From Rhodospirillaceae bacterium (GTDB lineage: Bacteria; Pseudomonadota; Alphaproteobacteria; UBA6615): a DNA stretch of 64,000 nt. Below are positions 1-64,000 of the stretch, one piece after another. The notes under the pieces are model-generated. The model was not told the DNA's origin. It saw only the letters and a list, made by a program, of their open reading frames with translations, and did no database searches. The first letter of the stretch is position 1. Every line of letters begins with the position of its first letter. Location of the stretch: NCBI GenBank assembly GCA_018667335.1, contig JABIVD010000018.1, positions 1 to 64,000 of the forward strand, given 5' to 3'. A program made the position numbers and the translations under genes.

Positions 1-155
1 CCGCCGGCAGGCTGCGAGAACTTCTTCTTCCACGCGTAGAGCGAATGCGGGCTTACACCCAGCCGCTGCGAAACCTCCGCAACCGGATAACCCCGTTCGG
101 TGATCTGATGCACCGCGTCTCGTTTGAAATCGTCGCTGTAAATACTTCTGCCCAT
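1..155 (-). CDS. IS3-family transposase OrfA, N-terminal part (runs off the window)
   Basis: The reverse strand from the ATG at 153-155 encodes a protein beginning MGRSIYSDDFKRDAV and continuing through VAEVSQRLGVSPHSLYAWKKK. This is the helix-turn-helix of the Transposase_8/IS3 OrfA family, which binds the ends of the element. Only the first 51 codons are in the window. OrfB, normally made by frameshifting, would lie further left. The next feature is the matching element end. The fragment shows no stop or frameshift, so the element may be intact, but this cannot be judged from the window. Confidence 0.85.
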   Translation of the reverse strand, partial: MGRSIYSDDFKRDAVHQITERGYPVAEVSQRLGVSPHSLYAWKKKFSQPAG

Positions 156-190
156 GATGGCCTCCTTGCCTCAAAATTAGGAAAGAAAGC

Positions 191-214
191 GTCTACGAAT
201 CTAGGGGCTATTCA
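191..214. mobile_element. Terminal inverted repeat of the IS3-family element
   Basis: Read on the minus strand, the sequence ending at 214 starts TGAATAGCCCCTAGATTCG, about 60 bp upstream of the OrfA start. IS3-family elements begin with TG followed by a GC-rich imperfect repeat of about 25 bp at this distance, so 214 is the likely outer edge of the insertion. The partner repeat and the target duplication lie outside the window. Confidence 0.6.
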
Positions 215-387
215 GTTTTCCGTAACTGGCAGGGACGATAGCACTCCTGAGCTTGGCGCCTAGCTATCTGCAAAGTCTAGCTGGAACCCACCCACTTATG
301 GCGCACCGGCCGTTCGTGACTCTGAATTCGATCTGTGGAAAGCTAATATGGAAGTTTGTCAAAAAGAGCCGTGATCGTCTGATCGGC

Positions 388-402
388 TTTGTAAGATACA
401 AA
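388..402. promoter_or_regulatory. Candidate GntR-type operator upstream of the TRAP operon
   Basis: A perfect inverted repeat, TTTGTA-AGA-TACAAA, lies about 28 bp before the dctP start codon. FadR/UxuR-subfamily GntR repressors that control sugar-acid and TRAP-transporter genes often bind TTGTATACAA-like palindromes. A second small palindrome-like motif (TTTGTCAAA) lies near 355-363. No regulator gene is in the window, so assignment to this family is inference. Confidence 0.35.
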
Positions 403-429
403 TTAATAACAAACTTTCTGGAGGAGGAA

Positions 430-1428
430 ATGATGATAAAAAGTATAAGCGCATTGGCGGTGATCGGCTTGTTGACCGTGCCGAGTTTGGCGACCGCCCA
501 AGAAACTATAAAGCTGAAATTTCACTCATCATTCGGGGAATCTCCCCTTAATGAAGCGCCACGCTGGTGGATGGATGAGGTCGAAAAGCGAACCGACGGC
601 AGGGTCAAGTTTACCCGCATCTTGGGCGGCGCGCTGGGCAAGCTCACTGCGGCACCGGAAAACATCAAGGTCGGCGCCTTCGACATGGGAAATGTTTCCG
701 TCGTCTACAACCCGGGTTTGTTTTCGCTGAGCAACGTTGTGTCGCTGCCGTTTATCAGCGACGACCCACTTGTTCACGCAAAGGCCGCTCATGAACTTCA
801 CAACACGACGACCAATGACGAGTTCAAGGCGATGGGTCAGAAGTATTTGGGCCCAGGCATGTGGACGAGGATTCAGATGCTGTCCCATGAACCTATTCGG
901 ACAATCGACGACCTGAAGAAACAGAAAATTCGTGCACATGGCGGTGCCTCGGAGCTTCTGAAAACGCTTGGTATTACGGTTTACGGTATTCCTTGGGGTG
1001 AACTTCCGGCAGCGGCCGAGCGCAAAGTCGTTACCGCAGGCATTATTGGTGCGCCGGCGGACGCTTATGCCTTCGGTTTCGGCAAGATCTTCAAGTACTG
1101 GGACCAGGAAGACTGGTTCCTCTTCCCGCTGACCTACACCATGAATCAGGATTCGTGGGACGCACTTCCTGACGATATCAAAACGGTTATGGAAGAGGTG
1201 AATGAGGAGATGGTCGTAGAAGGCCGCAAATTGATGGCTGCTCAGGAAGCAAAGTCGGGACCGGGGCTGGCCAGCCAGGTCGAGATTGTAAAGTTCGAGG
1301 AGATGGACAAGCTGATCGCCGCGAGGGACCAGACTTGGCAGAACTGGGTTGATGCCCGCAAGGCAGAGGGTAAAGACGGCCAGGCAGTTCTCGACACGTT
1401 CCTGGCCTTGCTGGACAAGCACAAGTAG
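430..1428 (+). CDS. dctP: TRAP transporter periplasmic solute-binding protein, DctP family
   Basis: A 332-residue protein that binds a carboxylate-type solute in the periplasm and delivers it to the DctQM permease. The start at 430 is set by a strong GGAGGAGG ribosome site at 420-427 and by an immediate signal peptide (residues 1-23, ending in ATAQ). The mature part has the DctP signatures: a DEVEKRTDGRV stretch, a central KIRAHGG segment where the family places its carboxylate-binding arginine, and a C-terminal helical region. The substrate cannot be read from sequence; the neighbouring dehydrogenases and XylX-like enzyme suggest a sugar acid. A longer reading from 253 exists but lacks a ribosome site and would bury the signal peptide. 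Confidence 0.9.
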   Translation: MMIKSISALAVIGLLTVPSLATAQETIKLKFHSSFGESPLNEAPRWWMDEVEKRTDGRVKFTRILGGALGKLTAAPENIKVGAFDMGNVSVVYNPGLFSLSNVVSLPFISDDPLVHAKAAHELHNTTTNDEFKAMGQKYLGPGMWTRIQMLSHEPIRTIDDLKKQKIRAHGGASELLKTLGITVYGIPWGELPAAAERKVVTAGIIGAPADAYAFGFGKIFKYWDQEDWFLFPLTYTMNQDSWDALPDDIKTVMEEVNEEMVVEGRKLMAAQEAKSGPGLASQVEIVKFEEMDKLIAARDQTWQNWVDARKAEGKDGQAVLDTFLALLDKHK

Positions 1429-1493
1429 CAGGCTACGAAGGCATGCCACGATCGGCAATTTCTGTTCGTTAAACCCGATCATAGTGTGACTTT

Positions 1494-1537
1494 CGGCAGG
1501 GCGGCCGGCATCGCAGACCGATGCAGCCGCCCTGCCG
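1494..1537 (+). promoter_or_regulatory. Strong hairpin between dctP and dctQ (attenuator or mRNA stabiliser)
   Basis: A perfect 12-bp stem (CGGCAGGGCGGC at 1494-1505 with GCCGCCCTGCCG at 1526-1537) encloses a second 6-bp stem (GCATCG/CGATGC) with a CAGAC loop. It is followed by only a short T run (CCTTTTGG). In many TRAP operons the binding protein is needed in large excess over the permease, and a hairpin in this gap protects or terminates part of the transcript. The 286-bp gap holds no other gene that I can support. Confidence 0.6.
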
Positions 1538-1714
1538 GCGACCTTTTGGTGACGACTGGTGTCGCAGCAGGGACAATTGTGCGCCGCAATGAACCGAGCT
1601 GATCGAGAGCTGTAGACTTGCCGCCATGTTCCATGTGTTGGCGTCGGAGTTTTGGGGTTTCCGCCCACTCCGTGTGAGTGTCGGGTAAGGGATTTCTGTT
1701 TCGGGGGAGCAGAC

Positions 1715-2281
1715 ATGAACAACTTCGCCGCGGTTGTTATTCAACTGCAGGATCGGCTCGAGGAGTGGCTCTGCTACGTCTCTGCTTTCGCGGTCGCAGT
1801 GATGATGCTGATCACGACGGTGGAGGTGATCGGACGGTCCGTCTTCTACGAGAGCGTGCCCGGCTCCTACGAATATGTAAGCCTGCTGTTCGTCTATCTG
1901 ATCTATCTGGGCCTCGCCTATTCCCAGCGCCGCGACGCGCACATCACGATCAGCCTCGTCTATGACTATCTGCCGCGCAAGGCCAGACAGATCGTCCAAG
2001 GTGTCTTCCTGCTGATTGCGATAGTGTTTTTCGCCGTGCTGACTGTGACCAGCGCCGATTCGACCTGGAGCAACTATGTGCTGGGCGACACGGTGCTGGG
2101 CACTATTGAGATAAAGACTTGGTGGGCCCGCGCCGGCGTTCCGGTCGGGTGCGGGTTACTAGCGCTGCGGTTCCTCACCCAATTCCTGCGCCTGGCGACC
2201 ACGGGTGAGCTTTACGAGGAAGAGGCGGCGCGTCAGACCGCCGCGCGTGCGCTCTCCGAGCAGGTGGAGGACGCATCATGA
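1715..2281 (+). CDS. dctQ: TRAP transporter small permease, DctQ family
   Basis: A 188-residue inner-membrane protein with four predicted membrane segments (about residues 18-40, 52-70, 90-112 and 140-160), the usual topology and length of DctQ subunits. It pairs with DctM to form the ion-driven permease. The ATG at 1715 has a GGGGGAG ribosome site at 1703-1709; the frame is open further upstream, but nothing there resembles the family. Its stop overlaps the next start (ATGA), so it is translationally coupled to dctM. Confidence 0.9.
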   Translation: MNNFAAVVIQLQDRLEEWLCYVSAFAVAVMMLITTVEVIGRSVFYESVPGSYEYVSLLFVYLIYLGLAYSQRRDAHITISLVYDYLPRKARQIVQGVFLLIAIVFFAVLTVTSADSTWSNYVLGDTVLGTIEIKTWWARAGVPVGCGLLALRFLTQFLRLATTGELYEEEAARQTAARALSEQVEDAS

Positions 2282-3582
2282 GCGATGAGCTTGGAATACC
2301 GCTGGTTCTCGTTCTCGCCGCGTTTATGTTGGTTCTGCGGATACCGATTGGCATCGTTCTTCTGCTCGCCGGCGCGCTGGGATTCTCGCTTGTGCGCGGC
2401 CCGGGCATCACCATGGACACAATCGGCGGGCGGCTTTTCGACATCGGGTCGGGATACGCGCTATCTGCCATTCCGCTGTTCCTGCTCATGGGGCATGTCG
2501 CGGCCAAGGCCGGCATCACACAGGACATCTACGGGGCCGCTCGCGCCTGGCTCGGTCATCTGAAAGGGAGCGTGGTCCTGGCGACGACCGTGGCCGCGGT
2601 GGGTTTCGCCGCATGTTCGGGCTCGACAACCTCATCCACGGCGGTGTTCGGCCGGGTCGCCATACCCGAGATGCTGCGACTGAAAGTCGATCGAAGGCTG
2701 GCGGCCGGTTGCGTGGCAACCGTGGGTACCCTGGCAGGGATGATCCCGCCCAGCATTAACTTGATCGTATTCGGCATTATTGCCCGCGAATCCGTTCCGC
2801 AACTACTGATCGCGGGAATCATTCCGGGGATCATGACGGCGTTGGCGTTCGTCCTGATGATCTACATACGTGTCCGACGGAATCCCGAACTGGCACCGAC
2901 CCTGCCGCGGGCCGGTCGAGATGAGCGAATGCGGTCGCTGAGGGGCGTGTGGAGCTTTCTGGCGCTCGGCGGCCTGGTGATCGGAGGCATCTATGCAGGC
3001 GTGTTCACACCAACCGAAGCCGGCGCCCTCGGCGCGGCCGGAGCATTCATCATTGCCATGGTGCGCCGAAAACTCTCTTTCTCGATGGTCAGGGAAGTAT
3101 TCCTCGAAACCGCGACGACTACATCGGTTATTTTCATTGTCCTGGTCGGCGCACTGATATTCACGTCGTATTTGGCGATTAGCGGGGGATCGACCGCCGT
3201 TTCGGAATACATCATCGCGCTCGACGTGCCACCGATAGTCCTGTTGCTCGGCTATGTGGTTTTGCTGCTGGCGCTCGGCTGTATTGTTGATCCGATTTCA
3301 GTGATGTTTCTCACGGTGCCGATCTTCGTGCCGCCCTTGGTGGCGCTCGGACTGCATCCGATCTGGATCGGCATTATCGTTGCCAAGACGCTTGAAATCG
3401 GCATGATCACACCGCCGATCGGGCTCAATGCGTTTGTTCTCAAGAGCGTCGTACCGTCTTTCTCGCTACGCGAGATCTTCGGCGGAATCTGGTGGTTCCT
3501 GCAGGTCGAGCTAGTCACCCTCGCGCTGTTGATCGCATTCCCTTGGCTGGCGCTGTGGCTGCCCAGTCTCGCCTTCGATTAA
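2278..3582 (+). CDS. dctM: TRAP transporter large permease, DctM family
   Basis: A 434-residue integral membrane protein with about a dozen hydrophobic segments, the channel-forming subunit of the TRAP transporter. It shows family hallmarks such as the CSGSTTSSTAVFG segment, the GTLAGMIPPSINLIV segment and the TPTEAGA motif near residue 245. Length matches the family. It overlaps dctQ by four bases, and the two SDR genes follow on the same strand, the first after 42 bp, so one operon is likely. Confidence 0.93.
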   Translation: MSDELGIPLVLVLAAFMLVLRIPIGIVLLLAGALGFSLVRGPGITMDTIGGRLFDIGSGYALSAIPLFLLMGHVAAKAGITQDIYGAARAWLGHLKGSVVLATTVAAVGFAACSGSTTSSTAVFGRVAIPEMLRLKVDRRLAAGCVATVGTLAGMIPPSINLIVFGIIARESVPQLLIAGIIPGIMTALAFVLMIYIRVRRNPELAPTLPRAGRDERMRSLRGVWSFLALGGLVIGGIYAGVFTPTEAGALGAAGAFIIAMVRRKLSFSMVREVFLETATTTSVIFIVLVGALIFTSYLAISGGSTAVSEYIIALDVPPIVLLLGYVVLLLALGCIVDPISVMFLTVPIFVPPLVALGLHPIWIGIIVAKTLEIGMITPPIGLNAFVLKSVVPSFSLREIFGGIWWFLQVELVTLALLIAFPWLALWLPSLAFD

Positions 3583-3624
3583 ACGCGCGAAAGCCAAACG
3601 CACCACCATCGGGAGTTAGTTGTT

Positions 3625-4434
3625 ATGATGCTTGAGGGAAAGAAGATTATCATTACCGGCGGTGCCAGCGGTATTGGCCGGGCAAGTGCGGTGTTGGCAG
3701 CGAACGAAGGCGCGGATATAGCGGTCGCCGATATCGACCGGGTTGCCGCCGACGCGACCGCTGAGTTAGTGCGCGCGAAGGGCCGCGAGGCGCTCGTCGT
3801 CGAGATGGACACCTCGAAAGTGGCTGACGCTCAGCGTATGGCAGACGAGGCCGTTGCCGCCTTCGGCACCATCGACGGAATTGTCTGTTGTGCGATCAAA
3901 CAAAAGCCGGCCAAGCTGGAGGAACTCTCCGAAGAAGAGTGGGACATGGTCATTGATATTGGCCTGAAGGGCTATTTCCTGTGCGCCCAGGCAGCCGGTC
4001 GGGTGATGCTGGAACGGGGTAGCGGTTCGATCGTGTTCGTGTCGTCGGTCGGCGGTGTGCAGGCCTATAACGGCGCTGGCGCCTATTCCATTGCCAAAGC
4101 GGGCAATGTGATGCTCGGCAATCTCTTTGGTGTCGAATGGGGCGGCCGCGGCGTGCGCGCCAACACTGTTTTGCCGGGTCAGGTGCCGACGCCGCTGACC
4201 CAGGCGATGTTTGATGACCCGGAGATTGCCGCTGGCCGAGCGGCAGTCGTGCCCATGGGGCGAGTGGGCCAGCCGGAAGAGATTGCCGAGGCTTGCGTGT
4301 TCCTGCTGTCGGACCGCGCCAGTTACGTCAATGCCGCTATGCTGAAAGTTGATGGTGGCCAGGCCGAAAGCAAGATGATGCACACGCCCGGCCGGAAATG
4401 GGGCGGCAAGAGCATGGACTACGAGGCAAGCTGA
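3625..4434 (+). CDS. Short-chain dehydrogenase/reductase (SDR), first of a tandem pair
   Basis: A 269-residue classical SDR. It has the cofactor loop TGGASGIG (residues 11-18), an aspartate at the end of strand two (VADID, about D36) that favours NAD over NADP, a catalytic serine near 141 and the YSIAK pair Y154/K158. The structural motif NNAG is replaced by CCAI at 88-91. The C-terminus carries a tail MMHTPGRKWGG shared with the next gene. Downstream of the TRAP genes it probably oxidises a hydroxyl of the imported substrate; the exact substrate is unknown. Confidence 0.88.
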   Translation: MMLEGKKIIITGGASGIGRASAVLAANEGADIAVADIDRVAADATAELVRAKGREALVVEMDTSKVADAQRMADEAVAAFGTIDGIVCCAIKQKPAKLEELSEEEWDMVIDIGLKGYFLCAQAAGRVMLERGSGSIVFVSSVGGVQAYNGAGAYSIAKAGNVMLGNLFGVEWGGRGVRANTVLPGQVPTPLTQAMFDDPEIAAGRAAVVPMGRVGQPEEIAEACVFLLSDRASYVNAAMLKVDGGQAESKMMHTPGRKWGGKSMDYEAS

Positions 4435-4477
4435 CCCGCTGCGGGATGGCCGGCGAAGCAGGAGAAGCGACAAAGCG

Positions 4478-5254
4478 ATGACGCAATTCGAGAACAAGGT
4501 ATGCATCGTTACAGGCGGTGCAAGCGGTATCGGCGCGAAGACGGCGGAAATGTTCGTCCAGCGGGGCGGACAGGTCGTCATTGGCGACGTCAATGACGAG
4601 GCTGGCGAAGGGCTTGCGGCGGCAATTGGCGATAAGGCGGTGTTTTTCCATCTCGATGTCAGCGATCCGGCGTCCTGCGAGGCTGCCGTCGATCTTGCGG
4701 TGGCACGGTTCGGCTCTGTCGATGGCGTCGTGAACAGCGCGATCAAGATGGCGCCGGGGCCGCTCAAGGACCTGGCCCACGCAGACTGGAATCTAGTGCT
4801 TGAAATCGGCCTGACGGGTAGTTTCCTGATGAGCCAGGCGGCGGGTCGCTGGATGATCGACAATGGTCGCAAGGGTTCGATCGTCATGCTCTCGTCGAAC
4901 GGCGGCCGCAATCCCTACGGGATGTCAGGCGCCTACTCCACGACCAAGGCGGGGTTGATCATGCTGGCTCAGCATCTCGCGATCGAATGGGCCCAGTATG
5001 GCATTCGTGCTAACGCCGTGTGTCCCGGTCACACGGAGACGCCACTGACGGCCTATCTCCAGGATCCCGAGATCAAACAGGCGCGCAGCGATGTGACACC
5101 GCTCGGCCGTGTCGGCCAACCCGAAGACATAGCCAACGGCATCCTGTTTCTATTGTCCGACGAGGCCGACTACGTCACGGCGGCGACGCTCGATATTGAC
5201 GGTGGTATCGCGAAGAGCGTGATGAACCACATGCCTGGTCGAAAGTGGAGCTAG
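4478..5254 (+). CDS. Short-chain dehydrogenase/reductase (SDR), second of a tandem pair
   Basis: A 258-residue SDR with TGGASGIG at 12-19, an acidic residue after strand two (GDVND, D37) suggesting NAD, and Y153/K157 in YSTTK. Like its neighbour it lacks NNAG, having NSAI at 86-89 followed by K, and it ends in a similar tail, MNHMPGRKWS. The two proteins look like diverged duplicates rather than unrelated SDRs. An AGGAG ribosome site lies upstream (4459-4463). The gene converges on the XylX-like gene with a 21-bp gap. Confidence 0.88.
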   Translation: MTQFENKVCIVTGGASGIGAKTAEMFVQRGGQVVIGDVNDEAGEGLAAAIGDKAVFFHLDVSDPASCEAAVDLAVARFGSVDGVVNSAIKMAPGPLKDLAHADWNLVLEIGLTGSFLMSQAAGRWMIDNGRKGSIVMLSSNGGRNPYGMSGAYSTTKAGLIMLAQHLAIEWAQYGIRANAVCPGHTETPLTAYLQDPEIKQARSDVTPLGRVGQPEDIANGILFLLSDEADYVTAATLDIDGGIAKSVMNHMPGRKWS

Positions 5255-5275
5255 AAATTCGCCTTTCGGGGTCGA

Positions 5276-6478
5276 TCAAAGAAGCTGGCGAGAGGCGAGA
5301 TTACGCATCAGGCTGGTAGTTCCGAAAGTCCATTCGGGGCATTCCGTCGAAAGGCGCACCGTGTTTTCCAGTGTGCCCAACATCGCGCTCTTGATTGTGA
5401 CCAGATCGCCAAGTTTGTGGGTAAAGCCTTGCCCGGGATCGTCGCGATCCTCGATCGGTGCAAACAGGGTCCCCATGAATAGAGCCATGCCTTCGGGGTA
5501 CTGGTGGTGTCGCCCGATCGCCTGACCAACGAGGTCGAGGGGATCGCGGCTAATTTCGCGCATGGAGCTTGCCCCCTCGAGGCGGTACCCGTCCTCCCCT
5601 ACAACCACCAATTCAATGTCGGCTTCGCGCACGTGGTTCAGGTCAAATGATTCATCGAACAGCCTTATGAAAGGCCCAATCGCCGATGATGCGTTGTTGT
5701 CCTTGGCTTTCCCCAGCAACAGAGCCGAACGTCCTTCGACGTCTCTCAAATTGACGTCGTTCCCCAAGGCTGCGCCTTTTATGCGTCCCTTGCTGTCGAC
5801 TGCGAGCACGATTTCGGGTTCAGGGTTGTTCCATACGGAGATCGGATGGAGCCCGATTTCTGCCCCCCAGCCGACGGAGGCCATCGGTTGGGCCTTTGTG
5901 AAAATCTCGGCATCAGGACCGATCCCGACTTCGAGATACTGAGACCAAAGGCCTTCCTCGACGAGCACGTCCTTGACCTTGGAGGCTTCTGCTGATCCCG
6001 GCACAATGTTGCGCAGGTTGTTGCCGATTGAGCGACCTATGCGTTCACGTATGGCAGCCGCCAGAGAAAAATCGCCGGCCGCGCGTTCCTCGATCACGCG
6101 TTCGACCATGGAACCGACAAATGTAACGCCGCAGGCTTTCACCGCCTGCAAATCGAACGGCGCAAGCAGCACGTCTGCTTCGACCATGACACCACATGAG
6201 TGCCGCGTCGCTTCGACGATTTCATCTAGGCTACCGATTTGTTCTCCCGAGTTCTCGCGAAGTAGACGAGGAGGATCATCGTGTTCCAGTAGATCTCGCA
6301 TCGTCGGAATATTCTTGCATGTGACATCGAAGACCTGTCCGTCCCGTATCTCGACGATCGATGCACCGCCCAGATCGGGTCGCCAAACACGGCCAACGAA
6401 ACGGCCTGTGTCAGGAATAATACGTTCCATCTTTGACTCCGCCTGTCGTGCTTTGCTCTCAGCCATAACGCCGCCCAT
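5276..6478 (-). CDS. XylX-like 2-keto-3-deoxy sugar-acid dehydratase (fumarylacetoacetate hydrolase family)
   Basis: A 400-residue protein matching the long FAH-superfamily type typified by Caulobacter XylX, which dehydrates 2-keto-3-deoxy-pentonates to 2-oxoglutarate semialdehyde. Recognisable stretches are VTFVGSMVERVIEER, DAEIFTKAQPM, WNNPEPE, the metal-site region GNDVNLRD, and KAKDNNASSAIGPF. The C-terminus, WTFGTTSLMRNLASRQLL, is typical. Starts at 6478 or at the downstream MERIIP are both possible. The match is at family level; the true substrate may be another 2-keto-3-deoxy acid. It is transcribed toward the SDR pair, so it is not in the TRAP operon but probably belongs to the same pathway. 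Confidence 0.75.
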   Translation of the reverse strand: MGGVMAESKARQAESKMERIIPDTGRFVGRVWRPDLGGASIVEIRDGQVFDVTCKNIPTMRDLLEHDDPPRLLRENSGEQIGSLDEIVEATRHSCGVMVEADVLLAPFDLQAVKACGVTFVGSMVERVIEERAAGDFSLAAAIRERIGRSIGNNLRNIVPGSAEASKVKDVLVEEGLWSQYLEVGIGPDAEIFTKAQPMASVGWGAEIGLHPISVWNNPEPEIVLAVDSKGRIKGAALGNDVNLRDVEGRSALLLGKAKDNNASSAIGPFIRLFDESFDLNHVREADIELVVVGEDGYRLEGASSMREISRDPLDLVGQAIGRHHQYPEGMALFMGTLFAPIEDRDDPGQGFTHKLGDLVTIKSAMLGTLENTVRLSTECPEWTFGTTSLMRNLASRQLL

Positions 6479-6560
6479 GCAGCCCGCAAATTAGACCCCG
6501 AGGGGCACTGTCAAAGCAAACTGCCTTCTAGCTTAGTAGGGTGGTTCGTAGCTTGGTCGG

Positions 6561-6821
6561 ATGAAGAATCCGTTTCGCTACTTCAACTCGTCGCCCGAAG
6601 TCATCCACCTCACGGCGATGATGTATTTGCGCTACCCGCTTTCGCTGCGCCAAGTCGAGAATCTTCCGTCCGAGCGAGGCATCGACATCTGCCACAAGGC
6701 AGCACGGTTCCGGCGGAGTCGGTTCGTTCCGATATGTGAGCCAGAGAGTCGCAAACTCCACATACATTTTTGTATTTGTTCGGTGCAGGTGGCTTCGGCC
6801 CCCCCCCGCAACCAAAATTAA
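6561..6821 (+). pseudogene. IS6-family transposase remnant
   Basis: The first 45 codons read MKNPFRYFNSSPEV and YLRYPLSLRQVENL then ERGIDICH, which is the N-terminus of rhizobial-type IS6/IS26-family DDE transposases. After that the protein diverges (KAARFRRSRF where the family has an aromatic-rich segment) and stops at 86 residues, before any catalytic D, D or E. Intact members are about 230 residues. The gene is therefore a decayed, non-functional fragment. Confidence 0.75.
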
Positions 6822-6905
6822 GCCTTTTAAATCAATGAGTTAGCGGGTTTTTTTGTTCGCTGGTCTCCCTCTTCAGCCGAGGGGCCTCAAAAAAATTGCC
6901 GCATT

Positions 6906-6929
6906 TATTGCCACTTTTTTCATTGCTAG
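6906..6929. repeat. 24-bp segment repeated at 8287-8310
   Basis: Bases 6906-6929 match 8287-8310 at 21 of 24 positions, and both end in CATTGCTAG. The second copy is the last eight codons of the lipoprotein hydrolase gene. The first copy lies in non-coding DNA between two IS remnants, in the same orientation. It may be the scar of a duplicated gene end or a recombination border. Nothing else recognisable occupies 6822-7038. Confidence 0.35.
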
Positions 6930-7038
6930 GCGGTCAAGGCGGCCAAGTCGGATCCCTTAACGCTTGGCTCCAACCTTCCATCGATGCCGGAATCGTGGTC
7001 TGGGCATAGCGTTCCTGGGCTTGAGGACTGGCTAGCTC

Positions 7039-7084
7039 GGCCCCTGGACCCCGCACCGCGGAAAACGGCCAGGGGCCCGTGCGG
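7039..7084. repeat. Interleaved inverted repeats in IS-remnant region
   Basis: GGCCCCTGG (7039-7047) is the exact complement of CCAGGGGCC (7069-7077), and CCGCAC (7051-7056) of GTGCGG (7079-7084). The arms are interleaved, so the two stems could only coexist as a pseudoknot. It lies between the two transposase fragments and has no coding function. It may be a transposon or attachment end, or chance in GC-rich DNA. Confidence 0.3.
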
Positions 7085-7170
7085 CCTCTCGGTAATTGTT
7101 TAAGTCCGAGACCCGTTCAGCAGCCTCGGATCAAAAGGCACGGTTCAGGGCGGCGGGGGGGTGGGCTGCC

Positions 7171-7224
7171 AGCCGCATCAAGGATCTGCATGCTAAAATC
7201 GGCGAGTTGACGGTGGAGCGGGAT
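7171..7224 (+). pseudogene. IS3-family OrfA C-terminal fragment
   Basis: Eighteen codons read SRIKDLHAKIGELTVERD. This is the leucine-zipper-like segment at the end of many IS3-family OrfA proteins, where it is followed by FL and then the OrfB frame. Here both flanks are unrelated, and no helix-turn-helix or OrfB is nearby. It is a short relic of a second IS3-type insertion, different from the element at the left edge. No gene is supported in the rest of 7085-7485. Confidence 0.55.
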
Positions 7225-7485
7225 CCCGGATCGGGTCAAGCACCACTCACCGCGGCCCAAGGGCCCGGGCCGCTGTTTCGATCCCGGGATTAGATACTCG
7301 GCCGTATCGGTAGTGTTTGATCGGAGGACATAGTTCTTGAGGCATGAGCCTAGGCAGCGTTAGCCTTGTGGGCTCCCGCTTTTAGACATATCGTTATTCA
7401 CTCCCCCGATCAAAAATCTGACGGCCGCCCAAAGGAGGCTAGACAGGATCATTTGGGAAATGTCGGATTAAGGAAGAGAACAGCG

Positions 7486-8310
7486 ATGAATAAAACTTTC
7501 AGTCTATTAGTTCTCGGTTTCCTAGGCTCGATCATCGCGGCTTGCCAGTCAACAGCGGCTTCGAATACCGTTGTCTCTTGGGTGACACTGCACACCTCGG
7601 CGGGGGAAACCGTGCGCGCACTCTACGCCGAACCCAAGCAGGCGGGGCGGCGGCCGGCGGTCATCTACAATCACGGTACGGGCGTACGCCAGTTCGGATA
7701 TGACGGCGCCGCGGCCAAGGGCTATGACGTCAAGGATTATGTGCGGGCAATTGCCGATGCCGGCTATGTCGCTCTGGCGCCTATTAGGGAGTTCAACAGC
7801 GATACGGCCCGTTTCGAACGCGGTCAGACGGTTGGCTCCGAGGCGGCCTGGGACGGCGTTGTCGAGGGAGGCATTCGCACTGTGCATGCGGCGCGCGCAT
7901 ACCTCACGGCAAGCCCCAGGGTGGCGGCCGACAAGATCGCCGTCATCGGTTTCTCTGAAGGCGGTAATGTCACCTTGTGGTCTCTGCTGGAGAATGCCAA
8001 CTACGCGGCGGCCGTTCTCATGTCGCCGGCTACCTTGCGCTCGGCGAGAAAATTTGGCCTTCGCTCGGCCGGCAAAGACCCCCGTATAGAGACCCTGACG
8101 CTGCCTGTTTTATTGACTGTCGGCGCCGACGACATGCGCCAAATTCGGAGGGTTACGAGTCGGCTGCTAGCACCGCGTCTCTCGCAGGTCAGTCAGGATT
8201 TTGCGTTCAAGGACAAATATCCAGGAGGGCACAAGTGGTTCCACAAGGTACGTCCCGAGCACTGGCGCGACGTTACGGCCTTTCTTCATTGCCGCTTTTC
8301 TCATTGCTAG
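7486..8310 (+). CDS. Dienelactone-hydrolase-like alpha/beta hydrolase, lipoprotein
   Basis: A 274-residue protein from the ATG at 7486, which is preceded by AGGAAGAG at 7471-7478. The N-terminus is a lipoprotein signal (hydrophobic core, then IIAAC with Cys near residue 20), so it is probably anchored in the envelope. The hydrolase core shows YNHG, a nucleophile elbow GFSEGG, an acid in VGADDM and a histidine in the GGHKWFH segment, giving a complete Ser-Asp-His triad of the DLH type. The substrate is unknown, perhaps an ester. The end, FLHCRFSHC, is odd for the family and coincides with the repeat also seen at 6906-6929. It sits alone in an IS-rich region. Confidence 0.75.
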   Translation: MNKTFSLLVLGFLGSIIAACQSTAASNTVVSWVTLHTSAGETVRALYAEPKQAGRRPAVIYNHGTGVRQFGYDGAAAKGYDVKDYVRAIADAGYVALAPIREFNSDTARFERGQTVGSEAAWDGVVEGGIRTVHAARAYLTASPRVAADKIAVIGFSEGGNVTLWSLLENANYAAAVLMSPATLRSARKFGLRSAGKDPRIETLTLPVLLTVGADDMRQIRRVTSRLLAPRLSQVSQDFAFKDKYPGGHKWFHKVRPEHWRDVTAFLHCRFSHC

Positions 8311-8893
8311 GGTTATAGGTTGGGCGTTTTGGCCTCACCCCGATTAGGCCCTATTACCTGAAGAATAAAAGCTTCCACAAAGCACCCCCGTGGCCCGTGA
8401 GCCGTGGCCCTGGGACACTGTCCCGCGGGCATTGTCACATTAACATGATCGAATGCTCAGACTGCTCGATGAATTGTAGGAGCTTGAACAGATCCTGCCC
8501 CCGATTTGAACCTGCTCTGGGCGGTTAGTTCAGATTCCTATTCGTGCAACCGGAAAGCCTGTTAACGACCAAATCCCTCTCCCTCCGCCATTAATCTCCC
8601 GTCACACCTATGTAAGAACACCGCATGCGCGGCCCTATTCCGAATGAATTCGGCGCGCGATGTCTCAAGCCTTCGTGATTGTCTGGCGACCATCTGTGAA
8701 AATCACAGCTTCACACCCCTCTGGAGCGCGCCCTTCAGATGTATGGCGCTCATTCTCTGTCCACGTCCTCGGACTGCTGGAGAAGGGTAGTCGAGAGTTT
8801 GATTCCGGTTGAGCCCTCATCAGTTGATCGGACCGGACCGTGTGGTCGTCAACAGCTCGGAGTAACGGGCGGTGTTGCGGTCTAGACGCCGGG
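8311..8893. other. Gene-poor stretch
   Basis: These 583 bases contain no reading frame with family resemblance or a credible ribosome site. The only recognisable item is the tRNA-Ser 3'-end copy at 8572-8590. The composition is less GC-rich than the core genes to the right. A weak minus-strand frame at 8665-8967 overlaps the chimeric gene and is not supported. Confidence 0.6.
8572..8590 (+). other. Duplicated tRNA-Ser 3' end, likely integration (att) site
   Basis: The 19 bases AATCCCTCTCCCTCCGCCA parse exactly as a tRNA end: T-loop AAT, T-stem CCCTC, acceptor strand TCCCTCC, discriminator G73 and CCA. G73 and this wording fit bacterial tRNA-Ser. The 5' part of a tRNA (GGAGGGA, anticodon arm) is absent upstream, so this is not a tRNA gene. 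Tyrosine-recombinase elements integrating into a tRNA gene leave such a 3' copy at their far end. The orientation places the element on the left (below 8572) and the intact tRNA beyond the left edge. Confidence 0.6.
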
Positions 8894-9856
8894 TCAGGTG
8901 CCGCAAAAAGTCTGGTAGGGCAGGGTCGTTTGCGCTCCGGGTTCGGCGTAGCTCTCTTGACCTGCAATCACATCGAACGGATGACTCACGGCAGCGAGCA
9001 GCGCCTCGAAGGGGGACATGTCCTCGTGCTCGACTGCAGCGGTTAGAGCCTCTTCGACCTTGTGATTGCGCGGGATATAGATCGGATTGATCCGGTCCAT
9101 CGCATCTGCGCGTGCCTCTGCTTCGACATCTTCTCCGGACAGCCGCGCGCGCCAGTTTTCCAACCAAGTGTTGATGGCGGAAAGCTCGGCGAACTGGCCC
9201 TGCACAGGGATCGCATTGCCACGTACCGCCGTTGCCAAGTGACGGAAAACCAAAGTGAAGTCGGCACCGCCTTGATGCATCGCTGTCAAAAGACCGCCGA
9301 TCAGTTCGCCATCCGCTGCTTGTTCCGTGGTCAGGCCAATTTTCCGGCGCATTGCCGCCGTCCAGTGCGCGTCATAGCGCGCGGGGGTGGTGTTGATTAC
9401 GTCGGTCAAAATCTCGATTGCGCCGTCCTTGTCGGGATCAATCAACGGGATCAGGGTTTCTGCCAGTCGCGCAAGATTCCAGCCCAGAATGTCAGGCTGG
9501 TTGCCATAGGCGTAGCGGCCTTGGGTGTCGATGGAACTGAAGACCGTGTCCGGCGCGTAGCTGTCCATGAAGGCGCAAGGGCCGTAGTCGATGGTCTCGC
9601 CCGAAATGGTTGTGTTGTCGGTGACCGCGGTCGGCCGGTTGTGGAACTCGAACCCGTTCGCATCGAGGGTGAGCTCGTCCGCGACGGAGCGCCCGTCATA
9701 GACCGGCACCGTGCGGTGGTCCGGGGTCTCGTCGCGTCGGTTGGACTCGCCGTAGGGCGAAATATGGGTGACCGGCTTGATGCCGTTGTCGACGACGTAG
9801 TTCACCGAGGCTTCGATGAACGGGAGATCCTGGGTGTCGTATGCCGGTTGCGTCAT
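8894..9856 (-). pseudogene. Chimeric gene: CmcJ/NvfI-type N-terminus fused to SelO C-terminal half
   Basis: An uninterrupted 320-codon frame made of two unrelated families. Residues 1 to about 78 resemble the start of CmcJ/NvfI-family oxidoreductases (EASVNYVV, DHRTVPVYDGR, LDANGFEFHNRPTAV). From about residue 79 the sequence is the protein adenylyltransferase SelO (YdiU): TDN-TTISGETIDYGPCAFMD at 79-98, then SSIDTQGRYAYGNQP, WNLARLAE, IPRNHKVEEA and the end TFCGT. SelO is normally about 490 residues. The missing half carries its nucleotide-binding lysine and glutamate, so catalysis is unlikely although the metal-site DYG remains. CmcJ likewise lacks most of its fold. The ATG at 9856 is preferred over a TTG at 9895. 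It is probably a deletion product, since both families have a TD pair at the joint. Confidence 0.8.
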
Positions 9857-9952
9857 GGGACGTCTCGCGAATGGTTGTGCCGTTGCAGGTATCAAATAGG
9901 TTCCGGTGGGCGCCTGTCGAGCGGATTCTGTCGCTGCACCTGAACTGGGTTC

Positions 9953-10588
9953 CTAGACCGCCGCGCTGGGGCGCGCCTTCACGGCGTCGAACCAGCGCCG
10001 GGCGTGGGTGGCATCTTCGGGCAGGGTGAGCTTCAGCCAGCCGGCGAACTCGACGGTGGCGAAGGCCATGATGTCGGCGGCCGAGAAGGTGTCGCCGGCG
10101 AGATGCTCCCGGTCCGCCAGTGTCGCATCGAGCAGCGCGAAGAAATGCGTAACCCTGAGTTTGCCGCGTTCGGCCAGGTCCGGGATCTGCGCGTAATTGT
10201 GCGGCCCGGTCAGCGCCCGGTCGGCCAGGCGCTTGGCGGCGTTGCGCAGCCCTTCGCCGACGGCAAGGAAGCCTTCCTGCTCGGCCCGCCAGACCCAGTC
10301 GGCCACGGCGGCCTTCTCGCAGGCGTCCCGGCCCAGCAGCACCGGATCGGGATGGGTCTCCTCAAGATAGCGCCAGCAGCCCTGGCTCGAGAAGTAACGC
10401 TCGCCGTCATCGGTCTCGAGCACAGGCACGGTGCAGAACGGGTTGATGGCGCGGAACGCCTCGCCCATCTGTTCCTGCTCACCCAGATTGACCTCGACGG
10501 TCTCGATGGTGTCGCTCAGACCCTTCTCGGCGATGAACATGCGCACCAGGCGCGGGCTGGGCGCTGTCGCGCAATCATAGAATTTCAT
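9953..10588 (-). CDS. Glutathione S-transferase family protein
   Basis: A 211-residue cytosolic protein. The N-terminal thioredoxin-like domain (residues 1-80) opens MKFYDCATAPSPRLVRMF, with a serine at the usual glutathione-activating position, the cis-proline segment CTVPVLE, and the SQGCWRYLEE stretch in place of the usual ESxAI glutathione-contact motif. The all-helical C-terminal domain includes TFSAADIMAF, the N-capping box of the fold. The substrate is unknown. It is one of three GST genes in this part of the window; the neighbouring minus-strand cupin gene is upstream by 59 bp. Confidence 0.85.
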   Translation of the reverse strand: MKFYDCATAPSPRLVRMFIAEKGLSDTIETVEVNLGEQEQMGEAFRAINPFCTVPVLETDDGERYFSSQGCWRYLEETHPDPVLLGRDACEKAAVADWVWRAEQEGFLAVGEGLRNAAKRLADRALTGPHNYAQIPDLAERGKLRVTHFFALLDATLADREHLAGDTFSAADIMAFATVEFAGWLKLTLPEDATHARRWFDAVKARPSAAV

Positions 10589-10647
10589 CGGTGTGTCCCC
10601 GTCTGGAATGTCGTGAGTGGCAGCTTAGGCGTTTAGGCCCGCTCGCT

Positions 10648-11052
10648 TCAATCGGTGACCGGCCAATGATCGTCCACCCGCACCGCCTCGTCCTCGCCCG
10701 GCCAGGGGGGCATGGTCGACAGCACAAACCGCAGCGGTTCGTCGCCGATGGTGCGGAACTGAAAATGCGTGCCCAGTGGGATCGTCAACGCGGTGCCGGT
10801 GGTGACCGGGGTCACCTCTTCGTTGCCGTCGAGGGCCCGCCAGACTTCGCCTTCGCCCGACAGGAAGTACCAGATCTCCTCGACCGTACGATGGCGCACG
10901 GCCAGCGACATAGCGCCAGCCGGCAGGGTGCAGTGGGCGAAGGTGCCGCCCGGTCGCGCGCCCATCACGCGGATCTCCGATCCGTCGGGCGCGATGGCGT
11001 CGACGTTTTCCTCGAGTTGTGCCGTCTCGAATGTTTTGGCCTCGAAACTCAT
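10648..11052 (-). CDS. Small cupin-domain protein
   Basis: A 134-residue single-domain cupin. The barrel core is visible as H-T-V-E-E-I-W-Y-F-L-S-G-E-G (about residues 54-67), equivalent to cupin motif 1, and as TIPLGTHFQFRTIG (about 89-102), equivalent to motif 2. Histidines and glutamate in these motifs would form a metal site. The polypeptide ends in an acidic WP-rich tail. No pathway is evident from the neighbours; a role as a small isomerase, dioxygenase or sugar-binding protein is equally possible. Confidence 0.75.
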   Translation of the reverse strand: MSFEAKTFETAQLEENVDAIAPDGSEIRVMGARPGGTFAHCTLPAGAMSLAVRHRTVEEIWYFLSGEGEVWRALDGNEEVTPVTTGTALTIPLGTHFQFRTIGDEPLRFVLSTMPPWPGEDEAVRVDDHWPVTD

Positions 11053-11116
11053 GCGTGTTCCCCCGGTGACTAGCCCGCGCGCTCAGATGTGCAGCAGCCC
11101 GCCCGGGGGCGTCAAG

Positions 11117-11293
11117 TCATGCGCCGCCGATCGTGTCCTGGAGCTGGCGGTCGAAGTCGCGCAGGTCGAGTTCCGTCTTGCCGTCGTTCGTGGTGCCGGC
11201 ACCGGCACAGGCGCTCAGCGCGAGGGCAGCAACCAATGCGATTGCGAGGGAACGGTGGGTTTTCGGGTTTTGGGTAATCGGATTTTTCATCAT
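11117..11293 (-). CDS. Small lipoprotein of unknown function
   Basis: A 58-residue frame with a basic N-terminus (MMKNPITQNPKTHR), a hydrophobic run and a lipobox LSAC at about residues 26-29. The mature peptide would be only about 30 residues and is rich in acidic and polar residues (DLRDFDRQLQD). No strong ribosome site is seen. It resembles entericidin-sized lipoproteins in layout but not in sequence. Confidence 0.5.
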   Translation of the reverse strand: MMKNPITQNPKTHRSLAIALVAALALSACAGAGTTNDGKTELDLRDFDRQLQDTIGGA

Positions 11294-11507
11294 GGCTAAC
11301 AGGTGGGACGTGGTGGGTGCGAAAACCAACCACAGATCTGTGAGGCAACCGGATCGCCCCGGATCGCTGCCCAAGGACCTGTGACATCCCGAAACGGCTG
11401 GTTTTCCGGCGATGTTCGATATTTTCACATATTTTCGCTGGACTCTGTTAATTAATGACGTAGTTATATGTTGAATAGAATAATACACGAATAATTAGTG
11501 TGATATA
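11294..11507 (+). promoter_or_regulatory. AT-rich leader of the sulfate-assimilation operon
   Basis: This 214-bp gap separates the lipoprotein gene (minus strand) from cysG (plus strand). Its last 60 bases are strikingly AT-rich for this genome and contain TTAATTAAT, AATAATAC and AATAATTAG, the only plausible promoter or regulator-binding area for cysG through cysH. No clear Shine-Dalgarno sequence precedes the cysG ATG. I cannot assign a specific operator. Confidence 0.4.
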
Positions 11508-12926
11508 ATGGAAAACCTTCCTCTTTTCTTCCGCCTTCGTAAGCGCCCCGTCCTGCTGGTCGGCGCGGGTGCGGCCGCTGTCGCGAAGGCCCGCCTGCTC
11601 CTGGCGGCGGGTGCGGATGTCCGCGTCGTCGCGCCTCAAGGCCTGGGAGAAGTCGCGGATTGGGCCGCCCAGGGCCGTCTACGCTGGGAGCGCCGCGCGT
11701 TTGATCCCGCCGACGTTGCCGGCATGACCCTGGTGATCGGTGCGATGGGCGATGACGAATTGGATGCGGCCGTCGCCGACGCCGCAAAAGAGGCCGCAAT
11801 CCCGGTCAATATCGTCGACCGGCCCGAACTCTCGTCCTTCATCGTCCCCTCGATCGTCGACCGGTCGCCGGTCACCATCGGCATCTCCACCAACGGTTCG
11901 TCCCCGGTCCTGGCGCGGCGCCTGCGTGAACAGATCGAGACGCTCCTGCCGACCAATCTCGGTCGCCTGGCAAACTTTCTGAACAGTTTCCGAAGCGCGG
12001 TGAAGGCGAAAGTCGACAGCTTCGATGCGCGTCGCCGGCTGTGGGAAGACATCATTGACGGCCCCATTGCGCGTGACGTTCTGGCCGGGCGTGAGACGGA
12101 TGCGCGCGAGGCGATGCTGTCGCGCATTAACCGGCGACATGCGGGTGAGGTCGCATACGGGCATGTCGATATCGTTGGCGCGGGGCCGGGCGACCCGGAA
12201 CTTCTCACGGTGAAGGCCCTGCGAGCGCTGCAGGACGCCGACCTCGTGGTCTATGACCGCCTCATCGGCGACGAAATCCTTGATCTCGTGCGGCGTGACG
12301 CCGAGCGCATCTATGTCGGCAAGGCGCGGTCGAACCACGCCGTGCCCCAGGATCAGATCAACGAGCTCCTGGTCACCCATGCCCGGGCCGGGCGCCGGGT
12401 GGTCCGCCTGAAAGGTGGCGACCCGTTCGTCTTCGGCCGCGGCGGCGAGGAGGTCGAGCGTCTGCGCGCTGCGGGCATCAGCACTGCCGTCATCCCCGGA
12501 ATCACGGCGGCCACCGGTTGCGCGGCGTCGGCCGGGCTGCCGCTGACCCATCGCGACCATGCTTCAGCCGTCACCTTTGTGACCGGCCATGGTGTCGACG
12601 GCGAACCGGATGTGGATTGGTCGGCTCTTTCCGGTCCGCGCCACACCCTGGTTGTCTATATGGGCGTGTCCCGGGCCGGCAGTCTCGCCAGGCAACTGAT
12701 CGGTCACGGCCGCGCACCCGACACGCCGATTGCCATAATCGAAAACGGCACACGGCCGGATGAGCGGGTCATTGTCGGCACCCTGGCGAACGTCCCGTCG
12801 CTGGTCCGCACCGCACAGGTGGGTGCGCCCGCGCTGATCGTGATTGGCGAGGTGGCGGCGCTGGCCGACGCCGCGCGAGAACTCGTATTCAGCACGTCAA
12901 ATATCCCCAACGCCCTGGCCGTTTAG
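11508..12926 (+). CDS. cysG: Siroheme synthase CysG (dehydrogenase/ferrochelatase and uroporphyrinogen-III methyltransferase)
   Basis: A 472-residue fused enzyme making siroheme, the prosthetic group of the sulfite reductase encoded two genes on. The N-terminal half (residues 1-150) has the NAD-binding GAGAAAVAKARLLL loop and the Sirohm_synth segment (SIVDRSPVTIGISTNG). The C-terminal half (about 216-460) is the SAM methyltransferase, with VDIVGAGPGDPELLT, DLVVYDRL, RLKGGDPFVFGRGGEE and GITAATGCAA. Length and order match the trifunctional family. It heads the operon cysG-DUF2849-cysI-DUF934-cysH. Confidence 0.95.
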   Translation: MENLPLFFRLRKRPVLLVGAGAAAVAKARLLLAAGADVRVVAPQGLGEVADWAAQGRLRWERRAFDPADVAGMTLVIGAMGDDELDAAVADAAKEAAIPVNIVDRPELSSFIVPSIVDRSPVTIGISTNGSSPVLARRLREQIETLLPTNLGRLANFLNSFRSAVKAKVDSFDARRRLWEDIIDGPIARDVLAGRETDAREAMLSRINRRHAGEVAYGHVDIVGAGPGDPELLTVKALRALQDADLVVYDRLIGDEILDLVRRDAERIYVGKARSNHAVPQDQINELLVTHARAGRRVVRLKGGDPFVFGRGGEEVERLRAAGISTAVIPGITAATGCAASAGLPLTHRDHASAVTFVTGHGVDGEPDVDWSALSGPRHTLVVYMGVSRAGSLARQLIGHGRAPDTPIAIIENGTRPDERVIVGTLANVPSLVRTAQVGAPALIVIGEVAALADAARELVFSTSNIPNALAV

Positions 12927-12937
12927 GAGAACAAACG

Positions 12938-13273
12938 ATGTCACAGCAGGTAATTTCGGCAAATCGGCTGGGCGACGGGGTCGTCGTCTATCTGGCCGCG
13001 GACAACAGCTGGTCCGAATTCATAGCCGGCAGCGTGATCGCGCTGGATGAGCCGACCGCGGACGGTTTGCTGGCGCATGCCAAACAGGCCGAGCAGGACC
13101 GGGTCGTGATCGACCCCTACCTGATCGACGTGGCCGAGGTCGACGGCGAGGTCCGTCCGACCAAATACCGGGAATTCATTCGCGCGACCGGGCCGAGTAT
13201 CCGGTCCGATCTGAGCAAGCAGAACTGGGCGCCCGAGACGGGCGCACACGACAGCGGCACACAGGGGAAATAG
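12938..13273 (+). CDS. DUF2849 protein of the sulfite-reduction operon
   Basis: A 111-residue soluble protein of the DUF2849 family, beginning MSQQVISANRLGDGVVVYL and containing DNSWSEFI. The family is almost always found between siroheme synthase and CysI in alphaproteobacteria, and that is its position here (11 bp after cysG, 4 bp before cysI). A partner or maturation role for sulfite reductase is inferred from this linkage only. The last 20 residues are polar and probably disordered. Confidence 0.85.
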   Translation: MSQQVISANRLGDGVVVYLAADNSWSEFIAGSVIALDEPTADGLLAHAKQAEQDRVVIDPYLIDVAEVDGEVRPTKYREFIRATGPSIRSDLSKQNWAPETGAHDSGTQGK

Positions 13274-13277
13274 GTGC

Positions 13278-14933
13278 ATGTATATCTATGATGAAATCGA
13301 CCAGACCATGGTCGACCAGCGGGTCAATCAGTTCCGTGATCAGGTCCGTCGCCGCATCGCCGGCGAACTGAGCGAGGACGAGTTCAAGCCGCTCCGCCTG
13401 ATGAACGGTGTGTATCTGCAACTGCATGCCTACATGCTGCGTGTCGCCATTCCCTATGGCACGCTGTCGGCCGAGCAGATGCGCAAGCTCGCCTGGATCG
13501 CGCGCAAGTATGACCGCGGCTACGGTCACTTCACGACTCGCCAGAATCTTCAGTTCAACTGGCCGAAACTCGAAGAGCTTCCCGACCTCCTGGCCGAACT
13601 CGCCAGCGTGCAGATGCATGCGCTGCAGACCAGCGGAAATTGCATCCGCAACGTCACCGCCGATCAGTATGCCGGTGTTGGCGCAGACGAGGTAATCGAC
13701 CCGCGCATCCACGCCGAGATCATCCGGCAGTGGTCTACCCTGCATCCGGAATTCACGTTTCTGCCGCGCAAGTTCAAGATCGCCGTCACGGGTGACCAGT
13801 CTGATCGCGCCGCGGTAAAGGTCCATGATATCGGCCTGATCGCCAAGCGTGATGCGGCCGGCGAACTGGGCTTCGAGGTGATTGTCGGCGGCGGCCTGGG
13901 CCGGACCCCGATGGTCGGACCGTCCATCCGCGACTTCCTGCCCGAGAAGCACCTGCTGTCCTATCTGGAGGCCGTTCTGCGGGTCTACAACCAGCTCGGC
14001 CGTCGCGACAACATGTACAAGGCGCGGATCAAGATACTGGTTCACGAGACCGGTGCCGAGAAGTTCACCGAGATGGTGGAACGCGAGTGGGAACAAATCC
14101 GCGACACGGCGGTGGAGCTACCTGCCGGCGAGCGCGAGCGCGTCGCGGCGTTCTTTAATCCGCCGCTCTATGACGCGGCCGGCGATGCGGCCGAGACCCT
14201 GACGCGGGACATCGCGGGAGACGTAGACTTCGCCCATTGGGTGGATACCAACGTCGCGCCCCACAAGGCCGACGGCTACGCCATCGCCAATATCTCGCTC
14301 AAGCCCATCGGAGGGGTCCCGGGCGACGCCTCGGCCGAACAGATGGACGCGGTCGCCGCGTTGGCGGAACGGTTCAGCCTCTCGGAGATTCGGGTGACCC
14401 ATGAGCAGAATCTCGTGCTGCCTCATGTCCGCCAGGATGAGCTGTATGCGGTCTGGCAGACCCTCAAATCCTATGATTTGCACACGCCGAATCTGGGGCT
14501 CGTCAGCGATATGATCGCCTGCCCCGGGATGGATTATTGCGCGCTGGCGAATGCCCGCTCGATCCCGCTGGCCCAGGAGATCAGCGAGCGTTTCGCCGAT
14601 CTGGACCGTCAGCACGATATTGGCGAGCTGAAGCTTAAAATCTCAGGCTGCATCAACGCGTGCGGTCACCATCATGTGGGCCATATCGGCATTCTCGGCG
14701 TCGACCGGAAGGGCGAGGAGTATTACCAGATCACGCTCGGCGGCAGCGGCGCGGAAGATGCAAGCGTCGGGGAGATCGTCGGTCCGGCATTTCCCTACGA
14801 CAAAGTGGTCAATGCGATCGAAACGCTGACCGACGCCTACTTGGCTGTCCGCGCCGATGGCGAACGTTTTCTCGATACCTACCGGCGGCTCGGTGCCGAT
14901 CCGTTCAAGGAGGCCCTCTATGGCGTTAATTAA
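13278..14933 (+). CDS. cysI: Assimilatory sulfite (nitrite/sulfite) reductase, hemoprotein subunit
   Basis: A 551-residue cytoplasmic enzyme that reduces sulfite to sulfide with six electrons using a siroheme coupled to a 4Fe-4S cluster. Two ferredoxin-like half-domains are present (starting around LRLMNGVYLQ and GYAIANISLK). The cluster ligands are C-x5-C in ACPGMDYC and C-x3-C in SGCINACGHHHVG. The arginine-rich siroheme pocket is seen around TRQNLQFNW and TSGNCIRNVT. The gene overlaps the following DUF934 gene by 14 bases. Confidence 0.93.
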   Translation: MYIYDEIDQTMVDQRVNQFRDQVRRRIAGELSEDEFKPLRLMNGVYLQLHAYMLRVAIPYGTLSAEQMRKLAWIARKYDRGYGHFTTRQNLQFNWPKLEELPDLLAELASVQMHALQTSGNCIRNVTADQYAGVGADEVIDPRIHAEIIRQWSTLHPEFTFLPRKFKIAVTGDQSDRAAVKVHDIGLIAKRDAAGELGFEVIVGGGLGRTPMVGPSIRDFLPEKHLLSYLEAVLRVYNQLGRRDNMYKARIKILVHETGAEKFTEMVEREWEQIRDTAVELPAGERERVAAFFNPPLYDAAGDAAETLTRDIAGDVDFAHWVDTNVAPHKADGYAIANISLKPIGGVPGDASAEQMDAVAALAERFSLSEIRVTHEQNLVLPHVRQDELYAVWQTLKSYDLHTPNLGLVSDMIACPGMDYCALANARSIPLAQEISERFADLDRQHDIGELKLKISGCINACGHHHVGHIGILGVDRKGEEYYQITLGGSGAEDASVGEIVGPAFPYDKVVNAIETLTDAYLAVRADGERFLDTYRRLGADPFKEALYGVN

Positions 14934-15441
14934 GGATCGCGAGTTGTCCGAGGACGGCTGGCTCTATATCGCCGATGGCGCGTCCGTCCCGGCCGAAGGC
15001 GGCGCGATAGTGCCGCTCAAACGCTGGCGGGCGGAGCGCGAACAATTGTCCGGACGCAACGCGCCGATCGGCGTGCGGCTCGACCCCGACACAGAAGCTG
15101 AAAGCCTGTCCGAGGATGTGGCCCGGCTGGACCTCATTGCCGTCCCGTTCGATCAATTCAAGGATGGCCGGGGCTATTCGACGGCGCGTTTGCTGCGCGA
15201 ACGGTTCGGCTTCACCGGCGAGCTGCGTGCGGTCGGCAATGTTCTTCGTGATCAGTTGGCGTTTCTCGAGCGCTGCGGGTTCGACAGTTTCGAATATGCC
15301 GGTGGCACCGCGGCGGCCGAGGCGCTGGAGGCCTTCGACGAGATTGGCGTTGTCTATCAGACGGCGACGGACCGCCGCCAATCGGCGGCGTCGACGCGTA
15401 ACCACCCGTCGCGCGCGTTCTCGAACGGGACGAGCGGATAG
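14920..15441 (+). CDS. DUF934 protein, sulfite reductase-associated
   Basis: A 173-residue protein of the DUF934 family, which sits between CysI and CysH in many proteobacteria. The start at 14920 is inside cysI, with AAGGAGG at 14907-14913 as ribosome site. Conserved parts are IVPLKRW near residue 32, DLIAVPFDQFKDGRGYS and LRERFGFTGELRAVGNVLRDQL. It has no signal or membrane segment. A role in supplying electrons or assembling the reductase has been suggested for the family by gene context; nothing in the sequence proves it. The C-terminal 30 residues are Ser/Thr/Arg-rich. Confidence 0.88.
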   Translation: MALIKDRELSEDGWLYIADGASVPAEGGAIVPLKRWRAEREQLSGRNAPIGVRLDPDTEAESLSEDVARLDLIAVPFDQFKDGRGYSTARLLRERFGFTGELRAVGNVLRDQLAFLERCGFDSFEYAGGTAAAEALEAFDEIGVVYQTATDRRQSAASTRNHPSRAFSNGTSG

Positions 15442-15444
15442 GTC

Positions 15445-16176
15445 ATGCGCGGCGAATACGAGGTCCCGTTGCAATCACACAACGCGGCCCATATGCGGGC
15501 CGCGCGGTTGATGAATCTGGTGCCGGACGGTGCGGGCGACCAAGTTCTGCGGGCGGCGATAGAAGATGTGTTCCCGTTCCGTGTCGCCGCGCTTTCGTCG
15601 TTCGGCGCGGAGTCGGCGGTCGTCCTGCATATGATCGCGGCGATCGATCCCGCGACCCCGGTGATCTTTCTCGATTCCGGCCAGCTATTTGCCCAGACCC
15701 TGCAGTATCAGCGGGACCTGTCGGACCGCCTGGGGCTGACCAATATTCGTGTGCAGCACCCGGACACCCAGGACGTCACGAAGGCGGATCCGGATGGGAT
15801 GTTATGGAAGTCCGATCCGGAGGCATGTTGCCGGTTGCGCAAGGTCGTGCCGATGGAACGGTCGCTCGAAGGGTTCGACGCCTGGATCACGGGCCGCAAG
15901 CGGTTTCAGGGTGGTCGCCGTATCACGCTGCCGGTCGTCGAGGTTGAGAGCAAGCGCGTAAAGATCAATCCGCTGGCCGGCTGGTCACCGAGCGATGTGG
16001 AGGCCTATTTCGAGGCTCATGATCTGCCCCGGCATCCGCTGTGGGAGTTCGGCTATCTGTCGATCGGGTGCCATCCCTGCACGCGCCCGGTCGCGGCGGG
16101 AGAAGATCCGCGTGCGGGTCGCTGGGCCGGGCTCGACAAGAGCGAGTGCGGCATCCACGGCAATCCGTGGGGTTGA
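15445..16176 (+). CDS. cysH: Adenylyl-sulfate (APS) reductase, thioredoxin-dependent
   Basis: A 243-residue enzyme that reduces activated sulfate to sulfite for cysteine synthesis. It has the PP-loop-like SSFGAESAVV near residue 51, the cluster cysteines C128-C129 (EACCRLRK) and C209/C212 (GCHPC), and the catalytic cysteine C235 in ECGIHG. The CC...CxxC set binds a 4Fe-4S cluster and marks it as the APS type rather than the cluster-free PAPS type of E. coli. It is the last gene of the operon; a terminator follows at 16222. Confidence 0.93.
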   Translation: MRGEYEVPLQSHNAAHMRAARLMNLVPDGAGDQVLRAAIEDVFPFRVAALSSFGAESAVVLHMIAAIDPATPVIFLDSGQLFAQTLQYQRDLSDRLGLTNIRVQHPDTQDVTKADPDGMLWKSDPEACCRLRKVVPMERSLEGFDAWITGRKRFQGGRRITLPVVEVESKRVKINPLAGWSPSDVEAYFEAHDLPRHPLWEFGYLSIGCHPCTRPVAAGEDPRAGRWAGLDKSECGIHGNPWG

Positions 16177-16221
16177 ATGCGGGTTGAGGACGAGCTTACT
16201 AAAATGCGAAAACGGAATGCA

Positions 16222-16248
16222 AAACCGGCGCCCTTGGGGCGCCGGTTT
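16222..16248 (+). terminator. Rho-independent terminator after cysH
   Basis: A perfect 12-bp stem AAACCGGCGCCC/GGGCGCCGGTTT with a TTG loop is followed by CGTTTCG. It closes the cys operon and, being symmetric with an A run on the other side, may also serve the convergent GST gene. Confidence 0.85.
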
Positions 16249-16286
16249 CGTTTCGGGATTGGGTCCGGGTGTGTTCGTGGGACGAC

Positions 16287-16925
16287 CTACTCGGGTATCG
16301 GCAGCGGCTGATCATTCTCCGGAATGTTCCAGGCGCGCTGTACCGCCGGGCGGTCGAGCACGGACATGTACCAGCGCCGCACGTTCGGATACTCGTTCAG
16401 GTCGATCTCCTGCCAATTGTGGCGGGCGGCCCAAGGCCAGACGGCCATGTCCGCGATCGAGTATTCGTCGACAATGTAGTCGCGGCCCTCGAGGCGCTTG
16501 TCGAGCACACCGTAGAGGCGGCGCGCCTCGACCTCATAGCGGGTCCGGGCATACTCGGACGCCTCGGGGTTGTACTTCGTGAAGTGATGGACCTGCCCCA
16601 GGATCGGGCCGTAGCCACCCATCTGCCACATCAGCCATTCCATGGTGCGCCAATAGGTGTCGCGGTCCGTGGTGTTGAGGAACTGGCCGGTTTTCTCGGC
16701 GAGGTACAGCAGGATTGCGCCCGTCTCGAACAACGGATAGTCGTTGTTGTCTCGGTCGACGATCGCCGGAATCTTGTTGTTCGGGCTGATCTTCAGGAAG
16801 TCCGGATCGAACTGCTCATCCTTGGAAATGTTGACCGAATGAACCGTGTAATCGAGGCCGGTTTCCTCGAGCATGATCGCGACCTTGCGACCGTTCGGGG
16901 TAAAAAATGTGTAAAAGTCGATCAT
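16287..16925 (-). CDS. Glutathione S-transferase, nu-class/YfcG-like
   Basis: A 212-residue protein from the ATG at 16925, which has an AGGAAGAGAG ribosome site. The thioredoxin domain has FYTFFTPNGRKVAIMLEE, in which a TPN motif like that of the nu-class disulfide-bond reductases (YfcG/YghU) replaces the usual catalytic residue; NNKIPAIVD carries the cis-proline and FETGAILLYLAE the glutathione contacts. The helical domain has YSIADMAVWPW. Such enzymes act as glutathione-dependent disulfide reductases. An upstream in-frame extension to 16979 is unlikely. Confidence 0.85.
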   Translation of the reverse strand: MIDFYTFFTPNGRKVAIMLEETGLDYTVHSVNISKDEQFDPDFLKISPNNKIPAIVDRDNNDYPLFETGAILLYLAEKTGQFLNTTDRDTYWRTMEWLMWQMGGYGPILGQVHHFTKYNPEASEYARTRYEVEARRLYGVLDKRLEGRDYIVDEYSIADMAVWPWAARHNWQEIDLNEYPNVRRWYMSVLDRPAVQRAWNIPENDQPLPIPE

Positions 16926-17019
16926 TGCAGATCTCTCTTCCTGTCTTCTGTTGTGTGAGCGCGAACCTATTGGCCGCACGAAAGACGGTCAATCGCCGGA
17001 TTTTCACAAGTTTTGTGCG

Positions 17020-17436
17020 TTAGGCGGGGCGTTTCCAGATGATGAACTGCCGCGTGACACCATCCGGGCCAAGACCGGAGAACACCATCTTGCCGCCGTC
17101 TTTGGTGATCGCGCGCGACAGCGACATGCCCACCATGTTCGGATCCAGCGCGTGCTGGAGCGTGTGGGTGACGGTGTCGTCTTCGAGGCTCCAGGTGCCC
17201 GAATAGTTGAAATAGCTCGAGAAAGCCTCGGCGCGCTCCTCGTCGCTCGGCCGGTCGGCCGGCAGGAAGCGATCCGCGAAATGGGTGATCGCGGACATAA
17301 ATCCATCGGGCGTATACATGATCATCCCGCCGGCATCGCGGCCCATCGGGTGGCTCCGCGTGCCGTCCTCGCTCTCGGCGTACATCTCGTCGAGAACCCA
17401 GGCGCCCACAAGGTCGTTCTCACTCAGTGCCATCAT
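17020..17436 (-). CDS. Lipocalin-like domain protein
   Basis: A 138-residue protein beginning MMALSENDLVGAWVLDEM. The pattern is that of the Lipocalin_5 family: an N-terminal LxGxW strand, a GGMIMYTPDGFMSA hairpin, FNYSGTWSLEDDTVTHTL in the middle and a C-terminal strand. No signal peptide. The start is set by GGGAAAGA just upstream of the ATG-ATG pair. The function of this family is not established; a small hydrophobic ligand is possible. Confidence 0.75.
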   Translation of the reverse strand: MMALSENDLVGAWVLDEMYAESEDGTRSHPMGRDAGGMIMYTPDGFMSAITHFADRFLPADRPSDEERAEAFSSYFNYSGTWSLEDDTVTHTLQHALDPNMVGMSLSRAITKDGGKMVFSGLGPDGVTRQFIIWKRPA

Positions 17437-17579
17437 TCTTTCCCGTGTTCGTTCGACGCGGGAGCCTAGTGCCTTCGCGCGAAAGATTGAAGTGATTCCG
17501 TCACCCGTCGCGTTGATACGATCCGGCACCTGAGGCACAGTCGAGGGGAACAGGAATTTGCACCGATAAGGATCAAGCT

Positions 17580-18956
17580 GTGCCCCACAATCTGATTTCC
17601 CGGCCGCGCAAGGATACGATCACCCTGGCCGTGATCGAGAGCAGCCGTCTCGCAGCCTGGCGCAAGGGATTGTCGCGCGCACAGCGCGCCTGGCTCGAGC
17701 AGACGGGTTTCTCAGGACACCCCGGCAGCTGGGCCATGCTGCCAAATGAGAAGGGTGGGGTGAAAGGCGCGGTGTTTGTCACCGGTGCAGAGACCGATAT
17801 GTGGTCCTGGTCCACACTTGCCACCAGGTTGCCGGACGTCAGTTTCAAGATTGTCGGGCGTCTGTCGCAATCCGTCGCGAATGATGCGGCGCTTGGCTGG
17901 GGATTCGCCGCCTATGAATTCACGCGCTACCGGGCCGCGAAACTGTCCCGGCCCGATCTCGTCTGGCCCGCGAACGCGGACCGGACTGCCGTTCGTCAGA
18001 TGCTCGACGCGACGACCCTGCTGCGCGATCTGATCAATATACCGGCCGAGGATCTGGGGCCGTCCGAGCTGGCGAACGAGGCCCGCAAGGTCGGGCGGAC
18101 ATTCAAGGCGCGGGTGCGCGTGACCACCGGCGATGCCCTGATCAAGGCGAACTACCCGATGATCCACATGGTCGGCCGGGCCTCGGACGACGCGCCGCGG
18201 CTGATCGATATGCGCTGGGGCACAAAGGGCCCCCAGGTGACGCTGGTCGGCAAGGGTGTCTGTTTCGACACCGGCGGCCTCGACCTCAAGCCCGCGGCGG
18301 GCATGCTGCGCATGAAAAAGGATATGGGCGGCGCGGCCCACGCGCTCGCGCTCGGCCAGTTGATCATGGCGGCAAAGCTGCCCGTGCGGCTGCGGGTACT
18401 GATCGGAGCGGTGGAAAACGCGGTGGCGGGAAACGCCTATCGGCCTTGGGATGTTTTGCAAACCCGCAAGGGACTCACGGTCGAGAACGCCAATACGGAT
18501 GCCGAGGGGCGTCTGGTGATCGGTGACTGCCTGGCCGAGGCGAGCCGCGAGAAGCCCGACATGCTGCTGGATTTCGCGACCCTGACCGGTGCAGCCCGTG
18601 TCGCCGTCGGCACCGGTTTGGCGGCGGTGTTTGCGAATGACGACAAGCTCTATGCCGACCTGGAAAAGCACGGCGCCGCCACGTCGGATCCCATGTGGCG
18701 TCTGCCGCTGCACAAGCCCTACCGCGCCTTGCTCAACAGCAAGGTGGCGGACATCTCCAGCGCCAGCGACGGGCCGTTCGGCGGCGCCATCACGGCGGCG
18801 CTGTTCCTGCAGGAATTCGTCGATGACGACGTGCCATGGGCGCATTTCGATATCATGGCGTGGAACACCGGAAATCTGCCCGGGCGTCCGACGGGTGGCG
18901 AGGCGCAGGGCCTGCGTGCCGCGTTCTCCACCATCAAGGCGCGTTTCGGCAACTAA
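17580..18956 (+). CDS. M17 leucyl aminopeptidase family protein
   Basis: A 458-residue cytosolic metallo-aminopeptidase. It starts with GTG at 17580, with AAGGAT upstream at 17567-17572. The C-terminal catalytic domain carries the di-zinc ligands in VGKGVCFDTGGLDLK and KKDMGGAAHALA, and the signature NTDAEGRL near residue 304. The N-terminal domain (1-165) is divergent, as in PepA/PepB relatives that lack DNA-binding roles. It probably removes N-terminal residues from peptides; true specificity is not readable. It is monocistronic. Confidence 0.9.
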   Translation: MPHNLISRPRKDTITLAVIESSRLAAWRKGLSRAQRAWLEQTGFSGHPGSWAMLPNEKGGVKGAVFVTGAETDMWSWSTLATRLPDVSFKIVGRLSQSVANDAALGWGFAAYEFTRYRAAKLSRPDLVWPANADRTAVRQMLDATTLLRDLINIPAEDLGPSELANEARKVGRTFKARVRVTTGDALIKANYPMIHMVGRASDDAPRLIDMRWGTKGPQVTLVGKGVCFDTGGLDLKPAAGMLRMKKDMGGAAHALALGQLIMAAKLPVRLRVLIGAVENAVAGNAYRPWDVLQTRKGLTVENANTDAEGRLVIGDCLAEASREKPDMLLDFATLTGAARVAVGTGLAAVFANDDKLYADLEKHGAATSDPMWRLPLHKPYRALLNSKVADISSASDGPFGGAITAALFLQEFVDDDVPWAHFDIMAWNTGNLPGRPTGGEAQGLRAAFSTIKARFGN

Positions 18957-19037
18957 GGGCCCCATCGGGGACAGACTGTCTGGCTTTCTGGCGGCGACCT
19001 GTCATGCGCCGATATCGTCGATGTTCGGTGCCTTAGG

Positions 19038-19126
19038 TATAATTAGAATGTATGGATATTATTAGTTTACATAATTGGTGATTGGATCAGTGAGGCGTTA
19101 AAACTGCCCTAAATATCAATCACTAA
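19038..19126 (+). promoter_or_regulatory. Putative promoter and spaced inverted repeat before the LLM oxidoreductase
   Basis: A perfect TATAAT lies at 19038-19043 in an AT-rich stretch, but no good -35 box was found. Downstream, TTGGTGATTG (19075-19084) and CAATCACTAA (19117-19126) form a 10-bp inverted repeat with one mismatch, 32 bp apart, ending 20 bp before the start codon. Such spaced arms suit a dimeric regulator or a long RNA hairpin. Confidence 0.4.
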
Positions 19127-19146
19127 TGCTGCCCTGGGAGGCCCCG

Positions 19147-20457
19147 ATGGTTAAACCGATTCTGCAGACCTATCCGGTTATTCACGCCGAAAACGAAGCA
19201 GAGCGCGAAAAATTGCGCCCGATCGGCCGCAACAAGGAACGCTATCAGGAGACGGTCCAGGGCTGGCATGAAGTCATCATGGCCGCCGACAACCTCAACT
19301 TCTGGGGCGTCGCGACGATCGAGCATCACTTCTGGTCGGAAGGCTATGAGGTCGGCCCGGCGCCGGCGATCATGGATGCCTACTGGGCAGCGATCACCAA
19401 GAATGTGCGGGTCGGCCAGCTCGGCTACGTGATGAGCATCCAGAACCCGATCCGGGTGGCCGAGGAGACGGCGATCATCGATCACCTGTCCCAGGGCCGC
19501 AGCTTCGTCGGTTTCGCGCGCGGCTATCAGAGCCGCTGGACCAACGTCTTCGGTCAGCATTACGGCACCACGTCGACCAAATCCCCGACGGCGGCCAAGA
19601 ACAACAAGACAGCGGTCGGTGCGGGCTTCGCGCAAAGCGGGTTCAACATTTCCGACAAGGATGTGAAGAACGACCAGCACAACCGCGATGTCTTCGAGGA
19701 AAACATCGAGATCGTGCTCAAGGCCTGGACCCAGGATTCGATGAATCACAAGGGCAGCGCCTGGCAGATTCCTTACCCCGCCGATACGGGCGTGGATGAC
19801 TGGCAGCTCGCCCAGGTCGGCGTCACCCAGCGTATGGGCGCACTCGACGAGGTTGATGAGAATAACAACGTGGTGAATGTCAGCGTTTGCCCGGCGCCGT
19901 ATCAGGATCCGCCCCCGCCGGTGTTCGTGTCCGGAAGCGGTAGCCCCGAGACGATCGACTACAACGCGCGGATGGGTTTCATTCCGACCTACTTCACCGA
20001 CATCAACACGGCGGCGCCGCTCGGACTTCAATACGCCAAGACGGCGGCCGAGAACGGCTTCAACTGGCTGCCGGGTCAGAACCAGAACATCGTGCGCTGG
20101 CTCCAGATCGCCGAAAGCCATGACGCCGCGGTCGATGCCGTGATGGCCCATGACTACGACATCTGGAAGAACTTCTACGCCGCCATGGGCCGCCGGAAGC
20201 TCGATGAGGCCGACGTGATCGGCTCGATGCTGGATTCCGGCCTGTACTGCATTGGCACGGCCGATTCAGTCCGCGACCAGCTGGTTGCGCAGTGGGAAGA
20301 GATGCCGGCGGAATACATCACGCTGATCTATCACTATGCGCAGATGCCGAAGGACAAGGTCATCCAGAACATGGTCGAGTTCAACGAGGTCGTGAAACCC
20401 GCACTCGACGAGATAACCGCGCGCGCGGGCCATGATATGGCCGAAGCGGCGGAATAA
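19147..20457 (+). CDS. LLM-class (luciferase-like) flavin-dependent oxidoreductase
   Basis: A 436-residue TIM-barrel protein of the bacterial luciferase/F420-FMN monooxygenase superfamily. The start at 19147 has GGGAGG ten bases upstream. Characteristic parts are FWGVATIEHHF, the PAPAIMDAYWAA-ITKNVRVG strand-helix, EETAIIDHLSQGRSFVGFARGYQ, and PPVFVSGSGSPETIDYNAR. These correspond to the flavin-binding barrel strands. It is longer than the usual 330-390 residues because of a polar insertion around 145-185. The substrate is unknown, and FMNH2 versus F420 cannot be decided. A terminator separates it from the next GST gene. Confidence 0.85.
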   Translation: MVKPILQTYPVIHAENEAEREKLRPIGRNKERYQETVQGWHEVIMAADNLNFWGVATIEHHFWSEGYEVGPAPAIMDAYWAAITKNVRVGQLGYVMSIQNPIRVAEETAIIDHLSQGRSFVGFARGYQSRWTNVFGQHYGTTSTKSPTAAKNNKTAVGAGFAQSGFNISDKDVKNDQHNRDVFEENIEIVLKAWTQDSMNHKGSAWQIPYPADTGVDDWQLAQVGVTQRMGALDEVDENNNVVNVSVCPAPYQDPPPPVFVSGSGSPETIDYNARMGFIPTYFTDINTAAPLGLQYAKTAAENGFNWLPGQNQNIVRWLQIAESHDAAVDAVMAHDYDIWKNFYAAMGRRKLDEADVIGSMLDSGLYCIGTADSVRDQLVAQWEEMPAEYITLIYHYAQMPKDKVIQNMVEFNEVVKPALDEITARAGHDMAEAAE

Positions 20458-20487
20458 ACCCGAAGTCAATCGGGGGAACGCGAGACG

Positions 20488-20514
20488 GAAGGGCCGCACA
20501 TTGTGCGGCCCTTC
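20488..20514 (+). terminator. Rho-independent terminator after the LLM gene
   Basis: GAAGGGCCGC and its complement GCGGCCCTTC form a 10-bp stem with an ACATTGT loop, followed by TGCTTTT. It lies 30 bp after the stop codon of the flavin oxidoreductase gene. Confidence 0.85.
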
Positions 20515-20541
20515 TGCTTTTCCATCTGATGGAGAGTTGAA

Positions 20542-21162
20542 ATGCTGAAAATTCTGGGGCGGGCGACGTCCACCAATGTGCAAAAGGTGCTGTGGTTCTG
20601 CGACGAGGCCGGTGTCGCCTACGAACATGACAACGACATCGGTGGCGCGTTTGGACAGAACGACACGCCGGAGTATCTGGCGATGAATCCGAACGGCAAG
20701 GTGCCGACGGTCATCGACGATGATTTCGTGATGTGGGAATCCAACAGCGTCATCCGCTATCTCGCCCGCAAGCAACAGAGTGCGCTTTATCCCGTGGAGT
20801 TCGAAGAGCGGAACCTGGTCGAGCGCTGGATGGACTGGGAGCTCTCGGTCGTGGCCCCGCATCAGGGCACGGTGCTCGTGGGGCTGGTCCGCATGAAGCC
20901 CGAGGACCGGGACAATGCGAAGATCGAGGCGTCACGCCAGGCCTGGGCCCGGGGGATGACCATCCTCGACGGGCAGCTCGCGAAGACCGCCTATGTTGCC
21001 GGCGATGCATTTACGCTGGCGGATATTCCGCTCGGACCCATCGCCCACCGGTTCTTCAGCCTCGACATCGAACGTCCGGATCTGCCCAACCTACGGCGTT
21101 GGTACGACGTGCTGTCCGAACGGCCGCCGTTCCAGAAATGGTGCCTGATCGAGATGGCCTAG
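20542..21162 (+). CDS. Glutathione S-transferase family protein
   Basis: A 206-residue GST. The thioredoxin-like half has GRATSTNVQKVLWFCDE with a serine/threonine at the activating site, MNPNGKVPTVIDDD with the cis-proline, and WESNSVIRYLAR as the glutathione-binding ESxxI motif. The C-terminal half has FTLADIPLGPIAHR. It is similar in layout to bacterial beta/theta-like GSTs. It follows the LLM gene but has a terminator between; its start has a GGAGAG ribosome site. Confidence 0.85.
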   Translation: MLKILGRATSTNVQKVLWFCDEAGVAYEHDNDIGGAFGQNDTPEYLAMNPNGKVPTVIDDDFVMWESNSVIRYLARKQQSALYPVEFEERNLVERWMDWELSVVAPHQGTVLVGLVRMKPEDRDNAKIEASRQAWARGMTILDGQLAKTAYVAGDAFTLADIPLGPIAHRFFSLDIERPDLPNLRRWYDVLSERPPFQKWCLIEMA

Positions 21163-21185
21163 GCCGCAGGTCCTGTTCGCCGGCC

Positions 21186-22121
21186 CTAGTAGCCGAGGCC
21201 CGTATCCACCTGGTTGGACAGGGCCTCACCGCGCTGGTGGCGGCCGATATCCTCGAGGATTTGGATGACGACGCTGCGCGGGTCGGTGATCGCCGCATTG
21301 TGGGGCGTGACCGTGATCTGCGAGTGGTCCCAGAAGGGATGATCGCCGGGCAGGGGTTCTTCGCGAAACACGTCCAGCGTGGCGTGGGCCAGGCGGCCGG
21401 ACTCCAGGGCCGGGATCAGGTCTTCCTCGACCATGTGTCCGCCCCGCGCCGCGTTGATCAGGAAGGCCCCCTTGGGCAACTTCGAGAACAAATTCGCGTT
21501 GAGAATGCCGTCGGTCTCCGGCGTGAGTGGCAGCAGGCAGATCAGGATGCGCGAACGGCCGAGCAATGCGTCGAGGCCGCCCCGGCCATCAAAGCAGGTG
21601 ATCCCCGGCAGATCTTTCGGAGAGCGGCTCCAGCCGGCGACGTCGAAGTTCAGGCCGACAAGCGCATTGCCGCAGGCCTGACCGAGTTCGCCGAGACCGA
21701 GAATGCCCACACCCTGTTCGTCGGCCCGGCGCAATTCGCGCGCCCGGTCGTCCCAGACATGGTCGCGTTGTTGCTGGTCGAGCGCGGGCTGGTTCTTGTG
21801 ATAGCGCAGCGTGTGCAGCAGCACATATTCGCGCATGCCGGCCGTCAGGTAAGGGTCGACCACACGCACGACAGCGACATGGGCGGGAAAATCAGGATCG
21901 GTGAACAGATGGTCCACGCCCGCGCCGAGGGAAAACACGATGGCCAGGTTCGGCAGGCTCGCCAGCGCGCCCGGTGGCGGCTTCCAGGCGAGCACGTATG
22001 TGATGTCGGCGGGGTCTCCGATATCGGGCCAGATACGCACATCGAGTGCGGGGTCGCGTTGCTCGAGTTCGCGTAACCACCAGTCGGGGCGGTCGTGGGA
22101 AGCGATGATCAGGACGGCCAT
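21186..22121 (-). CDS. ghrA: Glyoxylate/hydroxypyruvate reductase A-like D-2-hydroxyacid dehydrogenase
   Basis: A 311-residue NAD(P)H-dependent enzyme reducing glyoxylate or hydroxypyruvate. The Rossmann loop is VGILGLGELGQACGN near residue 138. The catalytic arginine lies in FLINAARGGHMVEEDL, the glutamate in the DVFREEPLP stretch, and the histidine in VTPHNAAIT. The N-terminal part SLGAGVDHLF is typical of the GhrA branch, and the length fits it. It lies upstream of yejF on the same strand with a 33-bp gap but is read last-to-first from its own end, so coupling with the ABC operon would place it upstream only if the operon began here; it does not, as yejA is further upstream. Confidence 0.85.
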   Translation of the reverse strand: MAVLIIASHDRPDWWLRELEQRDPALDVRIWPDIGDPADITYVLAWKPPPGALASLPNLAIVFSLGAGVDHLFTDPDFPAHVAVVRVVDPYLTAGMREYVLLHTLRYHKNQPALDQQQRDHVWDDRARELRRADEQGVGILGLGELGQACGNALVGLNFDVAGWSRSPKDLPGITCFDGRGGLDALLGRSRILICLLPLTPETDGILNANLFSKLPKGAFLINAARGGHMVEEDLIPALESGRLAHATLDVFREEPLPGDHPFWDHSQITVTPHNAAITDPRSVVIQILEDIGRHQRGEALSNQVDTGLGY

Positions 22122-22154
22122 GGCGTGGACAGTATGAGGTTCAGGTTGAGGCGT

Positions 22155-23786
22155 TCAAGTGGCGACCGTATCGCCCGCGCCGACAGCGGCGAGGTCGAAC
22201 GCGGCGGCCATCAGCGCCTTGGTGTAGTCCTCGCGCGGGCTGTCGAATATTTCTGTCGCCGGGCCCTGTTCCACAACCTTGCCGTTCTGCATGACGATCA
22301 CGTGGTTGGAGATCGCGCGCACGACCTTCAAATCGTGGCTGATGAACAGATAGGCGAGCTTGTACTTCTCCTGCAGGCCGCGCAGCAGGTCGATGATCTG
22401 GGCCTGCACCGAGCGGTCGAGCGCCGAGGTGGGCTCGTCCAGCACGATGAATTTCGGTTTCAGCACGAGCGCGCGGGCGATGGCCACGCGCTGACGCTGT
22501 CCGCCCGAGAATTCGTGGGGATAGCGGTGCCGGGCGGCGGGGTCGAGGCCGACCTCTTCCATCACCTGGACGATCATCGCATCGCGCTCGGTGGGGCTGT
22601 CGCCGATGCCATGCACCTTGAGGCCCTCGGCGATGATCTGCGCGATCGACATGCGCGGCGAAAGCGAACCGTAGGGGTCCTGGAAAACCACCTGCATCTC
22701 GCGGCGCAGTGGGCGCATCTCCCGGGTGCGCAGTCCTTCGATCGCCTGGCCCTCGAACTCGATCGGGCCGTCTGAAGAAATCAGCCGCAGCAGCGCCAGG
22801 CCCAGCGTGGTCTTGCCGGATCCGGACTCGCCGACCACTCCGACGGTCTGGCCTTCGCGCACTTCCAGGGTGATGCCATCAACGGCGCGGACATGATCCA
22901 CGACCCGGCGCATCAGGCCCGCCTTGATGGGAAAATAGACCTTCAGATCGTCGGCCTGCATGATCTTGGGTGCGCCATGCACCGGTGCCAGGGCGCTGCC
23001 CGACGGCTCGGCGTCGAGCAGTTGCTTCGTGTAGCTGTGGGACGGGCTTTCAAACAGCTCTTCGGTCTCGCGCAGCTCGACAATCTCGCCCTGCTGCATC
23101 ACCGCCACCCGGTCTGCCATCTTTCGCACGATCCCCAGATCATGGGTGATGAACAGGATCGACATCTCGAACTTCGCCTTCAGATCGTCGAGCAGCTCGA
23201 GGATCTGCGCCTGGATCGTGACGTCGAGCGCGGTGGTGGGCTCGTCGGCGATCAGCAGCTTGGGTTCGTTGGCGAGCGCCATCGCGATCATGACGCGTTG
23301 CCGCTGGCCGCCGGACAATTCATGGGGATAGGCGTTGAGGCGTTGTTCGGCATTGTCCAATCCGACCAGCTTCAGCAGTTCGAGTGTGCGCGCGCGGGCG
23401 GCCTGGCGGGCCAGGCCCTTGTGCACGAACAGCACCTCGTTGATCTGTTTCTCGATCGTGTGCAGCGGGTTAAGCGACGTCATCGGCTCCTGGAAGATCA
23501 TCGCGATGTCGTTGCCGCGGATGCCGCGCAGGGTCGCTTCGTCGGCGCCCAGGAGTTCCTGTCCCTCGAACCGGATCGATCCGTTGGGATGGCGGGCGGT
23601 CGGGTAGGGCAGAAGCTGCAGGATCGACAGCGCGCTGACGGATTTACCCGACCCGGACTCGCCGACCAGCGCCAGGGTCTCGCCGGGCGCCATATCGAAG
23701 GCGATGTTGCGCACCGCGTGTACCACCCCGCTGGGAGTCGCGAAATCGACCGACAGGTCGCGGATTGAAAGCAACGGATCGGCCAT
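22155..23786 (-). CDS. yejF: Peptide ABC transporter ATP-binding protein YejF (two nucleotide-binding domains)
   Basis: A 543-residue protein with two fused ABC ATPases, which energise uptake of oligopeptides such as microcin C-type compounds in characterised YejABEF systems. Walker A motifs are GESGSGKSV (near residue 40) and GESGSGKTT (near 319); both halves carry the LSGGQRQRV/FSGGQRQRV signature and Walker B with DEPT. The start overlaps the yejE stop (ATGA). It is the last gene of the minus-strand yejABEF operon. Confidence 0.93.
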   Translation of the reverse strand: MADPLLSIRDLSVDFATPSGVVHAVRNIAFDMAPGETLALVGESGSGKSVSALSILQLLPYPTARHPNGSIRFEGQELLGADEATLRGIRGNDIAMIFQEPMTSLNPLHTIEKQINEVLFVHKGLARQAARARTLELLKLVGLDNAEQRLNAYPHELSGGQRQRVMIAMALANEPKLLIADEPTTALDVTIQAQILELLDDLKAKFEMSILFITHDLGIVRKMADRVAVMQQGEIVELRETEELFESPSHSYTKQLLDAEPSGSALAPVHGAPKIMQADDLKVYFPIKAGLMRRVVDHVRAVDGITLEVREGQTVGVVGESGSGKTTLGLALLRLISSDGPIEFEGQAIEGLRTREMRPLRREMQVVFQDPYGSLSPRMSIAQIIAEGLKVHGIGDSPTERDAMIVQVMEEVGLDPAARHRYPHEFSGGQRQRVAIARALVLKPKFIVLDEPTSALDRSVQAQIIDLLRGLQEKYKLAYLFISHDLKVVRAISNHVIVMQNGKVVEQGPATEIFDSPREDYTKALMAAAFDLAAVGAGDTVAT

Positions 23787-24880
23787 CAGCCATGGTCTCC
23801 GGTAATCTGCTTGCGGGGGTCGAATGCGTCGCGCACCGCCTCACCGACAAAGATCATCAGGCTGAGCATGATCGCGATTGCGCCGAAGGAGGTAAAGCCC
23901 AGCCAGGGGGCGAAGAAATTGTCCTTGCCCTGCTTCAGCATCTCACCCAGCGACGCCGAGCCCGGCGGCAGCCCGAAGCCGAGGAAATCGAGCGAGGTCA
24001 GTACGGTCACCGAGCCCGCCGTTATGAACGGCAGGAAGGTCAATGTCGCGACCATGGCGTTGGGCAGCACATGGCGGAACATGATCAGCCGGTTGCCCAT
24101 CCCCAGCGCGCGCGCGGCGCGGACATAGTCGAAGTTGCGGGCCCGCAGGAACTCCGCCCGCACGACCCCCACCAGGGACACCCAGCTGAACAGCAGCATC
24201 AGCCCCAGCAACAACCAGAATGTGGGCTCGACGATGGAGGCGAGGATGATCAACAGGAACAAGGTGGGCAGGGATGACCACACTTCTATGAAGCGTTGGA
24301 ACAAGAGATCGGTCCAGCCACCGAAATAGCCCTGCACCGCACCCGCTGCGACGCCAATCACGCTGGCGAAGACCGTGAGGGTGAAGCCGAACAGCACGGA
24401 GATCCGGAAGCCGTAGATCAGCCGCGCGGACACGTCACGGGCCTGATCGTCGGTGCCGAGCCAGTTCTGCAGCGACGGCGGTGAGGGTGCGGGCACGGTG
24501 AGGTCGGTGACCGGCGTGTCGAAGCTGTAGGGAATGAGCGGCATCACCAGCCAGCCCTTTTCCTCGATCAGTTCGACCACGAAGGGGTCCGAATAGTCTG
24601 CCTCTGTCTCGAAGTCGCCGCCGAAGGCGGTCTCGGGATAGCTGTTGAAGACCGGGGTGTAGAAGGAACCCTCGAAGCGCACCAGCAGGGGCTTGTCGTT
24701 GGCGATGAACTCGGCAAACAGGGTGACGAGGAACAGCACCAGGAAGATCCACATGGACCAGTAGCCGCGCTTGTTGGCGCGGAAGTTGACGATCCGCCGC
24801 GCGGTCATGGGTGTGATCGCCACGCCCATCAGGCGGGTGCGCGCCGGGACGCCGAGCTGGGTCTCGTCCGCGACACTCAT
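23786..24880 (-). CDS. yejE: Peptide ABC transporter permease YejE
   Basis: A 364-residue inner-membrane permease (DppC-like). An N-terminal membrane segment (about 38-57) is followed by a periplasmic loop of about 120 residues and a BPD_transp_1 domain with five segments. The EAA-type loop reads RAARALGMGNRLIMFRHVLPNA. The start at 24880 lies one base after the yejB stop, so the two are coupled; an upstream extension inside yejB is less likely. Confidence 0.93.
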   Translation of the reverse strand: MSVADETQLGVPARTRLMGVAITPMTARRIVNFRANKRGYWSMWIFLVLFLVTLFAEFIANDKPLLVRFEGSFYTPVFNSYPETAFGGDFETEADYSDPFVVELIEEKGWLVMPLIPYSFDTPVTDLTVPAPSPPSLQNWLGTDDQARDVSARLIYGFRISVLFGFTLTVFASVIGVAAGAVQGYFGGWTDLLFQRFIEVWSSLPTLFLLIILASIVEPTFWLLLGLMLLFSWVSLVGVVRAEFLRARNFDYVRAARALGMGNRLIMFRHVLPNAMVATLTFLPFITAGSVTVLTSLDFLGFGLPPGSASLGEMLKQGKDNFFAPWLGFTSFGAIAIMLSLMIFVGEAVRDAFDPRKQITGDHG

Positions 24881-24881
24881 C

Positions 24882-26000
24882 TCAGACCTCGCGGCTTTCG
24901 AAGTCGATGCGCGGATCGACCGCCACATAGGCGAGATCGCCGATCAAATTCATCACCAGCCCGAGCAGTGAGAAGAAAAACAGGGTGCCGAACAGGACCG
25001 GGAAGTCCCGGTTCAGGGCCGCCTCGAATCCGAGCAAACCCAGCCCGTCGAGGGAAAAGATCACCTCGATCAGCAGAGATCCGGTGAAAAGTATGCCGAT
25101 AAAAGCCGACGGGAATCCCGCGATCACGATCAGCATGCCGTTGCGGAAGACATGCCCGTAGAGCACGCGTTTCTCGTCCAGGCCCTTGGCCCGGGCGGTG
25201 ACCACATATTGCTGGTTGATCTGGTCGAGGAAGGAATTCTTGGTCAGCATCGTCAGCCCGGCGAAGGCGCCGATCGTCAGCGCCAGCAGCGGCAATGTCA
25301 GGTGCCAGAAATAGTCGCCGATCTTGCCGAGCAGGCTGAGCTCCGACCAGTTCTCCGAGGTCAAACCGCGCAGGGGGAACCAGTCGACGAAGCTGCCGCC
25401 GGCAAACAGCACGATCAGCAGCACCGCGAACAGGAAGGACGGTACCGCGTTGCCGAAGATGATAATGCCGCTGGTCCAGACATCGAACCGGCTGCCGTCC
25501 CGGACCGCCTTGCGGATGCCGAGCGGGATCGAGATCAGATAAGTCAGCAGCGTGGTCCACAGGCCGAGGCTGATCGACACGGGCATCTTGTCGAGCACGA
25601 GGTCGATGACCTTGCGGTCCTGGAAGAAGCTGTCGCCGAAATTAAAGGTGGCGTAGTTGCCCATCATGTTGATGAAGCGCTCGTGGATCGGCTTGTCGAA
25701 GCCGACCATTGCCTCGATCTCGGCGATCAGCTCGGGCGGCAGCCCGCGCGCCCCGCGATACTTGGACTCGAACCCGCCGCCCTGATCGAGCCGCTGCTGC
25801 TCGCCTAGGCTGTCCTGGTTGAGATCCGAGCCGCCGCCGGTCACGCGCGCCGTGGCATCGACGGCATTGCCCTGAATTTGCGCGATGATCTGCTCGACCG
25901 GACCGCCGGGTGCGGTCTGGATGACGGCGAAATTGATGATCATGATCCCGAACAGGGTCGGGATGATCAGCAACAGCCGTCGAATGATGTAGGCGAGCAT
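24882..26000 (-). CDS. yejB: Peptide ABC transporter permease YejB
   Basis: A 372-residue permease (DppB-like). It opens [24 protein letters not shown], the usual first membrane segment, has a long periplasmic loop with [10 protein letters not shown], and the EAA loop [21 protein letters not shown]. It forms the membrane channel with YejE. It is 32 bp after yejA. Length and the N-terminal signature are typical of the family. Confidence 0.93.
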
Positions 26001-26032
26001 GGGGTTAACCTAGCGACGCGCGTGAACCGGCG

Positions 26033-27904
26033 CTAGCGACCGTCCGGGGAACTCTTGCGGGTTCCCAGCGCGGCCTCCTTTGCGGGATCTACCCACCAGG
26101 CGGAGATATTGGTGCGTTCGCCGAGCAAGGGGATTTTTGCGGGTCGACCGAACTTGTCCCAGAAGGCGATGCGATCGACGGGCAGGTGAAACTGGGGGAT
26201 CACGTAGTTGCCCCAGAGCAGCGCACGATCGAGTGCCCGGGTTCGCTGCACCAGGCTTTCGCGCGAGGGAGCGGAGATCACGAGCTCGATCAGTTCGTCG
26301 ATTATGGGGTCTTGGATGCCGACGAGATTGCGCGAACCGGCGGCTTCGGCGGCGTTGGTGCTCCAGTAATCGCGCTGCTCGTTGCCCGGTGACAGGGACT
26401 GGCCCCAGGAGCCGATAATCATGTCGTAGTCACGCGCATCGGTGCGGTTCTGGTACTGGGCAACGTCCACGACGCGGACCTTTGCCTGAATGCCCAGGCG
26501 CTCCAGATTGCGGGCAAACGGCAGGGCCATGCGTTCGAAGGTCGGTTGCACCAGCAGGATTTCGAAGCCGAAGGTCGCACCGGTTCCGGCGTTGGTGAGG
26601 GTCCCGTCGCGGATCACCCAGCCGGCATCCTCCAGCAGCTTGCGGGCCGCGCGGAGATTGTTGCGGATGCCCCGCGCGCCCGAACCGTCTGTCGTCGGCG
26701 TCGCGTAGACCTGCGTGTAGAGCTCGTCGGGGAGCTGTCCGCGGAAGCGTTCCAGGATGTCGCGTTCCTCGGCGTCGGCGTCGGACAGAAGCCCGCGGCT
26801 GCCGAGTTCGGAATTGTCGAAGTAACTGTCGGTGCGCGCATAGGCGTTGTAGGCGAGGTTCTTGTTGTACCACTCGAAATCCCAGGCAAGGGTCAGCGCC
26901 TTGCGAACGCGGCGGTCGGCGAAGATGGGTTTGCGGACATTGAAGACGAAACCCTGCATGCCGGCCGGGCGTTCATGGGCGAACTCTTCCTTGAGGATCC
27001 GCCCGTCGCGCACGGCGGGCACGTCAAAGGCCGTTGCCCATTCCTTGGCCGAGTTCTCGATCCAGATGTCCGTGTTGCCGCCTTTGAAGGCCTCGCGGGC
27101 GATGCCGCGATCACGGAAATAGTCGATCCGGATGCTGTCGAAATTGTTGAATCCCACCTGGGTCGGGTGATCCTTGCCCCAGTAGTCCGGCACCCGTTCG
27201 AAGGTGAGCGAGCGTCCGGGTTTGACGTCGGAGATTCGGTAGGCGCCGCTCCCGAGCGGCGGCTCAAGGGTGGTCTTGGCGAAATCGCGGGTATCCCAAT
27301 AATGCTTCGGGAGGATGGTCAGTTCGCCGATGATCAGCGGCAGTTCGGGGTTCAGGTCGCCGCCGAAGGTGAACCGCACCCTGCGCGGCCCGGTCTGGGC
27401 CACGTCCGCCACGCTGCCATAATAGAAGCGATAGAAGGGCCGTCCCTTGTCGCGAAGCGCATTGAACGAGAAGATCACGTCGTCGACGCTGACGGGCACC
27501 CCGTCATGCCAGCGGGCATCCTCACGCAGGGTGAACTCCACCCAGGAACGGTCGTCGGGGGTCTCGACCGTCTCGCACAACAGGCAGTAGAGGGTGAACG
27601 CCTCGTCGACCGACTGGACCATCAGAGAATCGTAGATCAGGCTGACCCCGGCGGGCGTGCCCGAGAGGATGAACGGGTTGAGGCTGTCATAGGTGCCGGT
27701 CGCATCCGAGATCCGCGAGCCGCCCTTGGGTGCGTCGGGATTGGCGTAGTCGAAATGGGTGAAGTCGGGCCCGAAATTCGGCTTCCCGTGCATGGCCAGG
27801 GCATGTGCCGGCCCGTTGGTGCCCTCGAGCGCGTGTGCGCCACCGATGACTGCTGCGGCGAGACCTATTCCGGCGACGGCCGCGATGAAACTGTTGCGGA
27901 GCAT
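26033..27904 (-). CDS. yejA: Peptide ABC transporter substrate-binding protein YejA
   Basis: A 623-residue periplasmic protein with an N-terminal signal peptide (residues 1-25, cleaved near AHA). It belongs to SBP_bac_5: DYANPDAPKGGSRI, TYDSLNPFILSG, and FTLREDARWHDGVPVSVDDVIFSF mark the fold, and the length is that of YejA rather than the shorter DppA. It is first in the operon yejA-yejB-yejE-yejF. The 181-bp gap upstream must hold the promoter; I found no convincing boxes. Confidence 0.92.
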   Translation of the reverse strand: MLRNSFIAAVAGIGLAAAVIGGAHALEGTNGPAHALAMHGKPNFGPDFTHFDYANPDAPKGGSRISDATGTYDSLNPFILSGTPAGVSLIYDSLMVQSVDEAFTLYCLLCETVETPDDRSWVEFTLREDARWHDGVPVSVDDVIFSFNALRDKGRPFYRFYYGSVADVAQTGPRRVRFTFGGDLNPELPLIIGELTILPKHYWDTRDFAKTTLEPPLGSGAYRISDVKPGRSLTFERVPDYWGKDHPTQVGFNNFDSIRIDYFRDRGIAREAFKGGNTDIWIENSAKEWATAFDVPAVRDGRILKEEFAHERPAGMQGFVFNVRKPIFADRRVRKALTLAWDFEWYNKNLAYNAYARTDSYFDNSELGSRGLLSDADAEERDILERFRGQLPDELYTQVYATPTTDGSGARGIRNNLRAARKLLEDAGWVIRDGTLTNAGTGATFGFEILLVQPTFERMALPFARNLERLGIQAKVRVVDVAQYQNRTDARDYDMIIGSWGQSLSPGNEQRDYWSTNAAEAAGSRNLVGIQDPIIDELIELVISAPSRESLVQRTRALDRALLWGNYVIPQFHLPVDRIAFWDKFGRPAKIPLLGERTNISAWWVDPAKEAALGTRKSSPDGR

Positions 27905-28085
27905 GACCCCTCCAGACCCAAAACTGCGATGTCTTCTAATTGGGGGCAGAAGGGGTCGGCAATCAAGGCTAACCCGCGTTTTTTCACGCGGAAGTTAGCG
28001 ATCGCCGCCGCGCGGCCGCAATTCCGGCCCGGAATGGTCGTTTTATCTGAAGAATGGAGCGGTTTGGGGCCGAAACCCTCAAAAC

Positions 28086-28610
28086 CTAAATCGCTTCGGC
28101 GCTGCTCGACAGGCCGAGGGACTGGGCCGTGTTGTCCACGGCGGCGAGGCAGGTCTCGGCGCGATCCTCGGGAATCCACGCCTCTATGCGGATGACGTAA
28201 TCCTCGGCCCGGCCCCCAGATATGCGTTGGCAATCCATCCGCACGATGTTTGCGCCATAGTCTGCGAACGCCTCCGTCAGGCGCGCGACCAGCCCCGGCC
28301 GGTCGGTGCCACGCACCTCGACCCGGTGAGTCACCTGGGCGCTCTCGCCATGGGTGACCCCGAGAGAGAAAGCCGCGACCGAGATCTCGGCGTCATCGAT
28401 TTCGGGTAGTGCCGCCAGCGCGTTGTGGACATCGTCGGTCCCGACCTCGTCGGGCAGGCGGGCGACGGCGGTGAATTCGGCGGCTTCGCCCAGCACGGCG
28501 AAGCTGGCATCGCCCATATCGGCGCCCAGGTCGAACAGCCGTCCGGTCAGCGCCGAAAGCAGGCCGGTGCGGTCGGGGCAGGAAATCGCGATGCGAACGT
28601 CGTGTGCCAT
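28086..28610 (-). CDS. Two-ACT-domain regulator, GcvR-like
   Basis: A 174-residue protein made of two ACT domains (about 4-75 and 92-165). Each starts with a PDRTGLLSALTGRLFDLGADM or TDRPGLVARLTEAFADYGANI type beta-alpha unit. This is the layout of GcvR, the glycine-cleavage repressor accessory factor, which works by protein contact since it has no DNA-binding domain. No gcv genes are nearby, so the regulated pathway is unknown; other ACT-only amino-acid sensors are an alternative. It is followed (downstream side) by a gap and lies 18 bp after hisN. Confidence 0.8.
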   Translation of the reverse strand: MAHDVRIAISCPDRTGLLSALTGRLFDLGADMGDASFAVLGEAAEFTAVARLPDEVGTDDVHNALAALPEIDDAEISVAAFSLGVTHGESAQVTHRVEVRGTDRPGLVARLTEAFADYGANIVRMDCQRISGGRAEDYVIRIEAWIPEDRAETCLAAVDNTAQSLGLSSSAEAI

Positions 28611-28628
28611 GACAGGGCTCCTTTTGCC

Positions 28629-29462
28629 TCAGGCGGACTGCAACAGGGCCAGCGCTTCGGCGTGGCGCTCTGCGTCGCCCGCCGCGAGCACGGAGCCGGG
28701 CGAGTCCATCCGCAGCGGCTGGCCCTCCCAGTCGGTGATGGTGCCGCCGGCGCCGTCGATGACGACCGCGTGGGACAGATAGTCATAGGGCTGCATGTTG
28801 GACTCGGCCGCCATATCGGTGTGGCCCGATGCGACCATGGCATAGGCCCAGGCATCGGTACCGAAGCGCGTGTCGCGCACCGCGTCCTTTAGGTTCGCGT
28901 AGCGTGCCGCATCAGCGGCATCGAACATGTCGGGCGAGGTCGTGCACAGGCGCACGTCGCTGATCGAGGGGCAGGCACGGACCTGGACCGGGCCGCTTTC
29001 GTTAGGGCCGTACCAGTGGCGTGTCGGCTGTCCCCGGATACCCAACCAGCGTTCGCCCAGTGCCGGGTAGGCGTTCATGCCCAGGATCGGCTCGCCGTCG
29101 CGCACCAGCGCGATCAGGGTGGCGAACAGGGGAATGCCATTGACGAAGGCGCGGGTGCCGTCGATCGGATCGAGGACCCAGACGAGATCTGCATCCAAAC
29201 GCTCGCTGCCATGCTCTTCGCCCATGATCCCGTGTTCGGGATAGGTCTGAGCGATCAGCGCGCGCATCGCCGTCTCGGCTTCGCGGTCGGCCTGGGTGAC
29301 GGGGCTCGCATCGGCCTTCAGTTCCACGTCGAAGCCGGCGCGGAAATAGCGCAGTGCTGCGACGCCGGCCGCGTCGGCCAGCGTGTGGGCAAAGGATTCG
29401 AGTTCCGGGTCGACGATCGGGTCGGACACGCGAGGAGTCTCCACATATGCAAAGCGGCGCAT
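28629..29462 (-). CDS. hisN: Histidinol-phosphatase of the inositol-monophosphatase family
   Basis: A 277-residue metal-dependent phosphatase. The metal site is visible in GIMGEEHGSE, in WVLDPIDGTRAFVNG and in YDYLSHAVVIDGAGG. The wording RAFVNGIPLFATLIAL is typical of the HisN branch that completes histidine synthesis in alphaproteobacteria; inositol-1-phosphatase or PAP phosphatase are less likely. The GCGGCGC/GCGCCGC hairpin over its start (29454-29472) may end the upstream cytochrome transcript or mask the ribosome site. Confidence 0.82.
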   Translation of the reverse strand: MRRFAYVETPRVSDPIVDPELESFAHTLADAAGVAALRYFRAGFDVELKADASPVTQADREAETAMRALIAQTYPEHGIMGEEHGSERLDADLVWVLDPIDGTRAFVNGIPLFATLIALVRDGEPILGMNAYPALGERWLGIRGQPTRHWYGPNESGPVQVRACPSISDVRLCTTSPDMFDAADAARYANLKDAVRDTRFGTDAWAYAMVASGHTDMAAESNMQPYDYLSHAVVIDGAGGTITDWEGQPLRMDSPGSVLAAGDAERHAEALALLQSA

Positions 29463-29502
29463 GAAGCGCCGCCTGCAACTTACTTCCTGTGGCGGCTGAC
29501 CG

Positions 29503-30042
29503 CTACTGGGTCGGCAGCGGGAACGGTGTGTCCGCGTGCTGACGGAGGAAGGCGATGATGTTTGCGCGATCCTGCGGCTTCTTGATGCCCGCGAAGGTCA
29601 TCTTGGTGCCGGCCAGGAAATCCTTGGGTTTGGTCAGGAACGCGTTCAGCTCGTCATAGGACCAACTGCCGGCCATGGCCTTGAGCGCACCGGAATAGGC
29701 GAAGCCTGCGGCGGCGCCCTTGGTGTTGCCGACAACGCCGAAGAGGTTCGGTCCAACCTTGTTGGCGCCGCCCTTGGTGAAGGTGTGGCACGTCGCGCAG
29801 CGTTTGAACGCTTTCTCGCCGGCCGCGATATTTGCGGAGGCCAGCAACGGGCCGACCGGCTCAATCGCCGGAGTTGCAGGCGCAGCCGTTGTCTTGACCG
29901 CACCTTCAAGCACATCGACTTTGTAGGCATTGGTTTCGAGATGATCTGTGTGCGTCGCCTCGTTGATCACGATGCCAATCGCGAGCGCCACTGTCGCCGC
30001 CACGAGGACCGCTCCCCAAACCTTGTAAGATTCGCCACCCAT
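29503..30042 (-). CDS. Membrane-anchored cytochrome c (CycM-like)
   Basis: A 179-residue protein from the ATG at 30042. A single N-terminal membrane segment (about 9-26) holds it to the inner membrane, followed by an Ala/Pro-rich linker and a class I cytochrome c domain. The heme motif is C82-A-T-C85-H86; the sixth ligand is probably M148 in the LAGTKMTF segment. Such CycM/c552 proteins carry electrons between the bc1 complex and the aa3 oxidase. It is divergent from kdsB, an arrangement common in alphaproteobacteria. Confidence 0.9.
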   Translation of the reverse strand: MGGESYKVWGAVLVAATVALAIGIVINEATHTDHLETNAYKVDVLEGAVKTTAAPATPAIEPVGPLLASANIAAGEKAFKRCATCHTFTKGGANKVGPNLFGVVGNTKGAAAGFAYSGALKAMAGSWSYDELNAFLTKPKDFLAGTKMTFAGIKKPQDRANIIAFLRQHADTPFPLPTQ

Positions 30043-30243
30043 ACGTCGTATTCCCCGTCTAAACCGGATCGTTTCGCGGGCGGAACATCCCGCGCGCCGC
30101 GAATTTAGCGAGCGATTGGTCACCTGTCCACGGCCCCCGCGACGAGGTGACGGTTCCGTTCTCGCGCTCCGAGATATATCTTTCGTCCGGCCCCCCGGCC
30201 AGCGCCGATCGGGGCCTCGCGACATTCGGTCGCAGCGCCTGTA

Positions 30244-31020
30244 ATGGAGACCGGAACCCTGACGAATCCAGACGAGACTCGCACCCCGCCGACGAACCCG
30301 GTGGTTCTGATTCCCGCACGCATGGCATCCACGCGCCTGCCGGGCAAACCGCTGGCCGATATCTGCGGGCTTCCGATGATCGTGCAATGCCTTCGCCGTG
30401 CCGAGGAGGCCGCAGTCGGACCCGTGGTCATCGCCTGCGCCGAGGCCGAGATCGCCGATGCCGTCGAGGCCGCGGGTGGCCAGGCGGTGCTGACAGCGCC
30501 GGACCTGCCGTCGGGATCGGATCGGATTCAGGCCGCCCTGGCGGAATTTGATTCCGCAGGCGTTTATGACGCGGTGGTGAACCTTCAGGGCGATCTTCCA
30601 ACGCTTGATCCGGCCATCGTGCGGGCAACGGTCGCCGTCCTCGGTGATCCGCAGGTGGACATCGCCACGGCGGTTTGTGCCATCACTGAGGAATCTGAAC
30701 GTGACAACCCAAATGTCGTGAAGGCAGTGCTGGCGGGAGACGGGGCGGGCGGATCGGGCCGGGCGCTTTATTTCAGCCGGGCCACCGTGCCGACGGGCCC
30801 GGGTGAGCATTTTCATCACATCGGGCTGTATGCCTATCGCCGCGCGGCGCTCGAGCGGTTCGTCACCCTGCCGGCCAGCCCGCTCGAGCAGCGGGAGAAG
30901 CTCGAGCAATTGCGCGCATTGGAGGCGGGCATGCGGATCGATGCGGCGTGCGTTGACACCGTTCCGCTCGGTGTCGATACTCCGGCCGATCTTGAACGCG
31001 CGCGGGCATTGCTGGCATAG
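30244..31020 (+). CDS. kdsB: 3-deoxy-manno-octulosonate (KDO) cytidylyltransferase
   Basis: A 258-residue enzyme that activates KDO as CMP-KDO for lipopolysaccharide core synthesis. The nucleotide-binding start is [20 protein letters not shown] (residues 21-40), followed by [11 protein letters not shown] with the acidic metal site and by [15 protein letters not shown]. The 15-20 residues before VVLIPAR are Thr/Pro-rich and may not be translated; an internal start is possible. LPS synthesis places the organism among Gram-negatives. pheA follows after 36 bp. Confidence 0.92.
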
Positions 31021-31056
31021 CAGGCACGCGCGTTTTCGCGAAAGAAGCCATCAACG

Positions 31057-31926
31057 ATGACCGACACGAACCAGCAGGCCGGCGATCCGGCCACGACCAT
31101 CGCCTACCAGGGTGTTCCCGGCGCCAACTCGCACATTGCGTGCCAGCAGGCGTTTCCGGACATGACCCCGCTTGCCTGCGCCACGTTCGAGGATGCCTTT
31201 GCGGCGGTGGAGAGTGAAGGCAAGGCTGCGCTGGCGATGATCCCGATCGAGAATTCGCTCGGTGGGCGGGTGGCCGATATCCATCATCTGCTGCCGGAAT
31301 CGAGCCTCTACATCATCCGCGAGCATTATCTGGACGTGCAGTACCAGTTGCTGGCCACCAAGGATGCGACACTCGAAGGCCTCGTCGAGGTGCGCAGCCA
31401 TGCCCAGGCGCTGGCCCAGTGTCGTGAGCAGCTGGCGCAGCTGGGCGTGCGCATCGCCGCACGCGCGGACACGGCGGGATCGGCCATGGAGGTCGCCGAG
31501 CTCGGCGATCCGACCATCGGCGCGTTGGCGCCGCCATTGGCGGGTGAGATTTACGACCTGCAGGTGCTGCGCTCGCGGTTCGAGGACCGGATCGGAAACA
31601 CGACGCGGTTCGTCGTGCTGTCTCGCGCGCGGCGCGACCCGGACCCCAAGGACGGGCCGTGCATGACGTCGCTGATCTTCCAGGTGCGATCGGTTCCCGC
31701 GGCGCTCTACAAGGCCATGGGCGGGTTTGCCACCAATGGCGTGAACATCACCAAGCTGGAAAGCTATATCTCCGGCGACCGGTTCTCGGTCGCGCGCTTC
31801 TATGCCGAGATCGAGGGTCATCCCGCGGATCCCGCGGTGGCGCAGGCGTTCGAGGAACTCGACTATTTCTCGAAGAATGTCCGGGTGCTAGGCGTGTTTC
31901 CGGCGGCGGACTACCGCAACCAGTAG
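31057..31926 (+). CDS. pheA: Prephenate dehydratase
   Basis: A 289-residue enzyme converting prephenate to phenylpyruvate in phenylalanine synthesis. It is the monofunctional type, without a chorismate mutase domain. The catalytic domain starts TIAYQGVPGANS and includes IPIENSLGGRV and the conserved NTTRFVVL with the catalytic Thr-Arg-Phe. The C-terminal ACT domain (about 205-280) has GVNITKLESY and should mediate phenylalanine inhibition. It forms an operon with kdsB. Confidence 0.94.
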   Translation: MTDTNQQAGDPATTIAYQGVPGANSHIACQQAFPDMTPLACATFEDAFAAVESEGKAALAMIPIENSLGGRVADIHHLLPESSLYIIREHYLDVQYQLLATKDATLEGLVEVRSHAQALAQCREQLAQLGVRIAARADTAGSAMEVAELGDPTIGALAPPLAGEIYDLQVLRSRFEDRIGNTTRFVVLSRARRDPDPKDGPCMTSLIFQVRSVPAALYKAMGGFATNGVNITKLESYISGDRFSVARFYAEIEGHPADPAVAQAFEELDYFSKNVRVLGVFPAADYRNQ

Positions 31927-31953
31927 AAATATTGTTCGCGGTCTCTAGTGAGA

Positions 31954-32037
31954 TCGTCATGCCCGGACTTGATCCGGGCATCTCATGCACCATTCAGCCA
32001 GGAGAGAAGATGCGCGGGTCAAGCTCGCGCATGACGA
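31954..32037. repeat. REP-like extragenic palindromic element
   Basis: TCGTCAT (31954-31960) and ATGACGA (32031-32037) bound an 84-bp unit. It contains two hairpins: GCCCGGA-CTTGA-TCCGGGC (31961-31979) and GCGCGGG-TCAAG-CTCGCGC (32012-32030), whose loops are complementary to each other. The wording CGTCATGCCCGGACTTGATC is a well-known dispersed repeat of alphaproteobacterial genomes. It lies between the ends of the convergent pheA and nudC genes, where it may act as a bidirectional terminator. Confidence 0.75.
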
Positions 32038-32053
32038 TGATGGGTGTTTCCGC

Positions 32054-32965
32054 CTAATCCTCGGCGAGCCATTCCTCGATCAGGCGCCGGGCAATCGAGT
32101 CCGGGCGGGGCAGTTGTACCTCCGATTCCGGTGTGGTCGCCTTCAGCTCCGCGCGTGAAAGCCACTCCGCCGACAACAGCTCCTTCTCGTCGATGGTGAT
32201 CTCCGTATCCAGCGCGCGGGCGCGGAACCCGACCATCAGGGAGGCGGGGAACGGCCAGGGCTGGGAGTGCTGGTATTCGACATCGGTCACCCGCACGCCG
32301 ACCTCCTCGAAGACCTCGCGCGCGACGCAATCTTCCAACGTCTCGCCCGGTTCCAGGAATCCCGCCAGAACCGACTGCATCCGGCCCTGGAAGCGCGGTG
32401 ACTTGCCCATGATGATCCGGTCCTCGTCATAGACCAGCATGATGCAGGCGACGTCGGTGCGCGGAAAATGCGAGGCATTGCAGGCCTCATCGGTGCAGCG
32501 GCGTTGATGTCCGGCGGATTCGCTGCGGGTCGGTGCGCCGCACACCCCGCAAAAACGATGGCGCTGGTGCCAGTAGTTGATGCCGCGGGCATAGGCGAGC
32601 AGGTTGCCCTCTTTGCGGCCCACATAGGGGCCGACCTTGCGCAGATCCTCGAACAGGCCCGCCGCGGCCAGAATCTCATGCTCGTGGGGGTCGGGGATGT
32701 GGCTGACGTCGAGGGTGAAATAGGCGGTCCCGTCCACCAGACCCAGCAGGATCGGTTCGACATCGACGGTGCGCAGGGCCTCGATATGGTGGACTTCCAG
32801 CTGCGCCGCCGCGACCGTCTCGCCGCTCACGACCAGATTGTGTTGCTGCCAGACCGGCAGAAGGCGGCTGCTGGTCGAAGACATTTGCTGCGCGAGCCAG
32901 TCCAGATCGTTGCGCAGGTGCGAAACCCGGTCGAGATAGTCACTGGAATAGTAATTGCTGGGCAC
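32054..32965 (-). CDS. nudC: NAD(+) diphosphatase / decapping Nudix hydrolase NudC
   Basis: A 303-residue enzyme that cleaves NAD(H) to NMN and AMP and removes NAD caps from RNA. An N-terminal domain (1-130) precedes a zinc ribbon (CGVCG near 139 and C-x4-C in RRCTDEACNASHFPRTD) and the Nudix box GFLEPGETLEDCVAREVFEEVGV near 218-240. The downstream QPWPFPASLM motif is the NudC signature that distinguishes it from other Nudix enzymes. No operon partner. Confidence 0.93.
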   Translation of the reverse strand: MPSNYYSSDYLDRVSHLRNDLDWLAQQMSSTSSRLLPVWQQHNLVVSGETVAAAQLEVHHIEALRTVDVEPILLGLVDGTAYFTLDVSHIPDPHEHEILAAAGLFEDLRKVGPYVGRKEGNLLAYARGINYWHQRHRFCGVCGAPTRSESAGHQRRCTDEACNASHFPRTDVACIMLVYDEDRIIMGKSPRFQGRMQSVLAGFLEPGETLEDCVAREVFEEVGVRVTDVEYQHSQPWPFPASLMVGFRARALDTEITIDEKELLSAEWLSRAELKATTPESEVQLPRPDSIARRLIEEWLAED

Positions 32966-33093
32966 CGGCTGGCCTTCGGAGTGATTTAGGGCGGAATGCG
33001 GGGATAGGGCTCGTAACCTGTCATAGCTTTCGGCCTGTGGAAAGAGGTCGGAATTGTCGGTTTGGCCGTGGTTTATCGTGCCCCGTGATCTGG

Positions 33094-33099
33094 TATAGT
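33094..33099 (+). promoter_or_regulatory. -10 box of the SRP RNA promoter
   Basis: TATAGT ends five bases before the predicted 5' end of the SRP RNA. No good -35 box stands 16-18 bp upstream, so the assignment rests on spacing to the RNA start. Confidence 0.5.
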
Positions 33100-33103
33100 G
33101 CGC

Positions 33104-33202
33104 GTGGGAGGCCGGGCGGACGAGCGTCTCGCCAACCCGGTCAGGTCCGGAAGGAAGCAGCCGTAACGAGTTTCGCCCGGGTCGTATTCAACCGGTCTCC
33201 CA
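33104..33202 (+). ncRNA. ffs: Signal recognition particle RNA (bacterial small type)
   Basis: A 99-base RNA with the universal SRP domain IV core: GGTCAGGTCCGGAAGGAAGCAGCC, here at 33139-33162, which holds the GGAA tetraloop and the Ffh-binding asymmetric loop. The ends pair (GTGGGAGGCCGG at 33104-33115 with CCGGTCTCCCAC at 33191-33202, one G-U). With Ffh it targets inner-membrane proteins to the translocon. Its place just before dnaX is usual in alphaproteobacteria. Confidence 0.95.
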
Positions 33203-33254
33203 CCTCGAACACCGAATCGGATATTGGTATCTGAGCCAATCTGTCCGGGAACAC

Positions 33255-35297
33255 GTGACACCGATGACCGCCGACCTTGAAGACCAGCCGGGTGAACCGC
33301 CAGTCGCGGACGCGGATGAGTCCCTCGACGGTAGCCCGACAATCGATGATCCCAACCAGGCCAGCTTCTTGGATGGCGGTGGAGACGAGCCTGCGGCGCC
33401 TGAGCCGGCCGTGCCTGAGCCTGGTGCATCCGAGCCGGAACCGGCAAAGGCCACAGAAGCAAAAGCAGAAGCAAAGGCTGAACCCGAAACTCCCGGGCCA
33501 AAGACTCCGCCGACAGCGACGAACGAAGCCGCGCCTGATTATCAGGTGTTGGCGCGCAAGTACCGACCTCAGGGTTTCGATGAACTGATCGGCCAAGAAG
33601 CGCTGGTGCGCACCCTGACCAATGCCTTCGACCTCGACCGCGTGGCCCATGCCTTCATCCTGACCGGGGTGCGCGGCGTCGGTAAAACCACGACCGCGCG
33701 GATCATCGCCAAATGCCTCAATGCGCTGGACGGCCCGACGATTTCGCCCGCTGCCGATGATGAGCAATGCGTCGCGATCGCCGAGGACCGCCACCCCGAT
33801 GTGATCGAGGTCGATGCCGCGAGCCGGACCGGGGTCGATGATATCCGCGAAATTCTCGACGGCGTGCGCTACCGGCCGGTGTTCGGGCGCTACAAGGTCT
33901 ACATCATCGATGAGGTTCACATGCTGTCGCGGCACGCGTTCAACGCGCTGCTGAAGACGCTGGAGGAACCACCCGAACATGTGAAGTTCATCTTCGCGAC
34001 GACCGAGATCCGCAAGGTGCCGGTGACGGTCCTGTCGCGCTGCCAGCGTTTCGATCTGCGCCGGGTCGGCACGGACGAGCTGATGGCCCATTTCGGCGGG
34101 ATCGCGGATGCCGAGGACGCGAAACTGGAAGAAGGTGCCGTGCGCCTGATCGCGCGGGCGGCGGATGGTTCGGTGCGGGACGGCCTGTCGCTGCTCGACC
34201 AGGCGATCTCGGCCTTTTGTTCGACTGGTGCTACGGCAAGCGAGGACGACATCCGCGTCATGCTCGGCACCGCCGACAGTGCCGCCGTGTTCGATATGTT
34301 CGAGGCGCTGATGGCCGGGCGCATCGCAGATGCGCTGGCGGGGTTGGGCACCTTGCATGATGCCGGCGCCGATCCGCTGGCGGTGCTGCAGGATTTGCTG
34401 GAACTCAGCCACTGGATCACGCGGGTGAAGCTGGTGCCCAAGGCGGCCGAGGACGCCGCCGTGTCCGAACTCGAGCGCACCCGGGGCCAGGCGATGGCCG
34501 AGGGGCTGAGCGTCGCGGTCCTGTCGCGCGCCTGGCAGATGCTGCTGAAGGGTGTGGGCGAGGTGCAGCGCGCGCCGTCGGCCATGCCGGCCGCGGAGAT
34601 GGTGCTGATTCGGTTGGCCCATACGGCCGACATGCCGTCACCCGGCGACATCATCAAGGAGCTTGAGAGTGAACCCGCGTCGGCCGTACCTGCGGCTACT
34701 GAAAATGCCGCCCCTGTCGCGGATGGAAATGGTGACGGAAATGGTGGCGGCGCGCGGGCCGTTGCAGCGAATGGCCGCCGCGCCGACGCGTTGGCCGCTG
34801 ATCCCCGCGACATGCCGTCTATCGATTCGGTGCCCGATCCAAGCTCGGCCCCCCAGGCGCAGGCCGACCCTCAGGGTTTTCGCGAACTCGTCGAGATTTT
34901 CGGCACGCGCCGCGAGATCGCGCTGCGCAGCCATCTCTACAACAACGTGCACATGGTGACCTATGAGCCCGGACGGCTCGAGTTTCGCCCGAACGAGCAC
35001 GCCCCGTCTGATCTGCCGGGCCAGGTGCTCAACCGCCTGCGGGAGTGGTTGGGCGCACATTGGCAGGTGAGTGTGTCGGGTGCGGCGGGGGATGCGACGC
35101 TGGCCGAACAGGACGAGGCCGCCGAAACCGCGACCTATCGCGAAGCGGCCGAACACCCGGTCGTGCGGGCGGCGCTGGAGGCATTTCCCGGCGCCAGTAT
35201 CGAGAAGGTCGAAGCACGCGACCCGGGCACAGCCGGTCTTCTGCCGGATGCGGCACCCGCCGACGACGATGATGAAACTGAGGATGATGACGCATGA
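33255..35297 (+). CDS. dnaX: DNA polymerase III subunits gamma and tau
   Basis: A 680-residue clamp-loader ATPase. The AAA+ core begins at [19 protein letters not shown] (near 96), with Walker [10 protein letters not shown] (138-146), Walker B DEVHML and the SRC motif LSRCQRFDL. Two oddities: about 95 residues rich in Ala, Pro and Glu (with a KAEAKAEPE run) precede the core, and the zinc-binding loop [18 protein letters not shown] (155-172) keeps only its last cysteine. The tau-like C-terminus is acidic. The start is GTG at 33255; an ATG at 33264 is possible. It overlaps ybaB by four bases. Confidence 0.94.
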
Positions 35298-35623
35298 AAA
35301 ATCTCGGTCAGCTGATGAAGCAGGCGCAGGAAATGCAGGCCAAGATGGGCGAGATGCAGGAGCGCCTCGCCGAGATGTCGGTCGAGGGCTCGTCGGCAGC
35401 CGGGATGGTCACGGTGACCCTGAGCGGCAAGGGTGAGATGAAGGGGATCAGGATCGACCCCAGCCTGGTGAATCCCGCCGAGGCGGATATCCTCGAAGAT
35501 CTGATCGTCGCCGCCCATGCCGACGCGAAGGCGAAATCCGAGGCGCAGTCGGCCGATGCGATGAAAGAACTCACTGGTGGTTTGGAGCTGCCGCCCGGAT
35601 TCAATCTTCCGTTTGGCGGCTGA
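35294..35623 (+). CDS. ybaB: YbaB/EbfC nucleoid-associated protein
   Basis: A 109-residue DNA-binding protein, with the N-terminal helix [28 protein letters not shown] and the strand [20 protein letters not shown] typical of the family. Such proteins form dimers that bend or bridge DNA; the constant dnaX-ybaB-recR linkage suggests a link with replication-repair. The start overlaps dnaX (ATGA) and recR follows 14 bp later. Confidence 0.94.
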
Positions 35624-35637
35624 CGCGCCGGGTTCGT

Positions 35638-36231
35638 ATGTCGACACCTGAAATCGAACGGCTCGTCGATCTGCTGGCGAAGCTGCCGGGGCTAGGGCCC
35701 CGATCGGCGCGGCGCGCGGCGCTGCATCTGATCAAGCGGCCGGGCCAGATCATGCAGCCGCTGGCCGATGCGCTGTCGGGCGTCGTGGCGGCGATCCGAA
35801 CCTGCACCGCGTGCGGCAATATCGATTCCGTCGACCCCTGCCGAATTTGCGACGATATCGAGCGCGATCGCGGCGTGATCTGCGTGATCGAGGACGTGGC
35901 CGACCTCTGGGCGCTGGAGCGCACGGCCTCCTATGGCGGCCTCTACCATGTGCTGGGTGGCACCCTGTCGGCGCTCGACGGGGTCGGGCCGGACGATCTG
36001 CGGATCGGCAAGCTGCTCGACCGGGCGCGGTCCGAGGCGGTGATCGAGGTGATCCTCGCGACCAATGCGACCGTCGCCGGCCAGACCACGGCCCATTACA
36101 TCACCGAGCGGTTGGCGGATTCCAACGTGAAGATCTCGCGCCTCGCCCACGGCGTGCCGGTGGGCGGCGAGCTCGATTATCTGGATGACGGCACGCTGAC
36201 TGCCGCGCTCAAGAGCCGGCGGGAAGTCTAG
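35638..36231 (+). CDS. recR: Recombination mediator protein RecR
   Basis: A 197-residue RecR that, with RecF or RecO, loads RecA onto gapped DNA. It has the helix-hairpin-helix [17 protein letters not shown], the zinc finger C-x2-C...C-x2-C ([18 protein letters not shown]), and the Toprim domain starting [14 protein letters not shown] with the [15 protein letters not shown] and [13 protein letters not shown] segments. Full length. It is the last gene of the dnaX operon, 3 bp before the convergent rmuC. Confidence 0.95.
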
Positions 36232-36234
36232 AAG

Positions 36235-37419
36235 CTATTCAACCGTGCGCAGGAGCGGGCGGTCATCGCTGTCTGTGGGGCTGTCTGCGGGGCCATCTGC
36301 GGGGCTGTCGTCAGGGCCCTTGAGGGAGCCCTCGATCGCCGGAACGTCGCCTTCACCCAGCTGGATGTCCTGAATCTGGTCGCCGCGCCGGGTGATCTTG
36401 CCCGTCGACGTACGGATCTCGCGGATATCCTTCTCGGCCAGCGCGAAATGCGCCTCCAGATGCCCGACCCGCTTGTCGAGCCGGTCCACATCCTCGAGCA
36501 TTTTCAGGACCTCGATCTGGATGACGCCGGCCGCCTCCTTCATGCGCACGTCTTTCATGACGGCCCGCATGGTGTTGAGCAGCGCCCACAGGGTCGTCGG
36601 CGAGACGATGAAGACCTTGGCCCGGTTGGCCGCCTCGACGACATCGGCGAAGGAGGAGTGCAGCTCCGCATAGACCGCCTCGGACGGCAGAAACATGAGC
36701 GCGGCGTCGGCCGTCTCGCCCGGGACGATGTATTTCTCGGCGATCGCCTTCACATGGATGGCGACATCGCGGCGCAGCGCGCGTTCTGCCTCCTTTTTTT
36801 CTGTATCGGACTGGGCCGCCTGCAGCTGGCGCCACGCCTCGAGCGGAAACTTGGCGTCGATCACGATCGGGCCGGGCGGGTTGGGCAGGTCGAGCAGGCA
36901 ATCGGCCCGCTTGCCGTCGGCCAGAGTCGCCTGGAAGGTGTAGCTGTCGGGCGGCAGCACTTGCTCCACCAGGCCCTGAAGCTGGACCTCGCCGAACGCG
37001 CCGCGCGCTTGCTTGTTGGACAGGATGTCCTGCAGCCCGACGACCTGGGACGAGAGATCAGACAAATTCTTCTGGGCGGTGTCGATCCGCACCAACCGTT
37101 CCTTGAGTTCGTCGAGATTGGTCTTCTGGCTCTTGTTGGTCTTCTCCAGGGTCTCGTTGATCCGCCCGGTCAGAAGCTGCAGCCGGTCGTCGACGGCCTT
37201 GGCGAGCGCGCGTTCCTGGGCCTGCAGGGTCTGGGCGAGCTGGGCCTGCTGGGCCGCCTGGGCCTCGGTCATCTGGGACAGGCGCTCGGCCAGGGCGATG
37301 ACGTCGCCGTTGGGCTCGGGGGCGGCTTGATCCGCGCGGGTGCGGAGCAGATAGGCGGTGGCCGCAGCACCGATGGCGACGGCACCGATGACCGCCACGA
37401 CGAGAAGCAGGATATCCAT
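36235..37419 (-). CDS. rmuC: DNA recombination protein RmuC
   Basis: A 394-residue protein with an N-terminal membrane anchor (about 4-25), a long coiled coil (about 45-140, rich in Gln, Leu and Ala) and the RmuC nuclease-like domain with QVLPPDSY, VIDAKFPLEAW and FLPSEAVYAELH. RmuC limits rearrangements at inverted repeats in E. coli. The C-terminal 30 residues contain a short low-complexity run of Asp, Ser and Pro. It converges on recR without a terminator. Confidence 0.92.
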   Translation of the reverse strand: MDILLLVVAVIGAVAIGAAATAYLLRTRADQAAPEPNGDVIALAERLSQMTEAQAAQQAQLAQTLQAQERALAKAVDDRLQLLTGRINETLEKTNKSQKTNLDELKERLVRIDTAQKNLSDLSSQVVGLQDILSNKQARGAFGEVQLQGLVEQVLPPDSYTFQATLADGKRADCLLDLPNPPGPIVIDAKFPLEAWRQLQAAQSDTEKKEAERALRRDVAIHVKAIAEKYIVPGETADAALMFLPSEAVYAELHSSFADVVEAANRAKVFIVSPTTLWALLNTMRAVMKDVRMKEAAGVIQIEVLKMLEDVDRLDKRVGHLEAHFALAEKDIREIRTSTGKITRRGDQIQDIQLGEGDVPAIEGSLKGPDDSPADGPADSPTDSDDRPLLRTVE

Positions 37420-37535
37420 GGCCGCATTCTAGCAATCCGGCATTGAGTCGCCGGTCGGCTTGACGCCGAGCATGGGAGGACATAGGTAACAGCCGGAATT
37501 GTATGGGTTTTCTCACGTTTTAAAGGTCATTCGCG

Positions 37536-38048
37536 ATGGCGAAGCTGCCGATCGTTCTGGCGCCGGACCCGGTGCTCAAATTGAACTGCGAACCGGTCAC
37601 GTCGATCGATGACGGCGTGCGCCGGTTGCTCGACGATATGCTCGACACCATGTACGACGCGCCCGGGATCGGCCTGTCGGCACCCCAGGTGGCCGCGACC
37701 CAGCGCGTGATCGTGTGCGATGTGGCGCGCGAAGGTGAGGCGCCGGAGCCCTATCGGATGATCAACCCGGAACTTACATGGCGCTCGGATGAAAACGTGC
37801 TGGCCGAAGAGGGGTGTCTGTCCATTCCCGATCACTATGCCGAGGTATCGCGGTCGCGCGAGATCAAGGTCGGCTTTCTTGATCCGGACGGCGCGACGCA
37901 GGAGCTGGAGGCGAGCGGGCTCCTGTCGGCCTGTATCCAGCACGAGATCGATCATCTCGATGGGGTTTTGTTCATCGATTATCTGACGCCGCTCAAGCGC
38001 AACATGATCCTGCGCAAGATGAAGAAGCTGAAGCGGCAGCAAGCATAA
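37536..38048 (+). CDS. def: Peptide deformylase
   Basis: A 170-residue metalloenzyme removing the formyl group from new proteins. All three motifs are intact: GIGLSAPQV (46-54), EEGCLSIP (near 91) and QHEIDHLDG (near 137), which supply the Cys and two His metal ligands and the catalytic Glu. It heads def-fmt-truA, and the substrate of its action is made by the Fmt encoded 80 bp downstream. Confidence 0.96.
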
Positions 38049-38128
38049 ACGGCAGCGACGCCGCTGCTGTACGGCACGAAACGGCCTCGACGAAAAAAGG
38101 CCTCGGCGAAACTGGAACGGCACGGAAC

Positions 38129-39058
38129 ATGCGTATCGCCTTTCTCGGCACACCGGATTTCTCGGTTCCGGCCCTCGACGCGTTGCGGGGGGCGGGGCAC
38201 GAGGTTGCGTGCGTCTACACCCAGCCGCCGCGCCCGGCCGGGCGGGGGCAGGCCGAACGCCGATCGCCGGTCCATGATCACGCCGACGCGGCCGGGATTC
38301 CGGTGCGTACGCCCGCCACGTTGCGTGACGAGGCTGCTCAGGCGGACTTCGCGGCGCTCGATCTCGATGTCGCCGTCGTCGTTGCCTACGGGCTGATCCT
38401 GCCGCAGCCTGTGCTCGATGCGCCGAGATACGGTTGCATCAATATCCACGCCTCTCTGCTGCCGCGCTGGCGCGGCGCCGCACCGATCCAGCGGGCCATA
38501 TTGGCGGGTGACGCAGAGACAGGCGTCACGATCATGCAGATGGATGCCGGGCTCGACACCGGCCCCGAGCTGTTGCGCGCGGCGATCCCGATCGCCGGCG
38601 AGACCGACGCCGGTGTGCTCCATGACGCGCTGGCTGCACTGGGCGGCCGGTTGATTGTCGACGCGTTGGCGGGCCTCGATGCGGGGACGTTGGAGGCTGT
38701 GGCGCAACCCGACGCCGGCGAGACCTATGCGGCGAAGATCGCACGCGGCGAGGAGCAGATCGACTGGGCCCTGCCGGCTGTGCAGCTCGACCGCCATGTC
38801 CGCGCCTTTGCGCCCTGGCCGGGTGCCTGGTTCGAGCATGACGGCGCGCGGATCAAGGTGCTTGCGGCCGATGTGGTTGATGGGAACGTGCTGTCTGGAA
38901 AGGGTACGCCGGGCGAGGTGTTGGACGATCAGCTCACGATCGCTTGCGGCGACGGTGCGTTGCGCCTGGTCACGGTTCAGCGGGCCGGCAAGGCGGCGCT
39001 GGCGGCAGATGATTTCCTGCGCGGTCGGCCGGTCGCGGCGGGCACGGTGTTCGGATGA
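38129..39058 (+). CDS. fmt: Methionyl-tRNA formyltransferase
   Basis: A 309-residue enzyme that formylates initiator Met-tRNA using 10-formyltetrahydrofolate. It begins [19 protein letters not shown] and has the folate and catalytic segment [20 protein letters not shown] with the Asn-His pair, then [11 protein letters not shown]. The C-terminal OB-like domain (about 205-305) recognises the tRNA. The stop overlaps the truA start. Confidence 0.96.
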
Positions 39059-39792
39059 CCCGCTACAAGCTGACGGTGGAGTATGACGGCACCGGCTATG
39101 TCGGCTGGCAGCGCCAGGACAATGGCCCCTCGATCCAGGCCGCACTCGAGGCCGCGGTGTATGCGTTCTCCGACGAGGCCGCGGTGGTCCATGGCGCCGG
39201 CCGCACGGATGCCGGGGTCCATGCCGAGGCTCAGATGGCCCATGTGGACATCGCCAAGGACGTCGGCGCCGACACGGTGCGCGACGCGATGAACCATTTC
39301 CTGCTCGATGTGCCGATCTCGGTGCTGCGGGCCGAGGCGGTGGATAATGATTTCCACGCGCGCTATGCGGCGACGGCGCGGCACTACCGCTACCGAATTC
39401 TCAATCGCCGGCCGCAGCCCGCGCTCGACGCGGGGCGTGTGTGGTGGGTGCGCGTTGGCCTGGATGCCGACGCGATGGCGGATGCCGCGCAGGAGCTGCT
39501 CGGCCATCACGACTTCACCTCGTTCCGCGCGACGCTGTGCCAGGCCAAGTCGCCGGTCAAGACGCTCGATCGACTGGATGTCACACGGCAGGGCGAAGAA
39601 GTGATCGTGGAGGCATCGGCGCCGTCCTTCCTGCATCACCAGGTGCGCAATTTCGTCGGTACCCTGAAGCTGGTGGGCGAGGGCAAATGGACGCGCAGCG
39701 ACGTGCGCGACGCGCTCGCGGCACGCGATCGTACGGCCGGCGGGCCGACGGCACCGGCGGACGGGCTGAGCCTCGTGCGCGTGGACTACTGA
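39055..39792 (+). CDS. truA: tRNA pseudouridine(38-40) synthase TruA
   Basis: A 245-residue enzyme that makes pseudouridine in the anticodon stem at positions 38, 39 and 40. The catalytic aspartate is in [14 protein letters not shown] near residue 50; further motifs are [20 protein letters not shown] and [13 protein letters not shown]. Full length. It overlaps fmt by four bases and is followed at once by a transporter gene starting with GTG. Confidence 0.95.
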
Positions 39793-39793
39793 G

Positions 39794-40996
39794 GTGGCCG
39801 ACGCCACTGGATCGCAGCACCCGTCCCGACTGATCCTGTTTATTCTGATCGCGGCCGGCGGCGCGTCGCTGCTCTCGACGGATCTCTACGCCCCGTCCTT
39901 GCCCCATCTGCCGGGCTATTTCGGTACCAGCGCGGAGACGGTGCAGCTCACCATGGCGCTGAACATGGCGGCGTTTGCCGTGGCCCAGCTCGTCTGGGGG
40001 CCGCTGACCGACCGCTATGGCCGCCGCGTCGTGTTCCTGATCGGCATGGCCGCGTTCCTGTTCACCGCGGTCGGCGCCGCCCTGTCCCAGACCATCGGCC
40101 ATCTGCTGGCGGCGCGGATCCTGATGGGGGCTTCGGCCAGCGTCGAGGCGGTGATTGTCCTGGCGGTCATCGGCGATATCTACAAGTCCGAGGACTCGGC
40201 CAAGATCTATGCGATCTACGGCATGATCATCGCGTTGGTGCCAGCCGTTGGCCCGATCATCGGCGGCTTCGTCTTCGAATGGTTTGGCTGGCAGGCGAAC
40301 TTCATCCTGCTCGCTGCCATTATTGCCGCGGTGCTTGTGCTGGCCGTGACGCGCCTGCCGGAAACCCTCCCGGTCGGCGAGCGGGTCGCGCTGCGCATTG
40401 GATCGGTTGTCTCTGGATATGCCCGGCTGCTGTCGCTGCGCGGGTTCGTGATGGTCTCGCTGACCCTGGGTCTGGCGCTCGGGGCCATATTCGCGTTCAT
40501 CACCGAGGCGCCGTTCCTGTTGATCGACCGGCACGGTGTCGCCACCCGGCATTATGGGCTGTACCAGGGCGTGATCGTCACGGCATTTTTCTTCGGAAGC
40601 CTTCTGTCGAACCGGATCGTCACCCGGATCGGGGTCTCGCGGCTTTATGGGTTCGGCGTCGCCGCGGCGTCCGTATCGGGATTGTTCATGCTGCTGGCCG
40701 TCGCGTGGGGCGACACACCGGTCAGCCTGACGGCGGCGATGAGCGTGTTCGCATTTGCGCTGGGGCCATTGTTTGCCTCGGCGCCGGTCCTGGCCTTCCA
40801 GCAAGCGGGTGATCAGGGGCGCGGGATGAGCGCGGCAATGCTCGCGACCTTCGAGATGGCGGGCGCGTCGGCAGGGGCATTGTTTGTCAGTGTGGCACCT
40901 GACGGCACGGCCTGGCCGCTGGCGATTTGCGTCGCCGGTGCGTCCGCGCTGATTCTCGTGTCCGGCATTCTGGGGCTACGCGCGACCAGGGACTAG
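39794..40996 (+). CDS. Bcr/CflA-type MFS multidrug efflux transporter
   Basis: A 400-residue inner-membrane protein with twelve predicted segments. Between segments 2 and 3 is the MFS motif GPLTDRYGRRVVFLIG, preceded by the AVAQLVWG segment, and the STDLYAPSLPHL start is the mark of the drug-resistance (Bcr/CflA) branch of the 12-TMS drug:H+ antiporters. The substrate is unknown. It starts with GTG two bases after truA, so it is likely co-transcribed with def-fmt-truA, an unusual fourth member. Confidence 0.87.
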   Translation: MADATGSQHPSRLILFILIAAGGASLLSTDLYAPSLPHLPGYFGTSAETVQLTMALNMAAFAVAQLVWGPLTDRYGRRVVFLIGMAAFLFTAVGAALSQTIGHLLAARILMGASASVEAVIVLAVIGDIYKSEDSAKIYAIYGMIIALVPAVGPIIGGFVFEWFGWQANFILLAAIIAAVLVLAVTRLPETLPVGERVALRIGSVVSGYARLLSLRGFVMVSLTLGLALGAIFAFITEAPFLLIDRHGVATRHYGLYQGVIVTAFFFGSLLSNRIVTRIGVSRLYGFGVAAASVSGLFMLLAVAWGDTPVSLTAAMSVFAFALGPLFASAPVLAFQQAGDQGRGMSAAMLATFEMAGASAGALFVSVAPDGTAWPLAICVAGASALILVSGILGLRATRD

Positions 40997-41001
40997 ACCG
41001 C

Positions 41002-41053
41002 CGAAACCAAGCCCCGGAACCAAACCTCGGAACCAAACCCCGGATTTAAACCA
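41002..41053. repeat. 13-bp tandem repeat, about four copies
   Basis: Units CGAAACCAAGCCC, CGGAACCAAACCT, CGGAACCAAACCC and CGGATTTAAACCA run head to tail. The last unit overlaps the end of the membrane-protein gene on the minus strand, and the array fills the gap after the MFS gene. It looks like replication slippage. Confidence 0.7.
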
Positions 41054-41621
41054 TCGCGTTGAATATTAGGGCGAAGACCCCGGAAATCGCGATCTCGATA
41101 ACCACGGTCAGGATCGCGGCGCCACGCGGTGCGTCGAGTGCGAACCTTGCAATCACCCATGAGTAAACCCAGAGGCCGACCTGGGCGGCGTAGAAGATCG
41201 CGATTCCCCAGCCGGACCCGCCGGTTCCATCGACTGCAAAGATGGCGACGGCCGGGAGCAGGATGACGATCCGGATGACCTGGGACCAATTGTAGGCCAC
41301 GGCGTAGGTGATGAAGCGCTCGCCCCGCAGGATGGCTTCGGAAAGCTCGGCGATTGTCGCCAGATAGGCGAGCCAGCGCACGGCGAATATAAAGACGAAC
41401 ACCAGGGTGACGCGTCCGAGGCTGGCCTCGGGGGCGGTCTCGGGTACGGCCGACAAGACCAAAAGGCTCATGAGTGCCTCTGCCGGGAGCGCAATCAACG
41501 CCACCCAGAACGAATTCCAGAACCCTTCCGGTGTTGCCCTGAAATGGCTCAGCCCGGATCGGTCGAAGTGGAGCAGGCGCCAGGCGCCGAAAACTCCGTG
41601 GGCAGCTTCCAAAGGGTTCAT
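41046..41621 (-). CDS. Multi-pass membrane protein of unknown function
   Basis: A 191-residue protein with about five hydrophobic segments (near 36-58, 68-90, 110-128, 137-160 and 168-188). The N-terminus FDRSGLSHFRATPEGFWNSFW resembles a soluble lead-in to the first segment. I do not recognise a family. It has no gene partners in a tight cluster: dapE lies 28 bp upstream on the same strand, so co-transcription with dapD-dapE is possible. Confidence 0.65.
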   Translation of the reverse strand: MNPLEAAHGVFGAWRLLHFDRSGLSHFRATPEGFWNSFWVALIALPAEALMSLLVLSAVPETAPEASLGRVTLVFVFIFAVRWLAYLATIAELSEAILRGERFITYAVAYNWSQVIRIVILLPAVAIFAVDGTGGSGWGIAIFYAAQVGLWVYSWVIARFALDAPRGAAILTVVIEIAISGVFALIFNAMV

Positions 41622-41649
41622 ATCGCGCGCCGCGGCGCATCCTCGATCG

Positions 41650-42837
41650 TTATTGGCTCAAACCGAAATAGGTCTCGAGCACCTTGAGATAGATTTCTGT
41701 GAGCGTCTCGATGTCGGCGCAACTCACATTCTCGTCGATCTTGTGCATGGTCTGGCCGACAAGGCCGAATTCGGCGACCGGGCAATGATCCTTGATGAAG
41801 CGCGCATCCGATGTGCCGCCGGTCGTGCTGAGTTCCGGCTGCCGGCCGGTGACAGCCATGACGGCCCCCGATATGGCCTCGCTCAGCGGACCCGGCAGGG
41901 TCAGAAAAGATTCGCCGGTGATGCGGAATGCGAGAGAGTAGTCGCCGCCCTCGCTGACGGCATCCAGCATTTCGTGGAGACGAACCTTCAGGCTTTCCGA
42001 CGTGTGCAGGTCGCAGAACCGGATGTTGAAGGTGGCCCGCGCCTCACCGGGGATGACGTTTTCCGCCGGATTTCCGATATCGATCGTTGTGATTTGCAGG
42101 GTCGAGGGCTGAAAATGTTCGCTACCTTCGTCGAGCGGTTCGGCGGTCAGGGCGTCGAGCAGGCGCACGATCCGATGGGCCGGGTTGTCGGCAAGATGCG
42201 GATAGGCCGCGTGCCCCTGGACCCCGCGGACAGTCAGATACCCCATCATGCTGCCGCGACGCCCGATCTTGATCATGTCGCCCAAAGCATCCGGATTGGT
42301 CGGTTCACCGACCAGGCAGGCGTCGAGGGTCTCGCCCTTGTCCGCGAGCCATTCCAGGACCTTGCGGGTGCCGTTGATGGCGGGACCTTCCTCGTCACCG
42401 GTGATCAGCAGGCTGATGGAACCGGGCTGGGCCCAGCTGTCGGGCGCCCCATGACGTGTGATGAGACGATTGGTGGCCGCCGTGAACGCCGCGATGGCGC
42501 TCTTCATGTCGGCCGCGCCGCGCCCATAGAGATAGCCGTCGATCACCTCACCCGCGAACGGATCGCCGGCCCAGGCATCTGCATCGCCGACCGGAACGAC
42601 ATCCGTGTGTCCCGCGAAACAGAAATTCGCGCCCTCTTCACCGAGGCGCGCATAGAGATTGTCCACGTCCGGCGTGTCCACATCGGAGAACGGAAGCCGG
42701 TGGACGGAGAAGCCAAGGGATTCGAGTGCTGATCCCAGCACATCGAGCGCCCCGCCATCCTTTGGCGTGACGCTGGGACAACGGATCAGCGCCTGGGCGA
42801 GCGCGACCGGGTCATCATGTTGTGCAGGATCGGTCAT
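41650..42837 (-). CDS. dapE: Succinyl-diaminopimelate desuccinylase
   Basis: A 395-residue M20 metallohydrolase of lysine and peptidoglycan precursor synthesis. Zinc ligands are visible in [29 protein letters not shown] and near the end in [14 protein letters not shown]. The dimerisation domain occupies about 180-295. The gene follows dapD (21 bp), which makes the substrate two steps earlier, so the pair forms an operon on the minus strand. Confidence 0.95.
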
Positions 42838-42858
42838 GGCGGGGTGTCGGCGCGAATA

Positions 42859-43704
42859 TTAGTCGCGCAACAGCTCGTTGATGGAGGTCTTGGAGCGGGT
42901 CTGGGCGTCGACGCGCTTGACGATCACCGCGCAGTAGAGGCTCGGGCCGGGGCTTCCGTCGGGAAGCGGCTTGCCGGGCAGGCTGCCGGGAACGACCACA
43001 GAATAAGCCGGTACACGGCCCATCATCGTCTCGCCCGTCTCGCGATCGACGATCTTGGTCGATGCGCCCAGATAAACACCCATCGAGAGAACCGCGCCTT
43101 CTTCGACAATCACGCCCTCGGCGACTTCCGACCGAGCACCGATGAAGCAATTGTCCTCGATCACGACCGGGTTGGCCTGTAGCGGCTCCAGGACACCGCC
43201 GATACCGGCGCCACCTGAGAGGTGCACGTTGGATCCGATCTGGGCACAGCTGCCGACCGTGGCCCAGGTGTCGATCATGGTGCCGCTGCCGACGTAGGCA
43301 CCCAGGTTGACGAAACTCGGCATCAACACGGCACCGGGGGCGATATACGCAGAATGTCGGACGATCGCGTTCGGGACGGCGCGGAATCCGGCCGCGCCGA
43401 ATTCATCCGCACCCCATCCGGCGAACTTCGATGGGACCTTGTCCCACCATGCCGTGCCGTCGCCCGGGCCACCGGAAATCAATTCCATGTCGTTCAGCCG
43501 GAACGATAGGAGGACTGCCTTCTTGAGCCACTCGTTGACCTGCCAGGTGCCGTCGGTTTTCTCAGCGACACGCGCGGAGCCGCTGTCGAGCTGCGCGAGC
43601 GCGGTCTCCACAGCTTCGCGGTCCGCCCCTTTGGTGGCGGGCGTCAGGGATTCGCGGTTATCCCAGGCAGTTTCGATCGCGGTTTGAAGATCACTCGTGC
43701 TCAT
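42859..43704 (-). CDS. dapD: Tetrahydrodipicolinate N-succinyltransferase
   Basis: A 281-residue enzyme that adds succinyl to tetrahydrodipicolinate. The left-handed beta helix is seen as hexapeptide repeats ([24 protein letters not shown] and [15 protein letters not shown]). The N-terminal domain with [12 protein letters not shown] is typical. Length and the C-terminus are full. It is the first gene of dapD-dapE. Confidence 0.96.
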
Positions 43705-43815
43705 TGTCTATTCCCGTCAGTGCGCCCCCGAATGGAGGCAATGTAATTGCGCGGTTGAATTGGCGGCGCGAAGATGGCGGCGGTCAGGCCCCGATGTCAA
43801 CGCGCTTTGGTCTGT

Positions 43816-44505
43816 TCATTCGCCATGCGCCGAAACGTTTTCCAGCCATTCAACAAGATTGTCGGTCTGATGATGAACGTAGTTGTCGTCATCGGATGGC
43901 ACGGCCCAATAGGCATCGACCGGGCCGTCCGTGTGGACCCAAAGGGTTGTCATACCCATCGCGGCCGCCGGTTCCAGATTGTGGGCGATGTCCTCGACCA
44001 TGACGGCGTGCGCAGGGTCGACGCCATGGCGTGATGCCAGGACGTCATAGGGTTGTGGATTCGGCTTGGGGACATAGTCGGCGGCGGCGACATCGAATAT
44101 GCCGGAGAAGGAGTCTGCGACACCAAGTCGGTCGAGCACGGTCTCGGCGTGGGCGACCGATGCGTTGGTGTAGACGATCTTCCGCCCGGGCAGCGCGGTC
44201 AGGACGCTTGCCAGGCGCGGGCTCTCATCGACGAGGCCGTAATCCACGGCGTGTACGTAGTCCATGAAGGCATGGGGATCGACTGCATGATCATTCATCA
44301 GGCCGCGCAGTGTCGTACCGTGTTCGCGGAACATGCGTTTTTGTTCGACGAGGGCGATGTCTGGTTCGACTTCCAACAACTCGCCGACGAATCGCGTCAT
44401 GCGCGACGAGACCTCTGCCATCAGTCCCGTGGACGCAGGGTAGAGCGTGTTGTCGAGATCGAAAATCCAGGTTTCGGTCCCCTTCAGTTCCGCAATTGGT
44501 TTCAT
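43816..44505 (-). CDS. HAD-family pyrimidine 5'-nucleotidase-like phosphatase
   Basis: A 229-residue HAD hydrolase of the SDT1/pyrimidine 5'-nucleotidase branch. The nucleophile motif is WIFDLDNTLYPAS (residues 12-24), where the TLYP wording is typical of this group, then TNASVAHAETVLDRLG (motif II), KPNPQPYD (motif III) and MVEDIAHNLEPAAAMGM (motif IV). The start at 44505 has GAGGA upstream and fits the family. Likely substrates are UMP or CMP-like nucleotides; not proven. Confidence 0.85.
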   Translation of the reverse strand: MKPIAELKGTETWIFDLDNTLYPASTGLMAEVSSRMTRFVGELLEVEPDIALVEQKRMFREHGTTLRGLMNDHAVDPHAFMDYVHAVDYGLVDESPRLASVLTALPGRKIVYTNASVAHAETVLDRLGVADSFSGIFDVAAADYVPKPNPQPYDVLASRHGVDPAHAVMVEDIAHNLEPAAAMGMTTLWVHTDGPVDAYWAVPSDDDNYVHHQTDNLVEWLENVSAHGE

Positions 44506-44664
44506 GCGTTCCTCAACCCCGGAATCCCGGGCGCGCGCGAAAAGACCCTTCCGGGCCAATAAGACTTCATTAACTGCGGTCAACGTACGATCACACCGCA
44601 ATTAATCAACCCGCGCGCCACACATGCGTTGCGGAAACCGTTGAAACGAGCCGGAGACAAGGGA

Positions 44665-46401
44665 TTGGGTCAATCCCCGGGAAATTTGAAGCTGTCGGAT
44701 GACAAGCGCCAGGACGTTGGCTTCTTGCGCGCGGAGCGTGATCGGTTTGTTGCGCTCGCATTCTGCAATGCTGATCTCTTGTTCGAACTGGACAGCGCAG
44801 GCGAGGTGACCTTCGCGGTCGGTGCGACGAATGCCTTTACAGGCCGTAATGCCGAAGATCTCAAAGGTGCGCGGCTCAAGGAGCTCGTGCATGAAGCAGA
44901 TCAGCGCAAACTCGACCGGTTGTTGCGTGATGCGCGCGCCGGGACCCGGATTGATGATGCGCTGATCACCTTCAGTGCTCCGGCTGGTCAATCGGTCGTG
45001 CTCTGCCTGAGCGGATTCCATATGAGCGATCTGGGGGGGCACACCTACCTGTCGTTCCGCGTGAAGCAATCTTCCAGCCCGCTGGCCGACGACGATGCGG
45101 TCCGGGTCGAGGGGATGGAGGTATACGACAAGGGTTCGTTCGCCGAGATCGCCACGAAGGCGCTCGCGGAGGCGAGCACTGACGGTGAAGAATGCCAACT
45201 CACGATGATCGAGCTGGGTGACTATGACGAGCTTCGCGAGCGGCTGACCACGGAAGCGCAGAGCGAACTGACCGCCACCATGGGTTCATTTTTTCGGGCC
45301 AATTCGCTGCATGGCGATCTCGCAGGCCAGCTCGATGACAACAGGTTCGGTGTCGTGCATGCCATGCATGCAGACATGTCGGCTCTTTCCGACCAGATCG
45401 AGACCTACGCGAAGGCCGTTGACCCGAAGGGCACAGGCGTCTCCGTTGAGGCGGCCACGATCGATGTCGATGCGGGTGTGATGAGCGAGGCGGATACTGC
45501 GAAGGCGCTGGTCTACACAATCAATCGGTTCTGTGACGAGACGGCGGGCGAATTCACGGTCAAGGAATTGTCTGAGGGTTTCAGCAGCCTCGCGTCCGAG
45601 ACGGTCGAACGGCGCAACAAGTTCGTGGAGATGATCCGTCAGGGCGCGTTCGACGTTGCGTACCAGCCAATTTGCGACATGAAGACCGAGCGGCCCCATC
45701 ACTTCGAGGCGCTGGTGCGTTTCGATCATGAGAATTTTGAATCGACACCGTTCGAGTTCATCACCTTCGCGGAAGAAGTCGGCATCATTTGCGATTTTGA
45801 CCTGGCGATGTGCCGCAAGGTTCTGAACTGGCTCGATGATATCAACGGGCAGGGCTATCGCTATATGGCTGCGGTGAACATCTCCGGGCGATCCCTGAGT
45901 ACGCCGACCTTCGTCCAGAGCCTTATGGAACTGCTCGATGAGTTTACGGACGCGCGGGAGTTCGTCCTGTTCGAGATCACAGAATCTGCAAAGCTCGAGA
46001 ATTTGGAAGAGGCGGACCGGATTATCCAGACGCTGCGGCAGGCCGGACACGTGGTCTGTCTCGATGATTTCGGGGCCGGCGTGTCGGCGTTCCAGTATCT
46101 CAGCTCCCTGCATGTCGATGTCGTGAAGATCGACGGTGCCTATGTCGTCGATGCGATCGACAACAAGCGTGGGCGCGCACTTTTGAAGGCGATGGCCAGC
46201 ATGTGTCGTGACCTCGGCGTGAAGACCGTGGCCGAGATGATTGAAGAGGAAAGTGTTGCCGAACTCGTCCGCGAATGTGGCATCGATTATGGTCAGGGCT
46301 GGCTCTATGGCCGCCCCAGCAAGTTGATCACCTCGTTCCAGAGCCCGCGTCCCGTTTCGTTCACCCCGAAGCGGAAGTCGGCGGCGGAGGCTGCGGAATG
46401 A
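44665..46401 (+). CDS. PAS-GGDEF(degenerate)-EAL protein, predicted cyclic di-GMP phosphodiesterase
   Basis: About 578 residues. An N-terminal PAS-like sensor (about 30-150) is followed by a degenerate GGDEF domain (LDDNRF in place of GGDEF) and an intact EAL domain from about 315. The EAL catalytic set is complete: FEALVRF, NISGRSL, EITES, DDFGAG, KIDGAYV, AEMIEEE and GQGWLYGRP. There is no ATG in frame; TTG at 44665 has GGAG eight bases upstream and is preferred to TTG at 44629. The stop overlaps the next start by four bases. It is the first gene of a four-gene set, so its sensor probably sets cyclic di-GMP breakdown against synthesis by the next protein. Confidence 0.85.
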   Translation: MGQSPGNLKLSDDKRQDVGFLRAERDRFVALAFCNADLLFELDSAGEVTFAVGATNAFTGRNAEDLKGARLKELVHEADQRKLDRLLRDARAGTRIDDALITFSAPAGQSVVLCLSGFHMSDLGGHTYLSFRVKQSSSPLADDDAVRVEGMEVYDKGSFAEIATKALAEASTDGEECQLTMIELGDYDELRERLTTEAQSELTATMGSFFRANSLHGDLAGQLDDNRFGVVHAMHADMSALSDQIETYAKAVDPKGTGVSVEAATIDVDAGVMSEADTAKALVYTINRFCDETAGEFTVKELSEGFSSLASETVERRNKFVEMIRQGAFDVAYQPICDMKTERPHHFEALVRFDHENFESTPFEFITFAEEVGIICDFDLAMCRKVLNWLDDINGQGYRYMAAVNISGRSLSTPTFVQSLMELLDEFTDAREFVLFEITESAKLENLEEADRIIQTLRQAGHVVCLDDFGAGVSAFQYLSSLHVDVVKIDGAYVVDAIDNKRGRALLKAMASMCRDLGVKTVAEMIEEESVAELVRECGIDYGQGWLYGRPSKLITSFQSPRPVSFTPKRKSAAEAAE

Positions 46402-48164
46402 GCCTGGCGGACGAAAGCCCCGTGGTCGCGCTGCCGACCAACCCGGATTTCTGGACGGACATGCCGTTGCCGAACCTCGACGGCGTGGATCAGGCGTTGG
46501 CTGCGTGGCCAGGCGCCGTGATCGAGTTCTCCGCCAATGGCATCGTCATCGGTGCCAATGATCTCGGTTCTCACTTCGCGCGGGTCACTCTGAAGAATTC
46601 CAAATCTCCGATCGCGGGACTGGTTGCCATGGCGCAAGAGGCGCAGGGCAGTGTGAGCGATAAGATCGAGGCCGCGTTTGAGGGCGCATCGCGCTGGTTC
46701 GAATGCATTGCGCTGCCGGCCACGCGTGGTCGCGTGCTGGTGCTCGCGCGGGACGCAACCTATGACGTCAATATCCGTCAGGCGTTGTTTGAATCGCGTC
46801 AGCGGTATCGCGACCTCGTGACCATCTCGAGTGATTTTGCATGGGAGACCGACGCTGCGGGACACTTTATTTTCGTCTCGCCACATGGTGCGCTGGGCTA
46901 TTCGCCCGAGGACCTTTTGGGACGCTGTCCGAAAGAGTTTCTGGTTGAGTCAGACGGCGCCGCCACGGATATGCCGTTTCATGCGCGTGAGCCCGTCGTC
47001 CAGGCGCAGGTCTGGCTGCGGAGTATCGAAAATGAAGAAGCCTGCCTGCTGGCTTCAGCCGTACCGGTGCATGATGTGAACGGCAACTGGCTGGGTGCGC
47101 GAGGCCTGTGCCGTGACGTGACACATGAACGCCTGCGTGACAGTGAACTCGCGCAATCGAAGGTTCGTGAGCAGGTGGTTGCCTACATCGTGAATCAGAT
47201 TCGCGAGGAGGCCAGGCCACGGGCAATGCTGGAAGCCGCTTCGTCCATGCTGGGACGCGCCACCTCGTCGGAGGCGGCGGTGATGAGCTATGCGCCGGAC
47301 GACGGCTGGAAAATTCTGGCGACCCATGGTGACTGGCCCGAAGCCATCGACGTATCGCATCTGGCGGCGCATCTGGCTGAGAGCGGAGATACCTTTGCAA
47401 CCCGGATCGGTGAGCATCGCGTGTTTGGACGCCGCACTTGGTACCACGGCGCGGTCAACGGTGCCGTTTTGCTGGTGCGCAATATCATGGGACGTGACTG
47501 GCAGGAGGACGAACGTGCGGTTCTGAATGCGGTTGCCGGCCAGCTCGCGATTGCGATGCGCCAGATTGCCGACCATCAGGAACTTGAGCGGCTCTCGAAA
47601 ACCGATGGCCTGACCGGGTTGATGAACAGGCGCGCCTTCCAGGATGCGCTGGAAGCAGCTATGGCGCGCGCAGAGCGCGACGGCAAACCGGGCGCCATGT
47701 TGTACATCGATCTCGATAACTTCAAGGCGATCAACGACAATTGTGGCCACGATGTTGGTGACAGCGTCTTGCGTGAAATATCGGACATTCTGATGTCACA
47801 CAGCCGGAGCTACGATCTGGTTGCGCGGGTTGGCGGCGATGAATTCGCGGTTTGGCTCAATGATCTCGATCCTGAAAGTGCGGCGCGGCGCGCCGATGAG
47901 ATTCTGGAGGCGCTGTCGCACCTGTCTGATCGTTCGGGAGATGTCGCCAAGCCACTCGGGGCTTCAATCGGAATCGCGGAACTGGATCCGGCCTCGGGTG
48001 AATCCCTGCGTGAGTTCCTGGTTCGTGCGGACGCCGCAATGTATGTCGCGAAGAAAAGCGGAAAGAATGGATGGGCCGTCTCTACCAAGCGTGGCGAGGA
48101 AGCGGTCGGACACACGCCATCTGCAAAAGATCGTGATTCACGCGACGGGGAGGCTGACCGATGA
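46398..48164 (+). CDS. PAS-GAF-GGDEF diguanylate cyclase
   Basis: A 588-residue protein from the ATG that overlaps the previous stop. A PAS domain (about 130-235, with DFAWETDAAGHF and YSPEDLLG) and a GAF-like region (about 250-400) precede the GGDEF domain. Metal and GTP residues are present in DLDNFKAIND and RVGGDEFAVWL (near 480), and the product-inhibition RxxD site lies five residues before GGDEF (RSYD). It is thus a complete, inhibitable cyclase. It overlaps the DUF2336 gene by four bases. Confidence 0.9.
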   Translation: MSLADESPVVALPTNPDFWTDMPLPNLDGVDQALAAWPGAVIEFSANGIVIGANDLGSHFARVTLKNSKSPIAGLVAMAQEAQGSVSDKIEAAFEGASRWFECIALPATRGRVLVLARDATYDVNIRQALFESRQRYRDLVTISSDFAWETDAAGHFIFVSPHGALGYSPEDLLGRCPKEFLVESDGAATDMPFHAREPVVQAQVWLRSIENEEACLLASAVPVHDVNGNWLGARGLCRDVTHERLRDSELAQSKVREQVVAYIVNQIREEARPRAMLEAASSMLGRATSSEAAVMSYAPDDGWKILATHGDWPEAIDVSHLAAHLAESGDTFATRIGEHRVFGRRTWYHGAVNGAVLLVRNIMGRDWQEDERAVLNAVAGQLAIAMRQIADHQELERLSKTDGLTGLMNRRAFQDALEAAMARAERDGKPGAMLYIDLDNFKAINDNCGHDVGDSVLREISDILMSHSRSYDLVARVGGDEFAVWLNDLDPESAARRADEILEALSHLSDRSGDVAKPLGASIGIAELDPASGESLREFLVRADAAMYVAKKSGKNGWAVSTKRGEEAVGHTPSAKDRDSRDGEADR

Positions 48165-49573
48165 GCGATCCACAATTCGAAAATGAACTGATCGACGAGA
48201 TCAGCTATGACGATCAGAAGCGCATGGCGCGTGAAGGCAGCCACAACGAACGCTGCGATCTGGCGGGCCGCGAAGATGTGCGCCCGGAGATTCTTTACTA
48301 CCTGGCAGGTGACCCGGACCCCGGTGTGCGTCGGCAGATTGCGCGGAATGACATCACGCCGCGCCACGCGGACCTTATGCTGGCCCAGGATGATGATGAC
48401 CGGGTCCGCTCGGATGTTGCGGGTAAGATCGCGACGACGTCGATTGGCATGAATGAAGACGACCAGACCAATGTCTACAAAGTCACCATGCAGGCGCTGG
48501 AAATCCTGGCGGGTGACCAGCTTGTGCGTGTTCGGCAGATATTGGCGGAATCCTTCAAGGACAGTTCCGGCGCGCCGCTCCATATCGTCGAGAAGTTGGC
48601 CTTGGATCGCGAGATCACCGTCAGTGGCCCCATATTGGAACTTTCACCGGTCCTGGGTGATGAATTCCTGATCCGGGTCCTCAACAGCGAGCCCGTGCAG
48701 GGGGCGCTGAAGGCGATTTCCAGGCGCGTGGCGCTGGGTGAGGAAGTCGCCGATGCGATCGTCAACTCGGGTGACGCCGAGGCCGTAGCGGAATTGCTCG
48801 GCAATGAAAGCGCACAAATTCGCGAGGAGACACTCGATCGGATCGTCGATCAGGCCCCGGGCCAGCCTGGTTGGCACGGACCGTTGGTTCAACGGCCCCG
48901 GTTGCACACCGATGCCGCACGGCGCATCGCCGATATCGTGTCAGGCTCCCTGCTGGTCGAACTGAAGAAGCGCGCCGATCTGGATGACGATTCCATGGCG
49001 GCGATAGACTCGGTCATCCAGCAGCGGTTGGACGGCGGGGAGATCGAGGATCTGGCCGAGCTCTGGTCCAACGCAGCCGATCGCCTGGAAACGACGGGCG
49101 GTGTTGAAGATCCGAACTGGGCGAAATCGTCGAAAGACGGTCCAGGACGGACCCCGACGTCATCCGCGCCCGCAGACCCTGAATGGGCGAACTCCGAAAC
49201 CGAGGTTGCTGATACGGAGCAGACCAGGCGTGCGGAGAAACTGAACAAGAAGGGCAAACTCGCGGAGAATCACGTGGCGTCCGCCCTGAATGACGGTGAG
49301 ACGGATTTTGTGATCACGGCCATGTCGTTGCTGGCGGAAGTCTCGCCCGATGTCGTGCGCAAGGCGGCGTCGCTGCAAAATGCGAAGGCCCTTGTGGCGC
49401 TGGCCTGGAAGGCGGGCCTATCCATGCGGCTGGCCACCCGACTGCAAATGAATCTTGCCAAAATTCCGCCGAGTGGCGTGATGCGTGCCACCGCGTCCGA
49501 CGGATACCCGATCTCTCCTGAGGAGATGACCTGGCAGCTTGAGTTTATCGCCGGTATGGCCGCCGGCGAATAA
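48161..49573 (+). CDS. DUF2336 protein, partner in cyclic di-GMP module
   Basis: A 470-residue cytoplasmic protein. Its N-terminal part has the DUF2336-type helical repeat pattern (DPDPGVRRQIARND, DDDDRVRSDVAGKIA, EILAGDQLVRVRQILAES), resembling HEAT repeats. A polar, Pro/Ser/Thr-rich linker (about 320-355) leads to a second all-alpha repeat-like stretch to the end. No catalytic motif and no membrane segment. Translational overlap with the GGDEF gene implies equal dosage; it may be an adaptor or effector. The function of the family is not established. Confidence 0.75.
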   Translation: MSDPQFENELIDEISYDDQKRMAREGSHNERCDLAGREDVRPEILYYLAGDPDPGVRRQIARNDITPRHADLMLAQDDDDRVRSDVAGKIATTSIGMNEDDQTNVYKVTMQALEILAGDQLVRVRQILAESFKDSSGAPLHIVEKLALDREITVSGPILELSPVLGDEFLIRVLNSEPVQGALKAISRRVALGEEVADAIVNSGDAEAVAELLGNESAQIREETLDRIVDQAPGQPGWHGPLVQRPRLHTDAARRIADIVSGSLLVELKKRADLDDDSMAAIDSVIQQRLDGGEIEDLAELWSNAADRLETTGGVEDPNWAKSSKDGPGRTPTSSAPADPEWANSETEVADTEQTRRAEKLNKKGKLAENHVASALNDGETDFVITAMSLLAEVSPDVVRKAASLQNAKALVALAWKAGLSMRLATRLQMNLAKIPPSGVMRATASDGYPISPEEMTWQLEFIAGMAAGE

Positions 49574-49602
49574 ACACGTTGTCCTAGAGAGGAACAGTAC
49601 CG

Positions 49603-50766
49603 ATGCCGATGGATCGAAATGCGCTTTCGAAGGTGATCAACACCGGTCGCTCGACCGCGTTCAATGTGTATGAAATTGGGAGTCGGATTTCGGCAGATGA
49701 CCCGGTGGGGAAACTGTTCCGGAACAAGACGCTCAATGAAGGCATGTTCTTCAAGGTCATGGAGCGAAACGCGACCCAGTATAGCACCGTGTCGACGGTG
49801 CAGACGCTTCTGTACTTCCCCTACAACCTGGCGAACATCTATGAGGGTGGCGACTCCATCCTGTTCGACGACCCTGGGTTCAACAAGACGTTGCGAGTGC
49901 GGACCGGTGCCGATTCCAAGAGCGAGGAAAGCCAGGTCGACTATGTGATGGATCTCGAGATACTCGAGATGATCTATTCCCTGCCGACCCTCGATCCGTT
50001 TCTCCTGAAGTGTAAGTCCGAACAGCTCGATCTGGATGATCGCATTCATCCGTTCTACTTCAATATCAGCGAAGAGGACTGGAAGCGGATTCGATCGCCC
50101 ATCCGGACCAAAATTCGCACCCTCGTGCGGCGCGCGTTCGTGAGCGGCGGCAAAATCTCGGTCGACAAGATGGAGCAGCATGTCTCGCGGTTTCTGGCAA
50201 AAATCTGGGAAGCCAAGGACATCGAGGGGATCGAGGATTTCGTGCGCAGCATGGATATTTCGGAAGACCGCGCGCCCGAGCTTTTCTTTGCCTGGAAGGC
50301 GATCTGCTACTACCAGGTCCAGTTCGAGGACTACCTGCCACAGATGAAAGAATTCTATGCCTGGTTGGGCGACGACAAGATGGCCATGCCGAGCGACTGG
50401 GCACGCCTGATGCCGGAGGATCGTGATCGTATCGAATATTCACTGCTCGGACTGCGCGACAAGGTGCGCGACACCTATCGCAGCATCAGGTTCGTGCTGA
50501 CCAACTACGAGCAGAGCTATCGCGCGTTCATCGAGATGAACCAGCCGCGTGCATTCAAGGATTTCCTGTCCAAGGCGGATGAGGACTACACGAACATCGC
50601 GACATGCCTGAGTGCCAATATCCATGCACTCAACACGTGGCAAAAAATGACCGATACCTACGGTGAGCAGATGCGCCATGAGCAGGTCAGTGAACTGTTC
50701 GAAACGTTGTCGATGCTGTTCGACATGCAGCGCCCGGTGGCCTCGAACCTGCGGGTGTCTGCCTGA
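49603..50766 (+). CDS. Protein of unknown function, last gene of the cyclic di-GMP module
   Basis: A 387-residue soluble protein, with ribosome site AGAGGAA before the ATG. I recognise no family. It is charged and mostly helical, with tryptophan-rich patches (EEDWKRIRSPI, AWKAICYYQVQFEDY, YAWLGDDKMAMPSDW). No signal peptide, membrane segment, RxxxR-D/NxSxxG PilZ motif or catalytic signature is visible. It lies 29 bp after the DUF2336 gene on the same strand and is followed by a change of strand, so it is the end of the module. A role as output of the signalling pair is inferred from context only. Confidence 0.7.
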   Translation: MPMDRNALSKVINTGRSTAFNVYEIGSRISADDPVGKLFRNKTLNEGMFFKVMERNATQYSTVSTVQTLLYFPYNLANIYEGGDSILFDDPGFNKTLRVRTGADSKSEESQVDYVMDLEILEMIYSLPTLDPFLLKCKSEQLDLDDRIHPFYFNISEEDWKRIRSPIRTKIRTLVRRAFVSGGKISVDKMEQHVSRFLAKIWEAKDIEGIEDFVRSMDISEDRAPELFFAWKAICYYQVQFEDYLPQMKEFYAWLGDDKMAMPSDWARLMPEDRDRIEYSLLGLRDKVRDTYRSIRFVLTNYEQSYRAFIEMNQPRAFKDFLSKADEDYTNIATCLSANIHALNTWQKMTDTYGEQMRHEQVSELFETLSMLFDMQRPVASNLRVSA

Positions 50767-50857
50767 TCGCGGCGAATATGCGTCAGTTGCGCGCGCCCGG
50801 GGCGGGTCGCCCGCATCAGGCAGTCCGGGCCACCCTGGCCGGGCTACGCTGACCGGC

Positions 50858-51769
50858 CTACGCGGCCCAGATCGCCGTGCCGAGCCCGTGCTCGGTGAAT
50901 ATCTCGATCAGCAGTGAGTGCGCGGCACGGCCGTCCATGATGACCGACGCCTCGACATCCTTCTCCACGGCATCGATGCAGGTTTCCACCTTTGGAATCA
51001 TGCCGCCGCTGATGGTGCCGTCGGCGATCAGCTGCCGGGCATGATCCACACCCATATCGGCGATCAGCTCACCGTCCTTGTCCATCACGCCGGTCACATC
51101 GGTCAGCATGAGCAGACGCGTTGCCTCCAGCGCGGAGGCGATGGCGCCCGCGGCCGTGTCGGCATTGACGTTATAGGTCGCGCCGTCGTCACCGATGCCG
51201 ATTGGAGCAATGACCGGGATGATGTCGGACTTGGTCAGGGTGTTGAGCAGCTCGGGGTCAACCCGGGAAGGTTCGCCAACGAAGCCGAGATCGAGAATTT
51301 TCTCGATGTTCGAATCCGTCTCGCGTCGGGTGCGCCGCAGCTTGCGGACGGACATCAGGCCGCCATCCTTGCCCGACAGGCCGACCGCACGGCCACCCGC
51401 GGCATTGATCGCCGACACGATTTGCTTGTTGATCGAGCCTGACAAAACCATCTCGACGATTTCGACGGTCGCCTCGTCGGTCACGCGCAGGCCGTCGATA
51501 AACTCGCTCTTGATCTTGAGTCGTTCGAGCATTGCCCCGATCTGCGGCCCGCCGCCATGCACGATAACCGGTTCGATGCCGACCTGCTTCAGCAGCACGA
51601 TGTCGCGTGCGAACGCACTGGCGAGGTTCGTGTCGCCCATCGCGTGGCCGCCATATTTGATGACGAATCGCCGGCCATTGAACTGGCGCATATAGGGAAG
51701 CGCCTCCGCCAGGACTCCGGCCTTGGCGAGCAGTTCTTCCGGCGGTGGCGCGTTGTCCTGAGCCATCAT
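50858..51769 (-). CDS. argB: Acetylglutamate kinase
   Basis: A 303-residue amino-acid kinase that phosphorylates N-acetylglutamate in arginine synthesis. Motifs: [23 protein letters not shown] (the glycine loop), [13 protein letters not shown] and KVETCIDAV. The N-terminal extension of about 20 residues resembles that of arginine-inhibited hexameric forms. It is the downstream gene of a minus-strand run after engB (60 bp). Confidence 0.95.
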
Positions 51770-51829
51770 GCTATCCGTTTGTTTTCGCGTTCTTCGTGCG
51801 GTTGGAAACCGGCGCGAACTTAGCCCAAT

Positions 51830-52480
51830 TCAACCAGCATTCGCCAGCGTGGCCAGATCCACCTGCAGTTCGCCAAGTCCCATGCTCTTGCGCGCGCTGG
51901 TCATGATCGGTTCGGGCAGGGCGGCGGCATGGGTCTTCATCTCCTCGGCCACCGCCTCGATCAGGGTCGCCAGCTCCGGCGCTTTGGGCTTGTCGGCCTT
52001 GGTCAGAACCACCCGGTACACGACGGCGGAGGCGTCGAGCATGGCCATCATCTCACGGTCGCCGTCCTTGATGCCGTGGCGTGAATCTACCAGCAGGTAG
52101 AGCCGTTGCAAGTTCGGGCGGCCACGCAGGTAATCGCGCAACGTCGTGTTCCAGCGGGCGATCTCGGTCTTCGGCGCGCGGGCGTAACCATAGCCGGGCA
52201 AATCGACGAGCATCAGCCGACCGGCGAGGTCGAAGAAATTCAGCTCACGTGTACGGCCCGGCGTGTTGCTCGTGCGGGCCAGGGTTTTGCGATTGGTCAG
52301 CGCATTGAGGAGGCTCGACTTGCCGACATTCGAGCGGCCGGCGAAGGCGATCTCGGGCAAAGTTGGCTCGGGCAGATCGGGCAGGTTCGCGACCCCGCGC
52401 ACAAAGGTGCATTCCTGCGCAAACAGGTGGCGCGCAGCCGCGAGGTTGGCGTCCGCCGCCGCGCCGTTTGGTTCAGTCAT
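51830..52480 (-). CDS. engB: Ribosome biogenesis GTPase EngB/YsxC
   Basis: A 216-residue GTPase needed for 50S subunit assembly. G1 is GRSNVGKSS near 47-55, G3 is DLPGYG and G4 is TKADKP. A short N-terminal stretch precedes the domain. It lies 13 bp after yidC on the same strand, in the arrangement rpmH-rnpA-yidD-yidC-engB seen in alphaproteobacteria. Confidence 0.94.
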   Translation of the reverse strand: MTEPNGAAADANLAAARHLFAQECTFVRGVANLPDLPEPTLPEIAFAGRSNVGKSSLLNALTNRKTLARTSNTPGRTRELNFFDLAGRLMLVDLPGYGYARAPKTEIARWNTTLRDYLRGRPNLQRLYLLVDSRHGIKDGDREMMAMLDASAVVYRVVLTKADKPKAPELATLIEAVAEEMKTHAAALPEPIMTSARKSMGLGELQVDLATLANAG

Positions 52481-52493
52481 GGTGCCGGGGGCG

Positions 52494-54239
52494 TCAGGTT
52501 GTTTTCCCGCCGCCGACAGCCACGCCCATACGCCGCATGATGACGTATTGCTGTGTAATCGAGAGCAGGTTGTTCCAGGTCCAGTAGATCACCAGTCCGA
52601 CCGGGAAATTGGCCAGGAAGATGGTGAAGAACACCGGCATCAGCAGGAAAATCTTGGCCTGGATCGGGTCCGCCGGTGCCGGGTTGAGCTTCTGCTGCAG
52701 GAACATGGTGATGCCCATCAGGATCGGCCAGACGCCGAGCGCGAGACCGAAGGGCGGATCCCAGGGGATCGCGCCGAACAGGGTGATGATGTTCAGCGGG
52801 TCGGGCGCGGACAAATCCTTGACCCAGCCGAAGAACGGCGCGTGGCGCATCTCGATGGAGATGAACAGCACCTTGTAGAGCGCGAAGAACACCGGAATCT
52901 GGAGCGCGATGGGCAGGCAGCCCGAGACCGGGTTGACCTTCTCACGCCGGTACATCGCCATTAGTTCGCGTTGCATGCCCTGCTTGTCGTCGGCGAATTT
53001 CTCGCGCATCTCCTGCATTTTGGGCTGCAGGGCCTTCATGGCGCTCATCGACTTGTAGGATTTGTTGGCGAGCGGGAAGAAGAACATCTTGATGATGACC
53101 GTCACCAGCAGGATCGCCAGCCCGAAATTGCCCAGCAAATCGGCGAAGAAGATGATGACGTGGAGCAGCGGCTTGGTCAGGAAGAAGAACCAGCCGAAAT
53201 CGATCGCCATCTCGAAGCGCTCGATCCCGAGATCGTCGCGATAGGCGGACAGGGTGTTGAACACCTTGGCGCCGGCAAAGAAGCGTGTGGTCACCTCTGC
53301 GATTTCGCCTGCCGCGAGCGGAATGGCCTCCCCGCGATAGTCGGTCTGATAGAGGTTGGCGCCGGAGCCTGTGGTGTCGAACAGGAAGCGCGCATCGACC
53401 TGGGTGTCCTGGTCCGGGATAAGCGCGGTCAGCCAGTAGATGTCTGTGAAGCCGAGCCAGCCGCCTTCGGACTCGAAGGTCTGCGGCGCCTCGGGCTCGT
53501 CCTCGAGATCGTCATAGTCGATCTCGTGCAGAGTGTCGCCAAGGATGCCGATCGGACCTTCATGCAGGATGAAGAAGCCGAGCGTGTCGGGCTCGTTGAC
53601 CCGGGTGATGCGGCCGAACTGGCTGACGTTGATCGGCGTCGTGCCGGCGTTCTGAATGCGGTCGGTCACGGTGAACATGAAGTGGTCGTCGACCGCCACG
53701 GTGCGGGTAAGCACCAGACCGTCATCAGTGCGTGTTGTCAGCACCACCGGAGAATCCGGCGTGAGCTCGCCCTGATTGGCCGTCCAGCGGGTCTGTCCGC
53801 CGCCGGATACGGTGCCGTTGCCCGTGAGCCAGCCGAACTCGGCGAAGTAGGGATCTTCCGAGCCGCGGGGCGACAGCAACTTGATCAGCTTGCTGCCCGG
53901 CTCGATCGTGTCGCGATAATCCCGCAGGGTCAGATCGTCGAAGCGACCGCCGACCAGGTTGATCGTCCCGCTGAGGGCTGGCGTGTTGATGGTGATCCGC
54001 GGCGTGTCGGCAATGACCTCGTCGCGCGCGCGTGGTTCGGCGGCGCCGGCGGCCTGGTTGCCGTCCGGGGACGGCAATGATGGGACACCGATGGTGTTGG
54101 GGTCACGCCCGACCGCCTGCTCCTGGCGTTCCAGCTCGGCTTGTTTCTCCGCTTGGCGCGGCTGCTCGATGAAGGTCTGCCAACCCAGCAGGATGGCGAG
54201 CGACGCCGCGATCGCGAGGATGAGGTTTTTCGTGTCCAT
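52494..54239 (-). CDS. yidC: Membrane protein insertase YidC
   Basis: A 581-residue inner-membrane insertase. An N-terminal segment (about 5-20), a large periplasmic beta domain (about 60-340) and five C-terminal hydrophobic segments (about 358-560) are present. The core has LANKSYKSMSAMKALQPKMQEMREKF and MYRREKVNPVSGCLPIALQIPVFFALYKVLF, which contain the hydrophilic-groove arginine region. It inserts respiratory and ATP-synthase subunits, some with SRP. Confidence 0.95.
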   Translation of the reverse strand: MDTKNLILAIAASLAILLGWQTFIEQPRQAEKQAELERQEQAVGRDPNTIGVPSLPSPDGNQAAGAAEPRARDEVIADTPRITINTPALSGTINLVGGRFDDLTLRDYRDTIEPGSKLIKLLSPRGSEDPYFAEFGWLTGNGTVSGGGQTRWTANQGELTPDSPVVLTTRTDDGLVLTRTVAVDDHFMFTVTDRIQNAGTTPINVSQFGRITRVNEPDTLGFFILHEGPIGILGDTLHEIDYDDLEDEPEAPQTFESEGGWLGFTDIYWLTALIPDQDTQVDARFLFDTTGSGANLYQTDYRGEAIPLAAGEIAEVTTRFFAGAKVFNTLSAYRDDLGIERFEMAIDFGWFFFLTKPLLHVIIFFADLLGNFGLAILLVTVIIKMFFFPLANKSYKSMSAMKALQPKMQEMREKFADDKQGMQRELMAMYRREKVNPVSGCLPIALQIPVFFALYKVLFISIEMRHAPFFGWVKDLSAPDPLNIITLFGAIPWDPPFGLALGVWPILMGITMFLQQKLNPAPADPIQAKIFLLMPVFFTIFLANFPVGLVIYWTWNNLLSITQQYVIMRRMGVAVGGGKTT

Positions 54240-54245
54240 CTGCGC

Positions 54246-54611
54246 CTAGCTCCGCGGCGTTGGCATGGCTGTGCCATGCGTAATATGTGTTCGCATGGTC
54301 GTGCCATGCGGGATGTTCGTCGGCATGGCCACGCCATGCGGGGTGTCGTTGTGTTCGCTGCAGTCGTGAGCGCCACGGGCGTCAGGGACCGGATCGTAGC
54401 CGGCGCCGCCCCAGGGGTTGCAGCTCAGGATGCGACGGGCGGCCAGCCAGCCACCACGCATCGGACCGTGGCGCGACAGCGCCTCCGCGGCGTAGTGGGA
54501 ACAGCTCGGCTGATAGCGGCAATTGGTGCCGAGGATCGGCGACAGAACCCACTGCCAGATAAGAATCAGGCCCTTCAGCAGCATCACCAGGAGATATGAA
54601 ACGAGTTTCAT
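54246..54611 (-). CDS. yidD: Membrane protein insertion efficiency factor YidD with repeat tail
   Basis: A 121-residue protein. The first 80 residues are a normal YidD: amphipathic N-terminus, then [19 protein letters not shown] with the three cysteines, and [15 protein letters not shown]. The last 30 residues form three repeats of ten ([30 protein letters not shown]) encoded by the 30-bp DNA repeats at 54262-54351. The tail is not part of the family core. It overlaps the rnpA stop by one base. Confidence 0.92.
54262..54351. repeat. Three 30-bp tandem repeats inside yidD
   Basis: Units at 54262, 54292 and 54322 each carry a palindromic core, GCATGG...CCATGC, and are read in frame as ten-residue peptides. 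Sequence identity is high in the core and lower between cores. They are confined to the 3' end of yidD. Confidence 0.8.
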
Positions 54612-55033
54612 CAGGTCTGGCTTCCTTCATTGCCTGCCAGTGCATCACACCGGTCCAGCGCGGTGACGAGATCGTCGCGCAGTGCCGCATAGGTCCGTCC
54701 GCCTGTGGCCGCGCGGGCTATCAGGACATAGTCCAGATCCGGGCGGGCTCGCGTAGGAATGATCTCGCGAACGGCGGCCCGCAGGCGTCGTCGTGCCCGA
54801 TTGCGCACCACTGCGTTGCCGATCTTGCGGGTGGCGGTGAAGCCAACACGGATCGTGCCCGCGCGCATCTCGGCATCGTCGGGGATCGGCGCAGTCTGCA
54901 GCACGAGACCCGGCGCTGCCCAGCGGCGCTTGGTCGCCGCGATGCGCAAAAAGTCGCGACGCTTCGGCAAGCGCGCGATCAACGGAATCGCGGGGTCGGC
55001 CGAATCCGGCGTTGTTGCCTCCGCCGTCGTCAT
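54611..55033 (-). CDS. rnpA: Ribonuclease P protein component
   Basis: A 140-residue basic protein that helps RNase P RNA cut pre-tRNAs. The family signature is [23 protein letters not shown]. The N-terminus [23 protein letters not shown] matches; the ATG at 55033 is chosen since the frame further upstream runs into the rpmH region. It sits 56 bp after rpmH. Confidence 0.92.
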
Positions 55034-55089
55034 GATGTCATCAATCCCGGTGATCGTGCCCGCGCGGCATGAGCCGCGTCCGGCACTGT

Positions 55090-55224
55090 TCAGGCGCTCA
55101 GCTTTTTGCGGCCTCGCGCACGCCGGCGTGCCAAAACACGCCGCCCGCCCACTGTCTTCATGCGGGAACGAAATCCATGCCGGCGCTTGCGCACCAGATT
55201 GCTCGGTTGAAATGTCCGCTTCAC
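55090..55224 (-). CDS. rpmH: 50S ribosomal protein L34, GTG start
   Basis: A 44-residue basic protein: [20 protein letters not shown] and then [22 protein letters not shown]. These are the universal L34 sequences. The start codon is GTG at 55222-55224; an ATG start is not available in frame at that position. A TGGAGAA ribosome site lies upstream. It is first in the minus-strand operon. Confidence 0.95.
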
Positions 55225-55264
55225 GCGAATTCTCCATTGCCTTGAAGGCCTTGCAAGTCGGCGC

Positions 55265-55293
55265 GCTGTATACGTTTTCGGCGGATGGAAGTC
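55265..55293 (-). promoter_or_regulatory. Sigma-70 promoter of the rpmH operon
   Basis: Read on the minus strand: -35 TTGACT (55288-55293), a 17-bp spacer, and -10 TATACA (55265-55270). It lies about 40 bp upstream of the rpmH start and is the clearest promoter in the window. Confidence 0.8.
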
Positions 55294-55401
55294 AACGCAC
55301 CCCCGCGGTGTTAACTGAGCATAGAAAGTCACGCATTGGTGAATGGTTGAGCCTGTCACGATGCACCAAGTAGATTCGCAACGAACAAGGATAAAAACGC
55401 G

Positions 55402-56166
55402 ATGAACGAATCCACCACATCCAAGCCGGCCAAGGCCGCGTCTCGGACGGTATTGGTCCGCCGAATTGTGCCGATTGCCGTCCTGATAGCCGGATTTGTG
55501 GCCTTTTTTGCCCTCGATCTGGATGTTTTTGTCTCGCTCGAGGCGCTCAAGGAAAACCGCGAAACCCTGCGCATGCTGGTGAGCGACAACGGAATCGTGG
55601 CGATTTTGGCATTTGGCGCGATCTACGCCGTCGTGATCGCGTTCTCGCTGCCGGGTGGCGCGATCATGACGCTCACCGGTGGTTTTTTGTTCGGCGCCCT
55701 GGGCGGCGGCCTGGTGGTCGTGGTGGGGGCGACGGTCGGCGCCACCGCATTGTTCCTGATTGCCCGCACCGCGGTGGGTGATGTGCTGCGCGCCAAGGCC
55801 GGGCCGTTCGTGTCGAAGATGGAGGACGGGTTCCGCAGCAACGCGCTGAGCTATCTTCTCGTGCTGCGCCTGATCCCGCTGTTCCCGTTCTGGCTGGTCA
55901 ACCTCGTGCCGGCTTTCCTCGGGGTCTCGACGACGACTTATATCATCGGCACTTTCGTGGGGATCATCCCGGGCACCTTTGTCTATGCGTCGGTCGGCAA
56001 CGGTCTGGGCGCGCTAATCGATGCCGGGCAGGACCCGGATCTTGGCATTATCTTCCGACCCGAAATTCTGGGCCCACTGATTGGCCTGGCGGTGCTCGCC
56101 CTGCTGCCGGTCATCTATAAGAAGATTCAGGCGCGCAAGAACCGATCTCCCTCTGCCGCGTCCTGA
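55402..56166 (+). CDS. TVP38/TMEM64-family membrane protein (DedA-like)
   Basis: A 254-residue inner-membrane protein with about six segments. It has the VTT/DedA core: [28 protein letters not shown] and [21 protein letters not shown], with conserved arginine and prolines. Related proteins are lipid flippases/scramblases or small-molecule carriers. It is followed 50 bp later by a flavin oxidoreductase, a linkage seen in many bacteria, so the two may work together; the process is not known. Confidence 0.85.
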
Positions 56167-56216
56167 TCGACGCCCGGCCGTCTTCCTTTCCCTGAAATGC
56201 AGAAACTGGTGTTGTC

Positions 56217-57647
56217 ATGAGTGAAACACGACGAGTGGATTTGTGTGTGATCGGTGCCGGCTCGGGCGGTTTGTCCGTCGCGGCCGGTGCGGTACAGATG
56301 GGCGCCAGCGTGGCGCTTTTCGAGCGCGGCAAGATGGGCGGTGATTGCCTGAACTATGGCTGCGTGCCGTCCAAGGCGTTGCTCGCAGCCGGTCACGCGG
56401 CTGCGCATTATGGCCACACCAGCCAGTTCGGGGTGAACGGACAGGGCGCCGAGATCGACTTCGCCGCCGTCAACGATCACGTGCAGGGGGTGGTGGCCGG
56501 GATCGCGCCCCATGACAGCGTCGAGCGGTTTTCGGATCTGGGCGTCGACGTGTTTCAGGAGGGTGCGAAGTTTACCGGGCCCCGTGAGGTGCTCGGCGAG
56601 AATGGCACCCGCGTCCGCGCGCGACGTTTTGTTGTCGCCACGGGATCGTCACCGGCCGTGCCGCCGATCCCAGGCCTCGACCAGGTCAGCTATCTGACGA
56701 ATGAGACGGTGTTTGAACTGCGTGAGCGCCCCAGCCATCTGATCGTCGTCGGCGGCGGCCCGATCGGCCTCGAGATGGCGCAGGCGCATCGCCAGCTGGG
56801 ATCGAAGGTCACGGTGCTGGAGGCATTCCAGATGATGGGCCCCGATGATCGAGACCTGGTCGCGGTGGTCCGGGCGCGCCTGGTGGCCGACGGCATTGAT
56901 ATCCACGAAGACACGAAAGTGGTCGAAGTGAAGTCCGCGGATGGCGGCGTCGCGGTGGTCTGCGAACATGGCGACCGGAACTTCGAAGTGGCGGGCAGTC
57001 ATATTCTTGTCGCGGTCGGCCGGTCGCCGAACCTGGCCAGCCTCGATCTTGAGGCTGCGGGCGTGACATTCGACCGGCGCGGCATTGAAGTGGATGCGCG
57101 GTTGCGCACGACAAACAAGCGTGTGTTCGCCGTCGGCGATGTCGCCGGGCGCTACCAGTTCACCCACATCGCCGGATATCACGCCGGCATCGTCATTCGG
57201 AATGCATTGTTCCGGATGCCGGCCAAGGTGAACTACGACGCCGTGCCGTGGGTGACCTATACCGACCCGGAGCTGGCGAATGTGGGTCTCACCGAGAAAG
57301 CGGCGCGCGAAGTTCACGGCGATGATGTTCGTATCGTTACGGCCAGCTTTGACGAGAATGACCGCGCCCGCACCGAGCGTCGCACCGAGGGCATGGTCAA
57401 GGCCGTGGTGGGCCGCAAGGGGCGTATTTTGGGTGCGGGGATTGTCGGTCCCCATGCTGGCGAACTGATCCAGCCCTGGATTCTGGCGATCTCCCAGAAG
57501 ATGAAAATCGGTGCGATGGCGCAGATGATTGCGCCGTACCCGACCCTGGGCGAGATCAACAAACGGGCGGCGGGTTCCTATTACACCCCATCTCTGTTTT
57601 CGGACCGAACCCGCAAGATCGTGCGGCTTTTGGCGAAACTCGGATAG
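56217..57647 (+). CDS. Pyridine nucleotide-disulfide oxidoreductase (mercuric reductase-like)
   Basis: A 476-residue FAD enzyme. FAD loop: VIGAGSGGLSVA; redox cysteines: GGDCLNYGCVPSKAL (near 41-55); NAD loop: VVGGGPIGLEMA; FAD-closing RVFAVGDVAG; and the dimerisation domain. The C-terminal catalytic motif, normally H-x-x-P-T-x-x-E with histidine, reads APYPTLGE here, so the base histidine is absent. This makes a classic disulfide-reductase role doubtful. It lacks the MerA metal-binding domain. It probably acts with the TVP38 protein upstream. Confidence 0.83.
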   Translation: MSETRRVDLCVIGAGSGGLSVAAGAVQMGASVALFERGKMGGDCLNYGCVPSKALLAAGHAAAHYGHTSQFGVNGQGAEIDFAAVNDHVQGVVAGIAPHDSVERFSDLGVDVFQEGAKFTGPREVLGENGTRVRARRFVVATGSSPAVPPIPGLDQVSYLTNETVFELRERPSHLIVVGGGPIGLEMAQAHRQLGSKVTVLEAFQMMGPDDRDLVAVVRARLVADGIDIHEDTKVVEVKSADGGVAVVCEHGDRNFEVAGSHILVAVGRSPNLASLDLEAAGVTFDRRGIEVDARLRTTNKRVFAVGDVAGRYQFTHIAGYHAGIVIRNALFRMPAKVNYDAVPWVTYTDPELANVGLTEKAAREVHGDDVRIVTASFDENDRARTERRTEGMVKAVVGRKGRILGAGIVGPHAGELIQPWILAISQKMKIGAMAQMIAPYPTLGEINKRAAGSYYTPSLFSDRTRKIVRLLAKLG

Positions 57648-57704
57648 CGCCGGGCACGGCGTGACTGACCGCATCGGCCGATTTCTGCTACACATTCGCC
57701 CGTC

Positions 57705-59123
57705 ATGATACGGTCGCGGAAATTCGCGCTCCCGCCCTTTGCGCGCTCACTGTCTGCCCGTCTGCTGGTTCTGACGATCGTCTTCGTCATGCTCGCCGAG
57801 GCGTTGATCTATGCGCCGTCCGTTTCGAACTTCCGGACCAATTGGCTGAAGGATCAGGCGGAATCTGCGCACATCGCCATTCTGGCACTCGAGGCGGCGC
57901 CGGCCGAGTTGATCAGCGAAGATCTGAAGGCCCAGCTTCTGTCGCGCGCGGATGCCTATGCCGTGGTGCTCAATCGTGGCGACCGGCGTTTGCTTCTGTA
58001 CACCGCGCCGCCACCGCCGGTCGATGTCACGGTGAACCTGGCTGACGGATCGCTGTTCGGGGATATCGGTGCAGCGTTTGCGACCATGTCGCGGTCTGGC
58101 GATCCGACATTGCGGCTGATCAGCCCCACCGAAGATGACCCTGATCTCGACGTCGAAGTGGTCCTCAATGAGGCCCATCTGCGTTCCGAGATGATCGGTT
58201 ATTCCCGCAATATTCTGCTTCTCTCGGTCGTCATTTCTCTGATCACAGGGTTGCTTCTCTATTTGTCCCTCCAGTGGCTGATGGTGCGGCCGATGCGACG
58301 GATCACCGATGACATCACCCGGTTTTCGCAAGATCTCAAGGACCCCTCCGTTGGCGTGAGTCTGACCCGCCGCACCGATGAGATCGGTGTGGCGCAGTCG
58401 GTGCTGGCGGAAATGCAGAAGGATTTGCGTGGCGCACTACGCCAACAGGAACATCTGGCGGCGCTTGGGTCGGCCGTAAGCAAGATCAACCATGATCTGC
58501 GGGGCATCCTGTCCACGGCCGTGTTGTTGTCTGATCGCCTGTCCGGCGTCGACAACCCGGAGGTCAAAAGGATTGCGACCCCGCTGATCCAGGCCATTGA
58601 TCGCGCCATCAATCTCTGCACCCGAACGCTCAACTATGCGCGTGACGAAGGCCCGGAGCTGACCCACACGCGTTTTCGGCTGCACGATCTGATCGGCGAG
58701 GTCGCGTCCGATCTCGCCGTGCTGGCGGATGACGAAGGCGCGGCCCCCTGTTCGGGCCCGCAGGTGGTTAACGAGGTGCCGGGAGACACCATTGTCGAGG
58801 CCGACCGGGATCAGATTTACCGGGTGTTCGCGAATCTCGGCCGGAACGCCTTCGAGGCGGGCGCACGTCAAGTGGTGATCTCCGTCAGCCCATCGGACGG
58901 AGGAGACCTGGTCGTGGAGACGGCCGACAACGGCCCCGGGCTGGCGAACGCGGCGCGTGAGAGCCTGTTCAAGCCCTTCAAGGGCTCGGCGCGCCAGGGC
59001 GGCACCGGATTGGGCCTGGTGATCGCCCAGGACGTGATGCAGGCCCATGGCGGGGACCTCGAACTCGCCGCATCGGGGGACGACGGCACGGTCTTCCGCC
59101 TGACCTTCAGGGCTGCGGTTTAA
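57705..59123 (+). CDS. Sensor histidine kinase, orphan
   Basis: A 472-residue membrane kinase. Two membrane segments (about 20-38 and 167-190) flank a periplasmic sensor of about 125 residues. A HAMP domain (about 190-245) leads to a phosphoacceptor helix, with INHDLRGILS (H at about 263), and to an ATPase domain with N box NLGRNAFEAGA, G1 DNGPGL and G2 GTGLGLVIAQD. The usual H-E at the phosphosite is H-D. No response regulator is adjacent. Confidence 0.88.
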   Translation: MIRSRKFALPPFARSLSARLLVLTIVFVMLAEALIYAPSVSNFRTNWLKDQAESAHIAILALEAAPAELISEDLKAQLLSRADAYAVVLNRGDRRLLLYTAPPPPVDVTVNLADGSLFGDIGAAFATMSRSGDPTLRLISPTEDDPDLDVEVVLNEAHLRSEMIGYSRNILLLSVVISLITGLLLYLSLQWLMVRPMRRITDDITRFSQDLKDPSVGVSLTRRTDEIGVAQSVLAEMQKDLRGALRQQEHLAALGSAVSKINHDLRGILSTAVLLSDRLSGVDNPEVKRIATPLIQAIDRAINLCTRTLNYARDEGPELTHTRFRLHDLIGEVASDLAVLADDEGAAPCSGPQVVNEVPGDTIVEADRDQIYRVFANLGRNAFEAGARQVVISVSPSDGGDLVVETADNGPGLANAARESLFKPFKGSARQGGTGLGLVIAQDVMQAHGGDLELAASGDDGTVFRLTFRAAV

Positions 59124-59187
59124 GCGACGTGCTCAAATTGGCGTGAGCCCGGTTTTGTTTCGGCGTGCGCGCACCAACATATCGAGC

Positions 59188-60045
59188 ATGGACAGTTCTC
59201 CGACCCGAACACCGTATCGATTGATGGCTGCATTTCTGGGCGTGGCTTTCCTGCTCGCGCTGATGGCATCGCCGGTTATGGCGGCACCCAAATCAAAGCT
59301 CTGGCCGCGATGGTCGGCGCATGATCCGGCCTCGATGCAAGTCATTGGTCACGAGGATTGGACGCGTCTGTTGCAGGCCTATACGCGCCCGTCCGACGAC
59401 GGGGTGGTCCGGTTCGATTATGCCGGGCTCGCGGCGGGCGACCGTGCGGCGCTCGATGGATACATCGCGCGGCTGACCACAGTCTCTGTCAGTGGCCTCA
59501 ACCGTGGCGAACAGCTGGCGTACTGGATCAATCTCTACAACGCGCTGACCGTGCAGGTTGTGCTCGATGACTACCCCGTAAGCTCGATCCTCAAGATCAG
59601 TATCTCGCCGGGATTTTTCTCGATCGGACCCTGGGGCAAGAAGCTGGTCTCGATCGAAGGCGAGGAGGTCTCGCTCGACGATATCGAGCATCGCATCCTG
59701 CGCCCGATCTGGCGCGACCCGCGCATTCACTATGCGGTCAATTGCGCCTCGATCGGGTGCCCGAACCTCATGGATACGGCTTACACGGCGGATCGGGTGG
59801 AGGCACTGCTGGAGGCGAACGCGATCGCCTATGTGAACCATCCGCGCGGCGCGGAATTGCGTGGCGGCGCGCTCACAGTCTCGAGCATCTATGACTGGTT
59901 CCAGGAGGATTTCGGCGGTTCGGAGACGGGTGTGCTGGCGCATCTGCGCCAATATGCCCGGCCCGAGCTGGCACGCGACCTCAAGCTCGTGATCGACATC
60001 GACAGCTATGACTACGACTGGTCTCTGAACGAGGCTGGCAGTTAG
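59188..60045 (+). CDS. DUF547-family exported protein
   Basis: A 285-residue protein from the ATG at 59188, with a signal peptide ending near VMAAPK. The DUF547 domain has YWINLYNALTVQVVLDDYP, WRDPRIHYAVNCASIGCPNL and WFQEDFGG. The Cys-His-Asp-type arrangement around NCASIGCPNL suggests a transglutaminase/papain-like fold, but the activity is not established. An in-frame GTG at 59143 is a possible earlier start. It ends by overlapping rlmI on the other strand by four bases. Confidence 0.82.
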   Translation: MDSSPTRTPYRLMAAFLGVAFLLALMASPVMAAPKSKLWPRWSAHDPASMQVIGHEDWTRLLQAYTRPSDDGVVRFDYAGLAAGDRAALDGYIARLTTVSVSGLNRGEQLAYWINLYNALTVQVVLDDYPVSSILKISISPGFFSIGPWGKKLVSIEGEEVSLDDIEHRILRPIWRDPRIHYAVNCASIGCPNLMDTAYTADRVEALLEANAIAYVNHPRGAELRGGALTVSSIYDWFQEDFGGSETGVLAHLRQYARPELARDLKLVIDIDSYDYDWSLNEAGS

Positions 60046-61250
60046 TCGAGCTGGATCATCTGCCCCTTGAGGTAGCCCGTCTCCGGCAGGAAGGGATGCA
60101 CCGGATGGTCCGGGGCCGCGCCCGAGCTGCGCAGGATGCGTCCGTTCCGGCCCGTGTCGGCGAGCGCGCGGCGTACGGCGTCGGCAAAGCTGGGCGGGTC
60201 CACATGGTGTGAGCAGGACGCCGCAAACAGGTAGCCACCAGGCGCGACGATTTGCGCGGCCAGCCGGAACAGCTTGCGATAGCCACGGATACCGGCCTGC
60301 AGATCTTTTTTCGATTTCACGAAGGCCGGTGGGTCGACGACCACGACATCGTAGGTTTCGCCCTCGGTGGCGAAGCCGTGCAGCAACTGGAACGCATCGC
60401 CGCGGGTGGCGGAGAATTTTTCGGCGACGCCATTCACCGCCGCGGCCTGGGTCGCGAAATCCAGGGCCGCCTGGGACCGGTCGAAGGCATGCACCTCGCG
60501 CGCACCCGCCAGCGCGGCGGAGACGGCGAAGCCACCGGTGTAGGAGTAGAAGTCGGCCACGCGCTTGTCCTTGGACAAGGCGGCCACGAACGCGCGGTTG
60601 TCGCGCTGGTCATAGAACCAGCCGGTCTTTTGTCCCTCGCGCGGGTCGGCCTGGAACACCCCGCCATTCTCCATGACCTCGATCGGGCCCTCGAGCGCTT
60701 CGCCGACGATGCGCGTCTCCTGGGGCAGTCCCTCGAGGTTGCGCACGGCGCTGTCGTTGCGAAAGAAGATCGTCTTGGGGGCCAGTACTTCCTGCAGCGA
60801 CGCGGTCAGAACCTCACTCAGATTCTCCATGCCGGCCGTGTTCACCTGCACCACCAGAACATCGCCGAACCGGTCGATGATCAGGCCCGGGAGGCCGTCG
60901 GCCTCGGCATGCATCAGCCGGTAGTAGGGCACGGTGTAGAGCGCTTCGCGGACGGCCAGCGCTGCGCGCACGCGCGCGGTGATGAATTCGCCGTCGATAA
61001 TCGCCTCGGGGTCGCGGCTCAGGATGCGGGCGGCGATCAGCGGATGGGGGTTGAAGGTGGCCACGCCGAGCGGCCGTTTGCTCGCATCGATCAACTGGAC
61101 AAGCCCGCCCGGCGGCAACGCCTTGGCGTCGGCGTCCATCTCGATCTCGTTGGAGAATATCCACGGATGGCCCTGGCGCGCGCGCTTGTGGCGCCCAGCC
61201 TGGAGGTGAATTTCGGGAAGGGTGGGAAGAGTTTCTGCCAGAGCTGTCAT
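60042..61250 (-). CDS. rlmI: 23S rRNA (cytosine-5)-methyltransferase RlmI family
   Basis: A 402-residue methyltransferase. The N-terminal PUA-like domain (LQAGRHKRARQGHPWIFSNEI) is followed by an EEHEC-like region and a SAM-binding domain with FYSYTGGFAVSAALAGA (motif I) and DVVVVDPPAFVKSK (motif IV). The start at 61250 fits the family; the frame upstream extends 114 codons without family resemblance. RlmI modifies C1962 in 23S rRNA in E. coli. Confidence 0.87.
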   Translation of the reverse strand: MTALAETLPTLPEIHLQAGRHKRARQGHPWIFSNEIEMDADAKALPPGGLVQLIDASKRPLGVATFNPHPLIAARILSRDPEAIIDGEFITARVRAALAVREALYTVPYYRLMHAEADGLPGLIIDRFGDVLVVQVNTAGMENLSEVLTASLQEVLAPKTIFFRNDSAVRNLEGLPQETRIVGEALEGPIEVMENGGVFQADPREGQKTGWFYDQRDNRAFVAALSKDKRVADFYSYTGGFAVSAALAGAREVHAFDRSQAALDFATQAAAVNGVAEKFSATRGDAFQLLHGFATEGETYDVVVVDPPAFVKSKKDLQAGIRGYRKLFRLAAQIVAPGGYLFAASCSHHVDPPSFADAVRRALADTGRNGRILRSSGAAPDHPVHPFLPETGYLKGQMIQLD

Positions 61251-61304
61251 CGGCGGCACTCTAAAGCCTTGTCCCGGCAGATTGAACCGCTCTAGCTTGC
61301 CTTT

Positions 61305-62594
61305 ATGTCCGGAGCTGAAATTGACGATCTGTTTCGCCGTATCGACGGCCAGGGGGACGCGCTCGCCGCGCTGACGGCCGATCTGGTGCGGATTCCCACG
61401 GTCAACCCGCCGGGTGACGCCTATGAGGCCTGCGCGCGTTTCCTGGGGGAGCGCCTCGCCACGCGGGGATTTGATGTCGAATACCTTCGTGCCGAGGGTG
61501 CGCTCGGCGACAGCGACCAGTATCCGCGGACCAATGTGGTGGCGCGGATCGAGGGCGACGGTCCGGGGCCGTGCGTGCATTTCAACAGCCATATCGATGT
61601 GGTTGCGCCGGGCGAAGGCTGGACGGTCGATCCGTTCGCGGGCCTGGTGCGCGACGGTCGTGTTTATGGGCGCGGCACCTGCGACATGAAGGGTGGGCTC
61701 GCCGCCAGCGTGATCGCGGTGGAAGCGCTACTGGAATCGGGTGTTTCGTTTCCCGGCGCGATCGAGATATCCGGGACTGTGGACGAGGAATCCGGTGGCT
61801 ATGCCGGCGTGGCCTGGCTCGCCGAGAGGGGGCATTTCTCCAAGCCGCGCGTCGACCATGTGATCATCCCCGAGCCCCTCTACAAGGACGCGGTCTGCCT
61901 GGGCCATCGCGGTGTGTGGTGGGCCGAGATCGAAGTGCGCGGCCGGATCGCCCACGGCTCGATGCCGTTTCTGGGCGTGTCGGCGATCCGGGGCATGGCG
62001 GCGTTTCTGGAGAAAGTCGAGCATGAGCTCTATCCGCAGCTCGCCCAGCGTCGCACGGCGATGCCGGTCATTCCCGATGCCGCGCGCCAGTCGACCCTGA
62101 ACTTCAACTCGATCCATGGCGGCCTCGACGAGCAGGACATGCGCGAAGGCTTCCCGTCGGCATTGGTCGCGGATCGATGCCGGGTGGTCCTCGATCGGCG
62201 CTATTTGATGGAGGAAGACGAGGCGGAGGTCCGCGCGGAGGTGGTCGAGATTCTGGACCGGCTGACGGCAGAGCGGGATGAATTTGCATATGAGCTGCGC
62301 GAACTCTGGTCGGTGCCGCCGACGCTGACCGCGCCGGACTCGCCGCTGGTGCGCGCGCTCGACCGAAACATCGAGCGGGTACTGGGCACCCCGTCACGCC
62401 ATGTCGCGTCACCCGGCACCTATGACCAGAAGCATGTCTGGCGGGTCGGCAAGCTCAAGGATTGCGTGGCCTATGGGCCGGGAATTCTGGAGCTGGCGCA
62501 TCAGCCGGACGAGTATATCGACATCGATGACATGGCCGTATCGGCCAAGGTCATGGCGGCGGCGGCACTGGAATTGTTGCGGGGAAGCGAATGA
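61305..62594 (+). CDS. M20 family metallopeptidase (ArgE/DapE type)
   Basis: A 429-residue zinc hydrolase. Metal ligands are in VHFNSHIDVV, in GRGTCDMKGGLAAS and in TVDEESGGYAG, with a dimerisation domain in the middle and a late His near RHVASPGTYDQKH. It resembles acetylornithine deacetylase-like enzymes of unassigned substrate. It is first of a plus-strand run with a P1 peptidase and a peptide-binding protein, so a peptide or N-acyl amino acid substrate is likely. Confidence 0.85.
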   Translation: MSGAEIDDLFRRIDGQGDALAALTADLVRIPTVNPPGDAYEACARFLGERLATRGFDVEYLRAEGALGDSDQYPRTNVVARIEGDGPGPCVHFNSHIDVVAPGEGWTVDPFAGLVRDGRVYGRGTCDMKGGLAASVIAVEALLESGVSFPGAIEISGTVDEESGGYAGVAWLAERGHFSKPRVDHVIIPEPLYKDAVCLGHRGVWWAEIEVRGRIAHGSMPFLGVSAIRGMAAFLEKVEHELYPQLAQRRTAMPVIPDAARQSTLNFNSIHGGLDEQDMREGFPSALVADRCRVVLDRRYLMEEDEAEVRAEVVEILDRLTAERDEFAYELRELWSVPPTLTAPDSPLVRALDRNIERVLGTPSRHVASPGTYDQKHVWRVGKLKDCVAYGPGILELAHQPDEYIDIDDMAVSAKVMAAAALELLRGSE

Positions 62595-63640
62595 GCAAGA
62601 TCGGCGCACGTAATGCGATCACCGACGTGGCGGGGCTGAAGGTCGGCACCGCCGAGGATGCGGCGATCCGCACGGGCGTGACCGTGATCCTGCCCGATGC
62701 GCGCGCGGTCGCCGCAGTCGATGTGCAGGGCGGCGGCACCGGGACGCGCGAGCTCGAATTGCTGCGTGGCGACGCCACGATCGACGCGGTGGACGCGATC
62801 ACGCTGGGTGGCGGGTCGGCCTTCGGCCTGTCGGCCGCAGATGGTGTGATGGGGTGGCTCGTCGAACAGGGGCGGGGATTTCCCGTCGGCGACTTACACG
62901 TGCCGATCGTTCCGGGGGCGATCCTGTTCGACCTGTTGAACGGCGGCGAGAAATCCGCGTTCCGCAACGCACCCGATACCGCGCTGCCCTATCGCGTCCT
63001 GGCGCGTGCGGCGACCGAACATGCCGGGTTGGACGTGGCGCTGGGCAACGGGGGTGCCGGGTTCGGGGCCACCACGACCGGCCATGACGGGCGCCAGCTC
63101 AAGGGCGGTCAGGGGACGGCCTCGCTTGTTCTGGATGACGGCGTGACCGTCGGGGCGCTGGCCGCTGTCAACGCGCTCGGATCGGTGGTCGCCAACGGCG
63201 CCGGGCAGTTCCTGGCCGGGGCGCTGGAGCGCGGCCATGAGTTCGGTGGACTGGGCGGTGCTGCGACCATCGAAGTGCCGGATCATCCGCTGGATAAATA
63301 TGGGCTTGGGACCGATGTCCCCAACACCACCCTGGCGGTGGTGGCGACGGATGCGGTGCTGACCAAGGCGCAGGCGAACCGGGTCGCGCGGATGGCCCAG
63401 GCGGGCATGGCGCGTGCCATCCGGCCCGTCTTCACCCCCATGGACGGCGATGTGGTTTTCGCGTTGGCGACCGGGCGGGTGCCGATCGGCGATCCTGCGC
63501 GCGACGTGGCGCGGATTGGCATGGCGGCGGCGGATTGCCTGTCTCGGGCCGTGGCGCGAGGTGTGTTTGCGGCCCAGGGTCAGGGGGACTGGCCCGCCTA
63601 CACGGACATCTATCGGGCCGACCCGCGCAATGGACGCTGA
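62591..63640 (+). CDS. P1-family (DmpA/NylC-like) self-processing peptidase
   Basis: A 349-residue N-terminal nucleophile hydrolase. It has the family start ITDVAGLKVG, the GGGSAFGL segment, and the self-cleavage site VPN245-T246-TLAVVATDA, where Thr246 becomes the nucleophile of the small subunit. Such enzymes remove N-terminal residues from peptides or cleave amide oligomers. It overlaps the M20 gene (ATGA), so they are coupled. Confidence 0.88.
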   Translation: MSKIGARNAITDVAGLKVGTAEDAAIRTGVTVILPDARAVAAVDVQGGGTGTRELELLRGDATIDAVDAITLGGGSAFGLSAADGVMGWLVEQGRGFPVGDLHVPIVPGAILFDLLNGGEKSAFRNAPDTALPYRVLARAATEHAGLDVALGNGGAGFGATTTGHDGRQLKGGQGTASLVLDDGVTVGALAAVNALGSVVANGAGQFLAGALERGHEFGGLGGAATIEVPDHPLDKYGLGTDVPNTTLAVVATDAVLTKAQANRVARMAQAGMARAIRPVFTPMDGDVVFALATGRVPIGDPARDVARIGMAAADCLSRAVARGVFAAQGQGDWPAYTDIYRADPRNGR

Positions 63641-63705
63641 GCGCCCGGCTTTGCTAGGCTTCGGCGTTCTTAGATACCGATCGTAATTCATTCAGGGGAA
63701 TGGTG

Positions 63706-64000
63706 ATGTTGAAGACGATGCGCATTGCAGCCGCGATCGCGGTCGCCTCGGGTCTGGCCGTTCTGGCGGAGGCTCAGGCTCAGCCGAAAGCCTCGCTCAC
63801 CATCGGGCTTACTCTCGAACCACCGCATCTCGACCCGACGGCGGGTGCGGCCGCAGCGATCGATGAAATCGTCTACGCCAACCTGTTCGAGGGTCTGACC
63901 CGTATCGACGAGAACGGCGCGGTGCAGCCCCAGCTCGCCGAAAGCTGGGATGTGTCCGACGATGGCCTCGTCTACACCTTCACCCTGAAGGACGGGGTCG
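63706..64000 (+). CDS. Oligopeptide ABC transporter substrate-binding protein (partial, runs off the window)
   Basis: The first 98 codons of an SBP_bac_5 protein. The signal peptide is residues 1-24 (ending in AEAQAQ), followed by LTIGLTLEPPHLDPTAGAAA, YANLFEGLTRIDENG and QPQLAESWDVSDDGLVYTF. A GGGG ribosome site (63695-63698) suits the ATG at 63706 better than that at 63700. It follows the two peptidases by 65 bp, fitting a peptide-uptake and breakdown operon that continues to the right. Confidence 0.88.
   Translation, partial: MLKTMRIAAAIAVASGLAVLAEAQAQPKASLTIGLTLEPPHLDPTAGAAAAIDEIVYANLFEGLTRIDENGAVQPQLAESWDVSDDGLVYTFTLKDGV

Follow-up and report, generated by a model that had tools for sequence, protein, structure and literature searches.

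An open reading frame of 320 codons with a TGA stop occupies positions 8894–9856 on the minus strand of the 64 000-nucleotide stretch of DNA analysed here (the window), which lies on contig C14 of the 62-contig draft genome G000. It starts with an ATG at 9856, ends at 8894–8896 and is a chimera, made of the front of one enzyme and the back of another. Residues 1–80 (9617–9856, minus strand) are the N-terminus of an oxidoreductase of the CmcJ/NvfI family, and residues 79–320 (8894–9623, minus strand) correspond to residues 255–496 of SelO in the numbering of genome G003; the assignments are based on profile matches (NF041278 and PF02696, respectively) and on DNA identity. The genomes compared include six of the same genus (G001, G002, G003, G004, G005 and G006) and one of another genus (G017). 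By our reading of their sampling names, the close relatives may be of marine or Caspian-type origin.

In the CmcJ-derived part, residues 15–81 align with positions 1–68 of the 263 positions of the NCBIfam profile NF041278 (CmcJ_NvfI_EfuI; E 2.5e-8). The score of 33.9 bits is below the whole-protein cut-off of 80 bits, as expected for a fragment, and the chimera has no full-length CmcJ/NvfI match over the curated cut-off; the intact CmcJ of G006 scores 315.4 bits over positions 1–263. In the other part, residues 79–289 match the Pfam SelO profile (PF02696) above its cut-off (E 1.1e-36), covering only positions 250–464 of the 466 or so that make up the full-length domain. The NCBIfam SelO equivalogs give 149–161 bits for cut-offs of 850–900; the intact SelO of G003 is also under both of these cut-offs (394–403 bits) and passes NF000658 (549.6 against 431).

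The two halves are 96.7 per cent (SelO, 242 amino acids) and 92.5 per cent (CmcJ, 80 amino acids) identical to full-length proteins of G003, so that the composition of the frame is far beyond chance. At the DNA level, the selO part is 93–97% identical to G003, G005 and G006, and the cmcJ part 82–87% to the same genomes, over an aligned stretch that includes about 70 bases upstream of the ATG. This ATG is the cmcJ start codon of the relatives (M-A/T-Q-P-A-Y-D). The sequence-only reading of the window had named both parent families and the 320-codon open frame, and all of this is confirmed; the possibility that residues 1–78 are a SelO N-terminus is ruled out by the match of these residues to the CmcJ/NvfI profile.

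Homology to the cmcJ loci of G001, G003, G005 and G006 reaches position 9617 from the right and homology to the selO loci of G003, G005 and G006 reaches position 9623 from the left; the two overlap in the 7-base microhomology CACCGAC (9617–9623, minus strand). The coding strand at the joint is GCGGTCACCGACAACAC. The corresponding stretch is GTCACCGACTTC in the cmcJ of G003 and G005, and AACACCGACAAC in the selO of G003, G005 and G006. CACCGAC is present in these three selO genes and these two cmcJ genes, differs by one base in the cmcJ of G006 and G001, and is read in the same frame by both parents. The joint is also a breakpoint of synteny: the right side is collinear with the cmcJ loci of G003, G005 and G006, and the left side with the selO locus of G003. 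The GC content is 55–60% to the left and mostly 61–65% to the right, and there is no Rfam match near the joint. From the protein the joint had been placed at residues 79–81, which is right to within one residue: T79 and D80 are shared by the parents, N81 belongs to SelO only. The recombination proposed at this Thr–Asp pair finds its microhomology in the seven bases common to both parents.

Several neighbouring features of the window recur around selO or cmcJ in the relatives. A TRAP transporter, two SDRs and an FAH-like gene form a catabolic cargo (496–6455) that has the same order beside selO in G003. It is followed by the remnant of an IS6/IS240-type transposase (6502–6733), an element also present near tRNA-Ser and near selO in G006, and by a dienelactone-hydrolase-like cargo gene (7366–8310, plus strand; PF01738). 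The latter adjoins an att-like site, located just past the 3′ end of selO and detected by pattern matching, in which a copy of the 3′ end of tRNA-Ser (TGGCGGAGGGAGAGGGATT) is followed by the arm TGGTCGTTAAC (8561–8590, minus strand). On the other side of the chimera, positions 9928–9951 mark the place between cmcJ and a GST gene at which G003, G005, G006 and G011 carry an FAD monooxygenase gene; this gene is absent from G000 and G001. The broken left end of the contig is marked by a 140-base repeat (74–215), 94% alike to stretches with which contigs C53 and C29 open and to others within C52 and C3.

An intact tRNA-Ser(GGA) gene lies near cmcJ in G001 (about 0.2 kb), G002 (1.2 kb), G004 (1.8 kb) and, in the other genus, G017 (5.4 kb). 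A selO match is present in G003, G005 and G006, and there is none in G001, G002 and G004. All four genomes of the genus that bear selO, including G000, have an att-like copy of the tRNA-Ser 3′ end at most about 330 bases from selO (in G005, within the same homologous stretch). The copy is upstream of selO in G003 and G005, downstream in the window and on both sides in G006, whose selO unit measures 1811 bases core to core (L017:5499–7310). Window positions 8501–8590, which include the arm, are homologous to the region that precedes selO in G003 and G005; further coordinates of selO units are L019:9263–9590 and L021:1707–1794. These tRNA-Ser-end repeats are sharper and commoner than chance: 20 matches were found in 10 genomes (7 att-like and 13 intact), the reversed pattern matched nowhere in these genomes, and three shuffled versions of the window yielded no match with as many as nine mismatches allowed in 30.

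The border of the unit is equally sharp. In bins of 30 bases, the identity of G003 and G005 inside the core is 0.80–0.90 for the first six bins, 0.40 for one later bin and 0.90–1.00 for the rest; outside the core it is 0.13–0.40. Homology stops exactly at the core, and the selO unit therefore begins there. The selO genes are 94% (G003–G005) and 93% (G003–G006) identical in DNA, compared with about 80% for the cmcJ regions, and between G003 and G017 the proteins are 89% (SelO) and 79% (CmcJ) identical. This likeness of SelO within the genus is not extreme, since lepA, a conserved gene adjoining the tRNA, is about 90–91% alike between G000 and G005 or G006. What is unusual about selO is its changing neighbours and its sharp border rather than its degree of likeness. 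We take these features as a sign that selO is a one-gene mobile unit in this genus, bordered by tRNA-Ser 3′-end copies and a common arm, and lost again. More tRNA-Ser-end copies, away from selO and beside other cargo (L159:844–977 on contig C112 of G005; L163:6881–6910 on contig C1 of G006), suggest further units of the same kind.

In G000, the intact tRNA-Ser gene and lepA are on contig C27, apart from the displaced 3′ fragment on C14; in G005 and G006, as in G000, the contig with tRNA-Ser is not the one with cmcJ. At L153:12957–16979 of C27, tRNA-Ser(GGA) and lepA are followed, up to the contig end, by a serine recombinase gene broken into two frames, an unassigned integrase-like frame and a gene for a phage integrase.

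The joint was sought in other genomes, as the sequence-only reading had proposed. Matches to the chimera occur in 33 of 60 genomes (G000 included), and they span both halves in G000 only. Among the 24 genomes of the family (G000 included), 15 have a match at 1e-20; besides G000, the SelO part is found in 10, the CmcJ part in 12 and both in eight, always in separate places, and, G000 apart, none of the 24 has the fusion. A scan of one genome per species, in which the records of G000 itself may be omitted, retained 80 loci out of 88 confirmed; in 79 of them the match begins at residue 79 or 86, in one it covers residues 1–80, and none crosses the joint. A 26-base pattern of the joint has no match in viral contigs. 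A shared or older fusion, of which no trace was seen outside G000 in any of these sets, was rejected; in the relatives the parents are separate genes. Among the papers listed by our literature searches on microhomology gene fusions and on fused or chimeric SelO genes, none has an entry that describes this fusion. A search on SelO and genomic islands brought up, among the eight of 14 papers listed, PMC3281104 and otherwise work on Staphylococcus; PMC3281104 names three eukaryotic SelO proteins with extra domains.

The lost halves were sought in G000 itself. A second intact SelO was not found in this genome, where the SelO family search gives one place, matching profile positions 250–464. The 5′ half of the G003 selO with 9.6 kb upstream, used as a DNA query, gave 12 matches, none in the selO half, among the best 40 of 153 candidates. 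With the 3′ part of the G006 cmcJ and its downstream region, the orthologous half was not found among the best 40 of 145 candidates; this query recovered paralogue-like gene matches of 64–70% and a short piece in the window itself. In these two scored sets the gene matches are diverged only (64–72%), compared with about 80% or more in DNA for orthologues within the genus. With scoring confined to these parts of the candidate lists, a weak match could have been missed.

These searches bear on the possibility that the assembler joined the read paths of cmcJ and selO and that the organism has both genes intact, which we consider unlikely. G000 is a draft, the named close relatives are known from MAG records, assembly is difficult in island regions, and the repeat at the left end of the contig is shared with four other contigs. 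An exact overlap of seven bases is, however, much shorter than a k-mer overlap error would require, and a misjoin would normally leave the complementary halves in the assembly, where they were not found. The identities to G003 are also about equal on the two flanks of the joint (84.6% and 83.0%), and the tRNA-Ser island independently explains the linkage of the two loci. Nothing found points to an error of this kind, which the sequence-only reading had named as a ground for refutation.

The fused branch has accumulated five private changes, four synonymous and one non-synonymous. Three synonymous changes and the non-synonymous one fall in the first 238 codons of the SelO part (compared with five references), and one synonymous change in the 80 codons of the CmcJ part (seven references). 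Pairwise dN/dS of the fused SelO part is 0.20 against G003, 0.11 against G005 and 0.13 against G006; for intact selO it is 0.09 (G003–G005), 0.18 (G003–G006) and 0.13 (G005–G006). The fused copy is at most at the upper edge of the intact range. The open frame had been read as either recent or retained for a new role, and purifying selection had been proposed as a check. With just five private changes, recency alone explains the open frame and is the favoured part of this alternative; as for retention, the changes are too few to speak for selection either way.

The nucleotide-binding residues of SelO are Lys113, Glu136, Arg176 and Arg183 in the numbering of P. syringae (PMC8097203). The chimera lacks the 254 N-terminal residues of SelO and, with them, the equivalents of all four; its alignment to 6eac starts at chain residue 251, which bears out the loss of the nucleotide-binding lysine and glutamate predicted from the sequence. 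The metal ligands Asn253 and Asp262 are retained as N81 and D90; these lie in the aligned TDN...D-F/Y-GP stretch and have the nine-residue spacing of the reference. For NvfI, the iron-binding residues are His135, His137 and Asp250 (PMC8292354). In the CmcJ parent of G006, the only H-x-D (HND, residues 136–138) is past the cut at residue 80. Since the SelO nucleotide-binding residues are lost and the CmcJ part ends at residue 80, neither parental activity is expected, and the product is probably without function. Transcription is plausible, given the conservation of the ATG and of about 70 bases upstream with the cmcJ of relatives. In an AlphaFold model of the chimera, residues 1–111 have a pLDDT below 50 and the helical part is confident from about residue 130; the model carries no weight on the question of whether folding is disturbed by the fused N-terminus, because intact SelO of G003 is equally poor in the same region (231–296).

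We regard as very unlikely a retained new gene, driven by the cmcJ promoter and encoding, for instance, a SelO C-lobe protein without catalysis. The 320 open codons, the conserved start region and the two remaining metal ligands would agree with it; yet the open frame needs no explanation beyond its age, the pairwise dN/dS values of 0.09–0.20 against G003 mostly reflect evolution before the fusion, the four nucleotide-binding residues are gone, and no other family genome searched has the fusion. Its more specific form, a young gene kept because a freed SelO C-lobe would be useful, for instance by binding SelO or its targets without modifying them, we also hold to be very unlikely.

The most likely origin of the chimera is a recent deletion that left a scar at the border of a genomic island. 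We think it probable that a microhomology deletion inside a tRNA-Ser additive island fused cmcJ to selO in frame. The island would sit at the tRNA-Ser gene adjoining cmcJ, selO would have entered it on a short tRNA-flanked unit, and in the lineage of G000 selO would have stood downstream of cmcJ before the event. A deletion between the 7-base repeats would then have joined cmcJ codon 80 to selO codon 255. If selO was the first unit after cmcJ, about 1.9 kb would have been lost: codons 81 to the end of cmcJ (about 0.6 kb), the spacer to the tRNA (about 0.2 kb, as in G001), the distance from the core to the selO start (0.33 kb, as in G003) and selO codons 1–254 (0.76 kb); with other cargo in between, the deletion would be larger. 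The product would be transcribed from the cmcJ promoter, have no enzymatic activity and decay. The illegitimate recombination of the sequence-only reading stands as regards the microhomology; that reading missed the position at the edge of the tRNA-Ser island, which would account for the meeting of cmcJ and selO. The order before the deletion is inferred, as in none of the genomes searched do cmcJ and selO still lie next to each other.

Template switching, inversion or translocation, instead of the simple deletion of an interval, would leave the same 7-base joint, which counts against the deletion reading, and selO and cmcJ are indeed on separate contigs in G003 and G006. We nevertheless rate such an origin as decidedly unlikely: neither a reciprocal joint nor leftover halves were found in G000 among the best 40 of 153 and 40 of 145 candidates, and, with cmcJ and selO both linked to one tRNA-Ser site, a local deletion needs fewer steps.

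As a deletion fusion, the chimera is no different in principle from other genes formed at microhomologies, with two parents, a few shared bases, the loss of an interval and a one-in-three chance of keeping the frame; as far as our searches show, the pair of parents is new. It keeps the C-terminal half of SelO (YdiU, UPF0061), a protein adenylyltransferase, including the equivalents of Asn253 and Asp262 and without the N-terminal 254 residues. With the CmcJ/NvfI oxygenases of the Fe(II)/2-oxoglutarate type it shares residues 1–80, the rest of the domain being missing. Reports on marine bacteria describe additive flexible genomic islands in which the last 20 bases of tRNA-Lys are repeated (PMC10872708), and island cassettes whose ends are direct repeats of a partial tRNA gene (PMC7771536); the fusion would be a further deletion product of turnover of this kind. 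G000 and its congeners are similar in being marine bacteria whose cargo is bordered by tRNA 3′-end copies and would lie beside the intact tRNA, which in G000 is on another contig. They differ in that the repeats come from tRNA-Ser(GGA) and that selO alone makes up one cargo (the G006 unit).

The locus provides a base-by-base case in which the turnover of a tRNA-linked island yields an in-frame chimera of two unrelated enzymes, and such an open frame can pass for a new gene. A more useful by-product of the analysis concerns selO, which encodes a widely conserved AMPylating pseudokinase and is apparently mobile in this marine genus as a one-gene unit.
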